Under the pieces are notes generated by a model. It was not told where the DNA came from. It saw only the letters and a program-made list of their open reading frames with translations, and made no database searches. This document shows, in pieces, positions 1 through 62,849 of a stretch of 62,849 bases of DNA (position 1 is its first letter; every line of letters begins with the position of its first letter). This DNA comes from Lachnospiraceae bacterium C7 (lineage in GTDB: Bacteria > Bacillota > Clostridia > Lachnospirales > Lachnospiraceae): NCBI GenBank assembly GCA_900113385.1, contig FOPE01000015.1:1-62849 (forward strand), given 5' to 3'. The translations under genes and the position numbers were made by a program.

Positions 1-257
1 AGAGCTAATTCCTGATATGAGAACTCACTTGATAAATATGATTCTACCATTGCTAGTTTAAAATCAAAAGAATAATTTTTTCTTATTCTAGATCTTTTTA
101 ATCCATCATCTCCAAACTGTTCATAGTAATGAACCCAATTAAGAACTTGTTTTCTATTTTTTATACCATATTTCTCAGCAAGAAAAGTGTACCCACCTTC
201 TCCACAAAAATAGGCATCAACAACTTGTTTTTTTAAGTCATAACTATATTTAGTCAT
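1..257 (-). CDS. IS3-family transposase OrfA, N-terminal part (cut by window edge)
   Basis: Translation from the ATG at 257 gives MTKYSYDLKKQVVDAYFCGE and continues for 85 residues to the window edge. It contains two successive helix-turn-helix units of the OrfA (HTH_28/29) type, the first with an NRKQVLNWVHYYEQFG-like segment and the second beginning about residue 61. OrfA binds the IS ends, and in IS3 elements it is joined to the OrfB integrase by frameshifting. The rest of the gene lies outside the window. Confidence 0.8.
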   Translation of the reverse strand, partial: MTKYSYDLKKQVVDAYFCGEGGYTFLAEKYGIKNRKQVLNWVHYYEQFGDDGLKRSRIRKNYSFDFKLAMVESYLSSEFSYQELA

Positions 258-315
258 AAAAATACCGACCTCCCATCGTTAGATTTTTTAGGTCTAACTT
301 TTGGGGGTCGGTACA
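1..315 (-). mobile_element. IS3-family (IS150-like) insertion sequence, 5' end only
   Basis: The element runs off the left edge of the window. Its terminal inverted repeat reads inward on the minus strand from position 315, beginning TGTACCGACCCCCAAAAGTT, the TG-start and C-run layout typical of IS3/IS150 ends. An orfA-type reading frame follows 58 bases further in. Only the orfA start is visible, so completeness and the target duplication cannot be judged. Confidence 0.85.
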
Positions 316-345
316 TTTTGGTGGTGGCTTTTTTATTTTACATTT

Positions 346-1794
346 TTAGTATAGATTTAATAAGCGATTGTACAATTTCTCATATTCTTTTGCAGATGAT
401 GTCCAAGAGAAATCTTTTTCCATATCTCTTATCATTATATCTTTCCACTGCTCTTTTCTGTTATGGTACACCTCTTCCGCATATCTTACGGCATCCATTA
501 ACTCAAATGGGCTATAATTGGCAAATGTAAATCCTGTACCTTTATTTTCGTATTCATTAAATGGCTCTACTGTATCAACTAGTCCACCTGTTTCTCTTAC
601 AATTGGTACTGTTCCATATCTCATTGCCATAATTTGGCTTAATCCGCAAGGCTCAAAAAGAGATGGCATCAAAAATGCATCTGCTGCTGCGAAAAATTTA
701 TGAGCTATACTCTCTGAATAACCTATATATGCGCAAACCTTTCCTGGATATTTGCCTTGATAATAACGCAACATATCCTCATAGCGTTTTTCACCTGTTC
801 CTAAAAATACAAACTGTATATCTAGTGAATTTATAAGTTCATCTAAACCATAATCAATGATATCAAATCCTTTTTGATCTGTCATCCTTGATACTACTGC
901 TACCATAAATGCTTCTTTTCGCTCTTCTAAGCCAAGTTGTCGCTGTAGTAAAAGTTTATTTTTTACTTTTTCTTCCAAGGAATCTACATCAAATGTATAA
1001 TTTATCGATTTATCCTCTTTGGAATTATACACATTATAATCAAGTCCGTTTACTATACCGACTAAATGGTCTCCTTTTGCTAACATTACTCCATCAAGTC
1101 CCACTCCACCTTCTGGAGTACAAATATCTTTTGCGTATGTTGGACTTACTGTAGTTACATAATTAGAATATACTGAACCACCCTTTAATAAGTTAGCTTT
1201 TCCATATGACTCCATTTTTGTATCTGTAAATACATCATCTGGCAAACCTGTAATATCTTGTACAGTTTCAATGTCATATCGGCCTTGAAATTTTAAATTA
1301 TGTATGGTAAAAATTGTCTTGATATTTTTATAAAATTCGTCATTTGAAAATTTAGTTCTTAGAAAAACTGGTATCATGCCTGTTTGCCAGTCATTACAAT
1401 GAATTATCTCTGGACAAAAACCAATGTGAGGCAAAACCTCTAATACTGCTTGCGAAAAGAATGTAAATTTTTCAACATCCTCATGTAGCATATTATATGG
1501 TTTATCTCCATTAAAATAATATTCGTTATCAATAAAATAATATGTTATTCCTGAATACTCCGCTTTAAAAACACCTACATATTGTGTTCTCCAATTCAAA
1601 TCTATATAAAAATTAAACATGAATTCTAAATCTTGATTAAATTTTTCATCCATGCACCTATATTTAGGCAAAATAATCCTTACATCATAGTGTTTCTTAT
1701 CAAAAAATCTTGGCAGTGAACCAACTACATCTGCCAATCCCCCTGTTTTAATGTATGGCACCGCTTCTGATGTTGCAAATAAAATTTTGTTCAT
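346..1794 (-). CDS. glgA: Glycogen synthase (ADP-glucose type)
   Basis: GT5 glycosyltransferase that extends alpha-1,4-glucan from ADP-glucose. The N-terminus has the ADP-glucose-binding KTGGLADV motif at about residues 16-23, and the C-terminal half has the SLFEPCGLSQIMAMRYG segment typical of GlgA. At about 482 residues it is full length. I place the start at the ATG at 1794 (MNKILFATSEAV): an AAGGAG lies at 1807-1812, while the in-frame ATG at 1818 has a ribosome site too close to it. No other glycogen gene is in the window. It lies just inside the IS3 end at 315. Confidence 0.93.
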   Translation of the reverse strand: MNKILFATSEAVPYIKTGGLADVVGSLPRFFDKKHYDVRIILPKYRCMDEKFNQDLEFMFNFYIDLNWRTQYVGVFKAEYSGITYYFIDNEYYFNGDKPYNMLHEDVEKFTFFSQAVLEVLPHIGFCPEIIHCNDWQTGMIPVFLRTKFSNDEFYKNIKTIFTIHNLKFQGRYDIETVQDITGLPDDVFTDTKMESYGKANLLKGGSVYSNYVTTVSPTYAKDICTPEGGVGLDGVMLAKGDHLVGIVNGLDYNVYNSKEDKSINYTFDVDSLEEKVKNKLLLQRQLGLEERKEAFMVAVVSRMTDQKGFDIIDYGLDELINSLDIQFVFLGTGEKRYEDMLRYYQGKYPGKVCAYIGYSESIAHKFFAAADAFLMPSLFEPCGLSQIMAMRYGTVPIVRETGGLVDTVEPFNEYENKGTGFTFANYSPFELMDAVRYAEEVYHNRKEQWKDIMIRDMEKDFSWTSSAKEYEKLYNRLLNLY

Positions 1795-1891
1795 AACCCC
1801 TTTTTTCTCCTTAACCATTCCTTATTTTATATCCTAATTTAATTATAATTGTTCTGTTTTTATATTTCAACAATGAAAAAATCGTTTTTTC

Positions 1892-1933
1892 AAAAAAAAA
1901 GATATTATTTGTTTAAATGACAAATAATATCCT
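1892..1933 (-). terminator. Rho-independent terminator after recN
   Basis: On the minus strand, GGATATTATTTG and CAAATAATATC form a stem around a short loop and are followed by a run of nine T. It lies about 100 bases beyond the recN stop codon. Confidence 0.75.
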
Positions 1934-2034
1934 TAATTAACGTTATTTTTTCACACTTTTCTTTATTTATTTAATTAAATTATTCGAGAAAAGTGTTTTC
2001 TAATTAGCTGTAATTTTTAGTTAACTGCTTCATT

Positions 2035-3753
2035 TTAGTTAGCTGTGGTTTTTCTAGTTGACAGCTTCTTTTCAGCTGCTAATTCCTTCATTTCTCTTGC
2101 ATTTTGCAATACGGTATCGGTAATTTCAACACCACCTAACATACGAGCTAATTCTTCTACACTTTGCTCATAATCTAGATTATGAATTCTAGAAACTGTT
2201 GTTTCTGATTGGTCCGACTTAGTCTGAACCGATTTTTCTATCAAATAATGATTGTTTGCCATTGCAGCAATCTGAGGTAAATGAGTAATACAAATAATTT
2301 GATGACTTGCACCTAATATATCCATTTTTTCTGATACCATTTGTGCTGTCCTACCACTTATTCCACTATCTATTTCATCAAAAATAAGTGTTTCAATTTC
2401 ATCACCTTGGGCCATTACTGTTTTTATGGCTAACATTATACGAGACAACTCACCACCGGATGCAACTTTACCTAGTGGGCGAACTGGTTCTCCAGGGTTA
2501 GTCGAAATCATAAATTCTGCATCATCAAATCCGTTACTTGTATATTCTTTTGTTTGCTTAAAATTCATTTCAAACTTAACATCTAAAAAATTCAAATCTA
2601 ACAAAGCATTTTTTATAGCCTTAGTTAATTTTTTAGCAGAATCTTTACGAATGTCTGATACTTCTTGACAGATTTCTTTTAACTCGCTTTCTTTTTCTCT
2701 TATTTTAACATCTAACTTTGCTATATATTCATCATAATCCCTAAGCATTTCAATACGATTGCTTTTTTCTTCTAATGATTCTAAAATCTCATCTATAGTT
2801 TTTCCATATTTGGATTTCAAACGATTTATCAAATTAAGCCTCTTGTCTATTTCATAGAAAGCACCCTCATCAAAATCCATATCTGCCATATATCCTGAAA
2901 GATCATGATTAAAGTCGCTTAATAAATTATTAATTTCCATCAATTCATTTGCTAAATCTGCAACTTTATCATCATATTCAGACACAATCTGTATTTCATA
3001 CATAGCTCTATCTAACATTTCAGAAGCGCCACTTACATCTCCACTTGTAATTTCTTTAACACTACCAAGATGTTCCGCTATCTTCTTTCCGTTTAAAAAT
3101 AATTTATATTTATTTTCTAATTCTTCGTCTTCGCCTATGACAAGATTTGCTTCTTCAATTTCATTAACTTCAAATTCTAAAAAAGATAACTCTCGTTTTC
3201 TATCTTCAGAATTTAAGTTACAATTTTCTCGCTCTGTGATAATTTTCTTATATTCACTAAATACTTCTGCTAGTTTTTCTTTTTTATTGCCTAGCTCATT
3301 TTTAGCAAATTCATCTAAAATTTCTATATGTTTTTTCTTGTTTAATAATGATTGGTGTTCATGTTGACCATGGATATCTATAAGAAGTGATGCAATTTGT
3401 TTTACTTTTGTAGCTGAAGTAGTCTCACCATTAACTCGACTAATAGCTCGTCCATTTTTTATTTTTCTACTTATAACTACTAAATTGTCATTTTCTATCT
3501 CAATTCCCATGTCTTTTAATTGTTTAAGAACATTCTTATTTTTTACATAAAAAATCAATTCTACAAGAGCATAATCTGCATTCTTTCTAAGCATTTCCTT
3601 TGGTGCTTTTTCGCCTAAAGCCATGTTAATAGAACCTATAATAATGGATTTTCCTGCACCTGTCTCTCCTGACAGAATATTAAGTCCTTCTCCAAATTCT
3701 ACATCAGCTTCTTCTATGAGCGCCAAATTCTTAACATGCAAATTCTGTAACAT
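2035..3753 (-). CDS. recN: DNA repair protein RecN
   Basis: SMC-like ATPase involved in double-strand break repair. Walker A GETGAGKS is at residues 29-36, a long coiled-coil region fills the middle, and the C-terminus has the signature ASGGELSRIMLAIK and Walker B LIFDEIDSGISG. The start is set at the ATG at 3753 (MLQNLHVKNLALIEEAD), preceded by AGGGAG. The longer frame to 3801 lacks a good ribosome site and adds residues unlike the family. Length of 572 residues is normal. It is last in the xseA-to-recN gene series and is followed by a terminator. Confidence 0.95.
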   Translation of the reverse strand: MLQNLHVKNLALIEEADVEFGEGLNILSGETGAGKSIIIGSINMALGEKAPKEMLRKNADYALVELIFYVKNKNVLKQLKDMGIEIENDNLVVISRKIKNGRAISRVNGETTSATKVKQIASLLIDIHGQHEHQSLLNKKKHIEILDEFAKNELGNKKEKLAEVFSEYKKIITERENCNLNSEDRKRELSFLEFEVNEIEEANLVIGEDEELENKYKLFLNGKKIAEHLGSVKEITSGDVSGASEMLDRAMYEIQIVSEYDDKVADLANELMEINNLLSDFNHDLSGYMADMDFDEGAFYEIDKRLNLINRLKSKYGKTIDEILESLEEKSNRIEMLRDYDEYIAKLDVKIREKESELKEICQEVSDIRKDSAKKLTKAIKNALLDLNFLDVKFEMNFKQTKEYTSNGFDDAEFMISTNPGEPVRPLGKVASGGELSRIMLAIKTVMAQGDEIETLIFDEIDSGISGRTAQMVSEKMDILGASHQIICITHLPQIAAMANNHYLIEKSVQTKSDQSETTVSRIHNLDYEQSVEELARMLGGVEITDTVLQNAREMKELAAEKKLSTRKTTAN

Positions 3754-3817
3754 TTTATCTCCCTTTCTCTCCCAATCAATGCACGCTAGTCCAAATCTCA
3801 CATCACAAGATTTAGTT

Positions 3818-4270
3818 TTAATTGTCTGTTATTTTTCTAAACTTAGATACTAATTTTTCTGCATCTTCTGTGGTTCTAACAACGCACATAATTGTGTCAT
3901 CTCCCGCTATTGAACCCACAATTTCATCTATTTTCATAGCGTCAATGGCTGCGCATACTGCATTTGCCATTCCAACTACTGTTTTTACAACTAATATGTT
4001 TTGAGCAATATCCATAGAAATCAATCCATCTTTAAATACTCGAATATATTTTTCTGACAATTCTTCACTATGCTCTGCTATTGCTACATATTTTTGTTTT
4101 CCTGATGATGTTAACACCTTTGTAAGCTTAAGCTCTCTAATATCCCTTGATACTGTAGCTTGAGTTACTTTATATCCTTCATCTATTAAAAAAGCAGATA
4201 ACTCATCCTGTGTACCAATTTCATTTTTTTTGATAAGTTCAAGAATCTTAGTCTGTCGCTTAGTCTTCAT
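3818..4270 (-). CDS. argR: Arginine repressor ArgR
   Basis: 150-residue ArgR/AhrC family regulator. The N-terminal winged helix (TQDELSAFLIDEGYKVTQAT, residues about 20-39) contacts ARG boxes. The C-terminal domain carries the arginine-binding segment around GSIAGDDTIMCVVR. It forms arginine-dependent hexamers that repress biosynthesis and activate catabolism in related species. It sits between nadK and recN, as is usual in Clostridia. Confidence 0.95.
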   Translation of the reverse strand: MKTKRQTKILELIKKNEIGTQDELSAFLIDEGYKVTQATVSRDIRELKLTKVLTSSGKQKYVAIAEHSEELSEKYIRVFKDGLISMDIAQNILVVKTVVGMANAVCAAIDAMKIDEIVGSIAGDDTIMCVVRTTEDAEKLVSKFRKITDN

Positions 4271-4279
4271 TTACGCCTC

Positions 4280-5131
4280 CTAATTAAATGTAGCCATTTT
4301 TTTTCGAAGAATTTCAAGGAAACTCTTACGGTTTAACTTACATATTTTTATATTATTTTTTGCTTTAGAGATGATAAAACTTTCTCCGACTGAAAGTTCC
4401 TTTACAAAATCTCCATCAAAGCTTACTTGGGCAACTTCATCCTTTTGTGCCCTTCTTTTACATAGTTTAATTTCAATTATAGCATCTTGACTTAAGACTA
4501 TGCTTTTTGAGTTAAGGTTATGTGCATTTATTGGAGTAAGAACAATCATTTTGCCCTGTGGATCAACAATTGGACCTCCTGCTGACATATTATAGCCTGT
4601 TGAACCAGTTGGAGTAGCTATAATTATTCCATCAGCATTATAATTACTTAAAAATTCACCATTTACGTAAACATCTAAGCTTAAAATGGATAATGCCCCC
4701 ATTTGGTGGATAACTATATCATTTAATGCTATTTTAGAAAAAGCATTATCTCCATCGTGGCCTGTCAATGCCATTCTCTCTTCTATATAGAATTCATCAT
4801 CCATAAGAGCATCTATAGCCTTAAATACTGTAGCTTCTTCAACTTCACATAAATATCCCAATGTGCCTAAGTTGACTCCTAACACTGGAATATTTAATGC
4901 CCACACCTTTGTAGCAGATCGAATCAATGTACCATCTCCGCCTAATACAAAAATGCATTCTGTTTCTTTTGGAATATCTTCTACTGCAAATTGTCTAGAC
5001 TTTGTGGCCTCTACACCACTTACAAGACATTTTGCTTTTCCACCTTTTTGTTCAACATAATCTATAATCTGATTGGATAAACGAAAATCTTTATCCTTAT
5101 ATTCATTTGCAACAACAACAAAATTTTTCAT
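4280..5131 (-). CDS. nadK: NAD kinase
   Basis: ATP- (or polyphosphate-) dependent kinase making NADP from NAD in the cytoplasm. The GGDGT motif is at residues 64-68, and the NAD-binding PTGSTGYNMSAGGPI segment follows. Length of 283 residues is typical. Only three bases separate its ATG from the tlyA stop, which suggests translational coupling. Confidence 0.95.
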   Translation of the reverse strand: MKNFVVVANEYKDKDFRLSNQIIDYVEQKGGKAKCLVSGVEATKSRQFAVEDIPKETECIFVLGGDGTLIRSATKVWALNIPVLGVNLGTLGYLCEVEEATVFKAIDALMDDEFYIEERMALTGHDGDNAFSKIALNDIVIHQMGALSILSLDVYVNGEFLSNYNADGIIIATPTGSTGYNMSAGGPIVDPQGKMIVLTPINAHNLNSKSIVLSQDAIIEIKLCKRRAQKDEVAQVSFDGDFVKELSVGESFIISKAKNNIKICKLNRKSFLEILRKKMATFN

Positions 5132-5134
5132 AAC

Positions 5135-5938
5135 CTATTTATCTAATTGACCATGAGCCAGAGCTACGACTTCATGAATATCAACTGACTCCTCCTTTGA
5201 TGTATTCTCCTCTTTGCGTAAATAAACTAAATATTCAATATTTCCTTCAGGTCCTTTAATTGGAGAGAATTCTAAATTAAGAACTGAGAATCCATTTTCT
5301 AGCGCAAAAGTAACAATTTTCTCAATTACTTCTTCATGCACTTTAGGATCTCTAACAACACCTTTTTTGCCTACTTTTTCTCGTCCTGCTTCAAACTGTG
5401 GTTTAATTAAGCAAACCATTTCTCCATTATCATTTAATAATTCTCTTGCTGGAACTAATACCTTTGTTAAAGAAATAAATGATACATCGCATGAAGCAAA
5501 ATCTAATCTATCGTCTATGTCCTCTGGTGTTACATAACGGATATTAGTCTTTTCCATGCATACTACTCGTTCGTCTTGACGTAATTTCCATGCAAATTGA
5601 CCATATCCTACATCTACTGAATATACTTTTGTAGCTCCATTTTGAAGCATACAATCTGTAAAACCACCTGTCGATGCTCCAATATCCATACATACTTTTC
5701 CGTCTAATCTAAGACCAAATTGAGCCATGGCTTTTTCTAATTTTAAACCTCCACGGCTCACATATTTAAGTGTTTGGCCATGCACTTCAAGCTTTGCATC
5801 TGAAGGGAATGTATTTCCTGGTTTATCTTCTCTATTATTATTTACAAAAATCTTGCCTTCCATAATCAATGTCTTAGCTTTCTCTCTTGAAGGTGCTAAA
5901 CCATTTTTTACAACAAGTACGTCTAATCTTTCTTTCAT
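5135..5938 (-). CDS. tlyA: TlyA-type rRNA 2'-O-methyltransferase
   Basis: S4 RNA-binding domain (residues about 1-60, with REKAKTLIMEGKIFVN) followed by an FtsJ/RrmJ-like methyltransferase fold whose SAM loop is DIGASTGGFTDC. TlyA proteins methylate 16S and/or 23S rRNA cytidines and determine capreomycin sensitivity in mycobacteria. The older name hemolysin A is misleading. At 267 residues it is full length, and it lies between dxs and nadK as in many Firmicutes. Confidence 0.92.
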   Translation of the reverse strand: MKERLDVLVVKNGLAPSREKAKTLIMEGKIFVNNNREDKPGNTFPSDAKLEVHGQTLKYVSRGGLKLEKAMAQFGLRLDGKVCMDIGASTGGFTDCMLQNGATKVYSVDVGYGQFAWKLRQDERVVCMEKTNIRYVTPEDIDDRLDFASCDVSFISLTKVLVPARELLNDNGEMVCLIKPQFEAGREKVGKKGVVRDPKVHEEVIEKIVTFALENGFSVLNLEFSPIKGPEGNIEYLVYLRKEENTSKEESVDIHEVVALAHGQLDK

Positions 5939-5959
5939 AAAATATATCTCACATTTCTT

Positions 5960-6117
5960 TATCTATTTTAGTTTGTATATAATCATACTATATTTTTGTA
6001 TGTTTTCACTTATATATAATTATACATTATTTTTGTATGTTTTCACTTATATATAATTATACATTATTTTTGTATGTTTTCACTTGTATATAATTATACA
6101 TTACTTTTGTATGTTTT
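5960..6117. repeat. AT-rich tandem repeat, 37-bp period, about four copies
   Basis: The unit core TGTATGTTTTCACTT begins at 5997, 6034 and 6071, with a diverged copy at 6108. The exact spacing is 37 bp. Each unit also contains the near-palindrome TATATAATTATA. The last copy overlaps the stop codon and final codons of dxs (stop at 6101-6103). Confidence 0.9.
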
Positions 6118-7972
6118 TCCATTTTTCCACAATTTTTTCATAAATGGAATCTGAATCTAGCTTAATACTTTGTTTAAGGATTTCAACATTACCATGCTCC
6201 ACGTACATATCAGGAACCGCAATATTTAATGTTTCAATTTTAATTTTTGAATTTTCAATAAAACTTGAAACATGTTCTCCAAAGCCTCCACTTAATACAT
6301 TTTCTTCAAATGTTACTACTAGACTATGAGTTTTTGCCAAGCATTTAATTAAGTCTTTATCGAATGGCTTAGCAAATCGAGCATTAATAAGTGTCGAATG
6401 TATACCTTTTTCTTTAAGCATGTCATGTACTATTTCTGCTGTTTTTACCATGCTGCCTAATGCAAAAAGTACAATATCTTTTTCCTCATATATCACTTCA
6501 GCTCTTGCTGTTCTGATAGGCTCTCTATATTCTTCTAAGCCGTCATATGCTTCACCTCTAGGATATCTTATAGCAATTGGTGAATTATACTCAAAAGCAT
6601 ATTTAATCATATCCGCAAGCTCATATTTATTCTTTGGCGCTATTATAGTCATATTTGGAATAGATGCTAAAAATGAAACATCAAATATTCCTTGATGTGT
6701 TTCACCATCGCTTCCTACTAGTCCAGCTCTATCTACTGCAAAAACTACAGGTAAATTCTGCAAACATACATCATGAACTAATTGATCATATCCTCTTTGT
6801 AAAAAAGATGAATATACTGCAAAAACAGGTTTCATACCATTTTTAGCTAGTCCTGCTGCAAAAGTAACTGCATGTCCTTCTGCAATTCCCACATCAAAAA
6901 ATCTGTTAGGATACTCTGCTCTAAATCTATTTAATCCTGTACCATCGGACATAGCCGCTGTTATTGCTACGATTCTTTTGTCCTGTGCTGCTAATTTATA
7001 TATTGTATTAGAAAATACATCTGTATAATTGGCCTTAGTTTGCTTTTTGATTGGTAATCCAGTTTCTATATCAAATGGTGGTGCACCGTGGAATTTAGAT
7101 GGATGTCTCTCAGCCGGAGGATATCCTGCACCTTTTTTAGTAATTACATGAACTATAACTGGGCCTTTCACTCTTTTGGCTTCCTGAAAGACTCTTTTCA
7201 TATCTTCTATATTGCTTCCATCAACTGGTCCAAGATATATTATACCCATTTCTTCAAAAAACATTCCTGGAATAAGTAATTGCTTAATTCCGCTTTTTGT
7301 TCTACGAATATGTGAAACTACTCTTTTTCCATAAATTGGTATTTTGTTTAAAGAATTCATAACACCATCTTTTAAGCCTCTATATGCAGACGCTGTTCTA
7401 AATCCATTTAAGTACTTACTCATTCCACCAACATTTTCAGAAATTGACATATTATTATCATTTAAAACTATGATAAAATTTGTTTTTACATTAGATGCAT
7501 TATTTAATGCTTCATATGCCATTCCACCTGTTAATGCACCATCACCAATTACAGATACGACATAATTTTTCTCACCTTTTATATCTCTAGCTGCTGCTAA
7601 ACCTAAGCCTGCCGAAATTGATGTTGAACTGTGTCCTGTATTAAATGCATCACAATCACTTTCTTCTGTTTTTGGGAATCCACTCATACCGCCATATTGA
7701 CGTAGATTCGAAAAGCCCTCTCTTCTACCAGTTAAAATTTTATGAGTGTATGACTGATGCCCTACATCCCATACTATTTTATCTTCTGGCAAATCAAACG
7801 CTAAATGAAGTGCCATAGTTAACTCTACTACGCCTAAATTAGAAGCTAAATGCCCACCTGTAACTGAAATTGTATCAATTAAAAAATTTCTAATTTCTGT
7901 TTTTAACTGTTCTAATTCTCTTGGACTTAGACTCTTAATATCGTTAACTTTTTGTATCTTATCTAAAACCAT
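6101..7972 (-). CDS. dxs: 1-deoxy-D-xylulose-5-phosphate synthase
   Basis: First enzyme of the MEP isoprenoid pathway, condensing pyruvate with glyceraldehyde 3-phosphate using thiamine diphosphate. The ThDP motif GDGALTGGMAYEALNNASN is present near residues 142-160, and the transketolase-type central domain contains SDGETHQGIFDVSFL. Length of 623 residues is normal. It stands directly downstream of ispA, so precursor supply and prenyl chain synthesis are co-transcribed. Its extreme C-terminus is encoded in the tandem repeat. Confidence 0.95.
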   Translation of the reverse strand: MVLDKIQKVNDIKSLSPRELEQLKTEIRNFLIDTISVTGGHLASNLGVVELTMALHLAFDLPEDKIVWDVGHQSYTHKILTGRREGFSNLRQYGGMSGFPKTEESDCDAFNTGHSSTSISAGLGLAAARDIKGEKNYVVSVIGDGALTGGMAYEALNNASNVKTNFIIVLNDNNMSISENVGGMSKYLNGFRTASAYRGLKDGVMNSLNKIPIYGKRVVSHIRRTKSGIKQLLIPGMFFEEMGIIYLGPVDGSNIEDMKRVFQEAKRVKGPVIVHVITKKGAGYPPAERHPSKFHGAPPFDIETGLPIKKQTKANYTDVFSNTIYKLAAQDKRIVAITAAMSDGTGLNRFRAEYPNRFFDVGIAEGHAVTFAAGLAKNGMKPVFAVYSSFLQRGYDQLVHDVCLQNLPVVFAVDRAGLVGSDGETHQGIFDVSFLASIPNMTIIAPKNKYELADMIKYAFEYNSPIAIRYPRGEAYDGLEEYREPIRTARAEVIYEEKDIVLFALGSMVKTAEIVHDMLKEKGIHSTLINARFAKPFDKDLIKCLAKTHSLVVTFEENVLSGGFGEHVSSFIENSKIKIETLNIAVPDMYVEHGNVEILKQSIKLDSDSIYEKIVEKWKNIQK

Positions 7973-7991
7973 ACCAAAGCCTCTCTACAAA

Positions 7992-8888
7992 CTAATTTTT
8001 TCTGTATACCAAATACATAAATAGTTGTTCTAAAAATTTATCTTCTTTGTCAAATCCATGAAGGAGTTCTATTGCTTCGTTTGTAAGTTTAAGAACATCT
8101 TCTTTTGATTTATCTATGCCTTCAAAAGTAACGTATGTTGGTTTGTTATTTTTTTCATCGCTACCTATTGGCTTTCCTAATTCTTCAAATGAACTTACAA
8201 CATCAAGTACATCATCTTGAATTTGAAATGCTAATCCTATTTTAGATGCAACATTTTCTATCTTAGTAACTTCTTCATCTGATGCATCAGCTAAAATTGC
8301 ACCTATCATCATAGATGCTTCTATTAAAGCACCTGTCTTTAATCTATATATAAAATCAAGTTTTTCTCTCGATACTTTTTCATCAGGCTTTTTCTCTGAT
8401 TCTACATCAACAACCTGTCCACCAACCATTCCAAAAACTCCTGCCTTTACAGCTAAGACTCTCAAAGCTTTTCCAATATTTGAATTAGTTGGTTCTTCTT
8501 CAAATGCTAATGTAGCCGTTTCAAATGCATAATTAAGCAGTGCATCACCTGCTAAAATGCCCATAGCTTCTCCAAATTGTGCATGTGTTGTTTTTTTGCC
8601 TCTACGATATTCGTCATTATCCATCGCTGGTAAATCATCATGTACAAGAGAATATGTATGTATCATTTCGATTGCTGCCATAAATGGCTTAATTGCAGAA
8701 GATTTTCCTCCAAAAAGATCGAAGGTTGCCTTCATTAGCATAGGTCTAATTCTTTTGCCTCCTGCTAAAATACTATAGTTCATTGCTTCAAGAACTGTTT
8801 TTTGAAAGTTTTCTTCTTTTGGAAGATATTCTTGAACAATCTCTGTTATTTTGCTTGCTCTCTTTGTAATCTCTTCTTTAATTTCCAT
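7992..8888 (-). CDS. ispA: Polyprenyl (farnesyl/geranyl) diphosphate synthase
   Basis: Trans-prenyltransferase making C15 or C20 diphosphates from IPP and DMAPP. Both aspartate-rich motifs are intact: HDDLPAMDND (first DDxxxxD form) and QIQDDVLDV (second). Length of 298 residues fits IspA. The exact product chain length cannot be read with certainty. The start abuts the xseB stop codon, the standard xseB-ispA arrangement. Confidence 0.93.
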   Translation of the reverse strand: MEIKEEITKRASKITEIVQEYLPKEENFQKTVLEAMNYSILAGGKRIRPMLMKATFDLFGGKSSAIKPFMAAIEMIHTYSLVHDDLPAMDNDEYRRGKKTTHAQFGEAMGILAGDALLNYAFETATLAFEEEPTNSNIGKALRVLAVKAGVFGMVGGQVVDVESEKKPDEKVSREKLDFIYRLKTGALIEASMMIGAILADASDEEVTKIENVASKIGLAFQIQDDVLDVVSSFEELGKPIGSDEKNNKPTYVTFEGIDKSKEDVLKLTNEAIELLHGFDKEDKFLEQLFMYLVYRKN

Positions 8889-9185
8889 TTAAATTTCCTC
8901 TAATTCTCCGTTTTTACACAGTTTGGCCATCTGGCCTTCTACTGATTCTAAGACCTTATATGATTCTTTCACTTGGTCTAGGCCTTTTTTATATAATTCA
9001 AAAGATTCCTCTAAAGAAACATCTGAACTTTCCATTTTGCTAATTAAATCTTCTAAATTAGCAAAACGTTGTTCTAAAGTTAGAGAATTTTCTTCCTTAA
9101 TCTCACTTTTTATATCATTGTGTGCCTCGTTTTGCATTTCATTTTTTGTTTCATTTTGTAATCCGTTTTGCATTTCATTTTTCAT
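8889..9185 (-). CDS. xseB: Exodeoxyribonuclease VII small subunit
   Basis: The core (LTLEQRFANLEDLISKME onward, residues about 36-98) is a normal XseB coiled-coil subunit that assembles with XseA to degrade single-stranded DNA. It carries an unusual hydrophilic N-terminal leader of about 35 residues made of repeated NEMQN/NETKN units, absent from typical 60-80 residue XseB. The true start might be one of the internal Met codons. xseA ends exactly at this start. Confidence 0.88.
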   Translation of the reverse strand: MKNEMQNGLQNETKNEMQNEAHNDIKSEIKEENSLTLEQRFANLEDLISKMESSDVSLEESFELYKKGLDQVKESYKVLESVEGQMAKLCKNGELEEI

Positions 9186-10393
9186 TATATCACATCCTTT
9201 GTAGTAACTTTTGTTATCTTAGCATTTGCACTACCATCTATAAGCTGAATTTCGATATTATCTCCTTTTTTGATTTGAGATATACTTACTAAATTCTTAC
9301 TATCTTTAGATGCATAAACAAATCCTTTTGACAATTTTTTTGTTGGAGAATTTGCCTCAAATCGCTCTGTTAAAATTGCTAAATGCTGTTTTGCGTCTTT
9401 TAGTCTTTGATTCATTAAATTTAACAATTTGTCTTCATATTGAACTATTAACGTCTTCTTTTCATTAAGTTTTTGAATAGGATTATTATATTCTATTTTT
9501 TGTTCTATATATTTTAATTGCATTTTAGAATTTTCTAATTTGCGATTTAGAATATTATTCATTCTTATAATCACATTTTCTAATCCTGCTTTTACCTCTT
9601 CATAATCAAAAACAGCCAACTCCGCTGCTGCTGATGGAGTTGGTGCACGTAAATCTGACACGAAATCTGCAATTGTAAAATCTGTTTGATGTCCAACCGC
9701 TGATATAATAGGCACGCTACAATTAAAAATAGCTTCGGCTACAATGCGTTCATTAAATGCCCATAAATCCTCTATAGAACCGCCACCACGACCTACAATC
9801 ATAGTGTCTACACCATATGCTTCTAAGGCTCTTATTCCATTTACAATACTCTCACTTGCTCCTTCGCCTTGCACTTGGGCTGGATACAATATAATTTGAA
9901 TATGTGGGTTTCTTCTTGTTGCGACATTTTGAATATCTCGAATGGCTGCGCCAGTACTTGCAGTTACAACACCTAATGTCTTTATATATCTAGGTATAGG
10001 CTGCTTATATTCTTCTGCAAACATTCCCATCTCTTCTAATTCCTTTTTGAGGGCATCAAATTTCTGGTATAAATCTCCGGCTCCATCTAATTCAATTTTA
10101 TTTGCATACATTTGATAGGTTCCGTCTCTCTCAAAAACTTCTACAGAACCTGTAACCACTACACTGTCTCCATCCTTCATTTCAAAATCTAGACCTTTTC
10201 TACGACTTTTGAACATTACACAATGCATTACGCTTTTTTCATCTTTTAGTGAAAAATAAATGTGACCTGAATAATGATATTTGCAATTGGATATTTCGCC
10301 CTTTATGCTAATGTTTCTTAGCATAAAATCTTGGGCAAACATATTCTTTATATAGCTGTTAATTTGTTGAACTTTATATACGTTTTTATTCAT
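9185..10393 (-). CDS. xseA: Exodeoxyribonuclease VII large subunit
   Basis: N-terminal OB fold (ISIKGEISNCKYHYSGHIYF) and catalytic core with VGRGGGSIEDLWAFN and SAVGHQTDFTIADFVSDLRA are characteristic. A long C-terminal coiled coil binds XseB. I set the start at ATG 10393 (MNKNVYKVQQINSYI), giving 402 residues, because the upstream extension to 10423 runs into nusB and lacks family similarity. Confidence 0.93.
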   Translation of the reverse strand: MNKNVYKVQQINSYIKNMFAQDFMLRNISIKGEISNCKYHYSGHIYFSLKDEKSVMHCVMFKSRRKGLDFEMKDGDSVVVTGSVEVFERDGTYQMYANKIELDGAGDLYQKFDALKKELEEMGMFAEEYKQPIPRYIKTLGVVTASTGAAIRDIQNVATRRNPHIQIILYPAQVQGEGASESIVNGIRALEAYGVDTMIVGRGGGSIEDLWAFNERIVAEAIFNCSVPIISAVGHQTDFTIADFVSDLRAPTPSAAAELAVFDYEEVKAGLENVIIRMNNILNRKLENSKMQLKYIEQKIEYNNPIQKLNEKKTLIVQYEDKLLNLMNQRLKDAKQHLAILTERFEANSPTKKLSKGFVYASKDSKNLVSISQIKKGDNIEIQLIDGSANAKITKVTTKDVI

Positions 10394-10400
10394 TTTCTCT

Positions 10401-10835
10401 CTATGCAAACTTTGCAAGTACACCGTTTACGAATGTTGCTGATTTATCTGTACCATATCTTTTTGCTAATTCTACTGCTTCGTTAATTGCAACCTTAGTA
10501 GGAACGCTTTCATCATGTTGAATTTCATAAACTGCTAAACGAATAATAGTTACATCTACCTTATTCATTCTAGTTGTTTTCCAATTCTTTGACACTTCGT
10601 TAATCTGTGTATCAATATCTGAAATATTTTCCATTATTTTTTTACATTTATCTACCACATCATTTTTCTCATCAAATGACATTTTAGATACGTCATCTCT
10701 AACTTCTGGATAGTCCATAATTACACCAAGATCATCTTTAAAAAGATCAAGCTGTTCAATCATAGCCTCTCCTTCGTTAAAGTCTAAACGAAATAATAAT
10801 TTAAAAATATTTTCTCTGATTTCTCCACGTCTCAT
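10401..10835 (-). CDS. nusB: Transcription antitermination factor NusB
   Basis: 144-residue all-helical NusB-like protein. It begins RRGEIRENIFKLLFRLDF and ends with the conserved INEAVELAKRYGTDKSATFVNGVL segment. NusB binds boxA RNA with NusE (S10) to promote antitermination on rRNA operons. It starts the run of genes leading to recN. Confidence 0.92.
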   Translation of the reverse strand: MRRGEIRENIFKLLFRLDFNEGEAMIEQLDLFKDDLGVIMDYPEVRDDVSKMSFDEKNDVVDKCKKIMENISDIDTQINEVSKNWKTTRMNKVDVTIIRLAVYEIQHDESVPTKVAINEAVELAKRYGTDKSATFVNGVLAKFA

Positions 10836-10861
10836 TGTTTAATTTCCTTTCAAAAAAATTC

Positions 10862-10893
10862 AAAAAATAAGGATGTCTGAATGACATCCTTAA
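10862..10893 (-). terminator. Rho-independent terminator after the Asp23 gene
   Basis: On the minus strand, AAGGATGTC and GACATCCTT form a perfect 9-bp stem followed by ATTTTTTG. It separates the Asp23 gene from nusB. Confidence 0.85.
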
Positions 10894-10924
10894 TTATACT
10901 ATAAATCCAACTGATAAAAAAGCA

Positions 10925-11302
10925 CTAATTATTTTCTGACATATCTACACTTGCAATTCTTACATTAACAACTGCAACTTTAAGACCTGTCATGTTTTCT
11001 ACTGCACTCTTAACTTTGTCCTGGACATTTTTAGATACTTCTGGGATGCTGTATCCATAATTAATGTTGATTGCTACATCAACCTTTACTTCCTCGTCTA
11101 AAACTTCCACAACAATTCCCTTTGAAAGGTTCTTCATGCCAAGTTTGCTAACAATCTCATTTGTGATGTTGCCAGCCATTGAGCTTACACCTTCCACTTC
11201 TGTTGTTGCAAGGCCTGCGATAATAGCTACAACTTCATCTGCAACTTTAACTTCGCCAAATGCCCCTTCTTTTATCTTAAATGTTTTTCTACTTTCAGCC
11301 AT
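10925..11302 (-). CDS. Asp23/Gls24 family envelope stress protein
   Basis: 125-residue DUF322 (Asp23) protein. Typical features are the VADEVVAIIAGLATTEVEGVSSMAG segment and the C-terminal NVQDKVKSAVENMTGLKVAVVNVRI. Family members are abundant cytoplasmic or membrane-associated proteins linked to cell-envelope homeostasis in Gram-positives. A strong GAGGAGG ribosome site precedes the start. It is followed by its own terminator and is probably monocistronic. Confidence 0.9.
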   Translation of the reverse strand: MAESRKTFKIKEGAFGEVKVADEVVAIIAGLATTEVEGVSSMAGNITNEIVSKLGMKNLSKGIVVEVLDEEVKVDVAININYGYSIPEVSKNVQDKVKSAVENMTGLKVAVVNVRIASVDMSENN

Positions 11303-11386
11303 TTTATTGCCTCCTCAGTAATTATATACTTCATTATAACAAATAATTTTTCGTTTGAAAACCTTATTTTGCTTAATTGTCCTTAT

Positions 11387-12319
11387 CTACTTCTTTAGTA
11401 TTTCGTTTACATCAAGGAAATCATAAGGTGTTGCCTGATATACATAATAATTGAGCCAATTTGAATACAATATACTTGCGTGAGATCTCCATGACATGAC
11501 TGGTTTTTGATTTTCATCATTTCCTGGATAATAATTTTTAGGCATTTCGATATCATGACCTTTGCTTTTATCTCTTTTATATTCTGTATCTAAAGTATAT
11601 CTATCGTATTCAGGATGTCCCATAAGGAAAATCTGTCTGCCATTATTAGCCATTACTAAAAATGCTCCTGCTTCTTTAGATTCTGCTAATATTGTTAAAT
11701 CTTTATTGTCTTCAATGTCTTCTATAGCAACTACTGTATGTCTTGAATGTGGTGCCATAAAATAATCATCAAATCCTCTAACTAGCGGAATTTTTCTATT
11801 TTTCACTTTATGCTTAAAAACACCAAAGCATTTTTTACCTAGCTCATGTTTTTTGATTCCATAATGATAATACAATCCTGCTTGAGCTCCCCAACATATG
11901 TGAAGCGTTGATGTTACATGAGTTTTAGACCACTCCATAATTTTTGTGATCTCTTCCCAGTAATCAACCTCTTCAAAATCCATAAGTTCAATTGGCGCTC
12001 CTGTAATTATTAAACCATCAAAATGTTTGTCTTTTATGTCACTAAATGTTTCATAAAATTTATTTAAATGACTAACAGATGTATGTGTTGATTCGTGGGA
12101 TTCTAGTGTCACGAATGATACATCTACTTGTAAAGGTGTGTTAGACAACATCCTAAGTAATTGAACCTCTGCATCTTCTTTTAAAGGCATTAAATTGACT
12201 ATTCCTATACTTATTGGACGTATATCTTGGTGTATAGCTCTATTTTCATCTATCACGAAAATATTTTCCTGTTCTAACTTTCCCTTTGCTGGTAAATCGC
12301 TTTGTGTTTTAATTGGCAT
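11387..12319 (-). CDS. metA: Homoserine O-acyltransferase (predicted acetyltransferase)
   Basis: MetA acylates homoserine at the first step of methionine synthesis. The nucleophile lies in HICWGAQAG (Cys142), and the catalytic pair is in GHPEYD (His236, Glu238). Residue 111 in the GAPIELMDF segment is Glu. In the family Glu here favours acetyl-CoA and Gly favours succinyl-CoA, so I predict acetyltransferase activity despite the usual 'succinyltransferase' label. Length of 310 residues is normal. Its start is two bases from the ligA stop. Confidence 0.92.
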
Positions 12320-12321
12320 TA

Positions 12322-14295
12322 TTAATTCCTCTCTTTCCCAAACTTTTCTATGAACTCATCCTCTGATATAATTGGTACTCCCAAATTTTGAGCTTTAGTA
12401 TTCTTTGAAGAAGTAGAGTGTAAATCATTATTTACAAGGTAATCTGTCTTCTTTGAAACGCTACCTGTAACTTTTCCTCCTTGTGATTCTACATAAGCTT
12501 TAAATTCATTTCTATTCTTAAACGAATGTACATCTCCTGTAATTACAAATGTGAGGTTCATACATGTTCCCTCTTCTAATTCAACTTTTTCTCCATCTGT
12601 TAGAGTAACCTCCTCTAACAAATTATAAAACTCCTCTTGATTTGTTTCGATTGCATACCATTTAAAAATCGATGCTGATTTTTCACTGCCGATTCCTTCA
12701 ATATCATCAAAACTTATTCCTTTTTTTAATCTATTTACAAATTCATCAAAACCAAGTGCTCCAACTATCTTTTTAGCTGCATCTAAGCCAATCATTGGAA
12801 TACATAAGGCATAGATAAAATTGATTGCTTTAACTGTTTTACTTTTTTCTATGGCTTTTCCCATGTTTTCACAGGATTTTTCTCCAAAGCCTTCCATTTG
12901 TCTAATTGTATCAAAATGTCTGTCTAAATGATACAAATCAGTAAATGATGATATAAATCCATCATTCATAAATTTTAATATTGTCTGTACTGATAATCCA
13001 TCAATGTCCATACCTGATTTACTTACAAAACGAGTAAATTTTTTAAGGTGTTTTGCTGAACATTCTAAATTAGTACAGTGTAATGTTTTTGTTCCTGTAG
13101 GACTAATTCTTATTTCAGTTTTTGCATGACATACTGGACATTCCTCTGGTATATGTAGCATTTCGTTTTCAGGATTTTCCTGAACGGAAATAACCTTTGG
13201 AATAATCTTATTGGCTTTTATTACTTCAATAGTCGATTTCTCTCTTAAACCTAATCTTTCGATTTCACTAAGATTACATAATGAAGCTCTTGTAACTGTT
13301 GTTCCTTCGATCTGGACTGGTTTAAAAACAGCAACTGGTGAAATTGTTGATACTGCACATGACCATTCTACGTGATCTAACTCTGTCTCTACTGATTCAT
13401 CTTGCCATTTAAATGCAAAACCTGCTCTTGTGGCATGATGTCCCGTTACACTTCCAGTTAAAGCATAATCTGTATCTTCATAACAAATTACTAATCCATC
13501 AACTGGAATATCCATTCTTCCTTGTTCTACATCTGCTGTCCATTTATTTACTACATCTGGTAATGTTAATGCTGTGCACGCCTCTCTTTTTACAACATTG
13601 AATCCTAGTTCTTCAAGATAATTCATTCGCTCTCCCCATGAAACTATGTTGTCATCTATGTGGACTAATGTAAATGCATTAAACATCACGTGTCTCTTTT
13701 TAACTTCTTCTGGATCATCTAAGTTAAGAGTTCCGGAAGCAAGATTTCTAGGATTTGCATATTTTTCATCATCGTCTTCTATCATATCATTGATAGCTGC
13801 AAAATCTGTATACGAAATTGTTGCTTCCCCTCGGACCACTAAATGTCCCTTATACTTTATTTTCAACGGAAAGCCCTTAATGGAATTCTTTAAATCAGTA
13901 ATATTAGTTCCAACAGTTCCGTTACCTCTAGTCAAAATCTTAGTAAGTTTACCATTATCATATGTCAAAACTAATGTTAATCCATCTAACTTCCAAGATA
14001 ACCAAATATCTCTATTTTCTGACCATTTAATCAATTCTGAGACCTGTTTTGTCTTGGCCAAAGACAATGCTGGATATTCGTGCTGTTCTTTTTGACCACT
14101 TGTCTCTTCGTATCCTGCATTCTGAGTTGGTGAATCTGGCATAATATATCCAGTTTTCACCTCAAGCTCTGTTAATTCATCAAACATTGCATCCCATTCA
14201 TAGTTAGACATTATCTCGTCTTTACCATTATAGTATACTTCTGAAGCCGTATTAAGCTTCTTTACTAATTCTTCAATTTGAGCCTTCTCGTCCAT
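12322..14295 (-). CDS. ligA: NAD-dependent DNA ligase LigA
   Basis: Seals nicks using NAD. It has the adenylation domain with the nucleotidyl-lysine motif KLDG (in [12 protein letters not shown]), then the OB fold, a four-cysteine zinc finger (CPVCH...[12 protein letters not shown]), helix-hairpin-helix repeats, and a C-terminal BRCT domain ([20 protein letters not shown]). I choose ATG 14295 with AGAGGT upstream rather than the TTG at 14301. Length of about 657 residues is normal. Confidence 0.94.
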
Positions 14296-14353
14296 TCTCA
14301 AACCTCTTTCTGATATTTATTTTCATATGCCTTATTTAATAAAAATAGAACAA

Positions 14354-15241
14354 TTATCTTCCCATAAGATCTTTGTTAACTGTTGCATATATTTTTTTCT
14401 TTGTGGTAGGCTTTTTACTTGTGATAGCTTTTTTGCTTACAGTAGGCTTCTTGCTTGCAGTAATTTTTGTACTTGTGCTAAACTTTTTACCTTTTTCTGG
14501 AATGTTTTTAGGTCCATTAGTTGAATGAGAAATTAGTTTATTTAATTCCTTCATTTCTTTCGAGGTTAAATTACGATATGTTCCTATCTCTAAATCCCCT
14601 AAATTAATATTCATTATTCTAACACGTTTTAACTTATTAACGTGATATCCAAATACTCTACACATTCTACGAATTTGTCTATTAAGGCCTTGCGTTAAAA
14701 TAATCTTGAAAGTTTTATTACTTATCTTAGTAACTTGGCACTTTCTTGTAGTTGTCTCTAACTCATCAAGATACACTCCATTTGACATACCTTCTATAAA
14801 CTCTGCAGTTATATTTTTATTAACCGTTACAATGTATTCTTTTTCATGAGCATTACTTCCTCGGATAATTTTATTGAAAATTTCTCCGTCGTTTGTTAAT
14901 AGAATAAGACCTTCTGACTCTTTATCTAATCGACCTATTGGAAAAATTCTTTTAGGATAATTGATATAATCTATTATATTATCTTTTTCACGTTTTTCAG
15001 CAGTGCATACTATTCCTATCGGTTTATTAAAAGCAATCAATACAAATTCTTCTTCTTTTGTTATTTCTTTACCTTTGTAGAACACATGCTGACCTGGCAT
15101 TACACGCATTCCGCTTTCAGCCACCTTACCGTCAATTATAACATTTCCAGCCTCTATTTGTCTATCTGCTTCACGACGTGAACATATTCCCGCTTCACTT
15201 AAAAATTTATTTATTCTTGTTCCACTTGGATTATTCTCCAT
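14354..15241 (-). CDS. rluF: 23S rRNA pseudouridine synthase, RluF-like
   Basis: RsuA/RluB/E/F family enzyme. An N-terminal S4 domain (RINKFLSEAGICSRREADRQ) is followed by the catalytic GRLDKESEGLILLTND loop and the LTQGLNRQIRRMCRVFGY motif, which resembles RluF (U2604) most. The last 50 residues form a basic low-complexity tail of repeated SKKPT-like units that probably contacts RNA non-specifically. The exact target base is inferred from family resemblance only. Confidence 0.85.
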   Translation of the reverse strand: MENNPSGTRINKFLSEAGICSRREADRQIEAGNVIIDGKVAESGMRVMPGQHVFYKGKEITKEEEFVLIAFNKPIGIVCTAEKREKDNIIDYINYPKRIFPIGRLDKESEGLILLTNDGEIFNKIIRGSNAHEKEYIVTVNKNITAEFIEGMSNGVYLDELETTTRKCQVTKISNKTFKIILTQGLNRQIRRMCRVFGYHVNKLKRVRIMNINLGDLEIGTYRNLTSKEMKELNKLISHSTNGPKNIPEKGKKFSTSTKITASKKPTVSKKAITSKKPTTKKKIYATVNKDLMGR

Positions 15242-15257
15242 TATTTACCTCTCTTCT

Positions 15258-15297
15258 AGCAAAATACGGAGACTCATTACAAGCCTCCGTACTTTTA
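15258..15297 (-). terminator. Terminator after the SH3-domain gene
   Basis: On the minus strand, ACGGAGGCTTG and the opposing CTCCGT arms pair around a small loop, followed by ATTTTG. It lies between the 15402-16517 gene and the pseudouridine synthase gene. Confidence 0.65.
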
Positions 15298-15401
15298 TGT
15301 TGAACTCTATTCTTTTTCTCTAAAATCAAATCATCTATATGCCATGCATAAAGACTAAAGTTCTATATACTTTTCTCGATTCATAATTAATTCTTAGTTA
15401 A

Positions 15402-16517
15402 TTATTGAAGGAAATCTTTTTTAACATATCCGTTTTGACCATTAAAGTCAATCCAAATCCAATCTCCATCTTGTCCGAGCTTCTTGTATTTCTCGCCCTG
15501 GCTAACAGAACCAATTAAGTTACTGTCTGTAGATGCTTTATCTCTTACTAAGATATCTGTACCTTTTACAGTTACAGTATTTGAATCTTTTTTTTCTGTT
15601 GTCTTCTCTGTGTCTTTCTTTTCTGTATTTTTTTTCTTAGAATCCTTCTTGTCTGTATCTTTTTTCTCTGAGTCTTTCTTCTCTGTATCTTTCTTGTCTG
15701 AGTCTGAAGTTTTCTTCTTATCCTCTGAATCTTTAGAGTCTTCTTCTGAATCCTCTTTAATACTATCTGCCCATTCTTTAATTGTATCTGGGATCTTAGT
15801 AGTTACAGTTGAAGCAAGATCTTTGTCTTTTGCTAAAGCTTTCTCGTACTTCTCTTGAACATCTTTCTGAAGTTCTACTACATCACTTTGCTTCTCGTAT
15901 TTAGTAATTACGTTATATACAGTTTTATCCATATCGTTCTCATTTCTAGAGAAGTTAAACGCACTGTATAAGTTGTTGATGTAAAGTTTTCCATCTTTAT
16001 CTGTATCGATATAGAAGAAATCTAAACTTGGTGCTTTTGTATCAATATCCTTAAACTTAACGTTGTATGTAACTGATACGAAATATGATCCTTCTGTTAA
16101 ACCGTTCTTAGCATATACTTTGATATCCTCATGTGAATCATAATAATCTGCTACCGCTTTAATATAACTCTTTTCTTTCTCAGAAATAGGTGTGGCAACC
16201 TTAGATAATGCTTTAATGTCTCCATCTGCATAAGCATCAAAATATTTTTTCATTAAAGCTTCTATCTTCTCATTAACCTTTTTGTCTTCAACGAACTTGT
16301 TATCAAATTCAAAGTTATCTACTGATGTCTCACCAGCTACTGCTTTACCAGAGTGTTGTAGCTTGTCAGTATTAAGAGCCGCTGCATACACTAATACTGC
16401 AACTAAAATAACTAAAACAACTGCTGCTGCAATAATTCTAAAATTTCTTTCAAAGAAACTTCCTTCTTTTCCTTTTGGAGAGAAGAAAGCTTTTATTTTG
16501 TCAAGCAAATTCTGCAT
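15402..16517 (-). CDS. Membrane-anchored protein with C-terminal SH3b domain
   Basis: 371 residues. A short cytoplasmic N-terminus (KAFFSPKGKEGSFFERNF) is followed by one transmembrane helix (residues about 28-48, RIIAAAVVLVILVAVLVYAA). An extracytoplasmic alpha/beta domain reminiscent of NTF2-like folds follows, then a Lys/Asp/Ser-rich linker of KKDTEKKDSE repeats (about 265-305), and a bacterial SH3 domain (VRDKASTDSNLIGSVSQGEKY...GYVKKDFLQ). SH3b domains usually bind peptidoglycan, so a wall-associated role is inferred. The precise function is unknown. Confidence 0.85.
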   Translation of the reverse strand: MQNLLDKIKAFFSPKGKEGSFFERNFRIIAAAVVLVILVAVLVYAAALNTDKLQHSGKAVAGETSVDNFEFDNKFVEDKKVNEKIEALMKKYFDAYADGDIKALSKVATPISEKEKSYIKAVADYYDSHEDIKVYAKNGLTEGSYFVSVTYNVKFKDIDTKAPSLDFFYIDTDKDGKLYINNLYSAFNFSRNENDMDKTVYNVITKYEKQSDVVELQKDVQEKYEKALAKDKDLASTVTTKIPDTIKEWADSIKEDSEEDSKDSEDKKKTSDSDKKDTEKKDSEKKDTDKKDSKKKNTEKKDTEKTTEKKDSNTVTVKGTDILVRDKASTDSNLIGSVSQGEKYKKLGQDGDWIWIDFNGQNGYVKKDFLQ

Positions 16518-16586
16518 TTTATTCCTCCTAAAAACTACTTCTTAAAATATTACTTAATATTACTTAATATCTTCGTTCCTGCAACG

Positions 16587-16658
16587 TGCAGCCGGCGGGA
16601 ATCGAACCCGCATCGCAAGAGTCGGAGTCTTGAATTCTATCCATTATACCACGACTGC
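16587..16658 (-). tRNA. tRNA-Arg (CCG anticodon)
   Basis: Full cloverleaf on the minus strand. The acceptor pair is GCAGTCG/CGGCTGC, the anticodon stem is CAAGA/TCTTG with loop CTCCGAC (anticodon CCG, reading CGG), and the T arm contains GGTTCGATTCC. CCA is not encoded. It stands alone. Confidence 0.93.
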
Positions 16659-16728
16659 ATATTTTTTGCCACATACGTTTATATATTAACAACTTGATAC
16701 AAAAAAGTCAAATATATTTTAAGCAAAA

Positions 16729-16763
16729 GAAAAACCGTTAAGATGGCGCTTAACGGTTTTTCA
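16729..16763 (-). terminator. Terminator downstream of the flavodoxin gene
   Basis: AAAACCGTTAAG and CTTAACGGTTTT form a perfect 12-bp stem with a six-base loop and end in T-rich sequence on both strands. In context it ends the DUF3793-flavodoxin transcript before tRNA-Arg. Confidence 0.8.
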
Positions 16764-16914
16764 AGATCTACACTAAGTTTTACAAATTTTTCCGAGAGAA
16801 AAGATATGGCGAATCTTTTTCGGAGCAATAAATATAATATATAGCAAGAGAAGCTGGAGTCTGCCTCTACTTGTTAACGAATTATTTGAAACTCATATGA
16901 GTTTCTTTTTTGGA

Positions 16915-17346
16915 TTAAACAGAAGCTAACTGTTTTCCAAGTGCTGCACATTCTTCTAGTGCTGCATCATCAGGTGTTTCCTGACAAATTACGCCTTCGT
17001 CGTTAAGGACTTTAGCGCCTGCTGATTTCATGCGATCGACCCAATCTCTCATCCATTCGCCGTCGCCCCAGCCGTATGATCCAAATAAACCAACTGTTTT
17101 TCCTGATACAAAACCTTCTACTTCTTCTACGAATGGTTCCATCTCAGATTCTTCTAATACCTCAGACCCCATTGCTGAACAGCCCATTGCAAATGCATTT
17201 GCATTCTTAAGCTCATCCATTGGAGCACTGCTACAATCTACTATTTCTGCTTCATGCCCTGCATCTTTAATGCCTTTAGCCACGCCTTCTGCCATGGCTG
17301 CTGTGTTTCCTGTTTGTGACCAATATACTACGTATACTTTACTCAT
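16915..17346 (-). CDS. Short-chain flavodoxin
   Basis: 143-residue FMN protein. The phosphate-binding loop is SQTGNTAAMA (residues about 10-19), and the FMN-stacking region contains GSYGWGDGEWM. Flavodoxins replace ferredoxin as electron carriers when iron is short. A strong AGGAGG precedes the ATG. It is the second gene of a two-gene operon behind a promoter carrying two GTTAG/CTAAC-type boxes, consistent with induction under iron limitation (inferred). Confidence 0.93.
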   Translation of the reverse strand: MSKVYVVYWSQTGNTAAMAEGVAKGIKDAGHEAEIVDCSSAPMDELKNANAFAMGCSAMGSEVLEESEMEPFVEEVEGFVSGKTVGLFGSYGWGDGEWMRDWVDRMKSAGAKVLNDEGVICQETPDDAALEECAALGKQLASV

Positions 17347-17355
17347 GTTTCCCTC

Positions 17356-17973
17356 CTAAACTGCTACCAAACCCTCTTCTTTTTTATGATAGCCATTTAT
17401 AATCTCGACCACATCGCATCCATCTGCTACTTTTCTCAAAAGTTCTTCCTGTGCAATATCAATTTTTCTAAATAACATTGCTTTAGCTTTAGGATTACTA
17501 TAAACTTTCCAATAACCTGTTATTAATGGTCTTTCTCCTTTGTTCTCAATAAAACCAACTACGTCCTCAATTGGGTAACCAAGGAAAATCCCAAGCTCAT
17601 GTGGAAAAACTTCTTTCTGAACCAAGTAGTTTTGATAGCGTACTTGAAACTCCCTGATTTTCTCTTCTAAATCATTGCTTACATAACCTAAGTTCTTAAG
17701 ATATTCATAACACTTTTCTTCTTCAGTATAAGCTTCTAAGGCTTCACAATCATATAATAAAAATGTTACTCTATCATTTAATTCAGCAAGCATTACGTAA
17801 GAAATCGAGGTTTTATCTAAAACCAAACGAACTGTAGGCGCAAGTTCTTTTTCGATAATCAAAAGATTTGATGTCTTAAGATTCGTGATAACTGGAGTAC
17901 ATTGTAAAATTAATTGTGTCTCAATTCGTTTTAAATTGATTCTTTTTATAATTTCAAATACTTCGCTGCTCAT
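17356..17973 (-). CDS. DUF3793 family protein
   Basis: 205 residues. The diagnostic DUF3793 core VFPHELGIFLGYPIEDVVGF is followed by GYWKVYSNPKAKAMLF. The biochemical role is not known to me. Members often occur beside flavodoxin or iron genes, as here, where it is the promoter-proximal gene nine bases upstream of flavodoxin. The AAGGAG before the ATG supports the start. A role in iron or electron-transfer metabolism is inferred only from context. Confidence 0.85.
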   Translation of the reverse strand: MSSEVFEIIKRINLKRIETQLILQCTPVITNLKTSNLLIIEKELAPTVRLVLDKTSISYVMLAELNDRVTFLLYDCEALEAYTEEEKCYEYLKNLGYVSNDLEEKIREFQVRYQNYLVQKEVFPHELGIFLGYPIEDVVGFIENKGERPLITGYWKVYSNPKAKAMLFRKIDIAQEELLRKVADGCDVVEIINGYHKKEEGLVAV

Positions 17974-17986
17974 ATGGCTCCTTTTA

Positions 17987-18039
17987 GTTAGTTTTCTCTA
18001 ACTGTTATTAATGATACCTAATGTTAGTTAGGTTGTCAA
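17987..18039 (-). promoter_or_regulatory. Promoter with two iron-type operator boxes (DUF3793-flavodoxin operon)
   Basis: On the minus strand, TTGACA (18034-18039), a 17-base spacer and TATCAT (18011-18016) make a good sigma-A promoter. The spacer contains the inverted repeat ACCTAA-N6-TTAGGT (18016-18033 on the plus strand). A second, perfect GTTAG-N6-CTAAC repeat lies just downstream (17987-18002). The same box occurs at 24402 and 27342. The layout suggests repressor binding that blocks polymerase. I infer a DtxR/IdeR-like rather than classical Fur site. Confidence 0.7.
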
Positions 18040-18156
18040 GTGTTTTTATTATATTTTTTTAATTTTTTATTTTTTCTTCTTATTTATTTGTATTTGTTTT
18101 TATTTTGTTATTATTTTGCATTATTCTCCTTATGCTTTTTGGTTATATTTTTATAC

Positions 18157-18202
18157 AAAAAAAGCCCCTTTACATATCTATAAAATATGTAAAAAGGCCT
18201 TT
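18157..18202 (-). terminator. Terminator after the P-type ATPase gene
   Basis: On the minus strand, AAAGGCCTTTTTACATAT pairs with ATATGTAAAGGGGCTTT and is followed by seven T. It lies 70 bases beyond the ATPase stop codon. Confidence 0.8.
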
Positions 18203-18274
18203 GATAATCTGTGCATTATAATGTAATGGCTATCGCTTATATATTTATAACACTTAATTTTACCATATTAAATT

Positions 18275-20353
18275 TTATTTAATGTAATCTTCCATGCTCT
18301 TTATACTAAATGCAAGTGTAGATGCATTGTGTAAAAGGGCTGATGTTGTTGGCTGTATAGTTCCTGCTATTCCTAAAAGAATAAGTGACAAATTAAAGCC
18401 TACAATTCGTTTGTAATTAGTGTCTATACGCTTCATCAATCCATTACTTATGGCTTTTAAAGCTACTAATTCAAACAAATCATCTGATCCTACTGTAATG
18501 TCTGCAATCTCTCTAGCAATTTCTGCTCCATCACTGATAGCTATACCTACGTTCGCTGCTGATAAAGCTGGTGAATCATTTATTCCATCACCTATCATTA
18601 TTACAGATCGACCTGCATTTCTTTCTTCTTCTACGAATTTTGCTTTGTCTTCTGGAAGGACTTCTGAAAAGTACTTATCTATTCCAACTTTTTCAGCCAC
18701 AACTTTTGCAGTTCGTTCACTGTCTCCTGTCATCATTACAGTATTTTTGATTCCAGCTTTTTTCAATGAACTAATAACTGCAGCGGCTTCTGGTCTAAGT
18801 GGATCTTCGATACATATTACTCCACATAATTTTCCTTCAATTGCCAAATACAAATGTGAATATTGCTGTGGTAAGTTAGCAAATAAATTTATTTTTCCGC
18901 TAGGAATCTCGCATTGCTCGTCTTCTAGAACAAAATGATAGCTTCCTATAACTGCTCTTTTTCCACTTATGGTAGTTGCAATGCCGTGAGCTACAATATA
19001 CTCAACCTTAGTATGCATTTCTTCATGTTCTAATCCTTTTTCTTTTGCTGCATCTACTACAGCTTTTGCCATAGAATGTGCAAAATGTTCTTCTAAACAT
19101 GCCGCTACTCTCAATAGTTCATCTGACTCCATTGTATCGTCAAAAGAAATTACTTCAGCAACTATTGGTGTTGCCTTTGTAAGTGTTCCTGTTTTGTCAA
19201 ATACAATTGTATCTGCGTCTGCAATTGCTTCTAAAAACTTACCACCCTTTACAGTCACGTTATGAAAACTTGCTTCTCTTATGGCTGAAAGGACAGATAT
19301 TGGCATAGCAAGCTTAAGCGCACAAGAAAAATCGACCATTAAGATCGACAATGCCTTTGTAGGATTTCTTGTAATGGCATATGTCAATGCTGTTGCACCT
19401 AAACTGTATGGTACAAGTCTATCTGCTAAATGAGAAGCTTTTCCTTCTGCTTTTGATTTTAATTTTTCAGTTTTTTCAATCATAGAAACAATCTGTTCAA
19501 ACTTACTGCTTCCACTTACCTTAGTAACTTTAAATGTTATTTCGCCTTCTTCAACAACTGTTCCTGCATAAACAGTTGCATCTAATGTCTTAAACATTGG
19601 CTCTGATTCGCCTGTAAGAGATGCTTGATTAATCATAGCTTCTCCTGCAACAACTGTGCCATCAAATGGGATAACGTTACCCATTCTAACTACAACTTCG
19701 TCGCCTTCTTTTATATTTTCTGAAGAAACAAGTACTTCACTATCTTCTGTCTTTAACCAAACCTTTTCAACGTGAAGAGACATACTTCTTGCCAAATCAT
19801 CTACTGACCTCTTATGGGTCCACTCTTCTAAAAGTTCACCTATGCTTAACATAAACATTATGGAACTTGCTGTTTTCATGTCGTTTCGTAAAATAGATAC
19901 GGAAATTGATGTAGCATCAAGAACTGGAACTTCTATTTTTCCAGAAGCTAGTGTTTTTAAGCCTTGACAAATATATTTAGCTGAACGACAGACTGTAAAA
20001 ACTTCTCTAACTGAAACTGGTAAAAAAAGACGTCTTCCAAAACGCATAACAACTTTACTAATTAATTTTTCCTTATATTCTGCATTTAAAGCACGTCCTG
20101 AATTTTGTAAATATGATTCAGGCACTTCTGCTGTAGTATAATTAAACTTCTTGAGGATTTCTATAATTTCACTTCTACTACACACATAGCGAATTACAGC
20201 ATCCCCAGTTGCTTCATATACTTTTGCTTCATCCACGTATTTATTTGTATTTAAATAATATGCTAAAATGTCTGCTTGTCTAATTGACATTCTACATTGT
20301 TTAACATGAAAACGCATTCTGCCTTTCGATTCATGTTTTATTATAAAATTCAT
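18275..20353 (-). CDS. P1B-type heavy-metal ATPase, ferrosome FezB-like
   Basis: 692-residue metal-transporting P-type ATPase. The phosphorylation motif is DKTGTLT, the hinge is GDGINDSPALSAANVG, the actuator motif is SLTGESEP, and the membrane metal site contains SCALKLAMP instead of the copper-type CPC. The N-terminal HMA-like domain has no CxxC and instead carries Arg residues (KGRMRFHV), resembling the Arg motif I recall for P1B-6 ferrosome ATPases. It follows the small membrane protein at 20355 by one base. The iron-storage role is inferred. Another divalent-metal substrate is possible. Confidence 0.85.
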   Translation of the reverse strand: MNFIIKHESKGRMRFHVKQCRMSIRQADILAYYLNTNKYVDEAKVYEATGDAVIRYVCSRSEIIEILKKFNYTTAEVPESYLQNSGRALNAEYKEKLISKVVMRFGRRLFLPVSVREVFTVCRSAKYICQGLKTLASGKIEVPVLDATSISVSILRNDMKTASSIMFMLSIGELLEEWTHKRSVDDLARSMSLHVEKVWLKTEDSEVLVSSENIKEGDEVVVRMGNVIPFDGTVVAGEAMINQASLTGESEPMFKTLDATVYAGTVVEEGEITFKVTKVSGSSKFEQIVSMIEKTEKLKSKAEGKASHLADRLVPYSLGATALTYAITRNPTKALSILMVDFSCALKLAMPISVLSAIREASFHNVTVKGGKFLEAIADADTIVFDKTGTLTKATPIVAEVISFDDTMESDELLRVAACLEEHFAHSMAKAVVDAAKEKGLEHEEMHTKVEYIVAHGIATTISGKRAVIGSYHFVLEDEQCEIPSGKINLFANLPQQYSHLYLAIEGKLCGVICIEDPLRPEAAAVISSLKKAGIKNTVMMTGDSERTAKVVAEKVGIDKYFSEVLPEDKAKFVEEERNAGRSVIMIGDGINDSPALSAANVGIAISDGAEIAREIADITVGSDDLFELVALKAISNGLMKRIDTNYKRIVGFNLSLILLGIAGTIQPTTSALLHNASTLAFSIKSMEDYIK

Positions 20354-20354
20354 A

Positions 20355-20660
20355 TTATTCCTCTACTTCGTTTTCTGAAACTTCCTTTGCTTCATCCTCG
20401 AAAATTTCTACTTCTTTTTGCGCATCTCTTTTTTCGTTGATTTCTTTAGCATCTGCTAAGATATCCTCAGCATTTTCTTGAATTGTTGTAGCAGTAGCCA
20501 TTACTGTTTTCTTAGCTCTTAATACTGCTGCTGTACACTCTGTATATACTTTTTTAGCATCATCGCTAGCAAGGATTTTAACTCCAGCTGTTCCGAGTAA
20601 AACTCCTCCTACGAATGCTCCTGCTGTTTTTGTGAAAATTTTTTCAAATGGTTTAATCAT
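20355..20660 (-). CDS. Small membrane protein, DUF6110 / FezA-like
   Basis: 101 residues. It has an N-terminal glycine-rich hydrophobic segment (KTAGAFVGGVLLGTAGVKIL, residues about 11-30), then an amphipathic helix and an acidic C-terminal tail. This resembles DUF6110 proteins that accompany P1B ATPases, and the membrane protein of ferrosome (fez) clusters. Strong GGAGG precedes the ATG, and the ATPase follows in the same transcript. Function as an accessory or compartment protein is inferred from the pairing. Confidence 0.7.
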   Translation of the reverse strand: MIKPFEKIFTKTAGAFVGGVLLGTAGVKILASDDAKKVYTECTAAVLRAKKTVMATATTIQENAEDILADAKEINEKRDAQKEVEIFEDEAKEVSENEVEE

Positions 20661-20876
20661 TTAAATTGCCTCCTTAAAATTGCCTTATAAAAAAATCATT
20701 TTTCAAAAGTATATTCAAATAGAAACATTTCTATAAGCCCTGAAGTTTACCTTAGTTTCACTTTTTATACTTCCAAAATATATTCTATCTATTATATTAC
20801 GTTTTTTTACAACATTTTATGCGTTTTTAGCCTAATTAAATGCATTTTCAGCCGGTTTTATAAAAATTTTGGGTCT

Positions 20877-23186
20877 TTATTCAATGTTTTTCAAAGCTAA
20901 CTCCATCGGTATCTCCCTAACCTTTTTGTAAACTACTGCTTCTGTCAAAAAATATGTGATAATTCCTAAAACTATCATTTCTACAAAAACAATAATAGGA
21001 ACATCAAATGGCATCCACCCTGACATCATTTTTTTAATCATTGGTCTATAAATTGCAAACACAATATAATATGTCAATGGTACACTAACAAAAACACTTA
21101 TAAAAACAACAATACGGGATGCAATTAAAAATAATTTTTTTGTTTCTGAATTCGAATATCCTAAAATTTTCAACATTGATATAATGTTGGAATTTCTTTC
21201 TACCGAAAGCTTCGCCAACAAATATATAACTAATGCAAACATTACTACTGCAAAAGCATCTACAAGATAAAATAGATCTCCCATAGATGTTTTTAATTGA
21301 CGAGTTACTTTAGTCAAATCATTTTTGTCTATAACAGTAATAACATTCTGTTTATTTAAATCTGTTATTTTCTTATTTGAGAAATACCCATTAAAAGATG
21401 TTTTGTCAACTTTAAATTTATTTGCAAACGTAGCTTTATTCATAAAAATACTCTGCGATACTGGATAATTATATATCCCATCTATCTTAAATGAATATTT
21501 TTTCTTTGTATATTTTTCCTTTAATTGTATAGTGTCACCTTTTTTTAATTGATATTTTTTTGCAATACCATCACTAATATAAATTTCGTCATCATCTAAT
21601 GTCAAGTTCACATAATCACTTTTCTTATTTATTCCATAAATTGAAATATCTTCTTGTATTATTCTATCGTTAGGAATATTACTTAAGGTGGTGAACATAA
21701 ATTTTTCTACTCCAGGTGTCTTAGTTTCCTCCGGCATATTTATGTACACTTGATATTTAGAAATCATGTTGTCTAAAATACTTGTTTGATAATTTTCCAA
21801 AAGTGGAGACAGAACAAATCCAAAAAATAAAAATACATTTGCCAAACAAATTCCCACAAACATTATGATATAGCTTTTTGCATTTTGTGATAAAATTCTA
21901 ATTCTAAATCTTGTAATGAAAGAAAAATGCTTTAATTTTGCGTGTTTTTTATTTTTATGTTTTGATAAATCTCCTCTTAGGAATTTAATCGGAGCCAAAT
22001 AAATTTTTCTATTTAGCATAAAATAATTTATTATAATCACTATCATTGTTGTAATAATAGTTGTTTTGATAAACGCCACTGCATTTAAAGTTGTTGTATA
22101 TTTCAACAAACTATAACTTCCATAATACATTGACGCAGCAACCTTTTCAAAGACAGTATACCCAAACATATTTCCTACAATTGCTGAAATAATCGTAATT
22201 ATAACTGGCGTTAACATGTAATGTGAAATAATTTCTTTTTTTGAATATCCTAATGCTCTTAAGGTTCCAATCACTTTTGCTTCACTTACTACAGTGTTAT
22301 CTGCTGTAACTGCAAAAATAAATGCTATAATTGCAATTATCATGTATAAAATTACTTCCATCATTACGCCATCTTTCCCCATGTCATCTCCAGCAAACTT
22401 AATTGCCTTATTTAGATATCTTGGGATGTATTCTTGCACATTTCCATGCTTAACTAAATTCTCCCCTATCTTATCAGAAGTCTTCTTTTCTATCACTTCA
22501 TTTTCTATGGCATTGCTTAAATTGTTTTTTGTTTTTGTCTTGTTTTTATATGTATAAATATAAGAATATTTATATATTTCATTTGAATTTATTTCTTCGT
22601 AAGCCTCACTATTTACGATTCCCACTCCAAAAAGATTTGCATCAAACATCATATCAGAATTTTCTTTAAAAAGAGTACTATAGTCTGGGAAAGCCACAAA
22701 GCCACTAATTTTGTATTCTTTTTTATTCAAAAATATTTTATCGCCAACCTTAAATTTATTATTAGTTGCATACATTCTGTCTAAAGCAACCTCATTTTTA
22801 TTTTTAGGCATTTCTCCTGACATCATACAAATTTTATTCACTTTTTTTCTATCTTTGTAAATTCGCAATATATTAGATTTATTTATTCTATTTTGTTTTT
22901 TTCCTACACATACATCCTTATAAAACAAATTATAAATCTTAATATTATTTTCTTTTTCAATTATATTTTTTTCTTTGGAATTTATCTTTTGACTATATGT
23001 AAAATTACCGTTTTCTACATTGTATTTATGGAAACTTTCCATATATGTATGAATCATACTTTTATCTGCTACTAAAAAGCCTGAAATGAACCCTATGAAT
23101 AACGTCATAAATAGAAATAATGCTATATATTTTCCTATATTATGTTTGATTTTTCTAAAAACTCTCTTATTTATCGGATTAAACAT
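20877..23186 (-). CDS. ABC transporter permease, FtsX/MacB family
   Basis: 769 residues. There is an N-terminal transmembrane helix, a large extracytoplasmic region, a first FtsX block (AIIAFIFAVTADNTVVSEAKVIGTLRALGYSKKEI), a second extracytoplasmic region, and a C-terminal FtsX block (ALVIYLLAKLSVERNSNIISMLKILGYSNSETKKL). The two-FtsX topology fits antimicrobial-peptide or lipid exporters rather than cell-division FtsX. The partner ATPase lies 10 bases upstream. The substrate cannot be predicted. Confidence 0.88.
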   Translation of the reverse strand: MFNPINKRVFRKIKHNIGKYIALFLFMTLFIGFISGFLVADKSMIHTYMESFHKYNVENGNFTYSQKINSKEKNIIEKENNIKIYNLFYKDVCVGKKQNRINKSNILRIYKDRKKVNKICMMSGEMPKNKNEVALDRMYATNNKFKVGDKIFLNKKEYKISGFVAFPDYSTLFKENSDMMFDANLFGVGIVNSEAYEEINSNEIYKYSYIYTYKNKTKTKNNLSNAIENEVIEKKTSDKIGENLVKHGNVQEYIPRYLNKAIKFAGDDMGKDGVMMEVILYMIIAIIAFIFAVTADNTVVSEAKVIGTLRALGYSKKEIISHYMLTPVIITIISAIVGNMFGYTVFEKVAASMYYGSYSLLKYTTTLNAVAFIKTTIITTMIVIIINYFMLNRKIYLAPIKFLRGDLSKHKNKKHAKLKHFSFITRFRIRILSQNAKSYIIMFVGICLANVFLFFGFVLSPLLENYQTSILDNMISKYQVYINMPEETKTPGVEKFMFTTLSNIPNDRIIQEDISIYGINKKSDYVNLTLDDDEIYISDGIAKKYQLKKGDTIQLKEKYTKKKYSFKIDGIYNYPVSQSIFMNKATFANKFKVDKTSFNGYFSNKKITDLNKQNVITVIDKNDLTKVTRQLKTSMGDLFYLVDAFAVVMFALVIYLLAKLSVERNSNIISMLKILGYSNSETKKLFLIASRIVVFISVFVSVPLTYYIVFAIYRPMIKKMMSGWMPFDVPIIVFVEMIVLGIITYFLTEAVVYKKVREIPMELALKNIE

Positions 23187-23196
23187 ACATACGCAC

Positions 23197-23895
23197 CTAC
23201 CATTCTAAATCTCTAGCACTGATTTTTTTATTATTTTTATAATTTTTCAAAATCTTTCCGTCTTTTAAAGTAACTATTCGATCTGCCATGTTTTTTATAG
23301 CCTCATTATGAGTCACAATAATTATGGTTGTATTATATTTTATGTTTACTTCTTCCAATAAATTTAATATTGCCTTAGATGTTTTATAGTCTAATGCTCC
23401 AGTAGGTTCGTCACACAATAATATGCTAGGATTTTTAATTATAGCTCTTCCTATTGCTGTTCGTTGTTGTTGTCCACCTGACAGTTGATTAGGCATTTTA
23501 TACTGATGTTCCTTTAGTCCTAGTAATTCAACTAATTCTTCATATTCAAGTGGATCTTTGCTTAAATATGATCCCACTTCTATATTTTCTTTTAAATTTA
23601 AATTTGGAATTAAATTATACATCTGAAAAACATACCCCAAATGCTTTCTTCTGTAAGTAGTTAAGGACTTTTCATTCATATTTTCTATTTTTTGTCCATT
23701 TATAGAAACTTCTCCGGAATCTGCCACATCAATTCCACCAATAATATTGAGCAATGTAGACTTTCCTGAACCTGATGGTCCTATTAAAACACACATTTCT
23801 CCTTGTTCAACATTTAAATCTATATTATTCAAAACGGTTACTTTGTTTTCTCTAGCCCCGTAGCTTTTGAATAAACTTTTGATTTGCAACCCCAT
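23197..23895 (-). CDS. ABC transporter ATP-binding protein (MacB/LolD-like)
   Basis: 232 residues with Walker A GPSGSGKST, signature LSGGQQQR, Walker B ILLCDEPTGALD and the switch His in IVTHNEA. This is the usual ATPase of FtsX-type exporters. It is encoded between a Fur-related regulator and the permease with small gaps, so the three form one operon. Confidence 0.93.
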   Translation of the reverse strand: MGLQIKSLFKSYGARENKVTVLNNIDLNVEQGEMCVLIGPSGSGKSTLLNIIGGIDVADSGEVSINGQKIENMNEKSLTTYRRKHLGYVFQMYNLIPNLNLKENIEVGSYLSKDPLEYEELVELLGLKEHQYKMPNQLSGGQQQRTAIGRAIIKNPSILLCDEPTGALDYKTSKAILNLLEEVNIKYNTTIIIVTHNEAIKNMADRIVTLKDGKILKNYKNNKKISARDLEW

Positions 23896-23911
23896 ACTTT
23901 ATTCCTCCTCG

Positions 23912-24337
23912 CTAAACAAAATGTACTTTTCTTACGCTACCATTACAATTATAGCCGCAAGCTTTTAATCCTTCTTGTATAACATCATACCAAGTTTTTT
24001 CTGATAGGCTAATAGATGTATCGTCATCAAACTCAATTGAGCACGAATCTTTACAATCACTTTTAGTATCACAATTGATCATGTACACATCTCTTCTAGA
24101 AATTGCACCAATTTCCTCTAATTTATTAATCATTCTGTAAACGGTTGCTGCTCCAATATTTGGATCTTTTTTGGCTACACGGCCACATATTTCTTTACAA
24201 CATGTGCAATTTCCTTCTAAAATTGTATCAATTATTATCCCTCTTTGTCTAGTTATTCTATTTCCTTTTTCCTGTAAAAGTCTTAAAATCATAGTTTTTT
24301 GCTTTTTAATTCTTTGTTTCTTTTTATCTTCACTCAT
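23912..24337 (-). CDS. Fur-family regulator, cysteine-rich variant
   Basis: 141 residues. The winged helix is clearly Fur-like (RITRQRGIIIDTILEG ... NIGAATVYRMINKLEEIGAI). The C-terminal half lacks the HHDH histidine cluster of Fur/Zur/PerR, and has cysteines instead (CTCC, CDTKSDCKDSC, CGYNC). Metal sensing, if retained, must use a different site. It heads an operon with an ABC exporter. A GTTAG-N6-CTAAC box lies 65 bases upstream. It could be auto-regulated or under the regulator that controls feo. Confidence 0.82.
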   Translation of the reverse strand: MSEDKKKQRIKKQKTMILRLLQEKGNRITRQRGIIIDTILEGNCTCCKEICGRVAKKDPNIGAATVYRMINKLEEIGAISRRDVYMINCDTKSDCKDSCSIEFDDDTSISLSEKTWYDVIQEGLKACGYNCNGSVRKVHFV

Positions 24338-24401
24338 AGTATATCCCTTTCTGTTCCCTAAATAATTATCCCAACCTAAACATTTTGGAATTTTAACTAA
24401 A

Positions 24402-24417
24402 GTTAGATTAAGCTAAC
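24402..24417 (-). promoter_or_regulatory. Iron-type operator box upstream of the Fur-like operon
   Basis: GTTAGATTAAGCTAAC is a perfect 5-bp inverted repeat with a 6-base spacer. It matches the boxes at 17987 and 27342 and lies between the feoB terminator and the regulator gene. No confident -10/-35 pair could be fixed around it. Confidence 0.6.
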
Positions 24418-24423
24418 AGTATG

Positions 24424-24462
24424 TTTAAAAAATATACGGTGAGGGCTTTGACCCCCTCACCG
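24424..24462 (-). terminator. Terminator of the feo operon
   Basis: On the minus strand, CGGTGAGGG and CCCTCACCG form a perfect 9-bp GC-rich stem followed by TATATTTTTT. It lies about 65 bases after the feoB stop. Confidence 0.9.
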
Positions 24463-24528
24463 CATGAGGTTTTATTCTAAAAGAATTGGCATTCTTAGAA
24501 TTACTTTATTAAATTGTACTTTTGCAGA

Positions 24529-26721
24529 TTATTTTGCAATAGCACGTGTATTAATACCAAGCTCATTAGCTTCTTTATATGGTCTAAATAATAGGTAGAT
24601 GAATCCTACGATAAGTAAAATTGCTACTACAGTTCCTACACCAAATGTTGCTGCTCCAGTGATAAGTCCACCAATTTGGAATACGCAAAGTGATACAGCA
24701 TATGCAAGTAAGCACTGGTATGCGATTGCAAATATAAACCATTTTGAGTTATTCATTTCTCTCTTGATAGCACCCATTGCTGCGAAACATGGTGCACATA
24801 ATAAGTTAAATACTAAGTATGCATAAGCACCCATTGCTGAGATATCTGCTGCTGCTTTTGCCCAGTATTCGTTACCAGCTTCTGCTACCTCGCCAAGGCC
24901 GAATGTCATACCGATTGTTGATACTACGTTCTCTTTAGCGATAAGTCCTGAAATAGCTGCTACTGAGAATCTCCATGTACCAAATCCAAGTGGTTTGAAG
25001 ATTACTGCAAGAGCTGAACCAATTGATGCTAAGATTGAATGATGAATTTCTGTTGCTTCAAGCATTGTAAATGATCCTTTTTTAAATCCAAATGACATTA
25101 AGAACCATAATACGATTGTTGAAAGTAAAATGATTGTTCCTGCTTTTTTGATGAATGACCATCCACGCTCCCACATAGAACGAAGAATGTTACTTGCTGT
25201 TGGCATATGATATGCTGGAAGCTCCATAACGAATGGTGAAGGATCTCCTGCAAACATCTTTGTTTTCTTTAAAATGATACCTGAGCAAACAATTGCTGCA
25301 ACTCCAACGAAGTATGAACTTACTGCAATAAGTCCGCTGTTTTTGAAGAATGCACCTGCTACTAATGCGATGATAGGTAATTTAGCTGAACATGGAACGA
25401 ATGTAGTTGTCATAATTGTCATACGACGATCTCTTTCGTTCTCAATTGTACGTGATGCCATTACACCAGGTACACCACAACCAGAACCAATTAACATAGG
25501 AATAAATGATTTACCAGATAAACCAAATTTTCTAAAAATTCTATCCATGATGAATGCAACTCTGGCCATGTATCCACATGACTCAAGGAAAGCTAAGAAG
25601 AAGAAGAGAACTAAAATTTGTGGTACGAAACCAAGTACTGCACATACACCAGTTACAATACCATCATTAATAAGTCCTGCTAACCAATCTTGACATTTGA
25701 TTGCTTCTAATAAACTACCGATTGCTGCATGTAAACCTGGAATAAAGATTCCTTTAATTCCAAATAAATGCCATCCGTCATCACCTAATAACTGGTCGTT
25801 TGTAAAGTCTGTAGCCCATCCACCAACTGTTGATACTGATACGAAGTAAACAACAAACATAACAGCTGCGAAAATTGGCAATGCTAAGAATCTATTTGTT
25901 ACAATTTTATCAATTTTATCAGAAACTGTTAACTGACCTTTTTTAGCCTTTGTTACACATTTTCCAATAATTGATGTAATGTATGAATATCTTTCGTTTG
26001 TGATAATACTCTCTGTATCATCATCGAATTCGTCTTCAAGAGCTTTGATTTCTTTATCTGCATTAGGGATATTTGAAAGAACATCACCAATTTTGTTATC
26101 TCTTTCAATTACCTTAATAGCAAAGAATCTCTTCTGCTCTTCTTTTACGCTTGAATCAAATTTTGCAGATACTGCATCGATTGCTGCTTCTACTTTTTCG
26201 TCAAATTTGTGAACTACTTGGTTTGCTTTCTTTGACTCTGCAAGTTTAACAGCTCTATCTGCTGCTTCTTTGATACCTTTATTACGTAATGCAGTAATTT
26301 TAACTACTTCGCATCCTAATCCTTCAGCTAATTTATCAAAATGAATCTTGTCTCCATTTTTTTCAACAATATCCATCATGTTAATAGCCATAACTACTGG
26401 AATACCAAGTTCAATAATCTGTGTTGTCAAATATAAGTTTCTCTCAATATTTGTACCATCAACAATATTGATAATTGCATCTGGTCTTTCATTAATGAGG
26501 TAATTTCTTGCAACTACCTCTTCTAGAGTATATGGAGATAGAGAATAAATACCTGGTAAATCAACGATTTTTACATCCTTATGCCCCTTTAGCTTACCTT
26601 CTTTTTTCTCTACTGTAACTCCTGGCCAGTTACCAACAAATTGGTTAGAACCAGTCAAGGCGTTAAACAATGTTGTTTTACCGCAGTTTGGATTACCTGC
26701 TAGTGCAATTTTTAATGCCAT
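24529..26721 (-). CDS. feoB: Ferrous iron transporter FeoB
   Basis: 730-residue GTPase-permease for Fe2+. G motifs are GNPNCGKTT (G1), DLPGIYSL (G3) and INMMD (G4 region), followed by the GDI domain and a polytopic membrane part with two Gate regions (GSGCGVPGVMASR; PCSAKLPI). Start at ATG 26721 (MALKIALAGNPNCGK) with AAGGAG eight bases upstream. The longer frame to 26757 is less likely. Last gene of feoA-feoA-feoB, ended by a strong terminator. Confidence 0.96.
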   Translation of the reverse strand: MALKIALAGNPNCGKTTLFNALTGSNQFVGNWPGVTVEKKEGKLKGHKDVKIVDLPGIYSLSPYTLEEVVARNYLINERPDAIINIVDGTNIERNLYLTTQIIELGIPVVMAINMMDIVEKNGDKIHFDKLAEGLGCEVVKITALRNKGIKEAADRAVKLAESKKANQVVHKFDEKVEAAIDAVSAKFDSSVKEEQKRFFAIKVIERDNKIGDVLSNIPNADKEIKALEDEFDDDTESIITNERYSYITSIIGKCVTKAKKGQLTVSDKIDKIVTNRFLALPIFAAVMFVVYFVSVSTVGGWATDFTNDQLLGDDGWHLFGIKGIFIPGLHAAIGSLLEAIKCQDWLAGLINDGIVTGVCAVLGFVPQILVLFFFLAFLESCGYMARVAFIMDRIFRKFGLSGKSFIPMLIGSGCGVPGVMASRTIENERDRRMTIMTTTFVPCSAKLPIIALVAGAFFKNSGLIAVSSYFVGVAAIVCSGIILKKTKMFAGDPSPFVMELPAYHMPTASNILRSMWERGWSFIKKAGTIILLSTIVLWFLMSFGFKKGSFTMLEATEIHHSILASIGSALAVIFKPLGFGTWRFSVAAISGLIAKENVVSTIGMTFGLGEVAEAGNEYWAKAAADISAMGAYAYLVFNLLCAPCFAAMGAIKREMNNSKWFIFAIAYQCLLAYAVSLCVFQIGGLITGAATFGVGTVVAILLIVGFIYLLFRPYKEANELGINTRAIAK

Positions 26722-26832
26722 TATATTTTCTCCTTTTTCTAAATTATGTATTATCAAAGTTTAAAACTCCAATTTATACGCTCTTTTCCTTAATATACTA
26801 CCCTCTCATAAACATTTGTTTATGAAAACTGA

Positions 26833-27054
26833 TTACTCAACTTGAACCATTTCAGCATCGGCTTTACGAACTGATAATTCATATCCTCTAATTGTAACTT
26901 CAATTGGATCACCTAATGGTGCAACTTTTCTTACGTACACTTCTGTTCCTTTAGTGATTCCCATGTCCATGATACGTCTCTTGATTGGTCCTTCTCCTGT
27001 AAGTTTAATAACTTTTACAGTTTCACCAATTCTAACATCTTTTAATGTCTTCAT
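26833..27054 (-). CDS. feoA: FeoA family protein (second copy)
   Basis: 73-residue SH3-like FeoA. IKRRIMDMGITKGTEVYV and PLGDPIEVTIRGYELSVRKADAEMVQV are classical FeoA segments. It is thought to bind FeoB and modulate transport. It is encoded directly upstream of feoB. Confidence 0.93.
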   Translation of the reverse strand: MKTLKDVRIGETVKVIKLTGEGPIKRRIMDMGITKGTEVYVRKVAPLGDPIEVTIRGYELSVRKADAEMVQVE

Positions 27055-27065
27055 TTTTAACTCCT

Positions 27066-27278
27066 TTAAACCATTATTTTGTTTGCCATATCTTTTCCTA
27101 TGGCTACTCGTGAATCTTTAACATTCACAATTAAATTGCCCTGCATCTCTGATACTACAGATACAGAACCACCTTGTACAAAGCCAAGGTTTTCTAAGAA
27201 CTTTCTTGTTTCTTCTTTTCCGCCAATTCTCTGAATAGTATATTCAGAACCTAAATCTACCATTGTCAAAGGCATCAT
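27066..27278 (-). CDS. feoA: FeoA family protein (first copy)
   Basis: 70-residue, more diverged FeoA (RKFLENLGFVQGGSVSVVSE ... GNLIVNVKDSRVAIGKDMANKIMV). Two different FeoA proteins ahead of FeoB are common in Clostridia and may form a mixed complex. It is the promoter-proximal gene of the feo operon. Confidence 0.9.
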   Translation of the reverse strand: MMPLTMVDLGSEYTIQRIGGKEETRKFLENLGFVQGGSVSVVSEMQGNLIVNVKDSRVAIGKDMANKIMV

Positions 27279-27341
27279 AAAACCTCATTTCCACAGCAGT
27301 TCTATTGCTTATTCCCTACTGTTATTATTTTTCTAAGCACG

Positions 27342-27373
27342 GTTAGTATAAACTAATAATCGTTATCTGTCAA
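27342..27373 (-). promoter_or_regulatory. feo promoter with operator overlapping the -10
   Basis: On the minus strand, TTGACA (27368-27373), exactly 17 bases, and TATACT (27345-27350) make a near-consensus promoter. The inverted repeat GTTAG-N6-CTAAT (27342-27357) covers the -10 box, which is typical repressor geometry. Start of transcription is about 60 bases upstream of the first feoA. The remaining intergenic DNA up to hcp (27374-27703) is AT-rich and holds only the hcp terminator. Confidence 0.75.
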
Positions 27374-27510
27374 GAACATTTTTCAATAATTTATCAAAAA
27401 TTTCATTTTTTCCTTATTTTTCCTATCAATTTGTCACCCACTACTTCAATTTGTCCCATTCTACTCTAGTTTGTTGTCTTTAATTATTGTTATATACTTT
27501 TATATTATAT

Positions 27511-27553
27511 TTAAAAAAACCAACCCGTCTAAATACGACAGATTGGCTTTTTT
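27511..27553 (-). terminator. Probable hcp terminator
   Basis: On the minus strand, CCAATCTGTC and GACGGGTTGG pair with some G-U, followed by seven T. It lies about 150 bases after the hcp stop, with AT-rich featureless DNA between. Confidence 0.7.
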
Positions 27554-27703
27554 GGAGGTTTACTTGCTGGTTTTAAAATATCTTTGTACTGTTTGTAATT
27601 CTTGTTATGTTTTTAGTTTTTTTTAATACTTTACTATGTTTTTTAGTTTAATTTTATTATTTTTTAATATAATTTTATTGTTTTTTGGTTTTTTTATATT
27701 TTA

Positions 27704-29269
27704 TTATTTATTTAAGCATTTCTTTAAATCTTCTTCTGGTGTACTAATTGGAGCAATGTTGTAGTTTTCTACAAGAAGACTTAATACATTTTCTGAAATA
27801 AATGCTGGTAATGTTGGTCCAAGGAAAATATTTTTGATTCCAAGGTGTAATAATGATAATAAAATACCAACTGCTTTTTGCTCATACCAAGAAATATTTA
27901 ATGAAAGCGGTAATTCATTTACACTGCAACCAAATGCTTCTGCAAGAGCAACTGCAACTTGAATTGCACTATAAGCGTCATTACATTGTCCCATATCCAT
28001 AATTCTTGGAAGGCCTTCGATTTCGCCTAAGTCTAAATCGTTGAAACGATATTTTCCGCAAGCTAATGTAAGGATAATACTATCTGCTGGAGTCTGTTTA
28101 ACGAATTCTGTATAATAATTTCTTCCTGGTCTAGCACCATCACATCCACCTACTAAGAAGAAGTGACTAATTTTACCTGCTTTAACAGCTTCTACAACCT
28201 TGTCTGCTACAGATAATACTGTATCATGGCCAAATCCTGTCATAACTTCGTGTCCACCGTTAATTCCAGTCATTTCTACGTCATGATCATAGCCACCAAG
28301 TTCTAATGCTTTTTCAATTACTGGTGTAAAGTCTTTGTCTTCTCCGATATGTACCATTTCAGGGAAAGAAACTACTTCTGTTGTAAATACTCTGTCAGCA
28401 TAACTATCTTTAACTGGCATTAAGCAGTTTGTTGTAAATAAGAATGCACCTGGAACGTTTGCAAATTCTTTCTGCTGATTCTGCCATGCTGTACCAAAGT
28501 TTCCTTTTAAGTGAGGGTATTTATTAAGTTCAGGATATCCATGAGCTGGAAGCATTTCACCATGTGTGTAAATGTTAATTCCTTTATCTTTTGTCTGCTC
28601 TAATAATAATTTAAGGTCATTTAAATCATGTCCAGTTACAACGATAAATGGTCCTTTTTCTACTGTAAGTGTAACTTTCTTTGGAGCTGGTTTACCGAAT
28701 GTTGTTGTATTAGCTTTATCTAATAATGCCATGCATTTAAGGTTAGCTTCTCCAACTTTCATTACTACTTCAAGTAATTTATCATTTGGTAAGTCTGATC
28801 CAATTGCTTCTAATGCTTCATAGAAGAATTCACTTACTTCATCATCTTTGTAGTCAATAACCCAAGCATGATATGCATATGCTGCCATACCTTTTATTCC
28901 AAATAAAATAAGTGATTTCAAAGATCTTACATCTTTGTCAGCATACCACATATCCTTCATGTCATAATCTGCTACTGCACTATTAGAAGCTGCTGTATAA
29001 CCATGAACTTTATCAATCATAATCTGTAAAGTTTCTTCATTGAAGTTTACATTTGTAATAGTTGTAAAAAGTCCTTCAAGGATAATCTTAGTTGTAGCAT
29101 CCTCATGTTTTTTACCAGAAACAGATTTTGCTAAACCAATTAAAGCTCCTAATAACTCATCTTGAAGTTCTGCCACCTTTGCAGTTTTTCCACACACACC
29201 TGCTAATCCTGTACAGCTAGTACAAGCTGCTGTCTGCTCACATTGAAAACAAAACATTTTATCGTCCAT
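27704..29269 (-). CDS. hcp: Hydroxylamine reductase / hybrid cluster protein
   Basis: 521-residue Hcp with N-terminal cluster cysteines (MFCFQCEQTAACTSCTGLAGVCG) and C-terminal hybrid-cluster ligands in the GGCDGARPGRNYY, LACGKYRFN and MGQCNDAYSA segments. Hcp proteins act on NO or hydroxylamine and protect anaerobes from nitrosative stress. It is single-gene and divergent from a Crp/Fnr regulator, with a palindrome in an activator position at its promoter. Confidence 0.95.
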   Translation of the reverse strand: MDDKMFCFQCEQTAACTSCTGLAGVCGKTAKVAELQDELLGALIGLAKSVSGKKHEDATTKIILEGLFTTITNVNFNEETLQIMIDKVHGYTAASNSAVADYDMKDMWYADKDVRSLKSLILFGIKGMAAYAYHAWVIDYKDDEVSEFFYEALEAIGSDLPNDKLLEVVMKVGEANLKCMALLDKANTTTFGKPAPKKVTLTVEKGPFIVVTGHDLNDLKLLLEQTKDKGINIYTHGEMLPAHGYPELNKYPHLKGNFGTAWQNQQKEFANVPGAFLFTTNCLMPVKDSYADRVFTTEVVSFPEMVHIGEDKDFTPVIEKALELGGYDHDVEMTGINGGHEVMTGFGHDTVLSVADKVVEAVKAGKISHFFLVGGCDGARPGRNYYTEFVKQTPADSIILTLACGKYRFNDLDLGEIEGLPRIMDMGQCNDAYSAIQVAVALAEAFGCSVNELPLSLNISWYEQKAVGILLSLLHLGIKNIFLGPTLPAFISENVLSLLVENYNIAPISTPEEDLKKCLNK

Positions 29270-29377
29270 CTTTTCTCTCCTTTGTATATATTATTTTTTA
29301 TTCGCCATATTTGATATATCGAAACAGCTATTGCCTTTCGACAATATTTAGTGTAATATAGTTTTTATAACATTACT

Positions 29378-29391
29378 GTTGTTGTAACAAC
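29378..29391. promoter_or_regulatory. Crp/Fnr-type palindrome at the hcp promoter
   Basis: GTTGTT-N2-AACAAC is a perfect inverted repeat. On the minus strand it lies 17 bases upstream of TATATT, the probable hcp -10, so its centre is about 40 bases before the start site. That is the position of a class II activator in this family. Confidence 0.6.
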
Positions 29392-29409
29392 GTTTTTGCA
29401 GAAAAAATT

Positions 29410-29438
29410 TTGTTATTATGTTTATAACAACGCATGAT
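29410..29438 (+). promoter_or_regulatory. Promoter of the Crp/Fnr gene with embedded palindrome
   Basis: TTGTTA (29410-29415), 17 bases and CATGAT (29433-29438) form a plausible promoter for the plus-strand regulator gene. The inverted repeat TGTTAT-N7-ATAACA (29411-29429) sits within it, suggesting autoregulation. Confidence 0.5.
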
Positions 29439-29477
29439 AGAATTGGCAAATAATTTGCTTTTTTATAGGAGGATCAT

Positions 29478-30149
29478 ATGGATAAAAATAAATATATACC
29501 TATTTTAAAAACTACTACTTTATTTTCTGGGATTTCGACTGAAGAAATTTCAAATATGTTAGGTTGCTTATCTGCTACCATTTCTACATATAAGAAAAAA
29601 GGGTTTATTATACGCTCTGGCGATATAATTCATACTGTTGGTTTAGTTTTAACAGGTACTGCTCTTGTTATTAAGGAAGATTACTGGGGTAATCGTACTA
29701 TTATTACAGAACTTACTCCTGGTACTATTTTTGGAGAAGCTTTTGCTGCACTTGCTTTTTCTCCGACTGAATCAAGCGTTATTGCTGATAGTGACTGTGA
29801 AGTAATCTTTTTTGATATGAAAAAAATAATGACTGTGTGTAATTCTACATGTGCCTACCACTCTAGACTTATTCAAAACATGCTTACTACTTTAGCTCGT
29901 AAGAATGTTTTACTTACACAAAAAATTGATTTTATGTCTAAAAAAACTATAAGAGAAAAATTATTAGCTTACTTGTCTGCTCAATCTTTAAAAACTGGAA
30001 GTCCAACTTTTGACATTCCATTTAACAGACAACAACTTGCTGAGTTTTTATCTGTAGATCGAAGTGCTTTATCTAATGAAATTAGTAAATTACAAAATGA
30101 TGGTATATTATCTTCAACCAAAAATCATTTTACACTTTACCAAAAGTAA
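29478..30149 (+). CDS. Crp/Fnr-family transcriptional regulator (HcpR-like)
   Basis: 223 residues, the only clear plus-strand gene. A cyclic-nucleotide-binding-type beta barrel (IIRSGDIIHTVGLVLTGTALVIKEDYWGN ... PGTIFGEAFAALAF) is followed by a long dimer helix and a winged HTH (FNRQQLAEFLSVDRSALSNE). It lacks an obvious Fnr cysteine cluster. Divergence from hcp and the palindromes between them suggest it controls hcp in response to NO/nitrite, as HcpR does elsewhere. The ligand is inferred. Confidence 0.88.
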   Translation: MDKNKYIPILKTTTLFSGISTEEISNMLGCLSATISTYKKKGFIIRSGDIIHTVGLVLTGTALVIKEDYWGNRTIITELTPGTIFGEAFAALAFSPTESSVIADSDCEVIFFDMKKIMTVCNSTCAYHSRLIQNMLTTLARKNVLLTQKIDFMSKKTIREKLLAYLSAQSLKTGSPTFDIPFNRQQLAEFLSVDRSALSNEISKLQNDGILSSTKNHFTLYQK

Positions 30150-30199
30150 AGTACTTTCTTCTTAGCTGGATAATTTTATTTATAATTTATATTATCAAA

Positions 30200-30295
30200 A
30201 AAATCACCTCTATATCTGTAACGTGCACTAGCTGATATAAGCTAGTGCTTCTATACTGCATTTTGTCAGTAACGTTATGATATAGTGGTGATTTT
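30200..30295. repeat. Large imperfect palindrome between convergent genes
   Basis: Outer arms of about 23 bp (30200-30223 and 30273-30295, AAAATCACC...GGTGATTTT) enclose a second perfect hairpin GCACTAGCT/AGCTAGTGC (30225-30248). The structure is flanked by A- and T-rich runs on both sides, so it can serve as a bidirectional terminator for the Crp/Fnr gene and for sequence read from the left. It is longer than an ordinary terminator. Confidence 0.8.
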
Positions 30296-30331
30296 ATTTT
30301 TATACTAATACTTTATTATAATATTTTATTG

Positions 30332-33300
30332 TTATGCTAACACTTTACCATCAATGTAGTCTGAGTATTTATGTCCATGTGGTTTAACACAGGTAATTGT
30401 TGAATCCATAAATCTTCCAATTGTACCAATTTTTTCATCTGGTGCTGCGTAAACAACTTGGAAATTGTATTCTTTAAAATATTCAACCATTTGCTTAATA
30501 CGTTCTACTGAGAAAGCGGCAAAGGCCTCATCCATAAATGCTAATCTAGCACAGCATTCTTTTCCTGGATACAAATGATTTAAACTTGCTGCTAAAATAA
30601 TTAAGTATGGTGTTTGTTTTTCACCGTTACTTGCTGAACCATTTTTCTTAGATAATAAATATGTATTAATACCATCTGTTATCTTCATGTCAAATGTCAA
30701 ATAATTACGATAATCTGTAAACTCTGTTTCATCTTCTGCACTAAGAACCATTTCCATGAATTCTCTAATTGAAACATTGATTTCATCATCTTCATTTGTC
30801 ATAGATAAAAATGCTTCTGTTCCCATATAATTATCAAGTTTACGGCTTATATCAAAGAATTTCTTTTTATCTTTTCTCTCTTTATACACAAACTCGTAAG
30901 TATCATTACCAAATGGACGGTTCTTAAGTTCAACATTTTCTCTTTTTAAATGTGCTTTTGCCTCTTTAATTTGCTCTGCAATTTTTGCGATGAATGTTTC
31001 AATGAACTGTCTCTGCTGTGCCTTAGAAATCTTAATAACGTTTTCTTTAGCTTCTTCTAAAGCAATGTTCTCTATTGATTTATAATATTTTCTAAATTCC
31101 AAAATATATGAAACGCCAACTTTTTCTATTCTATCTGACTTAATTTTTCTGTACTCTCTTTGTACATCTTCTAATTCTAAAATAGCCTTAAACACTCTAT
31201 TATTTAAGTCATTTATTCTGCGCTCTGTAACTACTTCGTAAGTATTTTTTTCTATTCTTTCTTTTTCGTATTCTTCTATAGCTTTTGTTCTAAGCTCAAT
31301 GAAGTTTTCTGATGTTTTATCAAAAGCAGTTTCAGCTTCTACAATTTCATGAGATAAATTTGCTATATATTCCTTAATTTGTGGTAACTTATCATTAAGA
31401 ATACCAATCTTTTTAGATACTGCATTTCTTTCTCTATCAATTGCTTCTTTTTCTTCCTTAGCTTTTGTCATTTCGTCAAAGATATTAGCATTTTCTTCAT
31501 CAAAAGAATCTAATTGTTGTTTTAAATCTGCAAGTTTTATATCTGCTTCTTGCGATTTAGAAGATACCTCAAAATTATACAATTCTTCTTCTAATTTTAC
31601 TGCTGTAAGTGCATCTAATTTATTTTGAATTGCATTCATAGCCTCTTTAGCCATTTTTTCAGCAGATTTGTAATTTGTTAGCAAAGCTTCATTAGCCTCT
31701 AACTGTTTTGTGGCAGCATCTTGTCCTAGACAGATTCCATATTTTAATCTCTTAAGATTATTAAGATGTCTAGAAATCCCTCTAGCTACAATACCATCTT
31801 CTGTCAATGCTCCTTTACCTTGTTTTACAGCTTCTTCTGCTTCCTGATCATCTTTACAAAGTAGCATATTTCCTAATAAATAATTTGCGTAATTTCTTGC
31901 ATCTTGACTTGAAATTTCAAGTAATGCTGCTGCTGAATCAGGATCTAATTCTTTTTCATCTAATTGTCCAGTGTAAACTACATCTACCTTATAAATATGA
32001 TTTTTAGCTAAAACATTAAATGCTTCTCTTTGATATTTTTTATCAATAATTATGTGGAATCGTCTATCTCCTAAGAAGCTTTCTACCGCTAATTGCCACT
32101 TTGGATCTTTTATTTTATTAACTAGTTCTGCAAAAAGTTTAATATTAACATCTTTGCCTTGTTCTTTGAAATGTTTTTCTAAAACTTTTTTTGCTTTTTC
32201 ATATGCTTCTGGATAAACTGCAACATCAGATTTTTGCTTTTTAACCTGAACTGTAACCTTTTGAATTTGCTCTTGTAATTTATCTAATTCATTTTTTCTT
32301 GCAATAAATTCATTATTCAATTGGCTTATTCTTTCAAGGATTGTTGACTTTGCATCCATGAAAGAAGTTAACAATTCATCACTTTTTTGATTTTTAATAT
32401 CTGATTCAAAAACATTATATGTTTCATTTTTAAATATATCTTCTTCAAAAACATTATATACATTTTGAATCTGTTTTTGTAAACGCTCTAAAACTGCAAT
32501 CTGCTTATTATAGTTACGAGCAATTTTTTGAGTGTCTTTGTATTCTTTTTCGATTCTTTCTCGAATTTTGCCTGTTCCTTGAGATATACTATTTGAAATT
32601 TCATAATATCTTTCATTTGAATCATCAAATTTTTCTTTTAAATCTTTTTCATCTTTTTCTAATTGGCTAAGTTGATTCATTTTAATCTCTAAATCTCTTT
32701 TAGCTTTTTCTAAAGATGCTTTTTTTGCAAATGGCTTTTGATATAAAAATTTAAGTCTTGCTAAATCTAATTTATCTTTAGCTTTTTCATACTTATCTAT
32801 CTTTTCATTAACATATTCAAGGTATTTCTTTTCTTCCGATAAATCATCCCATCTTTTCAACGCTTCATCATATCGTTCTCTCATAGATTTAAGGGAATCA
32901 AGTGTTGTAGATTCTTTTTCCTCTAATACACTTTGCTTAATGAATTCACCAATATTATTTTCAGCATTAAAAGTAATCATTTTACCTATTGTTTGTCTAA
33001 GTTCTTTTAGATTTCTTCTAATACCTAAAATTTGGGCTATTTTTCTTGTTCCACGTTCTCTATTATAGAACATGTCACTTGTAACTTTATTCCCTTTTAT
33101 AGTTAATTCATAATGAGGATAAACAGTATTACCATCATCAGATGTATAACGTATATCTGCAATTTTTGTATCTTCAAATACAAACCAATATGAATTACTA
33201 TGAGATACATCTGCAGATTCTATTCCTACACCTACCACAAAATTATTATCTTCTAATGGATTATAAAATTCTATAAGAATATAAGAGATTACAGTTCCTT

Positions 33301-33562
33301 CGCCTCGAAGATATCTATTCTCTTCACCTTTATTATCACCACGAACATAAGCTAAAACATTTCTGTCTCTATCTTTTGAAGCTTGGTTAAAATTAGTATA
33401 TCCATATAATGCATATACTAATGCATCAATTGTCATAGTTTTACCAGTTCCGTTTACACCTGTAAACAAAGTATTTTGTCCAAACTCTACGATTTTAGGG
33501 CGCTGGTATAATCCCCAATTCACTAAGCACATCTTAGTAATTGGCTTACTATAAATATTCAT
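30332..33562 (-). CDS. jetC: MukB/JetC-like SMC ATPase (Wadjet-type)
   Basis: About 1076 residues. Walker A TGVNGTGKTMTIDALVYALY lies near residue 35, very long coiled coils fill the centre with a hinge around residues 450-550, and the C-terminal head has the signature SNGEKQTPYLIILAAS and Walker B ARLAFMDEAFAAFS. These features place it with MukB/MksB/JetC, the motor of Wadjet plasmid-restriction or MukBEF-like condensin complexes. The start at 33562 (MNIYSKPITKM) has AGGAG nine bases upstream. It overlaps jetB by 14 bases. Confidence 0.9.
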   Translation of the reverse strand: MNIYSKPITKMCLVNWGLYQRPKIVEFGQNTLFTGVNGTGKTMTIDALVYALYGYTNFNQASKDRDRNVLAYVRGDNKGEENRYLRGEGTVISYILIEFYNPLEDNNFVVGVGIESADVSHSNSYWFVFEDTKIADIRYTSDDGNTVYPHYELTIKGNKVTSDMFYNRERGTRKIAQILGIRRNLKELRQTIGKMITFNAENNIGEFIKQSVLEEKESTTLDSLKSMRERYDEALKRWDDLSEEKKYLEYVNEKIDKYEKAKDKLDLARLKFLYQKPFAKKASLEKAKRDLEIKMNQLSQLEKDEKDLKEKFDDSNERYYEISNSISQGTGKIRERIEKEYKDTQKIARNYNKQIAVLERLQKQIQNVYNVFEEDIFKNETYNVFESDIKNQKSDELLTSFMDAKSTILERISQLNNEFIARKNELDKLQEQIQKVTVQVKKQKSDVAVYPEAYEKAKKVLEKHFKEQGKDVNIKLFAELVNKIKDPKWQLAVESFLGDRRFHIIIDKKYQREAFNVLAKNHIYKVDVVYTGQLDEKELDPDSAAALLEISSQDARNYANYLLGNMLLCKDDQEAEEAVKQGKGALTEDGIVARGISRHLNNLKRLKYGICLGQDAATKQLEANEALLTNYKSAEKMAKEAMNAIQNKLDALTAVKLEEELYNFEVSSKSQEADIKLADLKQQLDSFDEENANIFDEMTKAKEEKEAIDRERNAVSKKIGILNDKLPQIKEYIANLSHEIVEAETAFDKTSENFIELRTKAIEEYEKERIEKNTYEVVTERRINDLNNRVFKAILELEDVQREYRKIKSDRIEKVGVSYILEFRKYYKSIENIALEEAKENVIKISKAQQRQFIETFIAKIAEQIKEAKAHLKRENVELKNRPFGNDTYEFVYKERKDKKKFFDISRKLDNYMGTEAFLSMTNEDDEINVSIREFMEMVLSAEDETEFTDYRNYLTFDMKITDGINTYLLSKKNGSASNGEKQTPYLIILAASLNHLYPGKECCARLAFMDEAFAAFSVERIKQMVEYFKEYNFQVVYAAPDEKIGTIGRFMDSTITCVKPHGHKYSDYIDGKVLA

Positions 33563-34343
33563 CAAGGTCATCTCCTTTCTTATTCTTTTCTTCTAATTCT
33601 TCATCTGAATCAAATTCTTCTGAATTCTCCTCTTCTAACTCATCATCTGAATCAAATTCTTCTGAATTCTCCTCTTCTAATTCTTCATCTGAATCAAAGT
33701 CTTCTGATTCTTCGTCTTCTAGCTTTCCATCTAACTTTCTTTGCAACTCTGTTTGTAATAATTTTTTTGAAGATTTAACAAAGCTTTCAAAATCTACTGC
33801 ATCTAAACAAAATTGCATTGACGAATATAATATAACTTTACATTCTTCCTCTTCTATATCACCCTGTACACTAATTAAATGAAAACTTTCTAATTCTCTA
33901 AGTATAGGTTTCATAGCGCTTTTGTTAAACTTATCACGTACACCATATTTTTCTAACTCATTAAGCAAGTCTGAAAATTGAATTATAATATATTTGTCAA
34001 CCTGACCTTTTCTTATTCTACTTGCGTAAAGCTGCCATAATGCACACAAAACTATACTTGTCATTTTATTAAGCTGATATCGATTGGCATATACATTATC
34101 TGTACATACTAATCTAATTACACCTGCTTCTTGATCAAGAATAATATCATATCCTAAATACGCTAAAGAATTTCGTATGATATTTTCATGTTTTTTACAA
34201 AAGAAAAAATCTTTTCTATCTATCTCATCTTTATCTCTAACAATAAATGTTGTTTTTAAAAGTTTACGACATAAACGTTTCATTCGCTCTTGTTCTGCTG
34301 TCGTCAAATTTTCAAAAGTAAGATCTTTTTCATTATCTAGCAC
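33549..34343 (-). CDS. jetB: MukE/JetB-like SMC accessory protein
   Basis: 264 residues starting at GTG 34343 with AGGAGG upstream. The body has winged-helix character expected of MksE/JetB (ILDQEAGVIRLVCTDNVYAN ... LNKMTSIVLCALWQLYASRI). The last 55 residues are an acidic tail built from three 14-residue EEFDSDEELEEENS repeats, not seen in the core family. It is placed between jetA and jetC, as in Wadjet operons. Assignment rests on length, position and fold rather than on a strong motif. Confidence 0.78.
   Translation of the reverse strand: MLDNEKDLTFENLTTAEQERMKRLCRKLLKTTFIVRDKDEIDRKDFFFCKKHENIIRNSLAYLGYDIILDQEAGVIRLVCTDNVYANRYQLNKMTSIVLCALWQLYASRIRKGQVDKYIIIQFSDLLNELEKYGVRDKFNKSAMKPILRELESFHLISVQGDIEEEECKVILYSSMQFCLDAVDFESFVKSSKKLLQTELQRKLDGKLEDEESEDFDSDEELEEENSEEFDSDDELEEENSEEFDSDEELEEKNKKGDDLDEYL
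33591..33716. repeat. 42-bp tandem repeats in the 3' part of jetB
   Basis: Three in-frame 42-bp units begin at 33591, 33633 and 33675. They encode repeated acidic 14-mers (EEFDSD(E/D)ELEEENS). Near-identity at DNA level suggests recent expansion and possible copy-number variation between strains. Confidence 0.92.
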
Positions 34344-34346
34344 CTT

Positions 34347-35765
34347 TTAATCCTCCTTTTTTATTGTGTAATTAGCAATTTTATATTTACCGTTTTCTAT
34401 ATATTCATCTGTAGGTTTAATAGTAAATCCATTACTTTGAGCGTAACATGCCATAGCAATTGCAGATAAAAAGTCTTCTTGTGTCTCTAATGAAACATCT
34501 TTTAAATCAAGTTCTTGTTTATCTCCAATTAATGAATTTGTATATTCTAACATTTGCTCTTTTCCAAATTTATTATTTTTCAACTGTTTTTGTCTAGAAA
34601 TTTCTTTTAGCGTCTCTTCTTCTGTTAAAGTTTCTATTTTTTCTTTAACACTAGTAATTCTATGGTAACTCTTTGGTTTAGCAACAGATTTTTCTGTTAA
34701 AGTTTGATTTCTGTACAATAAAAAAGAAGGCCCTTGCTCTTCTCCTCCATCTTGCTTTTCATCAATTCCTTCTTTAAGCTCTTTGCATAAAATTTGGATA
34801 ACTTCATTAACTGCATTTACCGTATCTTGAGCTCCAATTCTTGATACAAATTTCATTCGAGCTACTAATGTATATATATATCTTTCTATTTTACTCTGAA
34901 TATCATATAAAATTTTCTCATATTTATTGTTGATAAAATCTTCTATCTTTTCAAACATCTCATAAACTTTTGTCTCTACTTCGATTTCATCAATTATTTC
35001 TTCTTCTAGCATGCAATCCTCTATGATTTTTTGATAAATAACTTCATCATCTCGTAAAGAATTAAGCATTCTTATTATTGGTCGTCTATATAAGTGAATG
35101 TTTTGCTTAACTAAACGCTGATACTGTCTGGTAAAATCGCCGTTTGCATATCCATTAAGATTCTCTGTTATCTCTTCATATGTAACTACTGATTGTAGTT
35201 CCATAACTGTGTCTTTTATGTAAGTATTAAAATCTCTAAGGGCATCTGAAAGTTCCCTTGAGCAATCATATACGGCTTTTAATGCATTGATATATGGATT
35301 AGCTTCCCACTGATTCTTATTAGATAAAATATTGTAGATATTAAAGATATAACTAGAATATTCTTTTTTCTTTGGATGTTCTAAGTCCATAATAAATCTT
35401 ATAAGCTGCATCCCAGATTTAGTTATATAAATATCTTGCCCGTACTGTCCTTCTGAATTCTCTACTGTAATCCATCCAAAATACGACAATCTACGAATAA
35501 CCCAGCCTGGTTTTTCATTAAGTTTTCTTTTTTCATCAGAAAAATCACCATCTTCGTCTTCCAATGCAACATTAGTCTCTAAAAGATACAACGCAACTGC
35601 ATCTTTTACTCTAGTGGCATCTAGTTTATATGAAATTTCATCTTCTGCCAAATCATAAATTCTAAACATACAATCTATGTACACTTGACGATTTGGTGAA
35701 TTCAATCCTGAGAAAAAACTAACAGATACTTTATTAAAAACATTTGACATAAAGTCTTCAAACAC
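34347..35765 (-). CDS. jetA: MukF/JetA-like kleisin
   Basis: 472 residues, first gene of the operon. An N-terminal winged-helix region (VYIDCMFRIYDLAEDEISYKL ... VIRRLSYFGWITVENSEGQY) is followed by a long helical domain and a C-terminal part (EKSVAKPKSYHRITSVKEKI ... FLSAIAMACYAQ) in the order expected of the JetA kleisin. It links the two SMC heads. The start may be GTG 35765 or, with fewer residues, ATG 35750 (MSNVFNKVSV). It is followed three bases later by jetB. Confidence 0.8.
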   Translation of the reverse strand: MFEDFMSNVFNKVSVSFFSGLNSPNRQVYIDCMFRIYDLAEDEISYKLDATRVKDAVALYLLETNVALEDEDGDFSDEKRKLNEKPGWVIRRLSYFGWITVENSEGQYGQDIYITKSGMQLIRFIMDLEHPKKKEYSSYIFNIYNILSNKNQWEANPYINALKAVYDCSRELSDALRDFNTYIKDTVMELQSVVTYEEITENLNGYANGDFTRQYQRLVKQNIHLYRRPIIRMLNSLRDDEVIYQKIIEDCMLEEEIIDEIEVETKVYEMFEKIEDFINNKYEKILYDIQSKIERYIYTLVARMKFVSRIGAQDTVNAVNEVIQILCKELKEGIDEKQDGGEEQGPSFLLYRNQTLTEKSVAKPKSYHRITSVKEKIETLTEEETLKEISRQKQLKNNKFGKEQMLEYTNSLIGDKQELDLKDVSLETQEDFLSAIAMACYAQSNGFTIKPTDEYIENGKYKIANYTIKKED

Positions 35766-35899
35766 CTTTCTAAGATAATATACTGCTACTTTTATGTTTT
35801 TTCACATAAAAATACAGACTAATATAGTATACACTTAGAACATCCGTTTTGTAAAGCTTATTTTGTTTACATGCTTAATAGCAAATATATAAATGGATT

Positions 35900-36406
35900 T
35901 TAAAAATATTTTTCTATGCTTTTATAATTTTTTGCTATTTCTTTGTTTTGAAAATTATTAGTATCTAGCCCATTTTCTATTAAAAGTCTTGCTATTGTAA
36001 GATACGCACTTCTTTTCTTTACATTTTCCTTATTGTCCACTGCTAATTCTACTGCTTTAACAAAAATGGTCTCATCTTCTTCGTTCCAACGCAATAATCC
36101 TTCCTTGCTATACTTTACATTGCAAACTGAATTTACATCTGCTCCATGGTCAATAAAAATTTTTGTCATATCCACATTCCCATCAATAACTGCTAAAGCA
36201 AGGGGTGTACAATTATTTACGTCCTTCTTTTCCATATCTGCTCCTTCATCTAACATTATTCTTGCTCCTAATAAATTTCCTTTTTCTGTTAAAATGTGAA
36301 GTGCAGTTTTTTTATCTGGATTATTATTTTTATTTAAATCTACTCCACTTGATTTCATTTTTTTAACTTTATCAATCAATTCTATTTCTTTCCACAAATT
36401 GCCCAT
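35900..36406 (-). CDS. Small ankyrin-repeat protein
   Basis: 168 residues with about three ankyrin repeats (KTALHILTEKGNLLGARIML, CTPLALAVIDGNVDMTKIFI, and a degenerate third unit). It has no signal peptide or membrane segment. GGGGGAGAAC precedes the ATG. Ankyrin repeats mediate protein binding, and the partner is unknown. It is upstream of the Jet operon but separated by about 135 bases, so co-transcription is uncertain. Confidence 0.82.
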   Translation of the reverse strand: MGNLWKEIELIDKVKKMKSSGVDLNKNNNPDKKTALHILTEKGNLLGARIMLDEGADMEKKDVNNCTPLALAVIDGNVDMTKIFIDHGADVNSVCNVKYSKEGLLRWNEEDETIFVKAVELAVDNKENVKKRSAYLTIARLLIENGLDTNNFQNKEIAKNYKSIEKYF

Positions 36407-36537
36407 GTTCTCCCCCTAATTTACTTTTTCACACAATTATTCAACTTTTCAATGTAATTATCGTATTTTTTTGTTTAATTTATTAATCTATTTTTTTATA
36501 ATCGAGCAGGAGGGGGTTGTACTGGTCAACATTTCTA

Positions 36538-36755
36538 TTAATCCCTTTCTATTCCGTCACAATAAACCTGTATGTCCGTCTTTTCTCCCTTATTTCTTAC
36601 CTCAATAAGCACATCGGCATATCTACCAAAACTTTCCTTTTCAAAACATTTCCTCAACTCCGTCAGCCACCATATAACATCCATCCCATTATCAAACTGC
36701 AAGGTTACGACAGGTATAGATTCCCTTGCTGTCTTTGTTTTAACACAACAGACTT
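36538..36755 (-). pseudogene. Unidentified ORF fragment without start codon
   Basis: An open frame reads SIPVVTLQFDNGMDVIWWLT and on to a stop at 36538. The sequence looks coding, with good hydrophobic patterning, but there is no start codon after an in-frame stop. I do not recognise the family. It is next to a transposase remnant and is probably debris of a mobile element. Confidence 0.45.
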
Positions 36756-36760
36756 ATGTC

Positions 36761-36871
36761 CTATGGTTCCTCTTGTATAACTTTGTGTGGCTTTTCAAAT
36801 CTTTCAAAATCACCAACTTCTACAATCATTGAAAGTGCTGTATGCGTTTTAATGCCAAGCAGACAACTCAT
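36761..36871 (-). pseudogene. IS110/IS116/IS902-type transposase remnant
   Basis: Translation gives GIKTHTALSMIVEVGDFERF, matching the conserved 'G(I)xxxTA...EIGDFxRF' block of the IS110 Transposase_20 domain. It then stops within 36 codons. The remainder of the gene is absent, so this is a relic. A perfect-looking AGGAGG lies in front of the ATG at 36871. Confidence 0.6.
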
Positions 36872-37035
36872 ATGTGACCTCCTATTGTATGCGGTAATCC
36901 CTGTTACCTGATATTGTTTTTTTCAATTAATATCTTACAGGTAAATCCACGAATCTACAATTGTGAGGTCACTTCATATTGTCTCCTAAAGATAGTGATG
37001 GATATTATCCATTAAGTCACCGTGTTCAAATACAT

Positions 37036-37213
37036 TTATATTGAATAATCTATCGTTTTCATTGATAAGTTAACACCATCAGAAACTATTGATTTGTCAA
37101 TACTTTCCCTCGTCAATTTGTCAAGTACCTTAGAATCAAAGGGTTTCCCAAAGTCCCATTTTACATCGAAATCCGTTTCTATGAATAAAACATCTACGTC
37201 TATAGAGAATTTT
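37036..37213 (-). other. Gene-poor stretch with a 60-codon open fragment
   Basis: A minus-strand frame immediately after the 245-residue gene reads FSIDVDVLFIETDFDVKWDF and so on to a stop at 37036. It lacks a start codon and may be the out-of-frame end of a former gene. The rest of 36872-37035 holds nothing recognisable. Confidence 0.35.
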
Positions 37214-37951
37214 CTATAGAACTTTTATCCCTGCAATAATTTTTGCAATATCATGATTTTTCCCTCCTTGTAAGTATTGCTTGGCAAAAATTTTGCCAGC
37301 ATTTATGATTTTGTTACTGAGATTGTCTAGAACTATCTTCTTGGCTTCCTCTTCTTTTAAAGCTTCTTTTGCTAATCTTGTTTTTTTATCAGTTGTTTTA
37401 CGAATTACTTTATAATCAGCATTGATTATCTCCAAATCTCTCTTATTTTTTTTCTCTCTTTCCTCCATTTTTTTTGCTTTCTTTTCAAAAGCTTTATTTA
37501 ACTCCCCTATTTCTTCATCCATTGAGAGCTTACGATATCCCTGATCTGAATTCTTATCTTTAATATATATTTCCCTTGTTCCATTCTCATGGCCTTGAAT
37601 AATCTCATCGTAGATACTTGCGTAAGCCTTCAACAAATCATTTACTTTCTCGGTTATATTTCGATACGTACATTCATACTCACCACTCACATCCTTTTCG
37701 CCATAGATTGATGGTAATTTACTACTCAACATATAGCCATAATTTGAGATAATTACACCTTTGGACGCTGCGTTTTTTTCGTCTATACTATTTTTGTATG
37801 ACTTAAATCCTTCTTCTGAAATCGTAAGACTTATAGGATCGTCTAATTTGATGTCATAGTTTTCATCGTCCAAATCAATTATCCTGTTTTTTGTATTAAC
37901 CGAAATTGAATTTGTCAACACTCCCTGGTCAAATGTATTATTAACTCTCAT
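37214..37951 (-). CDS. Hypothetical protein with C-terminal coiled coil
   Basis: 245 residues that I do not recognise. The N-terminal half is polar with SISVNTKNRIIDLDDENYDI and KGVIISNYGYMLSSKLPSIYG. Residues about 145-215 form a strongly charged coiled coil (EKKAKKMEEREKKNKRDLEI), and the end is hydrophobic (IAKIIAGIKVL). There is no signal peptide. GGAGAA precedes the ATG. It is the last gene of the agrB-agrD-secreted-protein group, 60 bases after the secreted protein gene, which suggests co-expression. Confidence 0.7.
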   Translation of the reverse strand: MRVNNTFDQGVLTNSISVNTKNRIIDLDDENYDIKLDDPISLTISEEGFKSYKNSIDEKNAASKGVIISNYGYMLSSKLPSIYGEKDVSGEYECTYRNITEKVNDLLKAYASIYDEIIQGHENGTREIYIKDKNSDQGYRKLSMDEEIGELNKAFEKKAKKMEEREKKNKRDLEIINADYKVIRKTTDKKTRLAKEALKEEEAKKIVLDNLSNKIINAGKIFAKQYLQGGKNHDIAKIIAGIKVL

Positions 37952-38013
37952 TATTTTCTCCTTTCATTGTCTTATGCTGGTAAAACCAGCATAAGATAAA
38001 TATTTAGAAATTA

Positions 38014-39546
38014 TTATTCTTCACCATTATCCTCATACAAATTCATAGAATAAGATCTTGTCCATGTAATTGAATTAGATCCAACTGGTGCAAAATCGTA
38101 ATAATAATTGAATTCAACAATATCAATCAATCTACCAGTGGATGGATCTATCAATACTGTGACATTATTGAAATTATGTTGATAAGTATTCATAGAATAA
38201 GCGCCTGTCCCCAAACAGTTAATCCTATAGAATTGAGTATTGCCAACATAAGTAAGTAGAAGCGCAGGACGACTACTCACATTCATCGCTGGTTTTGTTG
38301 AGCTATGATAATAAACTGCAGCCGGCTCATATACATCTGAAAAAGTAATCCATTCTCCAGCATCAGGATCAATAGATATATTATAATATTGACCACCAGC
38401 ACTATTGGATAAATTATTTACATAAGAATATGAAATATCAATCAAATTTCCATTAACATAATTTACCGTGGCATCATTATTAACTTCAAGTACGATCCCT
38501 GCAGATTCACTAATACCAACTATAAATGTAGATGAGCTATCAGAAACATTTGCTATCTTCTTGAAATTAACTGTATAGGTACTCGTTGCAGAATAGACGG
38601 AGTTATCATTGGTTGAGACTGCAAAATAATACGTACCGGCATTAGCCTTAATAAATCCATTTGTATTGTCAATACTATATAATCCAGCTCCTGTGCCTGT
38701 GCTTCCTGCATAGCCTATAGAATAACCATCTGTAGACGTAATTCCATATTTAATCACTGCAGGGCTATCCAAAGTGATCTTATAATAGTCGTAATCTAGC
38801 GGATTATCTATTACTCCTGTTACATTTCCAAATCCTATGGTCGTGGCATCAGCGAGACTGTCATTTATTTCATTTGCCACATCTACGGAACTCTGGAAAA
38901 ATGCAAACGCATAATTTCCGGTACTTTCACATCCACTAATGGCGAAAAAGTATATCCCAGAATCTACTACTGTATTAAGCAGTTCTGTAACACCTACACC
39001 CTCCGTTGCACTTCCATCAATCAATTCCAAACTTGACGTTTCATCATCGACACCAAACAAATATAAATCCGCATCAAGTGCTTCATTCATCTGAAGGAAA
39101 ATGGTAACTTTACTTGCCGCCTCAGCGTTGAATGCATACCAACGGAATTCATTTGCGTTCTCAATCGTCCCATTCCATGCCGTATTGTTTGTTACGATGT
39201 AAGCATTGTTGGGGTCAGTATTAGGCTGTTCTTCTTCGTCTTCCTCTCCAGCCCCCTCATCAGGAAGTTCAACGTCCTCTTCAAGAATCTTTTCTTCAAC
39301 GGCATGATCCAAATGGTTATAATCGACCTCATGAATCACCTCTGGCGGCATCTCGACTTCCGAAACTTCAAAATCGGTAATCATGTCGCTATCGTCAAAT
39401 TCAGCGATAATATTTTCTCCGCTTGATTTCACGTACTTTTCTTTTGAAGATTCAGCTGCATATACTGTACTTCCACCAATCCCGGATGAAAGCATAGATA
39501 CCGCCAGACTAAATGCAATAGCTGAACATAAAAATTTTTTCTTCAT
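38014..39546 (-). CDS. Secreted protein with PPC-like beta-sandwich domains
   Basis: About 510 residues from ATG 39546 (MKKKFLCSAIAFSLAVSML), preceded by AGGGAG. The signal peptide ends near VYAAESS. An acidic segment (ELPDEGAGEEDEEEQP) is followed by two prepeptidase-C-like repeats: NAYIVTNNTAWNGTIENANE ... SGIYFFAISG, then NEINDSLADATTIGFGNVTG ... AGTYYFAVSTN. About 180 further residues have no recognised domain. No protease motif was seen. It lies 20 bases after agrD, so it may be an Agr-linked surface or export protein (inferred). Confidence 0.78.
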   Translation of the reverse strand: MKKKFLCSAIAFSLAVSMLSSGIGGSTVYAAESSKEKYVKSSGENIIAEFDDSDMITDFEVSEVEMPPEVIHEVDYNHLDHAVEEKILEEDVELPDEGAGEEDEEEQPNTDPNNAYIVTNNTAWNGTIENANEFRWYAFNAEAASKVTIFLQMNEALDADLYLFGVDDETSSLELIDGSATEGVGVTELLNTVVDSGIYFFAISGCESTGNYAFAFFQSSVDVANEINDSLADATTIGFGNVTGVIDNPLDYDYYKITLDSPAVIKYGITSTDGYSIGYAGSTGTGAGLYSIDNTNGFIKANAGTYYFAVSTNDNSVYSATSTYTVNFKKIANVSDSSSTFIVGISESAGIVLEVNNDATVNYVNGNLIDISYSYVNNLSNSAGGQYYNISIDPDAGEWITFSDVYEPAAVYYHSSTKPAMNVSSRPALLLTYVGNTQFYRINCLGTGAYSMNTYQHNFNNVTVLIDPSTGRLIDIVEFNYYYDFAPVGSNSITWTRSYSMNLYEDNGEE

Positions 39547-39566
39547 TCGAAAGCTCCCTCCTTTTC

Positions 39567-39740
39567 TCACTCACCGACAGCCTTATCTTTTAAAACTATG
39601 CTTTCTTTCGGTCTTTTAGGCTGATGGATAATTCCGCCACAATTGGGCCACCAGTTGGACATGTTGTTCAGCACTTCTCTTTCCGCCACCTTCTGAGCGC
39701 ATTTAAGAAGAGTCTCCTTGGCTTTACTTTGTTCCTTCAT
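39567..39740 (-). CDS. agrD: AgrD-type autoinducing peptide precursor
   Basis: A 57-residue gene that overlaps the 3' end of agrB by 17 bases. It has an amphipathic N-terminus (SKAKETLLKCAQKVAE), then SNWWPNCGGII and the tail HQPKRPKE. This aligns position by position with staphylococcal AgrD (Cys, four residues, then DEPEVPKE). The predicted mature peptide ends in a five-residue thiolactone ring Cys34-Gly-Gly-Ile-Ile38. No receptor genes agrC/agrA are in the window. Confidence 0.82.
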   Translation of the reverse strand: MKEQSKAKETLLKCAQKVAEREVLNNMSNWWPNCGGIIHQPKRPKESIVLKDKAVGE

Positions 39741-40263
39741 CGATTCTTACCTCCTGTTTGAAAATTTTTGCTAAGCTCATCAATATAGCGCATAAGATAA
39801 CGCCCATTGACATATATGTTAAGTACATTTCCTTAACACCAATCATAAAGAATGAAGCAATAATACATACTTCGATAGCAAGAATACGCCGTGAAAGTTC
39901 TTTTGATTTTTCCAATTCCATGCTGTCACAATCCATATTAGGATGATTAATCGAACCAATGATCATTACCTCTATTGCAGACACAGACAACAAAACATAC
40001 AATACAAGAGGATGCGAACTCAGCAACGGTTCAATCATCACAACCCCGATAAAAACAGCGGTTGTCGCAATATAGCATTGCCAATATTTATCGCAGTGAA
40101 ACCCACCGCTTCTCCTCTTTAATAGGTCAAAGAATCCCCAAAACAAAGTCATCGGAATAAGGCGTTTAAACATCATCCCAATGAATATCATCGTGATCAG
40201 GCTAATTGATGTCTCAAATATTTTAATAAACGCATATATCAATCCATCTTGCAGAAAATGCAC
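39724..40263 (-). CDS. agrB: AgrB-type peptide protease/exporter, N-terminally shortened
   Basis: 179 residues with several transmembrane helices. The catalytic segment RRSGGFHCDKYWQC has His56 and Cys63, seven residues apart as in S. aureus AgrB (His77, Cys84). It processes AgrD. Compared with the family, about 20-25 N-terminal residues are missing. The only start is GTG 40263 without a ribosome site, and an in-frame stop lies two codons upstream. The shortened end coincides with an intron remnant, so this allele may be inactive or poorly translated. Confidence 0.8.
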   Translation of the reverse strand: MHFLQDGLIYAFIKIFETSISLITMIFIGMMFKRLIPMTLFWGFFDLLKRRSGGFHCDKYWQCYIATTAVFIGVVMIEPLLSSHPLVLYVLLSVSAIEVMIIGSINHPNMDCDSMELEKSKELSRRILAIEVCIIASFFMIGVKEMYLTYMSMGVILCAILMSLAKIFKQEVRIDEGTK

Positions 40264-40269
40264 TTTTCA

Positions 40270-40624
40270 AGCAGGAAATGACTATTGCCCCATACAGCCC
40301 TATGCAAAAAGGACAACTTATATAGGATCAGTTGAGCCTCCACAGGCTCGACTTGTCTGGCTGCTGCTTACTCACCACTCCGGCTTTTGCCTATACCCTA
40401 TTAATTGTGGCCATAGATATACCGGCTTCTTTTGTGCGGCATTTTACCTCGTTGCTGTCCATCGGGCCGTCGTCCAGCATACCCTAATAGCTTTATCGGC
40501 CTTAGACTCAGCTTTCTTTACGGTAAGAATACTACGATAACCTTTGCCTTAGGCTATATCCTTCCCACTACCAGGCGGATTCGTGACTTGAACCCGTTAG
40601 AAACATGCGCCGTTAGGCGCACAC
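40270..40624 (-). mobile_element. 5' fragment of a group II intron (IIC-like), ORF and domain V missing
   Basis: On the minus strand the element starts GUGUG at 40624, the group II 5' consensus. It then forms a GUGCGCC/GGCGCA hairpin and contains UAGCCUAAGGCAAAGGU, very like domain I of the Oceanobacillus IIC intron as I recall it. It starts immediately behind a terminator hairpin, the preferred target of IIC introns. It is clearly richer in G+C than its surroundings. No reverse transcriptase and no domain V hairpin follow, and the fragment runs into agrB. Confidence 0.65.
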
Positions 40625-40660
40625 TCAAAAAACCTGTAGGGCTTTTGCTCCCTACAGGTT
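40625..40660 (-). terminator. Terminator of the EAL gene, used as intron target
   Basis: On the minus strand, AACCTGTAGGG and CCCTACAGGTT form a perfect 11-bp stem followed by TTTTTTGA. The group II intron sequence begins at the next base. Confidence 0.85.
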
Positions 40661-40689
40661 ATATATAAAAACATGGCATATGTTTTTCC

Positions 40690-40795
40690 CATTATTTATT
40701 ATGTATCACGCGTTTATGCGCTATGCATTTGTGTTATGTGTTCACGTGTTATACATTTATATAATATGCATTTGTGTGTTACACATTTATGCATA
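40690..40795. repeat. AT-rich degenerate repeats at the 3' end of the EAL gene
   Basis: Repeated variants of GTGTTAYACATTTATRYAT, with GCATTTGTGTG, run from 40690 through the stop codon of the EAL gene (40779). They are related in sequence to the block at 55589-55735. Confidence 0.55.
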
Positions 40796-42692
40796 GCTCA
40801 TCTGGATTTATATTATTATGGTTACCTAATAATTTAGTATTTTTTGATGATTTGTTTTTCTTTATTGATTTTCTGCCAACAGTTCTATGATTGTTTGATA
40901 GTCTCTTTGATTTTTTTGTTTTTTCTTTATTATCAATATTTTCTTTGACGAATTCTATTAATTTTTCGTCAAATGGTGCTGGCTTTCCAAATAAATATCC
41001 TTGAGCATGATTGCATCCTATTTTTTTCAAAAAGTCAAACTGCTCTTTTGTTTCAACACCTTCTGCTAAAGTGCCAATTCCCAGAGTCTCAGCCATATTT
41101 ACTATCGCTTTTAGAATTTTCTTTGTTTTAGGATTTGTATCAAAATCTTTCATAAACAACATATCTATTTTTAACATGTTAAAATCAAAATCTTTCAATA
41201 CATTAAATGAAGAATATCCACATCCAAAATCGTCCATCCATACTTCATATCCTCGAGTTTGGAATTTTTCAATTTGGAATTTTAAATCATCTGGATTTTC
41301 CATTAATACGCTTTCTGTAATTTCCATTTTGATAAGATTTTTATCTATTTTATGTTTTTGTACAACCTTATCTATATAAGAAACCATATCTCCTAGCTCA
41401 AAGTCTAATCTAGATAAATTGACTGAAATTGGCACTAGTTTAACTCCTTCCTCTTTGAGGTTTGCTAGATTTTCACATATAGCCGAAACCATAAATTTAT
41501 CTAACTTATGTATAAGTCTATATTCTTCTAAAATTCCAATATAATCTGCTGGAGATAAATTGCCATATACTGGATCAACCCATCTTGACAATGCTTCAAA
41601 CCCACTTAACTTACCTGTTTTTGCGCTAAATACTGGTTGATAAAAAACAACTAAATGTTTATTTGCAATAGCACTATCTATATTATCAACAATATATTTT
41701 TGTTTATTTACTATTTCTACTAATTCATTATCAAAGAATCTATATTTTTCACGATATCTTCCTTTAATACTATCACAAGCAATTTTAGCTCTATCACTTG
41801 CAATAATTACATCAATATCTTCTTTTGCTTCATATATTCCGGCTTTTACTTCTAGCTTTTCTGAATCAGAATATAACGCAACGCAATGATAAATTATGTC
41901 TATTTTATCAATGATATTGTATTCACTTGATACAACTATAAAATGATCTTGTGCAAAATGCGCCACTAAACTTTCTGGAAAGACCTCATCTAGCGCTTCT
42001 GCTAAATATTTTAGTAATTCATCGCCTTGCTTTGCACCGTATTTTTCATTATATTCTTTAAAATTTTCAACATCAAAATGGATAAATTTAGTTGTTTTTC
42101 CTTTTTTCATATTTTCACCTAAAATCATAGGTGCAACAGAACTATAAAATACTCTGTTTGGAAGACTAGTAAGAGAATCTAATTCATTTTTTAAAGTATC
42201 TTCTTTTCCTTCCTGAGCCTTTATGTAATCACTCATATCAAATACGAAAATATATGCATAAGTACATCCGTCTTCTTTGTCATCAACTAATAAATAATCA
42301 CAATGTATCCATCTAAAAACTGTATTGATTAAGCAGATAAATTCTATTTCATCGTTATACTGACCTTGTGTAAAACGATGCATCAAAATTCGTCTGTCAA
42401 AGAAAAGTCTTACTTCATCTCTTTCCGATAATAAATCAAGTCTACCTAAAATTTTATTCAATAATTCTTCGTATGAGTTGTATCCTGAACTTATAATATT
42501 TTTTAAATTGCGCATGCAGCCAAGGTGCTCTACCATCGCTTCATTATTTGTTAAATTTACTTTAAACATTGCTAAATGATCTAATAAATTTTTGTCCGAA
42601 TAAAATTTAACAATATCTTGAAACCTTTGGCTTTCAATCCAATTAAGCATTACTTTCTGTACTTTTTTAGCTCTAACTACTTGTTTTCTCAT
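40779..42692 (-). CDS. c-di-GMP phosphodiesterase (EAL) with degenerate GGDEF domain
   Basis: 637 residues. The N-terminal sensor-like region of about 170 residues is unassigned. The GGDEF domain has AKQGDELLKYL in place of GGDEF, so cyclase activity is unlikely. The EAL domain is complete: FEALSRW, PISVNLSRLDF, MEITESVL, DDFGCGYSS, KIDMLF, AEGVET and QGYLFGKP are all present, so c-di-GMP hydrolysis is predicted. A basic low-complexity tail (KKSKRLSNNHRTVGRKSIKK) follows. No membrane helix was seen. Confidence 0.92.
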   Translation of the reverse strand: MRKQVVRAKKVQKVMLNWIESQRFQDIVKFYSDKNLLDHLAMFKVNLTNNEAMVEHLGCMRNLKNIISSGYNSYEELLNKILGRLDLLSERDEVRLFFDRRILMHRFTQGQYNDEIEFICLINTVFRWIHCDYLLVDDKEDGCTYAYIFVFDMSDYIKAQEGKEDTLKNELDSLTSLPNRVFYSSVAPMILGENMKKGKTTKFIHFDVENFKEYNEKYGAKQGDELLKYLAEALDEVFPESLVAHFAQDHFIVVSSEYNIIDKIDIIYHCVALYSDSEKLEVKAGIYEAKEDIDVIIASDRAKIACDSIKGRYREKYRFFDNELVEIVNKQKYIVDNIDSAIANKHLVVFYQPVFSAKTGKLSGFEALSRWVDPVYGNLSPADYIGILEEYRLIHKLDKFMVSAICENLANLKEEGVKLVPISVNLSRLDFELGDMVSYIDKVVQKHKIDKNLIKMEITESVLMENPDDLKFQIEKFQTRGYEVWMDDFGCGYSSFNVLKDFDFNMLKIDMLFMKDFDTNPKTKKILKAIVNMAETLGIGTLAEGVETKEQFDFLKKIGCNHAQGYLFGKPAPFDEKLIEFVKENIDNKEKTKKSKRLSNNHRTVGRKSIKKNKSSKNTKLLGNHNNINPDELCINV

Positions 42693-42770
42693 AAATTACA
42701 CTTCCTATTGTAAATCCTCGTTTTTATTGTGTACCAGTTACTATTTTTACTTATTCTATGGCAAATTGAG

Positions 42771-42806
42771 TAAAAAAAAGACACTATTGTTCTAATAGTG
42801 TCTTTT
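42771..42806 (-). terminator. Terminator after the LeuA-AraC gene
   Basis: AAGACACTATT and AATAGTGTCTT form a perfect stem with a five-base loop, and on the minus strand eight T follow. The intergenic region 42693-43096 otherwise holds only AT-rich DNA. Confidence 0.85.
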
Positions 42807-43096
42807 GATGTACTTAATAACAATTTGTCAAAACTATAAACTACACTAAATGAACATTTTGATTTATCTAAATATCTAGTAACCAAAATATGCCATACGC
42901 TTTGCTTATTCAATTCCATATAGTGCGTCACAGTTATATTAATTATGCTAATAAAGTCCCGACATTTTATTAGCTACACTTTTCTTTTTTTCGCACATAT
43001 GTGTAGTATAATAGTCTTAAATTAAACTGTCAATCGTATTTGTATTTTTTAATAAAAACTTAATAAAGTTTCTTTTTTATTTATTTTTTATTAATT

Positions 43097-45088
43097 TTAT
43101 CTATTGTCATTTCTATATTGAATAGGAGTTTTGTCAAACATTCTTCTAAATAATCTGTTAAAATGTTCTACATTTGAATATCCTACAGCTAATGCTACAT
43201 TTTCAACTGTCATATTTCCATTTTTTAACAATGTTTTTGCTTTTTTCATTCTAATGCTTGCTAAATGCTCTCCAAATGTTTTTCCAGATTTTGATTTAAT
43301 ATATTTTGAAATATATGGTTCAGACAAATGGAATTTCTCTGACAATTCTTCTAATGTAACATCCTTATAATTTGCCTGGATATAATTCAAAATTGTTAAC
43401 AATCTTCCGTCTTTTCCTTCTTCATTCAAACCTATTCCTGGTATTTTATTTGTTGCAACTGTTAGTGCATGAATTGATGCTTTTATTATATCCTCGTCCA
43501 TTCCTGCGCCCCAATATTTTTGACCATCACAGGTAATTGCAACATATGCCATAGCTTTAGATGATGAACCTTTTGAAAGAGCATGCTCTTCATATTCTGA
43601 CAATTCATAGCTTACTCTAAAATATTCTTTTATAGTGTTACATACAGCATCTAAACGTCCATTTCCCATAGCATCAACAATTATTTGTCTTTCTCCGTCA
43701 ACAATTGTAGTTTCTGCCATTATTCCATCATCTTGTCTAAAATGACATTCTGGAATTGTAAAATGTGGTGTGTAATTTATATATTGATTTTCAAAAATTT
43801 CATATACCCATTGTGGTGACAACTCTTTATGAGCCTCATCTGATACGTGTTTTACTGCATATCCAACTTCTTCACGCATATTTTTTGGTAACGATAAGCT
43901 AAAGTTTTGTTTTAATATATAACTTACTCCGCCTTTTCCTGACTGACTATTAATTCTAATAACATCTGAATCATAACTTCTTCCAACATCAACTGGATCA
44001 ATTGGCAAATATGGTACTGTCCAATATTGTTCTTTTCTTTCTTCTCTATATGACATACCCTTTGCAATTGCATCTTGATGGGATCCTGAGAATGCTGAAA
44101 ATACAAGATTTCCTGCATAAGGCTGTCTATCTCCCACTTGCATTCTAGTAAGGCGTTCATATTTTTCTCTGATTTCAGGCATATTTGAAAAATCTAATTT
44201 TGGATCTATTCCATATGAAAACATATTCATTGCCAATGTAATTACATCAACATTACCTGTTCTTTCGCCATTTCCAAATAATGTTCCTTCTATTCTATCT
44301 GCTCCTGCTAATATTCCAAGTTCTGCATCTGCTACACCTGTTCCTCTATCATTATGTGGATGTAAACTAAGAGTTACATTATCTCTATATTTTAGATTCT
44401 TGCTTACATACTCAATTTGTGTGGCAAAAATATGTGGCATTGCTGTTTCTACTGTTGCTGGAATATTAATAATTGCTTTATTTTCCTTAGTTGGTTTCCA
44501 TACATCTAACACTGCGTTACATACATCTACAGCATATTCTACCTCTGTACCATGAAAACTTTCAGGACTATATTCAAATAAAAAATTTCCTTCTATTTCC
44601 TTTGCAAGATCATTTAAAAGTTTAGCTCCATCTACTGCTAATTTTTTTATTTCTTCTTTATCTTTTTTAAATACCTGCTCTCTTTGAGCAACTGATGTAG
44701 AATTATATAAATGAATTACAGCCCTTGGCGCACCTTTTACTGCTTCGAAAGTCTTTTTAATAATATGTTCTCTGGCTTGAGTAAGCACTTGCACTGTAAC
44801 ATCTTCTGGTATCATATCTCTTTCAATAAGAGTCCTCATAAACATATATTCAGTTTCTGATGCTGCGGGAAAACCTACTTCGATTTCTTTAAAACCTATT
44901 TTTACTAACATTTGAAAAAATTCTATCTTCTCATCTAGACTCATTGGCTCAATTAAAGCCTGATTACCATCTCTTAAATCTACAGAACACCATATTGGCG
45001 CTTTATCAATATAATCTTTCTTTGCCCAATCATACACACACACTGGTGGCATAAAATATTGTCTCTTATACTTATTCACTTTTTCCAT
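43097..45088 (-). CDS. leuA: 2-isopropylmalate synthase fused to an AraC-type DNA-binding domain
   Basis: 663 residues from ATG 45088, preceded by GGAGG. Residues about 30-320 are the catalytic TIM barrel (SVDLRDGNQALIEPMS, with LSLHPHNDRGTGVADAE and EGTLFGNGERTGN). A linker follows, then the leucine-binding LeuA dimer domain (about 435-550; YVAITCDGQKYWGAG). Residues about 561-663 are an AraC/XylS double helix-turn-helix (LEELSEKFHLSEPYISKYIK; VENVALAVGYSNVEHFNRLF). The enzyme condenses acetyl-CoA with 2-oxoisovalerate in leucine synthesis. The fused domain suggests that it also binds DNA, perhaps under leucine control (inferred). No leuBCD lies nearby. Confidence 0.93.
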   Translation of the reverse strand: MEKVNKYKRQYFMPPVCVYDWAKKDYIDKAPIWCSVDLRDGNQALIEPMSLDEKIEFFQMLVKIGFKEIEVGFPAASETEYMFMRTLIERDMIPEDVTVQVLTQAREHIIKKTFEAVKGAPRAVIHLYNSTSVAQREQVFKKDKEEIKKLAVDGAKLLNDLAKEIEGNFLFEYSPESFHGTEVEYAVDVCNAVLDVWKPTKENKAIINIPATVETAMPHIFATQIEYVSKNLKYRDNVTLSLHPHNDRGTGVADAELGILAGADRIEGTLFGNGERTGNVDVITLAMNMFSYGIDPKLDFSNMPEIREKYERLTRMQVGDRQPYAGNLVFSAFSGSHQDAIAKGMSYREERKEQYWTVPYLPIDPVDVGRSYDSDVIRINSQSGKGGVSYILKQNFSLSLPKNMREEVGYAVKHVSDEAHKELSPQWVYEIFENQYINYTPHFTIPECHFRQDDGIMAETTIVDGERQIIVDAMGNGRLDAVCNTIKEYFRVSYELSEYEEHALSKGSSSKAMAYVAITCDGQKYWGAGMDEDIIKASIHALTVATNKIPGIGLNEEGKDGRLLTILNYIQANYKDVTLEELSEKFHLSEPYISKYIKSKSGKTFGEHLASIRMKKAKTLLKNGNMTVENVALAVGYSNVEHFNRLFRRMFDKTPIQYRNDNR

Positions 45089-45119
45089 AAATAAACCTCC
45101 AATAAAATTCACTAATATT

Positions 45120-45148
45120 ATTATACAACATAAATAATATTTATGTTA
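45120..45148 (-). promoter_or_regulatory. leuA promoter with palindrome between -35 and -10
   Basis: On the minus strand a consensus TATAAT occupies 45120-45125, about 30 bases before the GGAGG. Directly upstream lies a 21-bp near-perfect palindrome, AACATAAAT-N3-ATTTATGTT (45127-45147). This position, in the promoter spacer, fits an operator for an activator or repressor, possibly the AraC domain of LeuA itself. No T-box or leader peptide was seen. Confidence 0.55.
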
Positions 45149-45228
45149 TAAATGTTATCATATATTGGTTAAATTTTTAATGATTAAATTTAATCATTGT
45201 TCTTGATGTTTTTTAATATTTCGGCTTT

Positions 45229-45283
45229 TTTATAAAAAAATAAACCCACTATCAAATAACATATAATTTTCTGATAGTGGGTT
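45229..45283 (-). terminator. Terminator of the cobalamin operon
   Basis: On the minus strand, AACCCACTATC and GATAGTGGGTT form a perfect 11-bp stem with a long loop, followed by TATTTTTTT. It lies just past the cbiA-cbiL stop codon. Confidence 0.85.
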
Positions 45284-45296
45284 ATGATTAAGTATA

Positions 45297-47774
45297 CTAT
45301 TTTTTTATCTTTGTAGATAAATATTTCATTATTGTACCATAATTTTCCGGCTGATGAGGGAATGTACAATTCGTACATACCTTTATGGATTTTCCATCCT
45401 TTTCAATATACTCTGGTTTACCTAAACATTTATCCAAAAAATACATTGGACAATAACAAAACATACAGTTCATTTTATCTATATTTTTGTGACATGGATA
45501 ATATTTACATGCACGATTTTCAAAAAATGAGCTAGAATTTGGCATAGCTTCTTCTTTTACTTTTACTACTACTGTTGTTAAATAGCCTTGCAACTCACTT
45601 AATGCTTCTATTCCTTTTACAACTTTTTCTGTTGGCAAGCTACAATTCGCCACTCCATACACTTCAAGTTTTCTGACTTTACTTTCTTTTTGTAACATTT
45701 CTTGCAATTTCAAAAGTTTTTTGCCAGACTTCATATATATTCTCGTTCCTGTTAGTTCCTTGGTGTCTTCAATATTATATGTTCCTGGAATTATATGAAT
45801 TTGCTCACTTTTATCGCCTAATGAAATTCCAAGCCTAGCTGCTACTGCACAAAATGATGGTATTCCATTAATTAACTCAAATTCTATTTTATTTTCTCTA
45901 CATCTTTTCATAATGTAGCTAAATGTAGAATAAACAGTAACATCGCCTATTGTTATAAATGCAAGTTTTTTTCCATTTTTCAAATAATTCTCCATTATTT
46001 TAAAGGCCTTGTCATGTGCCTCATCTAATTTTTGGGAATCTTTTGTCATCGGAAAATCCACTGGTACAAATTTTTCTTCCTCATTTGGAACAAATTTCTT
46101 TATGGTTCTATAGGCATAGCTGTCTTTGTATTCCTTTGTGGGAATTATTATTTTGTCACATGTTTTTAAAATTTCTAACGCTTTTATAGTTAATAAATTT
46201 TCTTCCCCTGGTCCTACACCTATTCCATATAACTTGCCAATGATGTTTTTATCAATATTTTTATCTGTATCTTTATTGGTGTTTTGATCGTTGTTTTTAT
46301 TAATATTTTTATCTGTGTCCTTGTCTGTGTTTTGATTAGTACAATTTAATTCCAACTTTTTGTTATGGTATTTCTTCATTTTTTGAATGAGATTTTTCAC
46401 AAAATCAGGACACTGTGGATAATACAAATGTGGGAATCCCAAAAACATGTTTTCTGTTTCTATAATTCCTTCCCAGCTTTTTGTTTTTGAAGCCTTTTCT
46501 ATAAAGCAACTCTCTCCATTATGTGTACTGTCAAAATAGTGAAATTCATGCCCCTTTGCAACATTCCCCTCATTTAAAAACGTTGGAGTTTTTTCTTTAA
46601 TAGTAACATATCCAAATCTAACGAGTTTGCTAGTTTTAAAAGTAATTCCATCTACTAAACCAACCATTTGAAATTCTTTTTCATTTTCATCTTTTATTTT
46701 TTCGTGAAGATACATAAAGCCACCGCATTCTGCAATTATTGGTATACCTGCTTTTGCGTGTCTGCGAATGTCTAACATTATGTGAACATTTTCACTTAAT
46801 TGCTTAAGATATAACTCTGGATATCCACCTCCAAGTAAAATTCCATCAATATCCTTTGGTAATTGTTCATCTGACAATGGCGAAAAAAATTCTATTTTAA
46901 TCCCACTGTTTTTTAATGTGTCAAAATTTTCCTGATAATAAAAGCAAAAAGCCGCATCGTGAGCTACTGCTAGATTTAATTCCATGTCTTTATCATGAGA
47001 TGCTTCTATTGGAGAATCTATTTTTGGGGAATCTGATTCTTTGAAGTTTACATCTTGGGAATCTACTTCTGCATAATTATCTAACTGCACTTTTTCTACT
47101 TTAGATATTTCTAACAATTCTTCTATATCAATGTTTTCCTCTAAAACTTCACCAATTTGTTCAACTCGTTGTTCAATATCTTTTACCTCTTCCGGCATCT
47201 TAAGGCCTAGATGTCTGCTTTCAACTGCCAATTTTTCCTTTTTAGGAAAATTTCCCAATACTTTCACGTCAAATTTTTCTTCTATCATTCCCTTTAGGAC
47301 TTTTCCATAACTTTTAGAAGTTCTATTTAGAATGATTCCTTTAATTAATTTTTCTGTATCCCACTGTAAAAATCCACTAATCAGCGGTAATATACTCTGT
47401 CCCATTCCACCTACATCAATAACTAATACAATGGGGCAATTTAATATTTTTGCCAAATGATATGAAGAACCTTCTAACTTTGTTCCACCTACTCCATCAT
47501 ACAAACCCATAACACCTTCAACTACAGCCATTTCATAGTTTTCCATGCTTCTTTCAAAAATACTTTTTGTTTTATTTTCTCCAGTAAAAAAAGTATCAAG
47601 ATTTCTACTTGGAATTCCAATTACTTTTCTATGAAACATTGGATCTATATAATCTGGACCACATTTATAGGAACATACATTAATATTTCTTTTTTTTAAA
47701 ACTGATAAGAGCCCACATGTAAGCATTGTTTTTCCGCTTCCACTTTTAGGAGCCGCAATCATAATTTTATTCAA
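45297..47774 (-). CDS. cbiA-cbiL: Three-domain fusion: CbiA - CbiL - cysteine-rich domain
   Basis: 825 residues, probably starting at TTG 47774 with GGAGG eight bases upstream. Residues about 1-470 are cobyrinate a,c-diamide synthase (Walker A APKSGSGKT; GATase-like ECGGFMYL). An Asn/Asp/Lys/Thr repeat linker (NTDKDTDKNINKN) follows. Residues about 513-735 are precorrin-2 C20-methyltransferase (GIGVGPGEENLLTIKALEIL; FITIGDVTVYSTF). The last 80 residues carry about nine cysteines (CKYYPCH, MNCMFCYCPMYFLDKCLG, CTNCTFPHQPENYG), a domain known as a separate small protein near cobalamin genes. Last gene of the operon. Confidence 0.92.
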   Translation of the reverse strand: MNKIMIAAPKSGSGKTMLTCGLLSVLKKRNINVCSYKCGPDYIDPMFHRKVIGIPSRNLDTFFTGENKTKSIFERSMENYEMAVVEGVMGLYDGVGGTKLEGSSYHLAKILNCPIVLVIDVGGMGQSILPLISGFLQWDTEKLIKGIILNRTSKSYGKVLKGMIEEKFDVKVLGNFPKKEKLAVESRHLGLKMPEEVKDIEQRVEQIGEVLEENIDIEELLEISKVEKVQLDNYAEVDSQDVNFKESDSPKIDSPIEASHDKDMELNLAVAHDAAFCFYYQENFDTLKNSGIKIEFFSPLSDEQLPKDIDGILLGGGYPELYLKQLSENVHIMLDIRRHAKAGIPIIAECGGFMYLHEKIKDENEKEFQMVGLVDGITFKTSKLVRFGYVTIKEKTPTFLNEGNVAKGHEFHYFDSTHNGESCFIEKASKTKSWEGIIETENMFLGFPHLYYPQCPDFVKNLIQKMKKYHNKKLELNCTNQNTDKDTDKNINKNNDQNTNKDTDKNIDKNIIGKLYGIGVGPGEENLLTIKALEILKTCDKIIIPTKEYKDSYAYRTIKKFVPNEEEKFVPVDFPMTKDSQKLDEAHDKAFKIMENYLKNGKKLAFITIGDVTVYSTFSYIMKRCRENKIEFELINGIPSFCAVAARLGISLGDKSEQIHIIPGTYNIEDTKELTGTRIYMKSGKKLLKLQEMLQKESKVRKLEVYGVANCSLPTEKVVKGIEALSELQGYLTTVVVKVKEEAMPNSSSFFENRACKYYPCHKNIDKMNCMFCYCPMYFLDKCLGKPEYIEKDGKSIKVCTNCTFPHQPENYGTIMKYLSTKIKK

Positions 47775-47777
47775 TTT

Positions 47778-50024
47778 CTAAACCTCCATCTTTAATTTAA
47801 ACGCAAATAAAACTATAGGATTTTGTCCTTTAAAAAGATGGTACTTTCCTAAGGTTTCTGCCTTACTCACCTGAATTTGAGTTATATCAACATCATAAAT
47901 ATTTTCATCTGAATTTAAAACTTCAGTAATTTGAGCAATACTTTCAACAGTAACTGCAGATGTAACAACATTTATTGCGGATAACTCATTAGATGTAACC
48001 AAAGGACTTGTGGTACTATCGGCATTTTCTATTGTTTGATTTTTTTCTTCAAAGTTTATCTTCTTTAAAGCCTTAATAATCTCTAAAAATTTACCTTTTG
48101 TTCCACCGATAAAAACGCTATTAACTTTATTTTCTTTAATATATTCTACAATTTCTTCATTTTCCTTGGCATCTAGAACATCCGGAAACATTCCGCTAAT
48201 TACTTTTACATTAAAACGTTTAAATTTTTCTACGTTTTTTTGTATTAAATCAACTGCTTCTTTTTTTGTTTCTATAGCAAACACTCTTATATTTTCATCT
48301 AAATCGGCTGCTTCTATAGCTATAGAACCTGTTCCACTGCCTATATCTAGCATCATATCGCCTTTTTGTAATTGCAATTTATTTACTATAATGTGACGAA
48401 CTTCTTCTTTCGTCATTGGAACTTTTGCCCTTATAAACTCTGAATCTTTTAATTTAGGCCCAATAATTTTAGGCGCTACTTTTGAATTTTTTATAAGTAA
48501 CACATATAATCCTTTTTTCGATTTCAAAATACAATCCCGCGCAGAAATCTCAGCTATTTCTTCATCTTCATATGATAAATGATAGCCAAATTTAACTGTG
48601 ATACCTCCATTTTGTATTACAGTCACAATTTTTCCTATTTCATTAATATCTTCTACACCTGATACAATAAGAAAAGTTTTCTCATTATGCAAAATACTTT
48701 CTACAATTTCATTTTGCCAAAAAATTTTGTCTTTTCTTCCATGTATGCTCTGTATTTTAGCATCTTGCCATGTTTCTCCACACTTTGCTGCCATATAAAT
48801 AACAGAAGATATTCCTGGGATTACTTCAATCGTACCTTCTAGGCATTGAAAATCATTTTTTTTGCTTAAGGCATTTTCAATAGCTTTTCTAACCGCTTTA
48901 CAACCACTGTAAAATCCAATATCTCCCGAAAAAAGTATTGAAACATTTAACTTTTTTTTCAAAACATATTTCTTAGATATATTCTTTAAATAATTGACTA
49001 TGTCTTTAGGCATATAAATTGGATTTTTTTCTATTTTAGCCGGATATTTTTCTATCATTCGACTAGCTCCAATTAAAATATCAGCATTATTTATTTTTTC
49101 TTTTGCCTCTTCTGTTAAAAATTCTGATTTACCTGGACCAATTCCTATCAAAGAAATATCTAATGGCACTGTTTTATTGAAATTTAATTTCACATTTAAA
49201 ATATTTTGGATATGCTCGCACACCTGAATAAAATTATATGCTTCGTCCTCAACTGGAGAACCTATAACATAAGCCATACAATCTGAATCAACTGCTGCTT
49301 GGATTTTCTCTGCAAATCCTCCTGCTATACCGCTCTCTTTTGTTACTAATATTTTAATATTATAATTTTCTATAAAAAATTTATTCATTTCATATGAAAA
49401 AGGACCTTGAATTGCAATAATTTTATTTTTTGCAATTTGTTGTTCATTGCATATTTTTATACTTTCAACTCCAGGAAGTACCCTAACATATAATCTTTCT
49501 TTTACTTTTTCATCAACTGTAAATTCTGGTAAATTTTTACTTCCTGTAGTTAATAAAATATTTCCTGTAGTTTTTTCTAAAGCTTTTTCGCATTCTAAAA
49601 CAGAATTAAAATATTTTATATCTAGCTGATTTTCTTGAATATTTTTTTCTTTTTTATCTACGTCAAATCCAACGCTTGGAGTTAATTCGTTACTGAATCT
49701 AGTATCTCTTCGAAGTCTAAAATAATTTAACTCCTTGCAGCCAAACTTATTTACTGCATTTTTAATATTTTTTGTTACCAATGTGGCATATGGATGTGTT
49801 GCATCACATACTATTTTAAAATTATTTTCTTTTAAAAATTTGACTATTTCTTCTTCATCAAGTCGTCTATCTAAAACCTTTGCATATTTAGAATCCGACA
49901 TAATAAATTTTCCATATTCAGTTGCAACACATACTGTATGATATATTTGAGCTTCACTTAAAATTTCAGATAATTCTCTACCTTCTGTTGTTCCTGAAAA
50001 AATTAATACTTCTTCGCTATTCAT
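47778..50024 (-). CDS. cbiJ-cbiE-cbiT: Three-enzyme fusion: CbiJ - CbiE - CbiT
   Basis: 748 residues. Residues about 1-275 are precorrin-6A reductase (IFSGTTEGRELSEIL; CDATHPYATLVTKNI). About 285-510 are CbiE, the C5-methyltransferase (LIGIGPGKSEFLTEEAKEKI). About 535-748 are CbiT, the C15-methyltransferase/decarboxylase (MTKEEVRHIIVNKL; MLDIGSGTGSIAIEAADLD). CbiE-CbiT fusion is the CobL arrangement, and adding the reductase joins consecutive steps. It overlaps cbiH by eight bases. Confidence 0.93.
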   Translation of the reverse strand: MNSEEVLIFSGTTEGRELSEILSEAQIYHTVCVATEYGKFIMSDSKYAKVLDRRLDEEEIVKFLKENNFKIVCDATHPYATLVTKNIKNAVNKFGCKELNYFRLRRDTRFSNELTPSVGFDVDKKEKNIQENQLDIKYFNSVLECEKALEKTTGNILLTTGSKNLPEFTVDEKVKERLYVRVLPGVESIKICNEQQIAKNKIIAIQGPFSYEMNKFFIENYNIKILVTKESGIAGGFAEKIQAAVDSDCMAYVIGSPVEDEAYNFIQVCEHIQNILNVKLNFNKTVPLDISLIGIGPGKSEFLTEEAKEKINNADILIGASRMIEKYPAKIEKNPIYMPKDIVNYLKNISKKYVLKKKLNVSILFSGDIGFYSGCKAVRKAIENALSKKNDFQCLEGTIEVIPGISSVIYMAAKCGETWQDAKIQSIHGRKDKIFWQNEIVESILHNEKTFLIVSGVEDINEIGKIVTVIQNGGITVKFGYHLSYEDEEIAEISARDCILKSKKGLYVLLIKNSKVAPKIIGPKLKDSEFIRAKVPMTKEEVRHIIVNKLQLQKGDMMLDIGSGTGSIAIEAADLDENIRVFAIETKKEAVDLIQKNVEKFKRFNVKVISGMFPDVLDAKENEEIVEYIKENKVNSVFIGGTKGKFLEIIKALKKINFEEKNQTIENADSTTSPLVTSNELSAINVVTSAVTVESIAQITEVLNSDENIYDVDITQIQVSKAETLGKYHLFKGQNPIVLFAFKLKMEV

Positions 50025-50781
50025 TTGTTTTATATCCTCTTGGTGTAACTAATTTACCATTAATAATTTTTGTTGTGGAATTTCCAATAAAAACTGTTGT
50101 AAACATGTCCACTTGATGATCTTTTAATTCTTCAAATGTACAAGTTGTAATGCTGTTTCCTTCTCGTCCGATGTTACGAACATAACCACATGCTCTTGTT
50201 CCTTCCACATATTCCCCCATTATTTCACATGCTTTTTTTAAATAATCTTTTCTTTTTTTACTAGATGGATTATATAAAACTGTAACAAAATCACCGTAGG
50301 CTGCTGCTTTCAATCGTTTTCTTATAACTTCCTTTGGAGTTAATAAATCACTTAAACTTATCACGCAAAAATCATGATTAACTGGAGCGCCTAAATCTGC
50401 TGCACCACTTACTGCTGCTGTAATTCCTGGAACTACATATAATTCTATATTTTTGCTGTAATTTACTGACAATTCGTACATTAAAGATGCCATGCCGTAG
50501 ACTCCTGCATCTCCACTACATATCATTGCAACTTTTTTCCCTTTTTCTGCTTCTTCAAAACACATTTCACAACGTCGAACTTCTTGTTTCATTGGAGTTG
50601 ATAAAAATTCCTTTTCTTGAAATTTTTCACCTAACAAATCAAGATAAACCTTATAGCCTACTATTACTTCTGCTTCTTGCAAAACAACTAGTGCCTCTTT
50701 TGTCATCTGCTTTTCTTCACCTGGCCCCATGCCTACAATGTATATTGTATTTTTTATATCATTATTCAAGCTATTCTTCAT
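50017..50781 (-). CDS. cbiH: Precorrin-3B C17-methyltransferase
   Basis: 254 residues from ATG 50781, where GGAGGA lies ten bases upstream inside cbiG. The SAM-dependent tetrapyrrole methylase fold shows IYIVGMGPGEEKQMTKEAL, SGDAGVYGMASLMYEL and PGITAAVSGAADLGAPVNHD. It methylates C17 with ring contraction on the anaerobic pathway. Its start overlaps the end of cbiG and its end overlaps cbiJ-E-T. Confidence 0.94.
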   Translation of the reverse strand: MKNSLNNDIKNTIYIVGMGPGEEKQMTKEALVVLQEAEVIVGYKVYLDLLGEKFQEKEFLSTPMKQEVRRCEMCFEEAEKGKKVAMICSGDAGVYGMASLMYELSVNYSKNIELYVVPGITAAVSGAADLGAPVNHDFCVISLSDLLTPKEVIRKRLKAAAYGDFVTVLYNPSSKKRKDYLKKACEIMGEYVEGTRACGYVRNIGREGNSITTCTFEELKDHQVDMFTTVFIGNSTTKIINGKLVTPRGYKTNE

Positions 50782-51856
50782 CAATGCTGATCCTCCAGTT
50801 TTCCTCAATTATTGCCAAAGTTACGCCATCTCTAGCCATTTTATGCATTACTACTTTTCCTTGGTTTTTTGAATAAAATAATGCTGATGTTTCACAAACA
50901 TTGCCTACACCGACGGTTTTTTTTACGAATTCTGATTCCTCAAAATCTCCTTTGATTTTTTTTAATTCATCAGCTGTATATGTATAAAATGGTATCTGGT
51001 GTTTGTTTGAAAATTCAACCAAACCTTTTTCATTTTTTTTATTAATTATTGATGTTATTGCAACACATTCTTCTATATCTATTGAAAGCTCATCTAATTT
51101 TTCCAAAATAAACTCTTCTATCTTAGCAAAAGATGTATTTTTTTTACAGCCAATTCCTAAAACGTATTTTTTGGGATATAAATATAACGCCGCATTTATT
51201 GTGTTTGTCTTTAACTGCTTATTATTTTTATCTGCAATAACCACATCTACCTTTTCTTTTGGTGGAAATTTTTTTATATTAATTATTGTATTTCGAATTG
51301 AAACAGAATGTTCTTCAAGGTACATGTCATGATCATCTTCTATAGACATTGTAATAGGTTGACCATCTAAAACCTTTGAAGATACTTCCGCTATTCCATA
51401 CTTGTTGCCTATAAATAGTCCATTTTTCTTTGCAAAAACATCTACTGCGAACAAATCTGAAATATCAGTTGCTGTTGTAATTACGGGAATTGCATCTAAT
51501 TTAGCTGCAACAAATATGGCTAGTTCATTTGCCCCACCATAATGACCTGACAAAATAGGGATAGCATATTGTCCTTTTTCATCTATAACCACAACTGCAC
51601 TGTCAGCTAATTTATTTTTTACGCATCCAGATATAGCTCTAACTGCAATTCCACATGCACCTATAAAAATTATTTGATTACGTTCTGAAAATTGTCGCTT
51701 TGTCCAGCTATAAATACTATCTCCTACGAATTGTATATCTTTATATGATTTTTTTTTGGAAAAACATTTCACTTCATAATTATCTTGCAATATGTCTTTT
51801 ATTTTTTCAGACAATTTTGCCCCTCTTGATGTAAAACTAATAATGCTTAGTCGCAT
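50771..51856 (-). CDS. cbiG: Cobalt-precorrin-5A hydrolase
   Basis: 361 residues from ATG 51856 with GGAGGGG upstream. The longer frame to 51931 overlaps cbiF and has no ribosome site. The N-terminal domain (MRLSIISFTSRGAKLSEKIK) and middle part (LSGHYGGANELAIFVAAKL) lead to the CobE-like C-terminal domain (LGIGCKKNTSFAKIEEFI ... VGVGNVCETSALFYS). It opens the delta-lactone and releases acetaldehyde, the step specific to anaerobic B12 synthesis. Confidence 0.94.
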   Translation of the reverse strand: MRLSIISFTSRGAKLSEKIKDILQDNYEVKCFSKKKSYKDIQFVGDSIYSWTKRQFSERNQIIFIGACGIAVRAISGCVKNKLADSAVVVIDEKGQYAIPILSGHYGGANELAIFVAAKLDAIPVITTATDISDLFAVDVFAKKNGLFIGNKYGIAEVSSKVLDGQPITMSIEDDHDMYLEEHSVSIRNTIINIKKFPPKEKVDVVIADKNNKQLKTNTINAALYLYPKKYVLGIGCKKNTSFAKIEEFILEKLDELSIDIEECVAITSIINKKNEKGLVEFSNKHQIPFYTYTADELKKIKGDFEESEFVKKTVGVGNVCETSALFYSKNQGKVVMHKMARDGVTLAIIEENWRISIDEE

Positions 51857-51869
51857 AACACCCCTCCAA

Positions 51870-52628
51870 CTATTCTTTTGCTTTTCGATATTCTGTTGAA
51901 AAATCAGGTGCATATAATCTTGATTTTTCATATTCTGTATATCCTAAAGCATCACCAACTATAACTAATGCTGTTTTTGTTATATTATTTTTGTTTGCTA
52001 TTTCAACCACATTTTCTAAAGTACATCTATATATTTTTTCATCTGGCCAAGTGACTTTATAGGCTAAAGCTACAGGTGTTTCTTTTTTATAACCGCCTTT
52101 TATTAAGCGTTTTACTAATTCTTCTAACATGCCAGTTGATAAATAAATTGCCATTGTTGCCTGATGCGCTGCAAATGATTCTATACTCTCAAGTGGTGGG
52201 ACTTTTGTCCTACCTTCCATCCTTGTAATTATAAGTGATTGAGATATATTTGGAAGAGTATATTCTACATTCATTTGAGCTGCTGCTCCAAAACAAGCAC
52301 TTACTCCAGGACAACTATCATATTTTATTGCCAATTTATCTAATTCATCCATTTGTTCTCTTACCGCTCCATAAACGCATGGATCTCCAGTATGAAGTCT
52401 TACAACATCTTGACCTTTTTTATTTGCATCTTTCATTACATCTATGACTTCATCTAAAGTCATCTTGGCACTATTATAAACTTGGCACTCAACTTTTTTA
52501 TAAGATAAAAGTTCCTTATTAACAAGAGAGCCTGCGTAAATAATAACGTCTGTCTCTTCTAAAAGTTTCTTCCCTCTCACAGTTATCAAATCTGCTGCAC
52601 CTGTTCCAGCTCCTACAAAATGAATCAT
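51870..52628 (-). CDS. cbiF: Precorrin-4 C11-methyltransferase
   Basis: 252 residues. Start at ATG 52628 (MIHFVGAGTGAADLITVRGK) with AAGGAG six bases upstream. The GTG at 52643 lies within that ribosome site. The fold matches CbiF/CobM: IIYAGSLVNKELL, VRLHTGDPCVYGAVREQMD, and PGVSACFGAAAQMNVEYTLP. It methylates C11 of cobalt-precorrin-4. Confidence 0.95.
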   Translation of the reverse strand: MIHFVGAGTGAADLITVRGKKLLEETDVIIYAGSLVNKELLSYKKVECQVYNSAKMTLDEVIDVMKDANKKGQDVVRLHTGDPCVYGAVREQMDELDKLAIKYDSCPGVSACFGAAAQMNVEYTLPNISQSLIITRMEGRTKVPPLESIESFAAHQATMAIYLSTGMLEELVKRLIKGGYKKETPVALAYKVTWPDEKIYRCTLENVVEIANKNNITKTALVIVGDALGYTEYEKSRLYAPDFSTEYRKAKE

Positions 52629-52651
52629 CTCAGTCTCCTTCACTTTCCCAC

Positions 52652-53776
52652 CTATAAAATATTTTCTGTTTCTTTTATTTTATTCAAAAAATCTATTGCT
52701 TGCTTACTTTTTGCTAGCTCTCCAAAATCATTCGAATACATTATGCACTCAATTTGTATATCGTCTTTTTGCCTTTTGTTTAAATAATATACTATTTTGT
52801 TCATAATTCTATCCATGACTTTTTCCTTTATATTTGCTTGCTCAAGAAGTCGAACTGCCTCTTCTGTTGAAACTACATTCATTATATTTCTTAAAAGAGT
52901 AATATCATCCGTTTCCATAACTGCAGCAGCTTCTATCAGCTCCATTCTAGAATCTGCCTCTCTAGAATGCGTATTCATAATTCCCCCTGACACCTTTATA
53001 AGTTTACCTATGTGCCCTGTCAAAAGTATTTTATCAAAACCTACTTTTTTAGCTATATCTATTGTTTCACCAATAAAGTTACTACATTTAACACTTTTAT
53101 CTAAATCGAAATTATATTTATCTTTCATAAAATCTAAGCCATAGTTTCCTGGAGCTAAAGCAAGGATGTCATAACCCTGTGCTTTTTTTTGCTTTATCTC
53201 TACCTCTATAGTATCAAGTAAAGCTTGAACACTCATAGGTTCTACAATTCCACTTGTTCCTAAAATTGAAATTCCACCAATTATTCCAAGTCTTGGATTA
53301 AATGTTTTTTCAGCAATTTTTTCTCCTTCCGGAGCGGAAATAATTACTTTTAAGGTTCCTTTAAAATCAAACATTTTACATACTTCAAGAACTTCTTTTA
53401 AGATCATTTTTCGAGGTACTGAATTAATTGCAGCATTACCTACTGGTTGATCTAATCCTGGCTTAGTCACTCTACCTACGCCATAACCACCATCAATCAC
53501 TACTTTTGTTTCATTACTAGCTGGTGTTTCTTCTATAGAAACTTCTGACATGATGTATGTTCCATGCGTTGCATCTATATCATCACCACCATCTTTTTTC
53601 ACACCACACTTAACCCGTTTTTCAAAAATTTCTATTTTTTCAATTTCTGGTATATACTCAATTCCTTTTGGCGTAATTATAGATATTTTTTCTTTTCTTC
53701 TGCCTGATAATAACATATAAGTTGCTGCTTTTGCTCCTGCTGCTGCACAACTTCCAGTAGTAAAACCATGTCTCAT
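52652..53776 (-). CDS. cbiD: Cobalt-precorrin-5B C1-methyltransferase
   Basis: 374 residues beginning MRHGFTTGSCAAAGAKAATY, the hallmark of CbiD. Further conserved parts are GYGVGRVTKPGLDQPVGNAA and LGTSGIVEPMS. It transfers a methyl group to C1 in the anaerobic pathway. It is preceded by GAGG. Between it and cbiC lie AT-rich direct repeats. Confidence 0.95.
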   Translation of the reverse strand: MRHGFTTGSCAAAGAKAATYMLLSGRRKEKISIITPKGIEYIPEIEKIEIFEKRVKCGVKKDGGDDIDATHGTYIMSEVSIEETPASNETKVVIDGGYGVGRVTKPGLDQPVGNAAINSVPRKMILKEVLEVCKMFDFKGTLKVIISAPEGEKIAEKTFNPRLGIIGGISILGTSGIVEPMSVQALLDTIEVEIKQKKAQGYDILALAPGNYGLDFMKDKYNFDLDKSVKCSNFIGETIDIAKKVGFDKILLTGHIGKLIKVSGGIMNTHSREADSRMELIEAAAVMETDDITLLRNIMNVVSTEEAVRLLEQANIKEKVMDRIMNKIVYYLNKRQKDDIQIECIMYSNDFGELAKSKQAIDFLNKIKETENIL

Positions 53777-53797
53777 ATTCTACCTCATTTTCGATTC

Positions 53798-53886
53798 GTT
53801 AATTAATTATCTCGCTAATTGAACATCTCACAATTTAATTACCGCACTAATTAATCATTTCACTAATTAATTATCTTGCTAATTGA
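53798..53886. repeat. AT-rich direct repeats at the 3' end of cbiC
   Basis: A 25-bp sequence containing AATTAATTATCTCGCTAATT occurs at 53801 and again, with one change, at 53865, 64 bp apart. A partial copy lies between. The second copy contains the cbiC stop codon (53871). Confidence 0.75.
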
Positions 53887-54512
53887 TAAATAATCGCATT
53901 GCAAATTGCTGCTGCTACATTACTTCCACCTTTACGTCCTCTATTAACAATGTATGGAACATCTGAAGCTAAAATAAGCTCTTTGGATGGGACTACATTT
54001 ACAAACCCTACTGGTACACCAATTATAAAAGCTGGTTTAAAACCTTCCTGCATAAGTTTGTATAATTCAATTAAAGCCGTTGGAGCATTGCCTATTGCAA
54101 AAATAATTGGTTTATCCAATGATGCTGCTTTTTTCATGCTCATTGTTGCTCTAGTAACACCATTTTCCTTTGCTAATTTAGCAATTTCAGGGTCAGCCAT
54201 AAAACAATGTGCTTCTCCACCAAATTTTGCTAAAATTTTCTTATTAACTCCTGCCAAGGCCATATTGGTATCTGTTACAATATCTGCACCATTTTTGATT
54301 AATTCCTTTGCAATTTCTACAGCATTTTCAGAAAATGTTAATGTATTCGCATATTCAAAATCTGCACTTGTATGTATAACTCTTTTTGTTACAAGTTCTT
54401 CATTCTTTGGTAAAACAATATTTTTTTCTTCTAATTCTTTAGAAATTATTTCAAAACTTCTTTTTTCAATCTCTGTTGGTAAAACATATTCTATATTTTT
54501 AAATGGATCCAT
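53871..54512 (-). CDS. cbiC: Cobalt-precorrin-8 methylmutase
   Basis: 213 residues. The family segments VIHTSADFEYANTLTFSENA (catalytic His), DIVTDTNMALAGVNK and IGNAPTALIEL followed by PAFIIGVPVGFVNV are present. It moves the C11 methyl to C12 to give cobyrinate. The start abuts the cobD stop. Confidence 0.95.
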   Translation of the reverse strand: MDPFKNIEYVLPTEIEKRSFEIISKELEEKNIVLPKNEELVTKRVIHTSADFEYANTLTFSENAVEIAKELIKNGADIVTDTNMALAGVNKKILAKFGGEAHCFMADPEIAKLAKENGVTRATMSMKKAASLDKPIIFAIGNAPTALIELYKLMQEGFKPAFIIGVPVGFVNVVPSKELILASDVPYIVNRGRKGGSNVAAAICNAIIYQLAR

Positions 54513-55553
54513 CTAAATTATACCTCCATCCTTCAAACAATTTATAAGTATTTCATTCTCTTCTCTACTTTTTACGGCAATTCTATAATATTCTTTTTCT
54601 AAACCATGAAAATTATCACACTTTCTTATTAATATCTTTTCCTTAATAAGAAAATCATATAAATCAATCTTTGATTTTAGTAATATAAAATTGGCATCAC
54701 TATAAAAAACTTTTATATTATCACCATTTAAGTTTTCATATAAAAATTCTTTTTCTTGTTTTATATATTCACGAGTTTTTTTAATATAATTATCTTCTTC
54801 AGTTGCAACAACCCCTATACTTTGAGCAATTCCCGACACATTCCACTCTGGAAGATTTTTTCTAACATTTTCTAATTCTTCTACTGAATTAAAAATTCCA
54901 TAGCCTAATCTTACACCTGGAATTGCAAAAATTTTTGTAAAAGCCTTTATTCTTATTAATTTAGAATAATTATATTTTTTTATGTAATCATTATAATCAT
55001 TACATCCTTCAACAAATTCCATAAAACATTCATCTAAAATCAGATAAATTTCCTTTTTTTGGCAAACTGAAATGATTTTATCTAATATATCTATGTCAAC
55101 TATCTTTCCTGTAGGATTGTTAGGATTTGTCAAAAAAATCATATCGACATCCTCTGACTTTTCGATTTCTTTGATAAATCTACTATTTACTTTAAACTCT
55201 TCATTCTCAGATAAATAATGCCACTGTATCTCACAATCTAATGCATTTGCTCCATGAACATATCCATAAAAAGATGGTGAACACAACATAATTTTTTGGG
55301 GCTTTATACCATGATAAATTGCCATGAATAACTCTGATGCACCATTCCCGCATAAAATTTTATTATTAGAAACCTTTTCTATTTTAGCAATTTGCTTACA
55401 TAGCTTCTCACAATACGGATCAGGATATGTTCCTAATGTGTCAAAACATTTCTCATAAGCTTTTTTTATGCTATCAGGTAATTGTAACGGATTAATGTTA
55501 ACTGAATAATCTATTTTTACATCATTTCTATAAATATCTCCACCATGAATCAT
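54513..55553 (-). CDS. cobD: L-threonine-O-3-phosphate decarboxylase (PLP enzyme)
   Basis: 346 residues, HisC-like fold type I aminotransferase family. The start MIHGGDIYRNDVKIDYSVNI and NPNNPTGKIVD are typical of CobD. The PLP lysine lies in IRIKAFTKIFAIPGVRLGYG. It makes (R)-1-amino-2-propanol phosphate, which CbiB then attaches. Clustering with cbiB supports CobD over histidinol-phosphate aminotransferase. Confidence 0.92.
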   Translation of the reverse strand: MIHGGDIYRNDVKIDYSVNINPLQLPDSIKKAYEKCFDTLGTYPDPYCEKLCKQIAKIEKVSNNKILCGNGASELFMAIYHGIKPQKIMLCSPSFYGYVHGANALDCEIQWHYLSENEEFKVNSRFIKEIEKSEDVDMIFLTNPNNPTGKIVDIDILDKIISVCQKKEIYLILDECFMEFVEGCNDYNDYIKKYNYSKLIRIKAFTKIFAIPGVRLGYGIFNSVEELENVRKNLPEWNVSGIAQSIGVVATEEDNYIKKTREYIKQEKEFLYENLNGDNIKVFYSDANFILLKSKIDLYDFLIKEKILIRKCDNFHGLEKEYYRIAVKSREENEILINCLKDGGII

Positions 55554-55588
55554 TTCTATTAATTGCCTTTCTTTGTTGCGTCTTTTCT

Positions 55589-55735
55589 TGCATTTATATG
55601 TTACACGTTTACATTATTGTTTATGTATTACATGTTTATATTATGTTTGTGTATTACATATTTATGTACTACATGTTTACATTATATTTGTGTATTACAT
55701 ATTTATGTACTACATGTCTACATTACATTAATGAA
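55589..55735. repeat. AT-rich tandem repeat, 41-bp period
   Basis: The unit TGTGTATTACATATTTATGT starts at 55648 and 55689 (41 bp apart), with diverged units before it from 55589. It lies between cobD and the cbiB stop (55744) and is related to the block at 40690-40795. Confidence 0.85.
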
Positions 55736-55743
55736 TTTACATC

Positions 55744-56811
55744 TTATATTGTAATAATCACAATAAGTGCAAAAATCGCAAAAATTCCTAAGATCTCAGC
55801 CAAAACTGCTGACATGTACATTAAATTGTTTGCTCTTTTAATATCTTTAATTTCAATTTTTCTATTAGGATCACCTATATATGGTTTCTTAACCACTTTT
55901 CCGAAATATTTAGCATCACCTGCTAATTGTATATCTAACGCTCCGGCGCATGCAGCCTCAGTTTGGGCAGAATTTGGACTTTTGTGATTAAATCTATCTC
56001 TTTTAAAAACATATAAAGCATTTTTAAAGTTATATTTATCACCTAAAAATAAACACGAAATAATAATTAGCCACCCACTTATTCTTGCCGGAACAAAGTT
56101 AACTACATCATCTGCTTTTGCAGCAAATCTTCCGAAAAACATATATCTATCGTTTTTATAGCCTATCATTGAATCCATCGTATTAACAGCTTTATATGCA
56201 AAACCTAATATTGGACCACCAATAGCTAAATACATCAGAGGTGCGATTACTCCATCTGAAGTGTTTTCTGCAACTGTTTCTACAGCAGCTTTTGTAACAC
56301 CAATCTCATCTAACTGTTCTGTATCACGTCCAACAATCATTGAAACTGATTTTCGTCCTGCATCTAGATCATTTCTAACCAAATCCTTATACACTCGCAT
56401 GCTCTCTACTTTCAAGGACTTTGCAGCTATAACCTGATATGTCATTATACTCTCTACTATCATTCCAATTCTAAAATCAACCAAATAACTACTCATCAAA
56501 ATTATAAGCACAAAAAACACAGTTAATCCTAAAACTACAAAGAAAAGCATTCTTCCTCTTTTAAAATTAACCTTATTCTTTCTATCTTCGTCTGGAGAAT
56601 TATAATATAACTTTTTTTCAAAAAAAGAAATTCCATTTCCAATTAATCTAATAGGATGTGGAAAGCTGTGTGGATCTCCTAAAACCGAATCTATTAAAAA
56701 TCCCAATATAAAGGCAATAAGATGCAACTCAAAAAATAATCGAACATTAATACCACTATGAAAATTTAATGTGACAATTTTAGTTAAATCCTCTACTAAT
56801 TCGTCTATCAT
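55744..56811 (-). CDS. cbiB: Adenosylcobinamide-phosphate synthase
   Basis: 355-residue polytopic membrane protein. Conserved CbiB segments are GFLIDSVLGDPHSFPHPIRL, GRDTEQLDEIGVTKAAVETV (with AENTSDGVIAPL following) and NTMDSMIGYKNDRY. It couples aminopropanol phosphate to adenosylcobyric acid. Its ATG overlaps the stop of the phosphatase gene by four bases, so translation is probably coupled. Confidence 0.95.
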   Translation of the reverse strand: MIDELVEDLTKIVTLNFHSGINVRLFFELHLIAFILGFLIDSVLGDPHSFPHPIRLIGNGISFFEKKLYYNSPDEDRKNKVNFKRGRMLFFVVLGLTVFFVLIILMSSYLVDFRIGMIVESIMTYQVIAAKSLKVESMRVYKDLVRNDLDAGRKSVSMIVGRDTEQLDEIGVTKAAVETVAENTSDGVIAPLMYLAIGGPILGFAYKAVNTMDSMIGYKNDRYMFFGRFAAKADDVVNFVPARISGWLIIISCLFLGDKYNFKNALYVFKRDRFNHKSPNSAQTEAACAGALDIQLAGDAKYFGKVVKKPYIGDPNRKIEIKDIKRANNLMYMSAVLAEILGIFAIFALIVIITI

Positions 56812-57437
56812 ATTTTGTCTTCAATGTCTCCTTCTAGAATTTTATCTTCAATATATTTTTCAATATTAAAGTTAACTACAAAACCTCTCCCGTTTTTGAC
56901 CCTATATTCGTAATAGCCTTCACCTATTATACTATTTAAGATTGCCATTATTGTTCCTCCGTGAGCAACAATACAAAGATCATCTTTTTCTAATGTAGTA
57001 TCTTTTTTTTCTAAAAAGTTATTTAAAACACAACAAAAGCCACTTTTTATACGATTTATGAATTCCTTCTGACTTTCTCCATTAGGAAATGGAATTTTAC
57101 CATTACTATCAATCCATTTTTGATAATTTTCATTTCCATTTAAATCACTATAATTTTTGTTTTCGAAATCTCCAAAATCCATTTCTCTAAAATTACTAAC
57201 TTGAATTTGCTTCGCCTTTGGAAAAATAATACTAGCTGTTTCAATGCATCTTTTCATTGGACTTACATAAATTTCATTTAAATTAGGATATTTTTTTGGA
57301 TTAGGATATTTTTTTAAATTCGTAAACCGTTGTATTTCTTTTTTTCCCTCGTCCGATAAACTTTCATCTGTTTTTCCTATATATCGTCCTTGAGAATTGC
57401 CTATAGTTTTTCCATGTCTTATCAAATAAATCTTCAT
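56808..57437 (-). CDS. cobC: Histidine phosphatase, probable alpha-ribazole phosphatase
   Basis: 209 residues with the phosphohistidine motif LIRHGKT at residues about 5-11, the second catalytic part in VSPMKRCIETASIIFP, and FREMDFGDFEN. Context within the operon supports CobC, which removes the phosphate from alpha-ribazole-5'-phosphate or cobalamin-5'-phosphate. By sequence alone it could be another histidine-acid phosphatase. Confidence 0.85.
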   Translation of the reverse strand: MKIYLIRHGKTIGNSQGRYIGKTDESLSDEGKKEIQRFTNLKKYPNPKKYPNLNEIYVSPMKRCIETASIIFPKAKQIQVSNFREMDFGDFENKNYSDLNGNENYQKWIDSNGKIPFPNGESQKEFINRIKSGFCCVLNNFLEKKDTTLEKDDLCIVAHGGTIMAILNSIIGEGYYEYRVKNGRGFVVNFNIEKYIEDKILEGDIEDKI

Positions 57438-57449
57438 TTTTATTCTTGT

Positions 57450-57977
57450 TTATCCTTTAATTTTTTGAGGTATTCCACACAAAAATCTAATGACTTCGTC
57501 TGATTTTTGAGCAACTTCACCTAATATCATTCCATTAAGATCTCTATAAAATCTATCACTTTTTTCTAATGGAATAATACCACTACTTATGTCATTTGCG
57601 ACACATATGACATTTTTTTCATTATTAAGTTCATCTAACCATTTTGCAAAAAAGTTTTTAGTATAATCTAAAAACGCCTCATCACAAAACTTACTCTCAT
57701 GTGATATTTTTTCCATTACTATATGAAATTTATTCAAAACAATATTTTTTTCAGGGTACATTTTGCAAAAGCCATTATAAAAATTAATTGCATTATTTGA
57801 TGCAACATTTACATCATTTATTACAATTCTGCTATCATCTTCATGAAAATAGCTAGTTAATAGCTTATAAAACATATCTGGTTCAACCATAACTGGCTGT
57901 CCCAAATTATTATTTTCAATAAATTTCAAACAATATTCATCTTGTCCTTGCCTTTTGCCACCTACAAATAATCTCAT
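57450..57977 (-). CDS. CobU-like protein lacking a P-loop
   Basis: 175 residues. Overall layout and the C-terminal part (ICVANDISSGIIPLEKSDRF followed by YRDLNGMILGEVAQKSDEV, like the CobU 'NEVGxGxVP...R.YRD..G..N...A' block) identify it as a CobU relative. The N-terminus, however, reads FVGGKRQGQDEY where CobU has GGxxSGKS, and the guanylylated histidine region is not evident. It is likely not a kinase. It may be a regulatory or partner subunit, since a true CobU is encoded two genes upstream. Confidence 0.78.
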   Translation of the reverse strand: MRLFVGGKRQGQDEYCLKFIENNNLGQPVMVEPDMFYKLLTSYFHEDDSRIVINDVNVASNNAINFYNGFCKMYPEKNIVLNKFHIVMEKISHESKFCDEAFLDYTKNFFAKWLDELNNEKNVICVANDISSGIIPLEKSDRFYRDLNGMILGEVAQKSDEVIRFLCGIPQKIKG

Positions 57978-58051
57978 ACCTTTGTCCTTCTATCTTTACT
58001 TTTATAAACTTGTTTTATATATAATCCATTAATACATATGCGTAATCTCTA

Positions 58052-58816
58052 TTATACTATATGTTCCATTAATACAGCCGATAACAATATCATCAGCTCA
58101 ACTACGGTAACAAAATATCCAGCAATATCACCTGTTATTCCATTGAAAACTTTTTTACTGAATACATAATAATATACAAATGTAACAATTACCATCGCAA
58201 TTACAACAATTCCTTGAATAAGAGATATATAGCACTGTAAAAATCCATAAAAAATCAACTGCGCTATTAACGAAATTAAAACATTTCTTTTTTCTGCTGA
58301 TTTGTTAAAATATGCTAAGCTTCCTTGTGTTTTTGCATTTTTAAATTTTATTACAGAAATTCCGCTTAAGCATCTACTAATTCCAAAGCCAATTGCAACA
58401 ACTGCAATTGTTTTTATATTTTTCACCTCAGAAACTGCACCTATATAAACCATAAAATACAAAATTGCTTTAATAACCGAAAATGCTCCTATATGGGCAT
58501 CTTTTAAAATTTCTAATTTTTTCTCTTGACTCTGGTAAGAATTTTTAGCATCCATCGTATCCATAAAACCGTCAAAGTGAAAACCTCCAGTAATTCCAAT
58601 TGGAATTGCAGAAGCAATCATACTGTAACATAAGTTTCCAACTTTAAATTTTTGACACAAGATAAACCAAGCAATTTCTACTAAGCCTATGACAATTCCT
58701 ATTAAAGGGAAAAAGCATAATGTGTATTTCATATCGTCTTCTTTCCAATCAAACTGTGGCATTGGAATTTGAGAGTATATCGAAAATGAAATAAAAAAAG
58801 CTTTAATAATATTCAT
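58052..58816 (-). CDS. cobS: Cobalamin-5'-phosphate synthase (adenosylcobinamide-GDP ribazoletransferase)
   Basis: 254-residue polytopic membrane enzyme. The metal-binding GGFHFDGFMDTMDAKNSYQS motif, and CFFPLIGIVIGLVEIAWFIL, are typical of CobS. It joins adenosylcobinamide-GDP to alpha-ribazole phosphate. The start overlaps the cobU stop. Confidence 0.95.
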   Translation of the reverse strand: MNIIKAFFISFSIYSQIPMPQFDWKEDDMKYTLCFFPLIGIVIGLVEIAWFILCQKFKVGNLCYSMIASAIPIGITGGFHFDGFMDTMDAKNSYQSQEKKLEILKDAHIGAFSVIKAILYFMVYIGAVSEVKNIKTIAVVAIGFGISRCLSGISVIKFKNAKTQGSLAYFNKSAEKRNVLISLIAQLIFYGFLQCYISLIQGIVVIAMVIVTFVYYYVFSKKVFNGITGDIAGYFVTVVELMILLSAVLMEHIV

Positions 58817-59472
58817 TAATTAACTCCTTCATTTTTATAAACTATCGGAATACCTAGATACACCTCAACTACCTTATCAGCATAGTTTGCTAATTTTGAA
58901 TTAACACATGCCAAAACATTAATATAGTTTTCTGTCATTGCATCATAAATATCCCCTTCTAAAAAAATATTATTAGTTACAATAACACAATTGTTTATCT
59001 TATCTCCAATATATTTTATTTCTTCAAAAATTTTATTAGCTAAATTTTCAATATTATTTTCATCAAACTCTACATCAATCCATCCATGTTCTGGATCAAA
59101 CATTTCATTTGCTAATAAATTTGAAACGCACTCTATAAGTGACGTACATTTTAGTCTTTCTTCTTCTACATCTTTTTTCTTTTTTTTATGAAAAAAGCCG
59201 AATTTTTTCTTAACGCTTTTATCTTTTAAAAACTCACAACTTTTTTTTATTATATTAAATCCATTATCTATATCCATTGGGACTTCTATTGTTGTAAATT
59301 TTTTATCTTCGCGCATTTTTCTGTGTTTTTGAATCTTTTTTTCACCTTCATTATCAAAAACTTGCATTGTTGCTATATAAAAACGCTTTTCGTTTTCAGA
59401 TAATTTACAAGCTTCGTTTTCTGCAAAAGCGGATTTTCCACTTCCACTGCCTCCTATTACAAGTTCAATCAT
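58816..59472 (-). CDS. cobU: Adenosylcobinamide kinase / guanylyltransferase
   Basis: 218 residues from ATG 59472 (MIELVIGGSGSGKSAFAENE) with AAGGAG upstream. It has an intact P-loop, FYIATMQVFDNEGEKKIQKH with the guanylylated His region, and TSLIECVSNLLANEMF. A basic insertion (KKKFGFFHKKKKKD) of about 25 residues lies in the middle. It phosphorylates and guanylylates adenosylcobinamide. It lacks the usual NEVG...R.YRD C-terminal block that the second CobU-like gene retains. Confidence 0.88.
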   Translation of the reverse strand: MIELVIGGSGSGKSAFAENEACKLSENEKRFYIATMQVFDNEGEKKIQKHRKMREDKKFTTIEVPMDIDNGFNIIKKSCEFLKDKSVKKKFGFFHKKKKKDVEEERLKCTSLIECVSNLLANEMFDPEHGWIDVEFDENNIENLANKIFEEIKYIGDKINNCVIVTNNIFLEGDIYDAMTENYINVLACVNSKLANYADKVVEVYLGIPIVYKNEGVN

Positions 59473-59616
59473 CAACTTCTCCTTGTACCTATTCTTTAGA
59501 CTAGCATAAATTATTTCTACATGCACTTTAGTTTCATACGAATACTCATTTCATACTTACTTTAGCTCATGAAGATTTTAATTTAATGACACGCTATATT
59601 TAATGCCTATAAAATC

Positions 59617-60678
59617 CTATTGCTGATGGGTATAATTATCTATTTTTATATCAGCAAACGTATTTGGTGAACTATATATACTCATTGCTAAATCTAACAG
59701 TGACATCATCATAATAGTTCCCGTTCCTTCTCCTAATGCTAAATCCGCATCTATGACTGGGCGTAAATCTAACTCATTTATAACTAAATCAAACGCCTTT
59801 TCTCTACTTTTATGAGATGGAATCATGTAATCAACAGTACCCTCGCAAATTTTTTCTGCAACTAACGCTGCAACTGCGCTAATCACTCCATCAATTACTA
59901 TTGGGATTTGATAAATTGCCCCACCTATAAAAACACCTACAAGACCTGCAATATCAAGACCTCCCACAGCGCATAAAACATCAAATGCATCTGCATCTGC
60001 AAGCTTGTGTTTTTTTATAGCCGAATCAATAACATGTCTTTTTTTCATTAAAGCTAAAGTGCTTAATCCTGCACCTCTACCTACAATTTCTTTAGCCGGA
60101 CAACCTAATAATGCTGCTGTAATAGCTGTACTTGTAGTTGTATTGCCTATTCCCATCTCACCTGTTCCAAGTATTTCATATCCAAATTTCTTACATTGTT
60201 CGACTATAGAAATACCTACTGAAATGGCACGAAGAGCCTCTTTTTCCGTCATAGCACATTCTTTTGTGAAATTTTTTGTTCCTAGAGAAATTTTTTTATT
60301 TAAAACGCCTTTAATCTCTCGCTTATCATTGATTCCAATATCAACAGGCACCACTCTAACACCTTCAACTGCCGCCATTTTACACACTGAAGATAGATTT
60401 TGTCCCATTGCTTCTGCTACTGCAAATGTTACATTTTGCTCAGACTGACTCACGCCCTCTTCAACAACACCATTATCAGCGCACATTATTATGAGAGCTT
60501 TTTTATCAATTTTAAAATTGGTTCTTCCTTTAATAGCTGCTAATTTACAAATTAAATCTTCAAAATATCCAAGACTGTCCAATGGCTTGGCTATATTATT
60601 CAAATTATCCTTAGCCAAATCAGCAATTCTCCAATCTGGTCTAATTATAACTTTTCTCTCTAGCTCTTCTTTAGTCAT
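59617..60678 (-). CDS. cobT: Nicotinate-nucleotide:DMB phosphoribosyltransferase
   Basis: 353 residues from ATG 60678, with GGAGG five bases upstream inside cobQ. The longer frame to 60723 is out of register with this site. Conserved segments are [37 protein letters not shown] and [20 protein letters not shown]. The catalytic Glu lies near [11 protein letters not shown]. It makes alpha-ribazole phosphate for the lower ligand. Confidence 0.95.
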
Positions 60679-62410
60679 CTTGACCTCCATTTTCCCAATT
60701 TGATTTTCGACTAACAGATTCATCTAAAATTTTGTAAATACGTTCCATATCCATATATTTTCGCATATTGTCAGCTAAAATATTATATTGTTCTTCTTTA
60801 AATTCAGCATAATCATATTCTAAATCTTCTGATAATTTTATGCCATTTTTTTCTGCCAATTTTTTTACAATAATTGAAGAAATGTCTCCATAATCGAATA
60901 AACCATGAACATAACTTCCATATATATAACTATCATTTTCATTTGCTTTATTTATAAAGCTAAAATTACTCTTTTGTGCAAAGAAACCATCATCATGAAT
61001 ATCTTTAACTGTTCTAACATCGAATCCATTTATTTTATTTCTACATTTTTCAGATTCAATCATTTTTTTTGCTAATCTTGCTTCCATGCTATCGTTCATA
61101 TGAACATCACATAGTTTTTTCTTTCTATCTTCAAATTTATTTTCAAAAGGCTTAGTTGATAAGACTTCGAAACTTGTCATATGATTATGTTTTGTATTAT
61201 CATCAACACACATGGTATCTCCCATATGTATTTCGTAACCTTTAAACTCTTTGCCTGATAAATCTTTGAAATCTCCTAAAATATCACTAAAATACCCATG
61301 AACCTGCGTAGTTATTTTTGTGGAATGTAAAACTGTTTTGACCGGTAGAAGCCCCATGCCATGCATTACACCGCCTGATTCAACCTTATACGGATCTGAT
61401 ATTTCTAAACCAAGCATCTGATATCCTCCACAAATTCCAAAGATTGGAACATTTTGTTGTTTTTTTATCATAGCTTCTAATCCTGTTTCTCTTAACCACT
61501 TCAAATCTCCCATTGTGTTCTTACTTCCTGGCAAAAAGATCAAATCTGGTTTACCAAATTCTTCTACTTTAGTAACATATCGAACAGAAACATCTTTATA
61601 ATTTGCAAATACATCAAAATCAGTAAAATTTGATATCCTAGGATATCTTATAACCACAATATCAATTCTCTTTACTGTTTGGTTTTCAAATTTTGTTGTT
61701 AAACTATCTTCATCCTCAATAGAAATATTCATATATGGGACAACGCCTACAACTTCCTTCTTACCTTTATCCTCTAACATCTCTATTCCTGGTTTAAGAA
61801 TATTAACGTCACCTCTAAATTTATTTACAATTAGTCCTTTAATTCTCTCCCTTTCTTCATCCTCAAGCAATACTAAAGTACCAATTAATTGTGCAAACAC
61901 TCCACCTCTATCAATATCACCAACTAAAAGGACTGGTGCATCTATCATTTCAGCTAATCCCATGTTAACGATATCATTTTCTTTAAGATTTATTTCGGCA
62001 GGACTTCCAGCTCCTTCTATAACAATAACATCGACTTCTTTTTCCAATCTCTCAAATGCTTCTCTAATTTCTGGAATTAATTTTTTCTTATATTTAAAAT
62101 AATCCATTGCCTTCATGTTTCCAATAGATTTTCCATTAACTATAACTTGTGAACCAACATCATTTGTTGGTTTTAATAAAATTGGATTCATATCTACATT
62201 TGGAGTGATTTGAGCAGCTTCAGCTTGCATAACTTGTGCTCGTCCCATTTCTAAACCTTCTTCTGTTATATATGAATTAAGCGCCATATTTTGTGATTTA
62301 AAAGGCGCTACTTTATACCCATCTTGTTTTAAAATTCTACATAAACCAGCAACAATCAAACTTTTACCCGCATTTGACATTGTTCCTTGGACCATTAATA
62401 CTTTTGCCAT
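60671..62410 (-). CDS. cobQ: Cobyric acid synthase
   Basis: 579 residues, promoter-proximal gene of the operon. It has an N-terminal ATPase domain ([33 protein letters not shown]) and a C-terminal GATase-like domain with the nucleophile in [12 protein letters not shown] and the His in SYVHGLFD. The family is usually about 500 residues. The extra length is a charged insertion around residues 415-480 before the final His motif. It amidates four side chains of cobyrinate diamide. Confidence 0.95.
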
Positions 62411-62450
62411 AATAAATTTCCTTTCTAAATAAAACCCTACAACTATAATT

Positions 62451-62480
62451 TATATAGTTAAAAATATTAATTATATCAAA
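62451..62480 (-). promoter_or_regulatory. Probable promoter of the cobalamin operon
   Basis: On the minus strand, TTGATA (62475-62480), 18 bases and TATATA (62451-62456) stand in front of cobQ. The leader to the ATG would be only about 35-40 bases, with AAAGGA as ribosome site, leaving no room for a cobalamin riboswitch. Its -35 touches the terminator of the tRNA cluster. Confidence 0.5.
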
Positions 62481-62511
62481 AAAAGCTATGTACAATACTG
62501 CACATAGCTTA
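62479..62511 (-). terminator. Terminator of the tRNA cluster
   Basis: On the minus strand, AAGCTATGTGC and GTACATAGCTT pair, followed by TTTTTTTG. It lies just after tRNA-Asp. Confidence 0.85.
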
Positions 62512-62520
62512 AACAATACA

Positions 62521-62594
62521 CGACCTAAGAGGGACTCGAACCCTCGACCTCCGCCGTGACAGGGCGGCGCTCTAACCAACTGAGCCATTAGGCC
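62521..62594 (-). tRNA. tRNA-Asp (GTC anticodon)
   Basis: Acceptor GGCCTAA/TTAGGTC with discriminator G. Anticodon stem CCGCC/GGCGG with loop CTGTCAC. T loop GGTTCGAGTCC. No encoded CCA. Last gene of the tRNA cluster. Confidence 0.95.
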
Positions 62595-62600
62595 AAACAA

Positions 62601-62673
62601 AGCCGATGATCGGACTCGAACCGATAACCTGCTGATTACAAATCAGCTGCTCTGCCAATTGAGCCACATCGGC
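62601..62673 (-). tRNA. tRNA-Thr (TGT anticodon)
   Basis: Acceptor GCCGATG/CATCGGC with discriminator T. Anticodon stem GCTGA/TCAGC with loop TTTGTAA (anticodon TGT). T arm contains GGTTCGAGTCC. Confidence 0.95.
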
Positions 62674-62694
62674 TTATACTCTTTCAAGTATAAA

Positions 62695-62766
62695 TGACTC
62701 CGACGGGAATCGAACCCGTGTTACCGCCGTGAAAGGGCGATGTCTTAACCGCTTGACCACGGAGCC
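62695..62766 (-). tRNA. tRNA-Glu (TTC anticodon)
   Basis: Acceptor GGCTCCG/CGGAGTC (one G-U pair) with discriminator A. Anticodon loop CTTTCAC gives TTC. T arm contains GGTTCGATTCC. Confidence 0.95.
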
Positions 62767-62773
62767 ATACCAA

Positions 62774-62845
62774 CTCCCCGAGTAGGGCTCGAACCTACAA
62801 CAACTCGGTTAACAGCCGAGTGCTCTACCATTGAGCTATCGAGGA
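62774..62845 (-). tRNA. tRNA-Asn (GTT anticodon)
   Basis: Acceptor TCCTCGA/TCGGGGA with discriminator G. Anticodon stem CTCGG/CCGAG with loop CTGTTAA (anticodon GTT). T arm contains GGTTCGAGCCC. It is the first tRNA of the cluster within the window. Confidence 0.95.
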
Positions 62846-62849
62846 TTAT

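Follow-up and report, generated by a model that had tools for sequence, protein, structure and literature searches.

A 2-isopropylmalate synthase fused to an AraC-type DNA-binding domain and a conserved element at its own promoter: a candidate self-regulating trigger enzyme in Lachnospiraceae

The trigger enzymes PutA, BirA, NadR and PepA of Escherichia coli combine a metabolic activity with a DNA-binding function, as is proposed for the protein described here (LeuA-HTH). To our knowledge, none of the four is the first committed, end-product-inhibited enzyme of an amino acid biosynthetic pathway carrying an AraC-type domain. PutA is described as having the putA/putP region as its single regulatory target (PMC8249747). 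It acts as a repressor in the absence of proline, which differs from the behaviour proposed for LeuA-HTH. The double helix-turn-helix (HTH) of LeuA-HTH is the same as that of AraC and RhaS, where the sensor part is a small ligand-binding domain instead of a complete enzyme. In Ada, an AraC-type HTH is fused to a DNA methyltransferase and the protein regulates its own gene, a likeness to the role suggested for LeuA-HTH; unlike the feedback proposed here, Ada is a DNA repair enzyme with an irreversible methylation trigger and no metabolite feedback. RhaS sites at rhaT and rhaBAD are described as ending just upstream of, or overlapping, the −35 region (PMC9429829), a placement that the element reported below resembles.

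On the enzyme side, LeuA of the Mycobacterium tuberculosis type (1SR9, 3FIG) shares with LeuA-HTH the barrel, the hinge and the leucine-binding regulatory domain, but has no DNA-binding domain. In many HTH-free relatives a T-box leader is found upstream of leuA, an RNA that senses uncharged tRNA and works by antitermination, whereas LeuA-HTH would act as a protein at initiation; branched-chain amino acid T-boxes have been described in Clostridia (PMC2494555). The sequence-only reading of this locus knew of no characterised LeuA-AraC fusion, and no description was found either in one open-access library by title and abstract start, which is weak evidence since subscription journals are mostly outside it.

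The window, that is the whole stretch analysed, comprises 62,849 nucleotides of Lachnospiraceae bacterium C7 (contig FOPE01000015.1). A complete LeuA continuous with an AraC-type HTH had been proposed at 43097-45088. The frame was confirmed, and its strand, previously unstated, is the minus strand, the plus strand being stop-rich across these positions. The open reading frame 43097..45112(-) has no interruption, and the likely start is the ATG at 45088, with GGAGG upstream (Table 1). All five Pfam domains score above their curated cut-offs; on the fused HTH, a double HTH of roughly 100 residues at the C-terminus, PF12833 reached 74.2 bits (cut-off 33.6) and PF00165 42.4 bits (cut-off 26.6), and the HTH_AraC match spans residues 622-660.

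Table 1. Features of the fused gene and its upstream region in the window.
Feature	Position	Strand	Evidence or remark
leuA-araC fusion CDS, 663 aa + stop codon	43097..45088	-	ORF, Pfam, start ATG with GGAGG
HMGL-like catalytic barrel, residues 31-308	44165..44998	-	Pfam PF00682, E 6e-71
IPMS_D2 post-catalytic domain, residues 327-393	43910..44110	-	Pfam PF22615, E 3.2e-33
LeuA_dimer allosteric domain, residues 424-549	43442..43819	-	Pfam PF08502, E 8.1e-22; GNG, YEEH positions conserved
AraC-type double HTH, residues 582-660	43109..43345	-	Pfam PF12833 (HTH_18), E 1e-20
Operator-like element AATATTAAAAAACATCAAGAACAATGATTAAATTTAATCATTAAAAAT	45173..45220	-	Motif discovery; R1 E 2.5e-8 in own genome
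Extended −10 promoter TGATAACAT	45152..45160	-	47 nt downstream of first ATCA box

Structure modelling, which the sequence-only reading had proposed as a check, gave an AlphaFold model with seven helices at residues 561-662 behind the LeuA regulatory domain, joined to it by a short variable linker (mean pLDDT 83, pTM 0.58). The predicted helical region begins at 561, before the Pfam HTH match, and the domain packing of the model is unreliable, with pLDDT below 50 at 322-336, 359-384 and 556-558. The closest solved protein, top in both fold and sequence, was M. tuberculosis LeuA. The HMGL-like barrel, IPMS_D2 and LeuA_dimer domains were present in 43/43 aligned rows (37 fused and 6 unfused), and the equivalents of the M. 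tuberculosis catalytic and metal residues R80, D81, E218, H285, H287, N321, H379 and Y410 (the last being Y360 of the query by alignment) were invariant in all of them. The GNG motif and the equivalents of the leucine pocket residues Y554/H557 were also kept in every row. By its domains and catalytic residues, the window protein is classified as a 2-isopropylmalate synthase of the M. tuberculosis type, and the fusion as a predicted active enzyme and DNA-binding domain in one chain. When residues 107-663 were searched against its own genome, none of the 17 matches was a second LeuA; they were the gene itself, 15 to the HTH part only and one weak barrel match. Homologues of leuC and leuB are sited elsewhere in this genome.

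A search for the LeuA plus HTH_AraC architecture across genomes found it widely, far beyond the window's genome. At least 89 of 397 family genomes carry the in-frame fusion to residue 659 or beyond, a lower bound counted by eye among the matches listed, down to about 841 bits. The 88 fused relatives besides the window's are 64-83% identical. Neither a stop or frameshift between the domains in the window nor absence from relatives, either of which would have spoken against the fusion, was observed. Two further genomes lie outside this count: in G061 the HTH is in another frame, and in G163 a contig end truncates it. In a phylum set of 299 genomes, 23 had a match at E ≤ 1e-200, four of them full length, three from the window's family (window included) and one, G673, from another family. 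A contig search found 101 loci, and 56 of the 80 kept were fused; named carriers are Roseburia faecis, Sporomusa ovata (Negativicutes) and Ruminobacter amylophilus (Gammaproteobacteria). Sequencing error, misassembly or chance was ruled out as the origin of the window's fusion by the same full-length in-frame fusion in these family genomes.

The Ruminobacter fusions are at L057, L059 and L060, and the element described below was seen in L057 and L059. By eye, the nearest upstream gene in L059 and L060 resembles a Gram-negative malE, which favours horizontal transfer over contamination. No conserved operon or neighbour of the fused gene was found in 52 loci, where the largest next-gene families had 3 and 4 members.

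For the HTH, the barrel and the dimer domain, median dN/dS was 0.014 (14 pairs), 0.024 (14 pairs) and 0.033 (12 pairs), respectively; these values are rough, coming from 16 close pairs with saturated-dS pairs dropped and many dS high. In helices 590-601 and 640-651, many residues do not vary or hardly do so. The fused HTH is under strong purifying selection. Two loci depart from the fused arrangement. In L127 (575-200, G061:C54), LeuA stops and the HTH goes on in another frame, which has an ATG after AGGGAAG, with the element present, which is either a split gene or a frameshift. In L137 (about 600-640, G078:C6), a stretch of eight A marks a change of frame between the two parts, by slippage or assembly error, and the element is present but weak (R1 E 0.007).

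Upstream of the fused leuA genes, motif discovery in 79 nonredundant 400-bp regions returned taTTAAAATAaATCAAtaAAAnTGATTAAATTTAATCATT, a partly palindromic, AT-rich element of about 40 bp. It scored above 20 bits within 400 bp in 64/79 nonredundant and 69/86 of all upstream regions; in 11 of the 17 low-scoring regions the element lies at a greater upstream distance, with a T-box motif in between in 8 of these. The window element had a leave-out score of 42.0 bits, the best score elsewhere in the window being −0.5. In its own genome, the leuA site was the sole strong match to R1 (next best elsewhere E 0.15), a sequence-only profile built from 46 elements, which include the window's and those of some genomes scanned later.

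Co-occurrence of element and HTH was evaluated on the rows of a LeuA tree, reduced from 115 to 87 by removing rows more than 90% alike. L111 and L113 (contig ends inside LeuA), L118 (start uncovered) and the repeats L005 and L009 were left out before counting; L113 has the element at 42.8 bits, whereas L111 scores 8.3. By R1, the element was present in 57/61 HTH-bearing rows, which include the out-of-frame L127 and L137, versus 0/26 HTH-free rows. The HTH-bearing rows with no detected element are L024, L027, L043 and L091, of which L027 has only a weak opposite-strand match. The 48-column PWM gave 55/61, as L082, L092 and L093 fall below 10 and L027 is counted. In 20 further HTH-free loci the PWM found no element (0/20), and R1 only a 12.9-bit partial opposite-strand match in L260. 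A joint-change test for HTH and element gave two well-supported independent pairs (four in all) and none opposite, with a sign test p of 0.5, a sample too small for significance since HTH state and element follow one tree. L193 (G292), a relative from the window's genus, is fused and has weak partial matches but no strong element; in this relative the operator may have diverged together with the HTH.

R1 was also run over 394 genomes regardless of gene position. At E ≤ 1e-4 it matched 67 sites, spread over 66 genomes, which were compared by eye with leuA coordinates. All but two (65/67) lie on the same strand upstream of leuA, within about 800 bp. Among the 66 site-bearing genomes, 64 belong to the at least 89 fused ones and the other two are G061 and G163, and none of the approximately 303 other genomes scanned had a site at this threshold. 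Of the 89 fused genomes, 25 are outside the site list at this E value, up to 3 of them possibly outside the scan. Fisher's test on 64/25 versus 0/303 gave p 2.6e-53, which is no true probability because the genomes are related.

The two remaining sites are both outside the R1 training set. One precedes leuB by 100 bp, with ilvD next, in G341; the other precedes leuC by 79 bp, with leuD next, in G207, where leuA itself has only weak sites (E 0.001). All four gene identities come from NCBIfam models above cut-off, and a −10-like hexamer is found at 51 nt at these sites, one more than at most leuA genes. The stretches with the element ahead of leuB-ilvD and leuCD are L190 2779-4009 and L191 2805-4190. 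A wide leucine regulon was not found: a leuC site was present in 1 of 30 fused genomes (the leuC upstream region of L205 being cut by the contig end) and a leuB site in 1 of 29, plus a weak PWM-only site in another, so the regulon beyond leuA is small. The sequence evidence points to a regulon extension to leuB-ilvD and leuCD in single species, and candidate regulatory targets can be named for the protein, its own promoter at the great majority of sites.

The element stands at a nearly fixed distance from a promoter. In 61/76 nonredundant regions TGNTANNNT starts 47 nt downstream of the first ATCA box, and in 7/76 at 46 nt, against a background of 0.28 per other position (highest other count 11, at 70 nt). 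A TANNNT hexamer lies 49 or 50 nt from this box in 76/76 regions, with a TG extension in 68. In the window, the predicted transcription start is near 45145, some 7 nt past the conserved −10. If the hexamer corresponds to −12 to −7, the element covers about −70 to −33. Resemblance to a −35 box was poor, with a mean best match of 3.2/6 versus 2.5 at random positions. In addition, a weaker second copy of the element occurs 57-77 bp downstream of the first in 41/76 regions, compared with 3/76 in an equal upstream stretch and 4/380 shuffles, which makes a second, promoter-proximal site probable for roughly one promoter in two. The first element precedes the −10 and, in those loci that were checked for it, the T-box leader as well; it is therefore a feature of the DNA and not of the leader RNA.

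Other features of the window were noted around this promoter. A perfect TATAAT at 45120-45125, seen by eye downstream of the conserved −10, is possibly a competing or the true promoter. Further upstream, 45297-50024 holds two multi-enzyme cobalamin frames (NCBIfam), one of 825 aa (CobB and precorrin-2 C20-methyltransferase) and one of 748 aa (precorrin-6A reductase, CbiE and CbiT). A terminator-like hairpin with a T run, found by eye at 45233-45283, lies between these cobalamin frames and leuA and would be in keeping with leuA having a promoter to itself.

In the LeuA-part tree of 87 rows, built by a quick method with 26/84 inner branches starred, the fused rows cluster, and the fusion label needs 4 changes versus 23.8 in shuffles. 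Unfused L108 and L130 sit inside the fused clade, both without the element. The T-box core motif was found in 15/26 HTH-free and 11/61 HTH-bearing tree rows (in one of the latter, L034, the motif is 789 bp off and may belong to another gene), and in 18/20 further HTH-free loci. Rfam confirmed a T-box in 10/11 loci scanned (fused L027, L033, L038, L079 and L094; unfused L108, L129, L131, L253 and L268), L130 being the one without, plus L274. At window positions 36000-52000, Rfam gave three matches at E ≤ 1, all below gathering scores and none to a T-box. T-box and element occur together in fused L033, L038, L079, L094 and L274, with the element upstream of the T-box leader, and, with both controls present, these genes resemble transitional stages on the way from T-box to protein control. 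From this distribution we infer the gains and losses of the fusion: a single origin is probable, from a T-box-controlled leuA through a dual-control stage after which the T-box was mostly lost, and the fused gene would have spread to other classes and phyla, taking its promoter element along.

On comparative grounds, it is quite likely that LeuA-HTH controls its own promoter through the upstream element, whatever the sign. The trigger enzyme coupling leucine sensing to DNA binding, as first suggested for this locus, gains support from these comparisons. DNA binding by the fused HTH, the ligand and the sign are inferred. In the proposed mechanism, LeuA-HTH would be a self-regulating biosynthetic trigger enzyme that makes 2-isopropylmalate and binds leucine in its LeuA_dimer domain, and the AraC-type domain directly behind it would bind the bipartite element, whose centre lies near −52 at the leuA promoter. 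The intact allosteric domain makes leucine the natural candidate signal, with 2-oxoisovalerate or some other ligand as alternatives. For LeuA of M. tuberculosis, the pockets for leucine are described at the dimer interface of the regulatory domain, with a loop that closes on binding (PMC11057210); with the HTH just behind this domain, leucine could reposition the two HTHs of the dimer. When leucine is scarce, LeuA-HTH would most likely activate its own transcription, and leucine binding would shut off activation together with the enzyme. Activation is preferred on account of the activator-like position of the element, which occupies the −35 region at a set distance from the −10 that follows. 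Where the weaker second site covers the −10/start region, as in about half of the promoters, activation may be limited or reversed, and leuB-ilvD or leuCD would also be targets in some species. By a narrow preference we favour the wider reading that this committed-step enzyme would combine catalysis, end-product sensing and class II activation of its own promoter. Such a one-gene feedback unit would have displaced T-box control across much of the Lachnospiraceae and would pass from phylum to phylum with its cognate promoter.

The opposite sign is a tentative option within self-control: leucine-bound LeuA-HTH would be a repressor following corepressor logic, using the element and the promoter-proximal copy together, possibly by looping. 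An extended −10 can work without an activator, and the weak −35 resemblance is compatible with repression. The excess of second copies downstream (41/76) also speaks for it, as does the described change of Gluconobacter rhaT from inducible to repressible when a RhaS site was added just downstream of the −10 (PMC9429829). However, the second copy is under threshold in 35/76 regions, and the main element occupies the AraC/RhaS activator position alongside a poor −35 and at near-invariant spacing to the −10, which argues for activation by LeuA-HTH as the more probable sign.

That a stand-alone AraC regulator binds the element, the fused HTH binding elsewhere or only tuning the enzyme, is unlikely: the own genome does have 16 other HTH_18 matches, but the element tracks the fusion across genomes, Sporomusa and Ruminobacter included, none of the scanned genomes without HTH sequence has a site at E ≤ 1e-4, and no conserved neighbour of the fused gene offers a candidate. 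Even less credit is given to the HTH as a hitch-hiking or decaying appendage with no regulatory role. The out-of-frame HTHs of L127 and L137 and the unfused L108 and L130 inside the fused clade would suit such decay, whereas the HTH has a lower dN/dS than the catalytic barrel, its helices 590-601 and 640-651 are conserved, and so is the element. The partly palindromic, AT-rich character of the element would also agree with an RNA leader or a CodY-type site that is no operator of LeuA-HTH, the least probable reading of all; the element is upstream of the −10 and, in the five loci with both controls, of the T-box leader, hence outside that promoter's transcript, and one strong copy per genome (two in one genome) is unlike a global regulator. 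Control of leuA by its own fused product stays the preferred explanation.

Metabolic enzymes that regulate transcription are few, and we know of none in which an AraC-type domain belongs to a biosynthetic gatekeeper under feedback inhibition. If the proposal is true, enzyme activity and gene expression would both be set by one allosteric event. With operator, promoter and ligand predicted, LeuA-HTH can be tested directly, and the unit could be used as a compact sensor of leucine. Here RNA-based T-box control would have given way to control by a protein, and what look like intermediates survive today among gut bacteria, Roseburia being an example. The fusion occurs in many gut bacteria, in which the first enzyme of the leucine pathway probably tunes its own production to the leucine supply.
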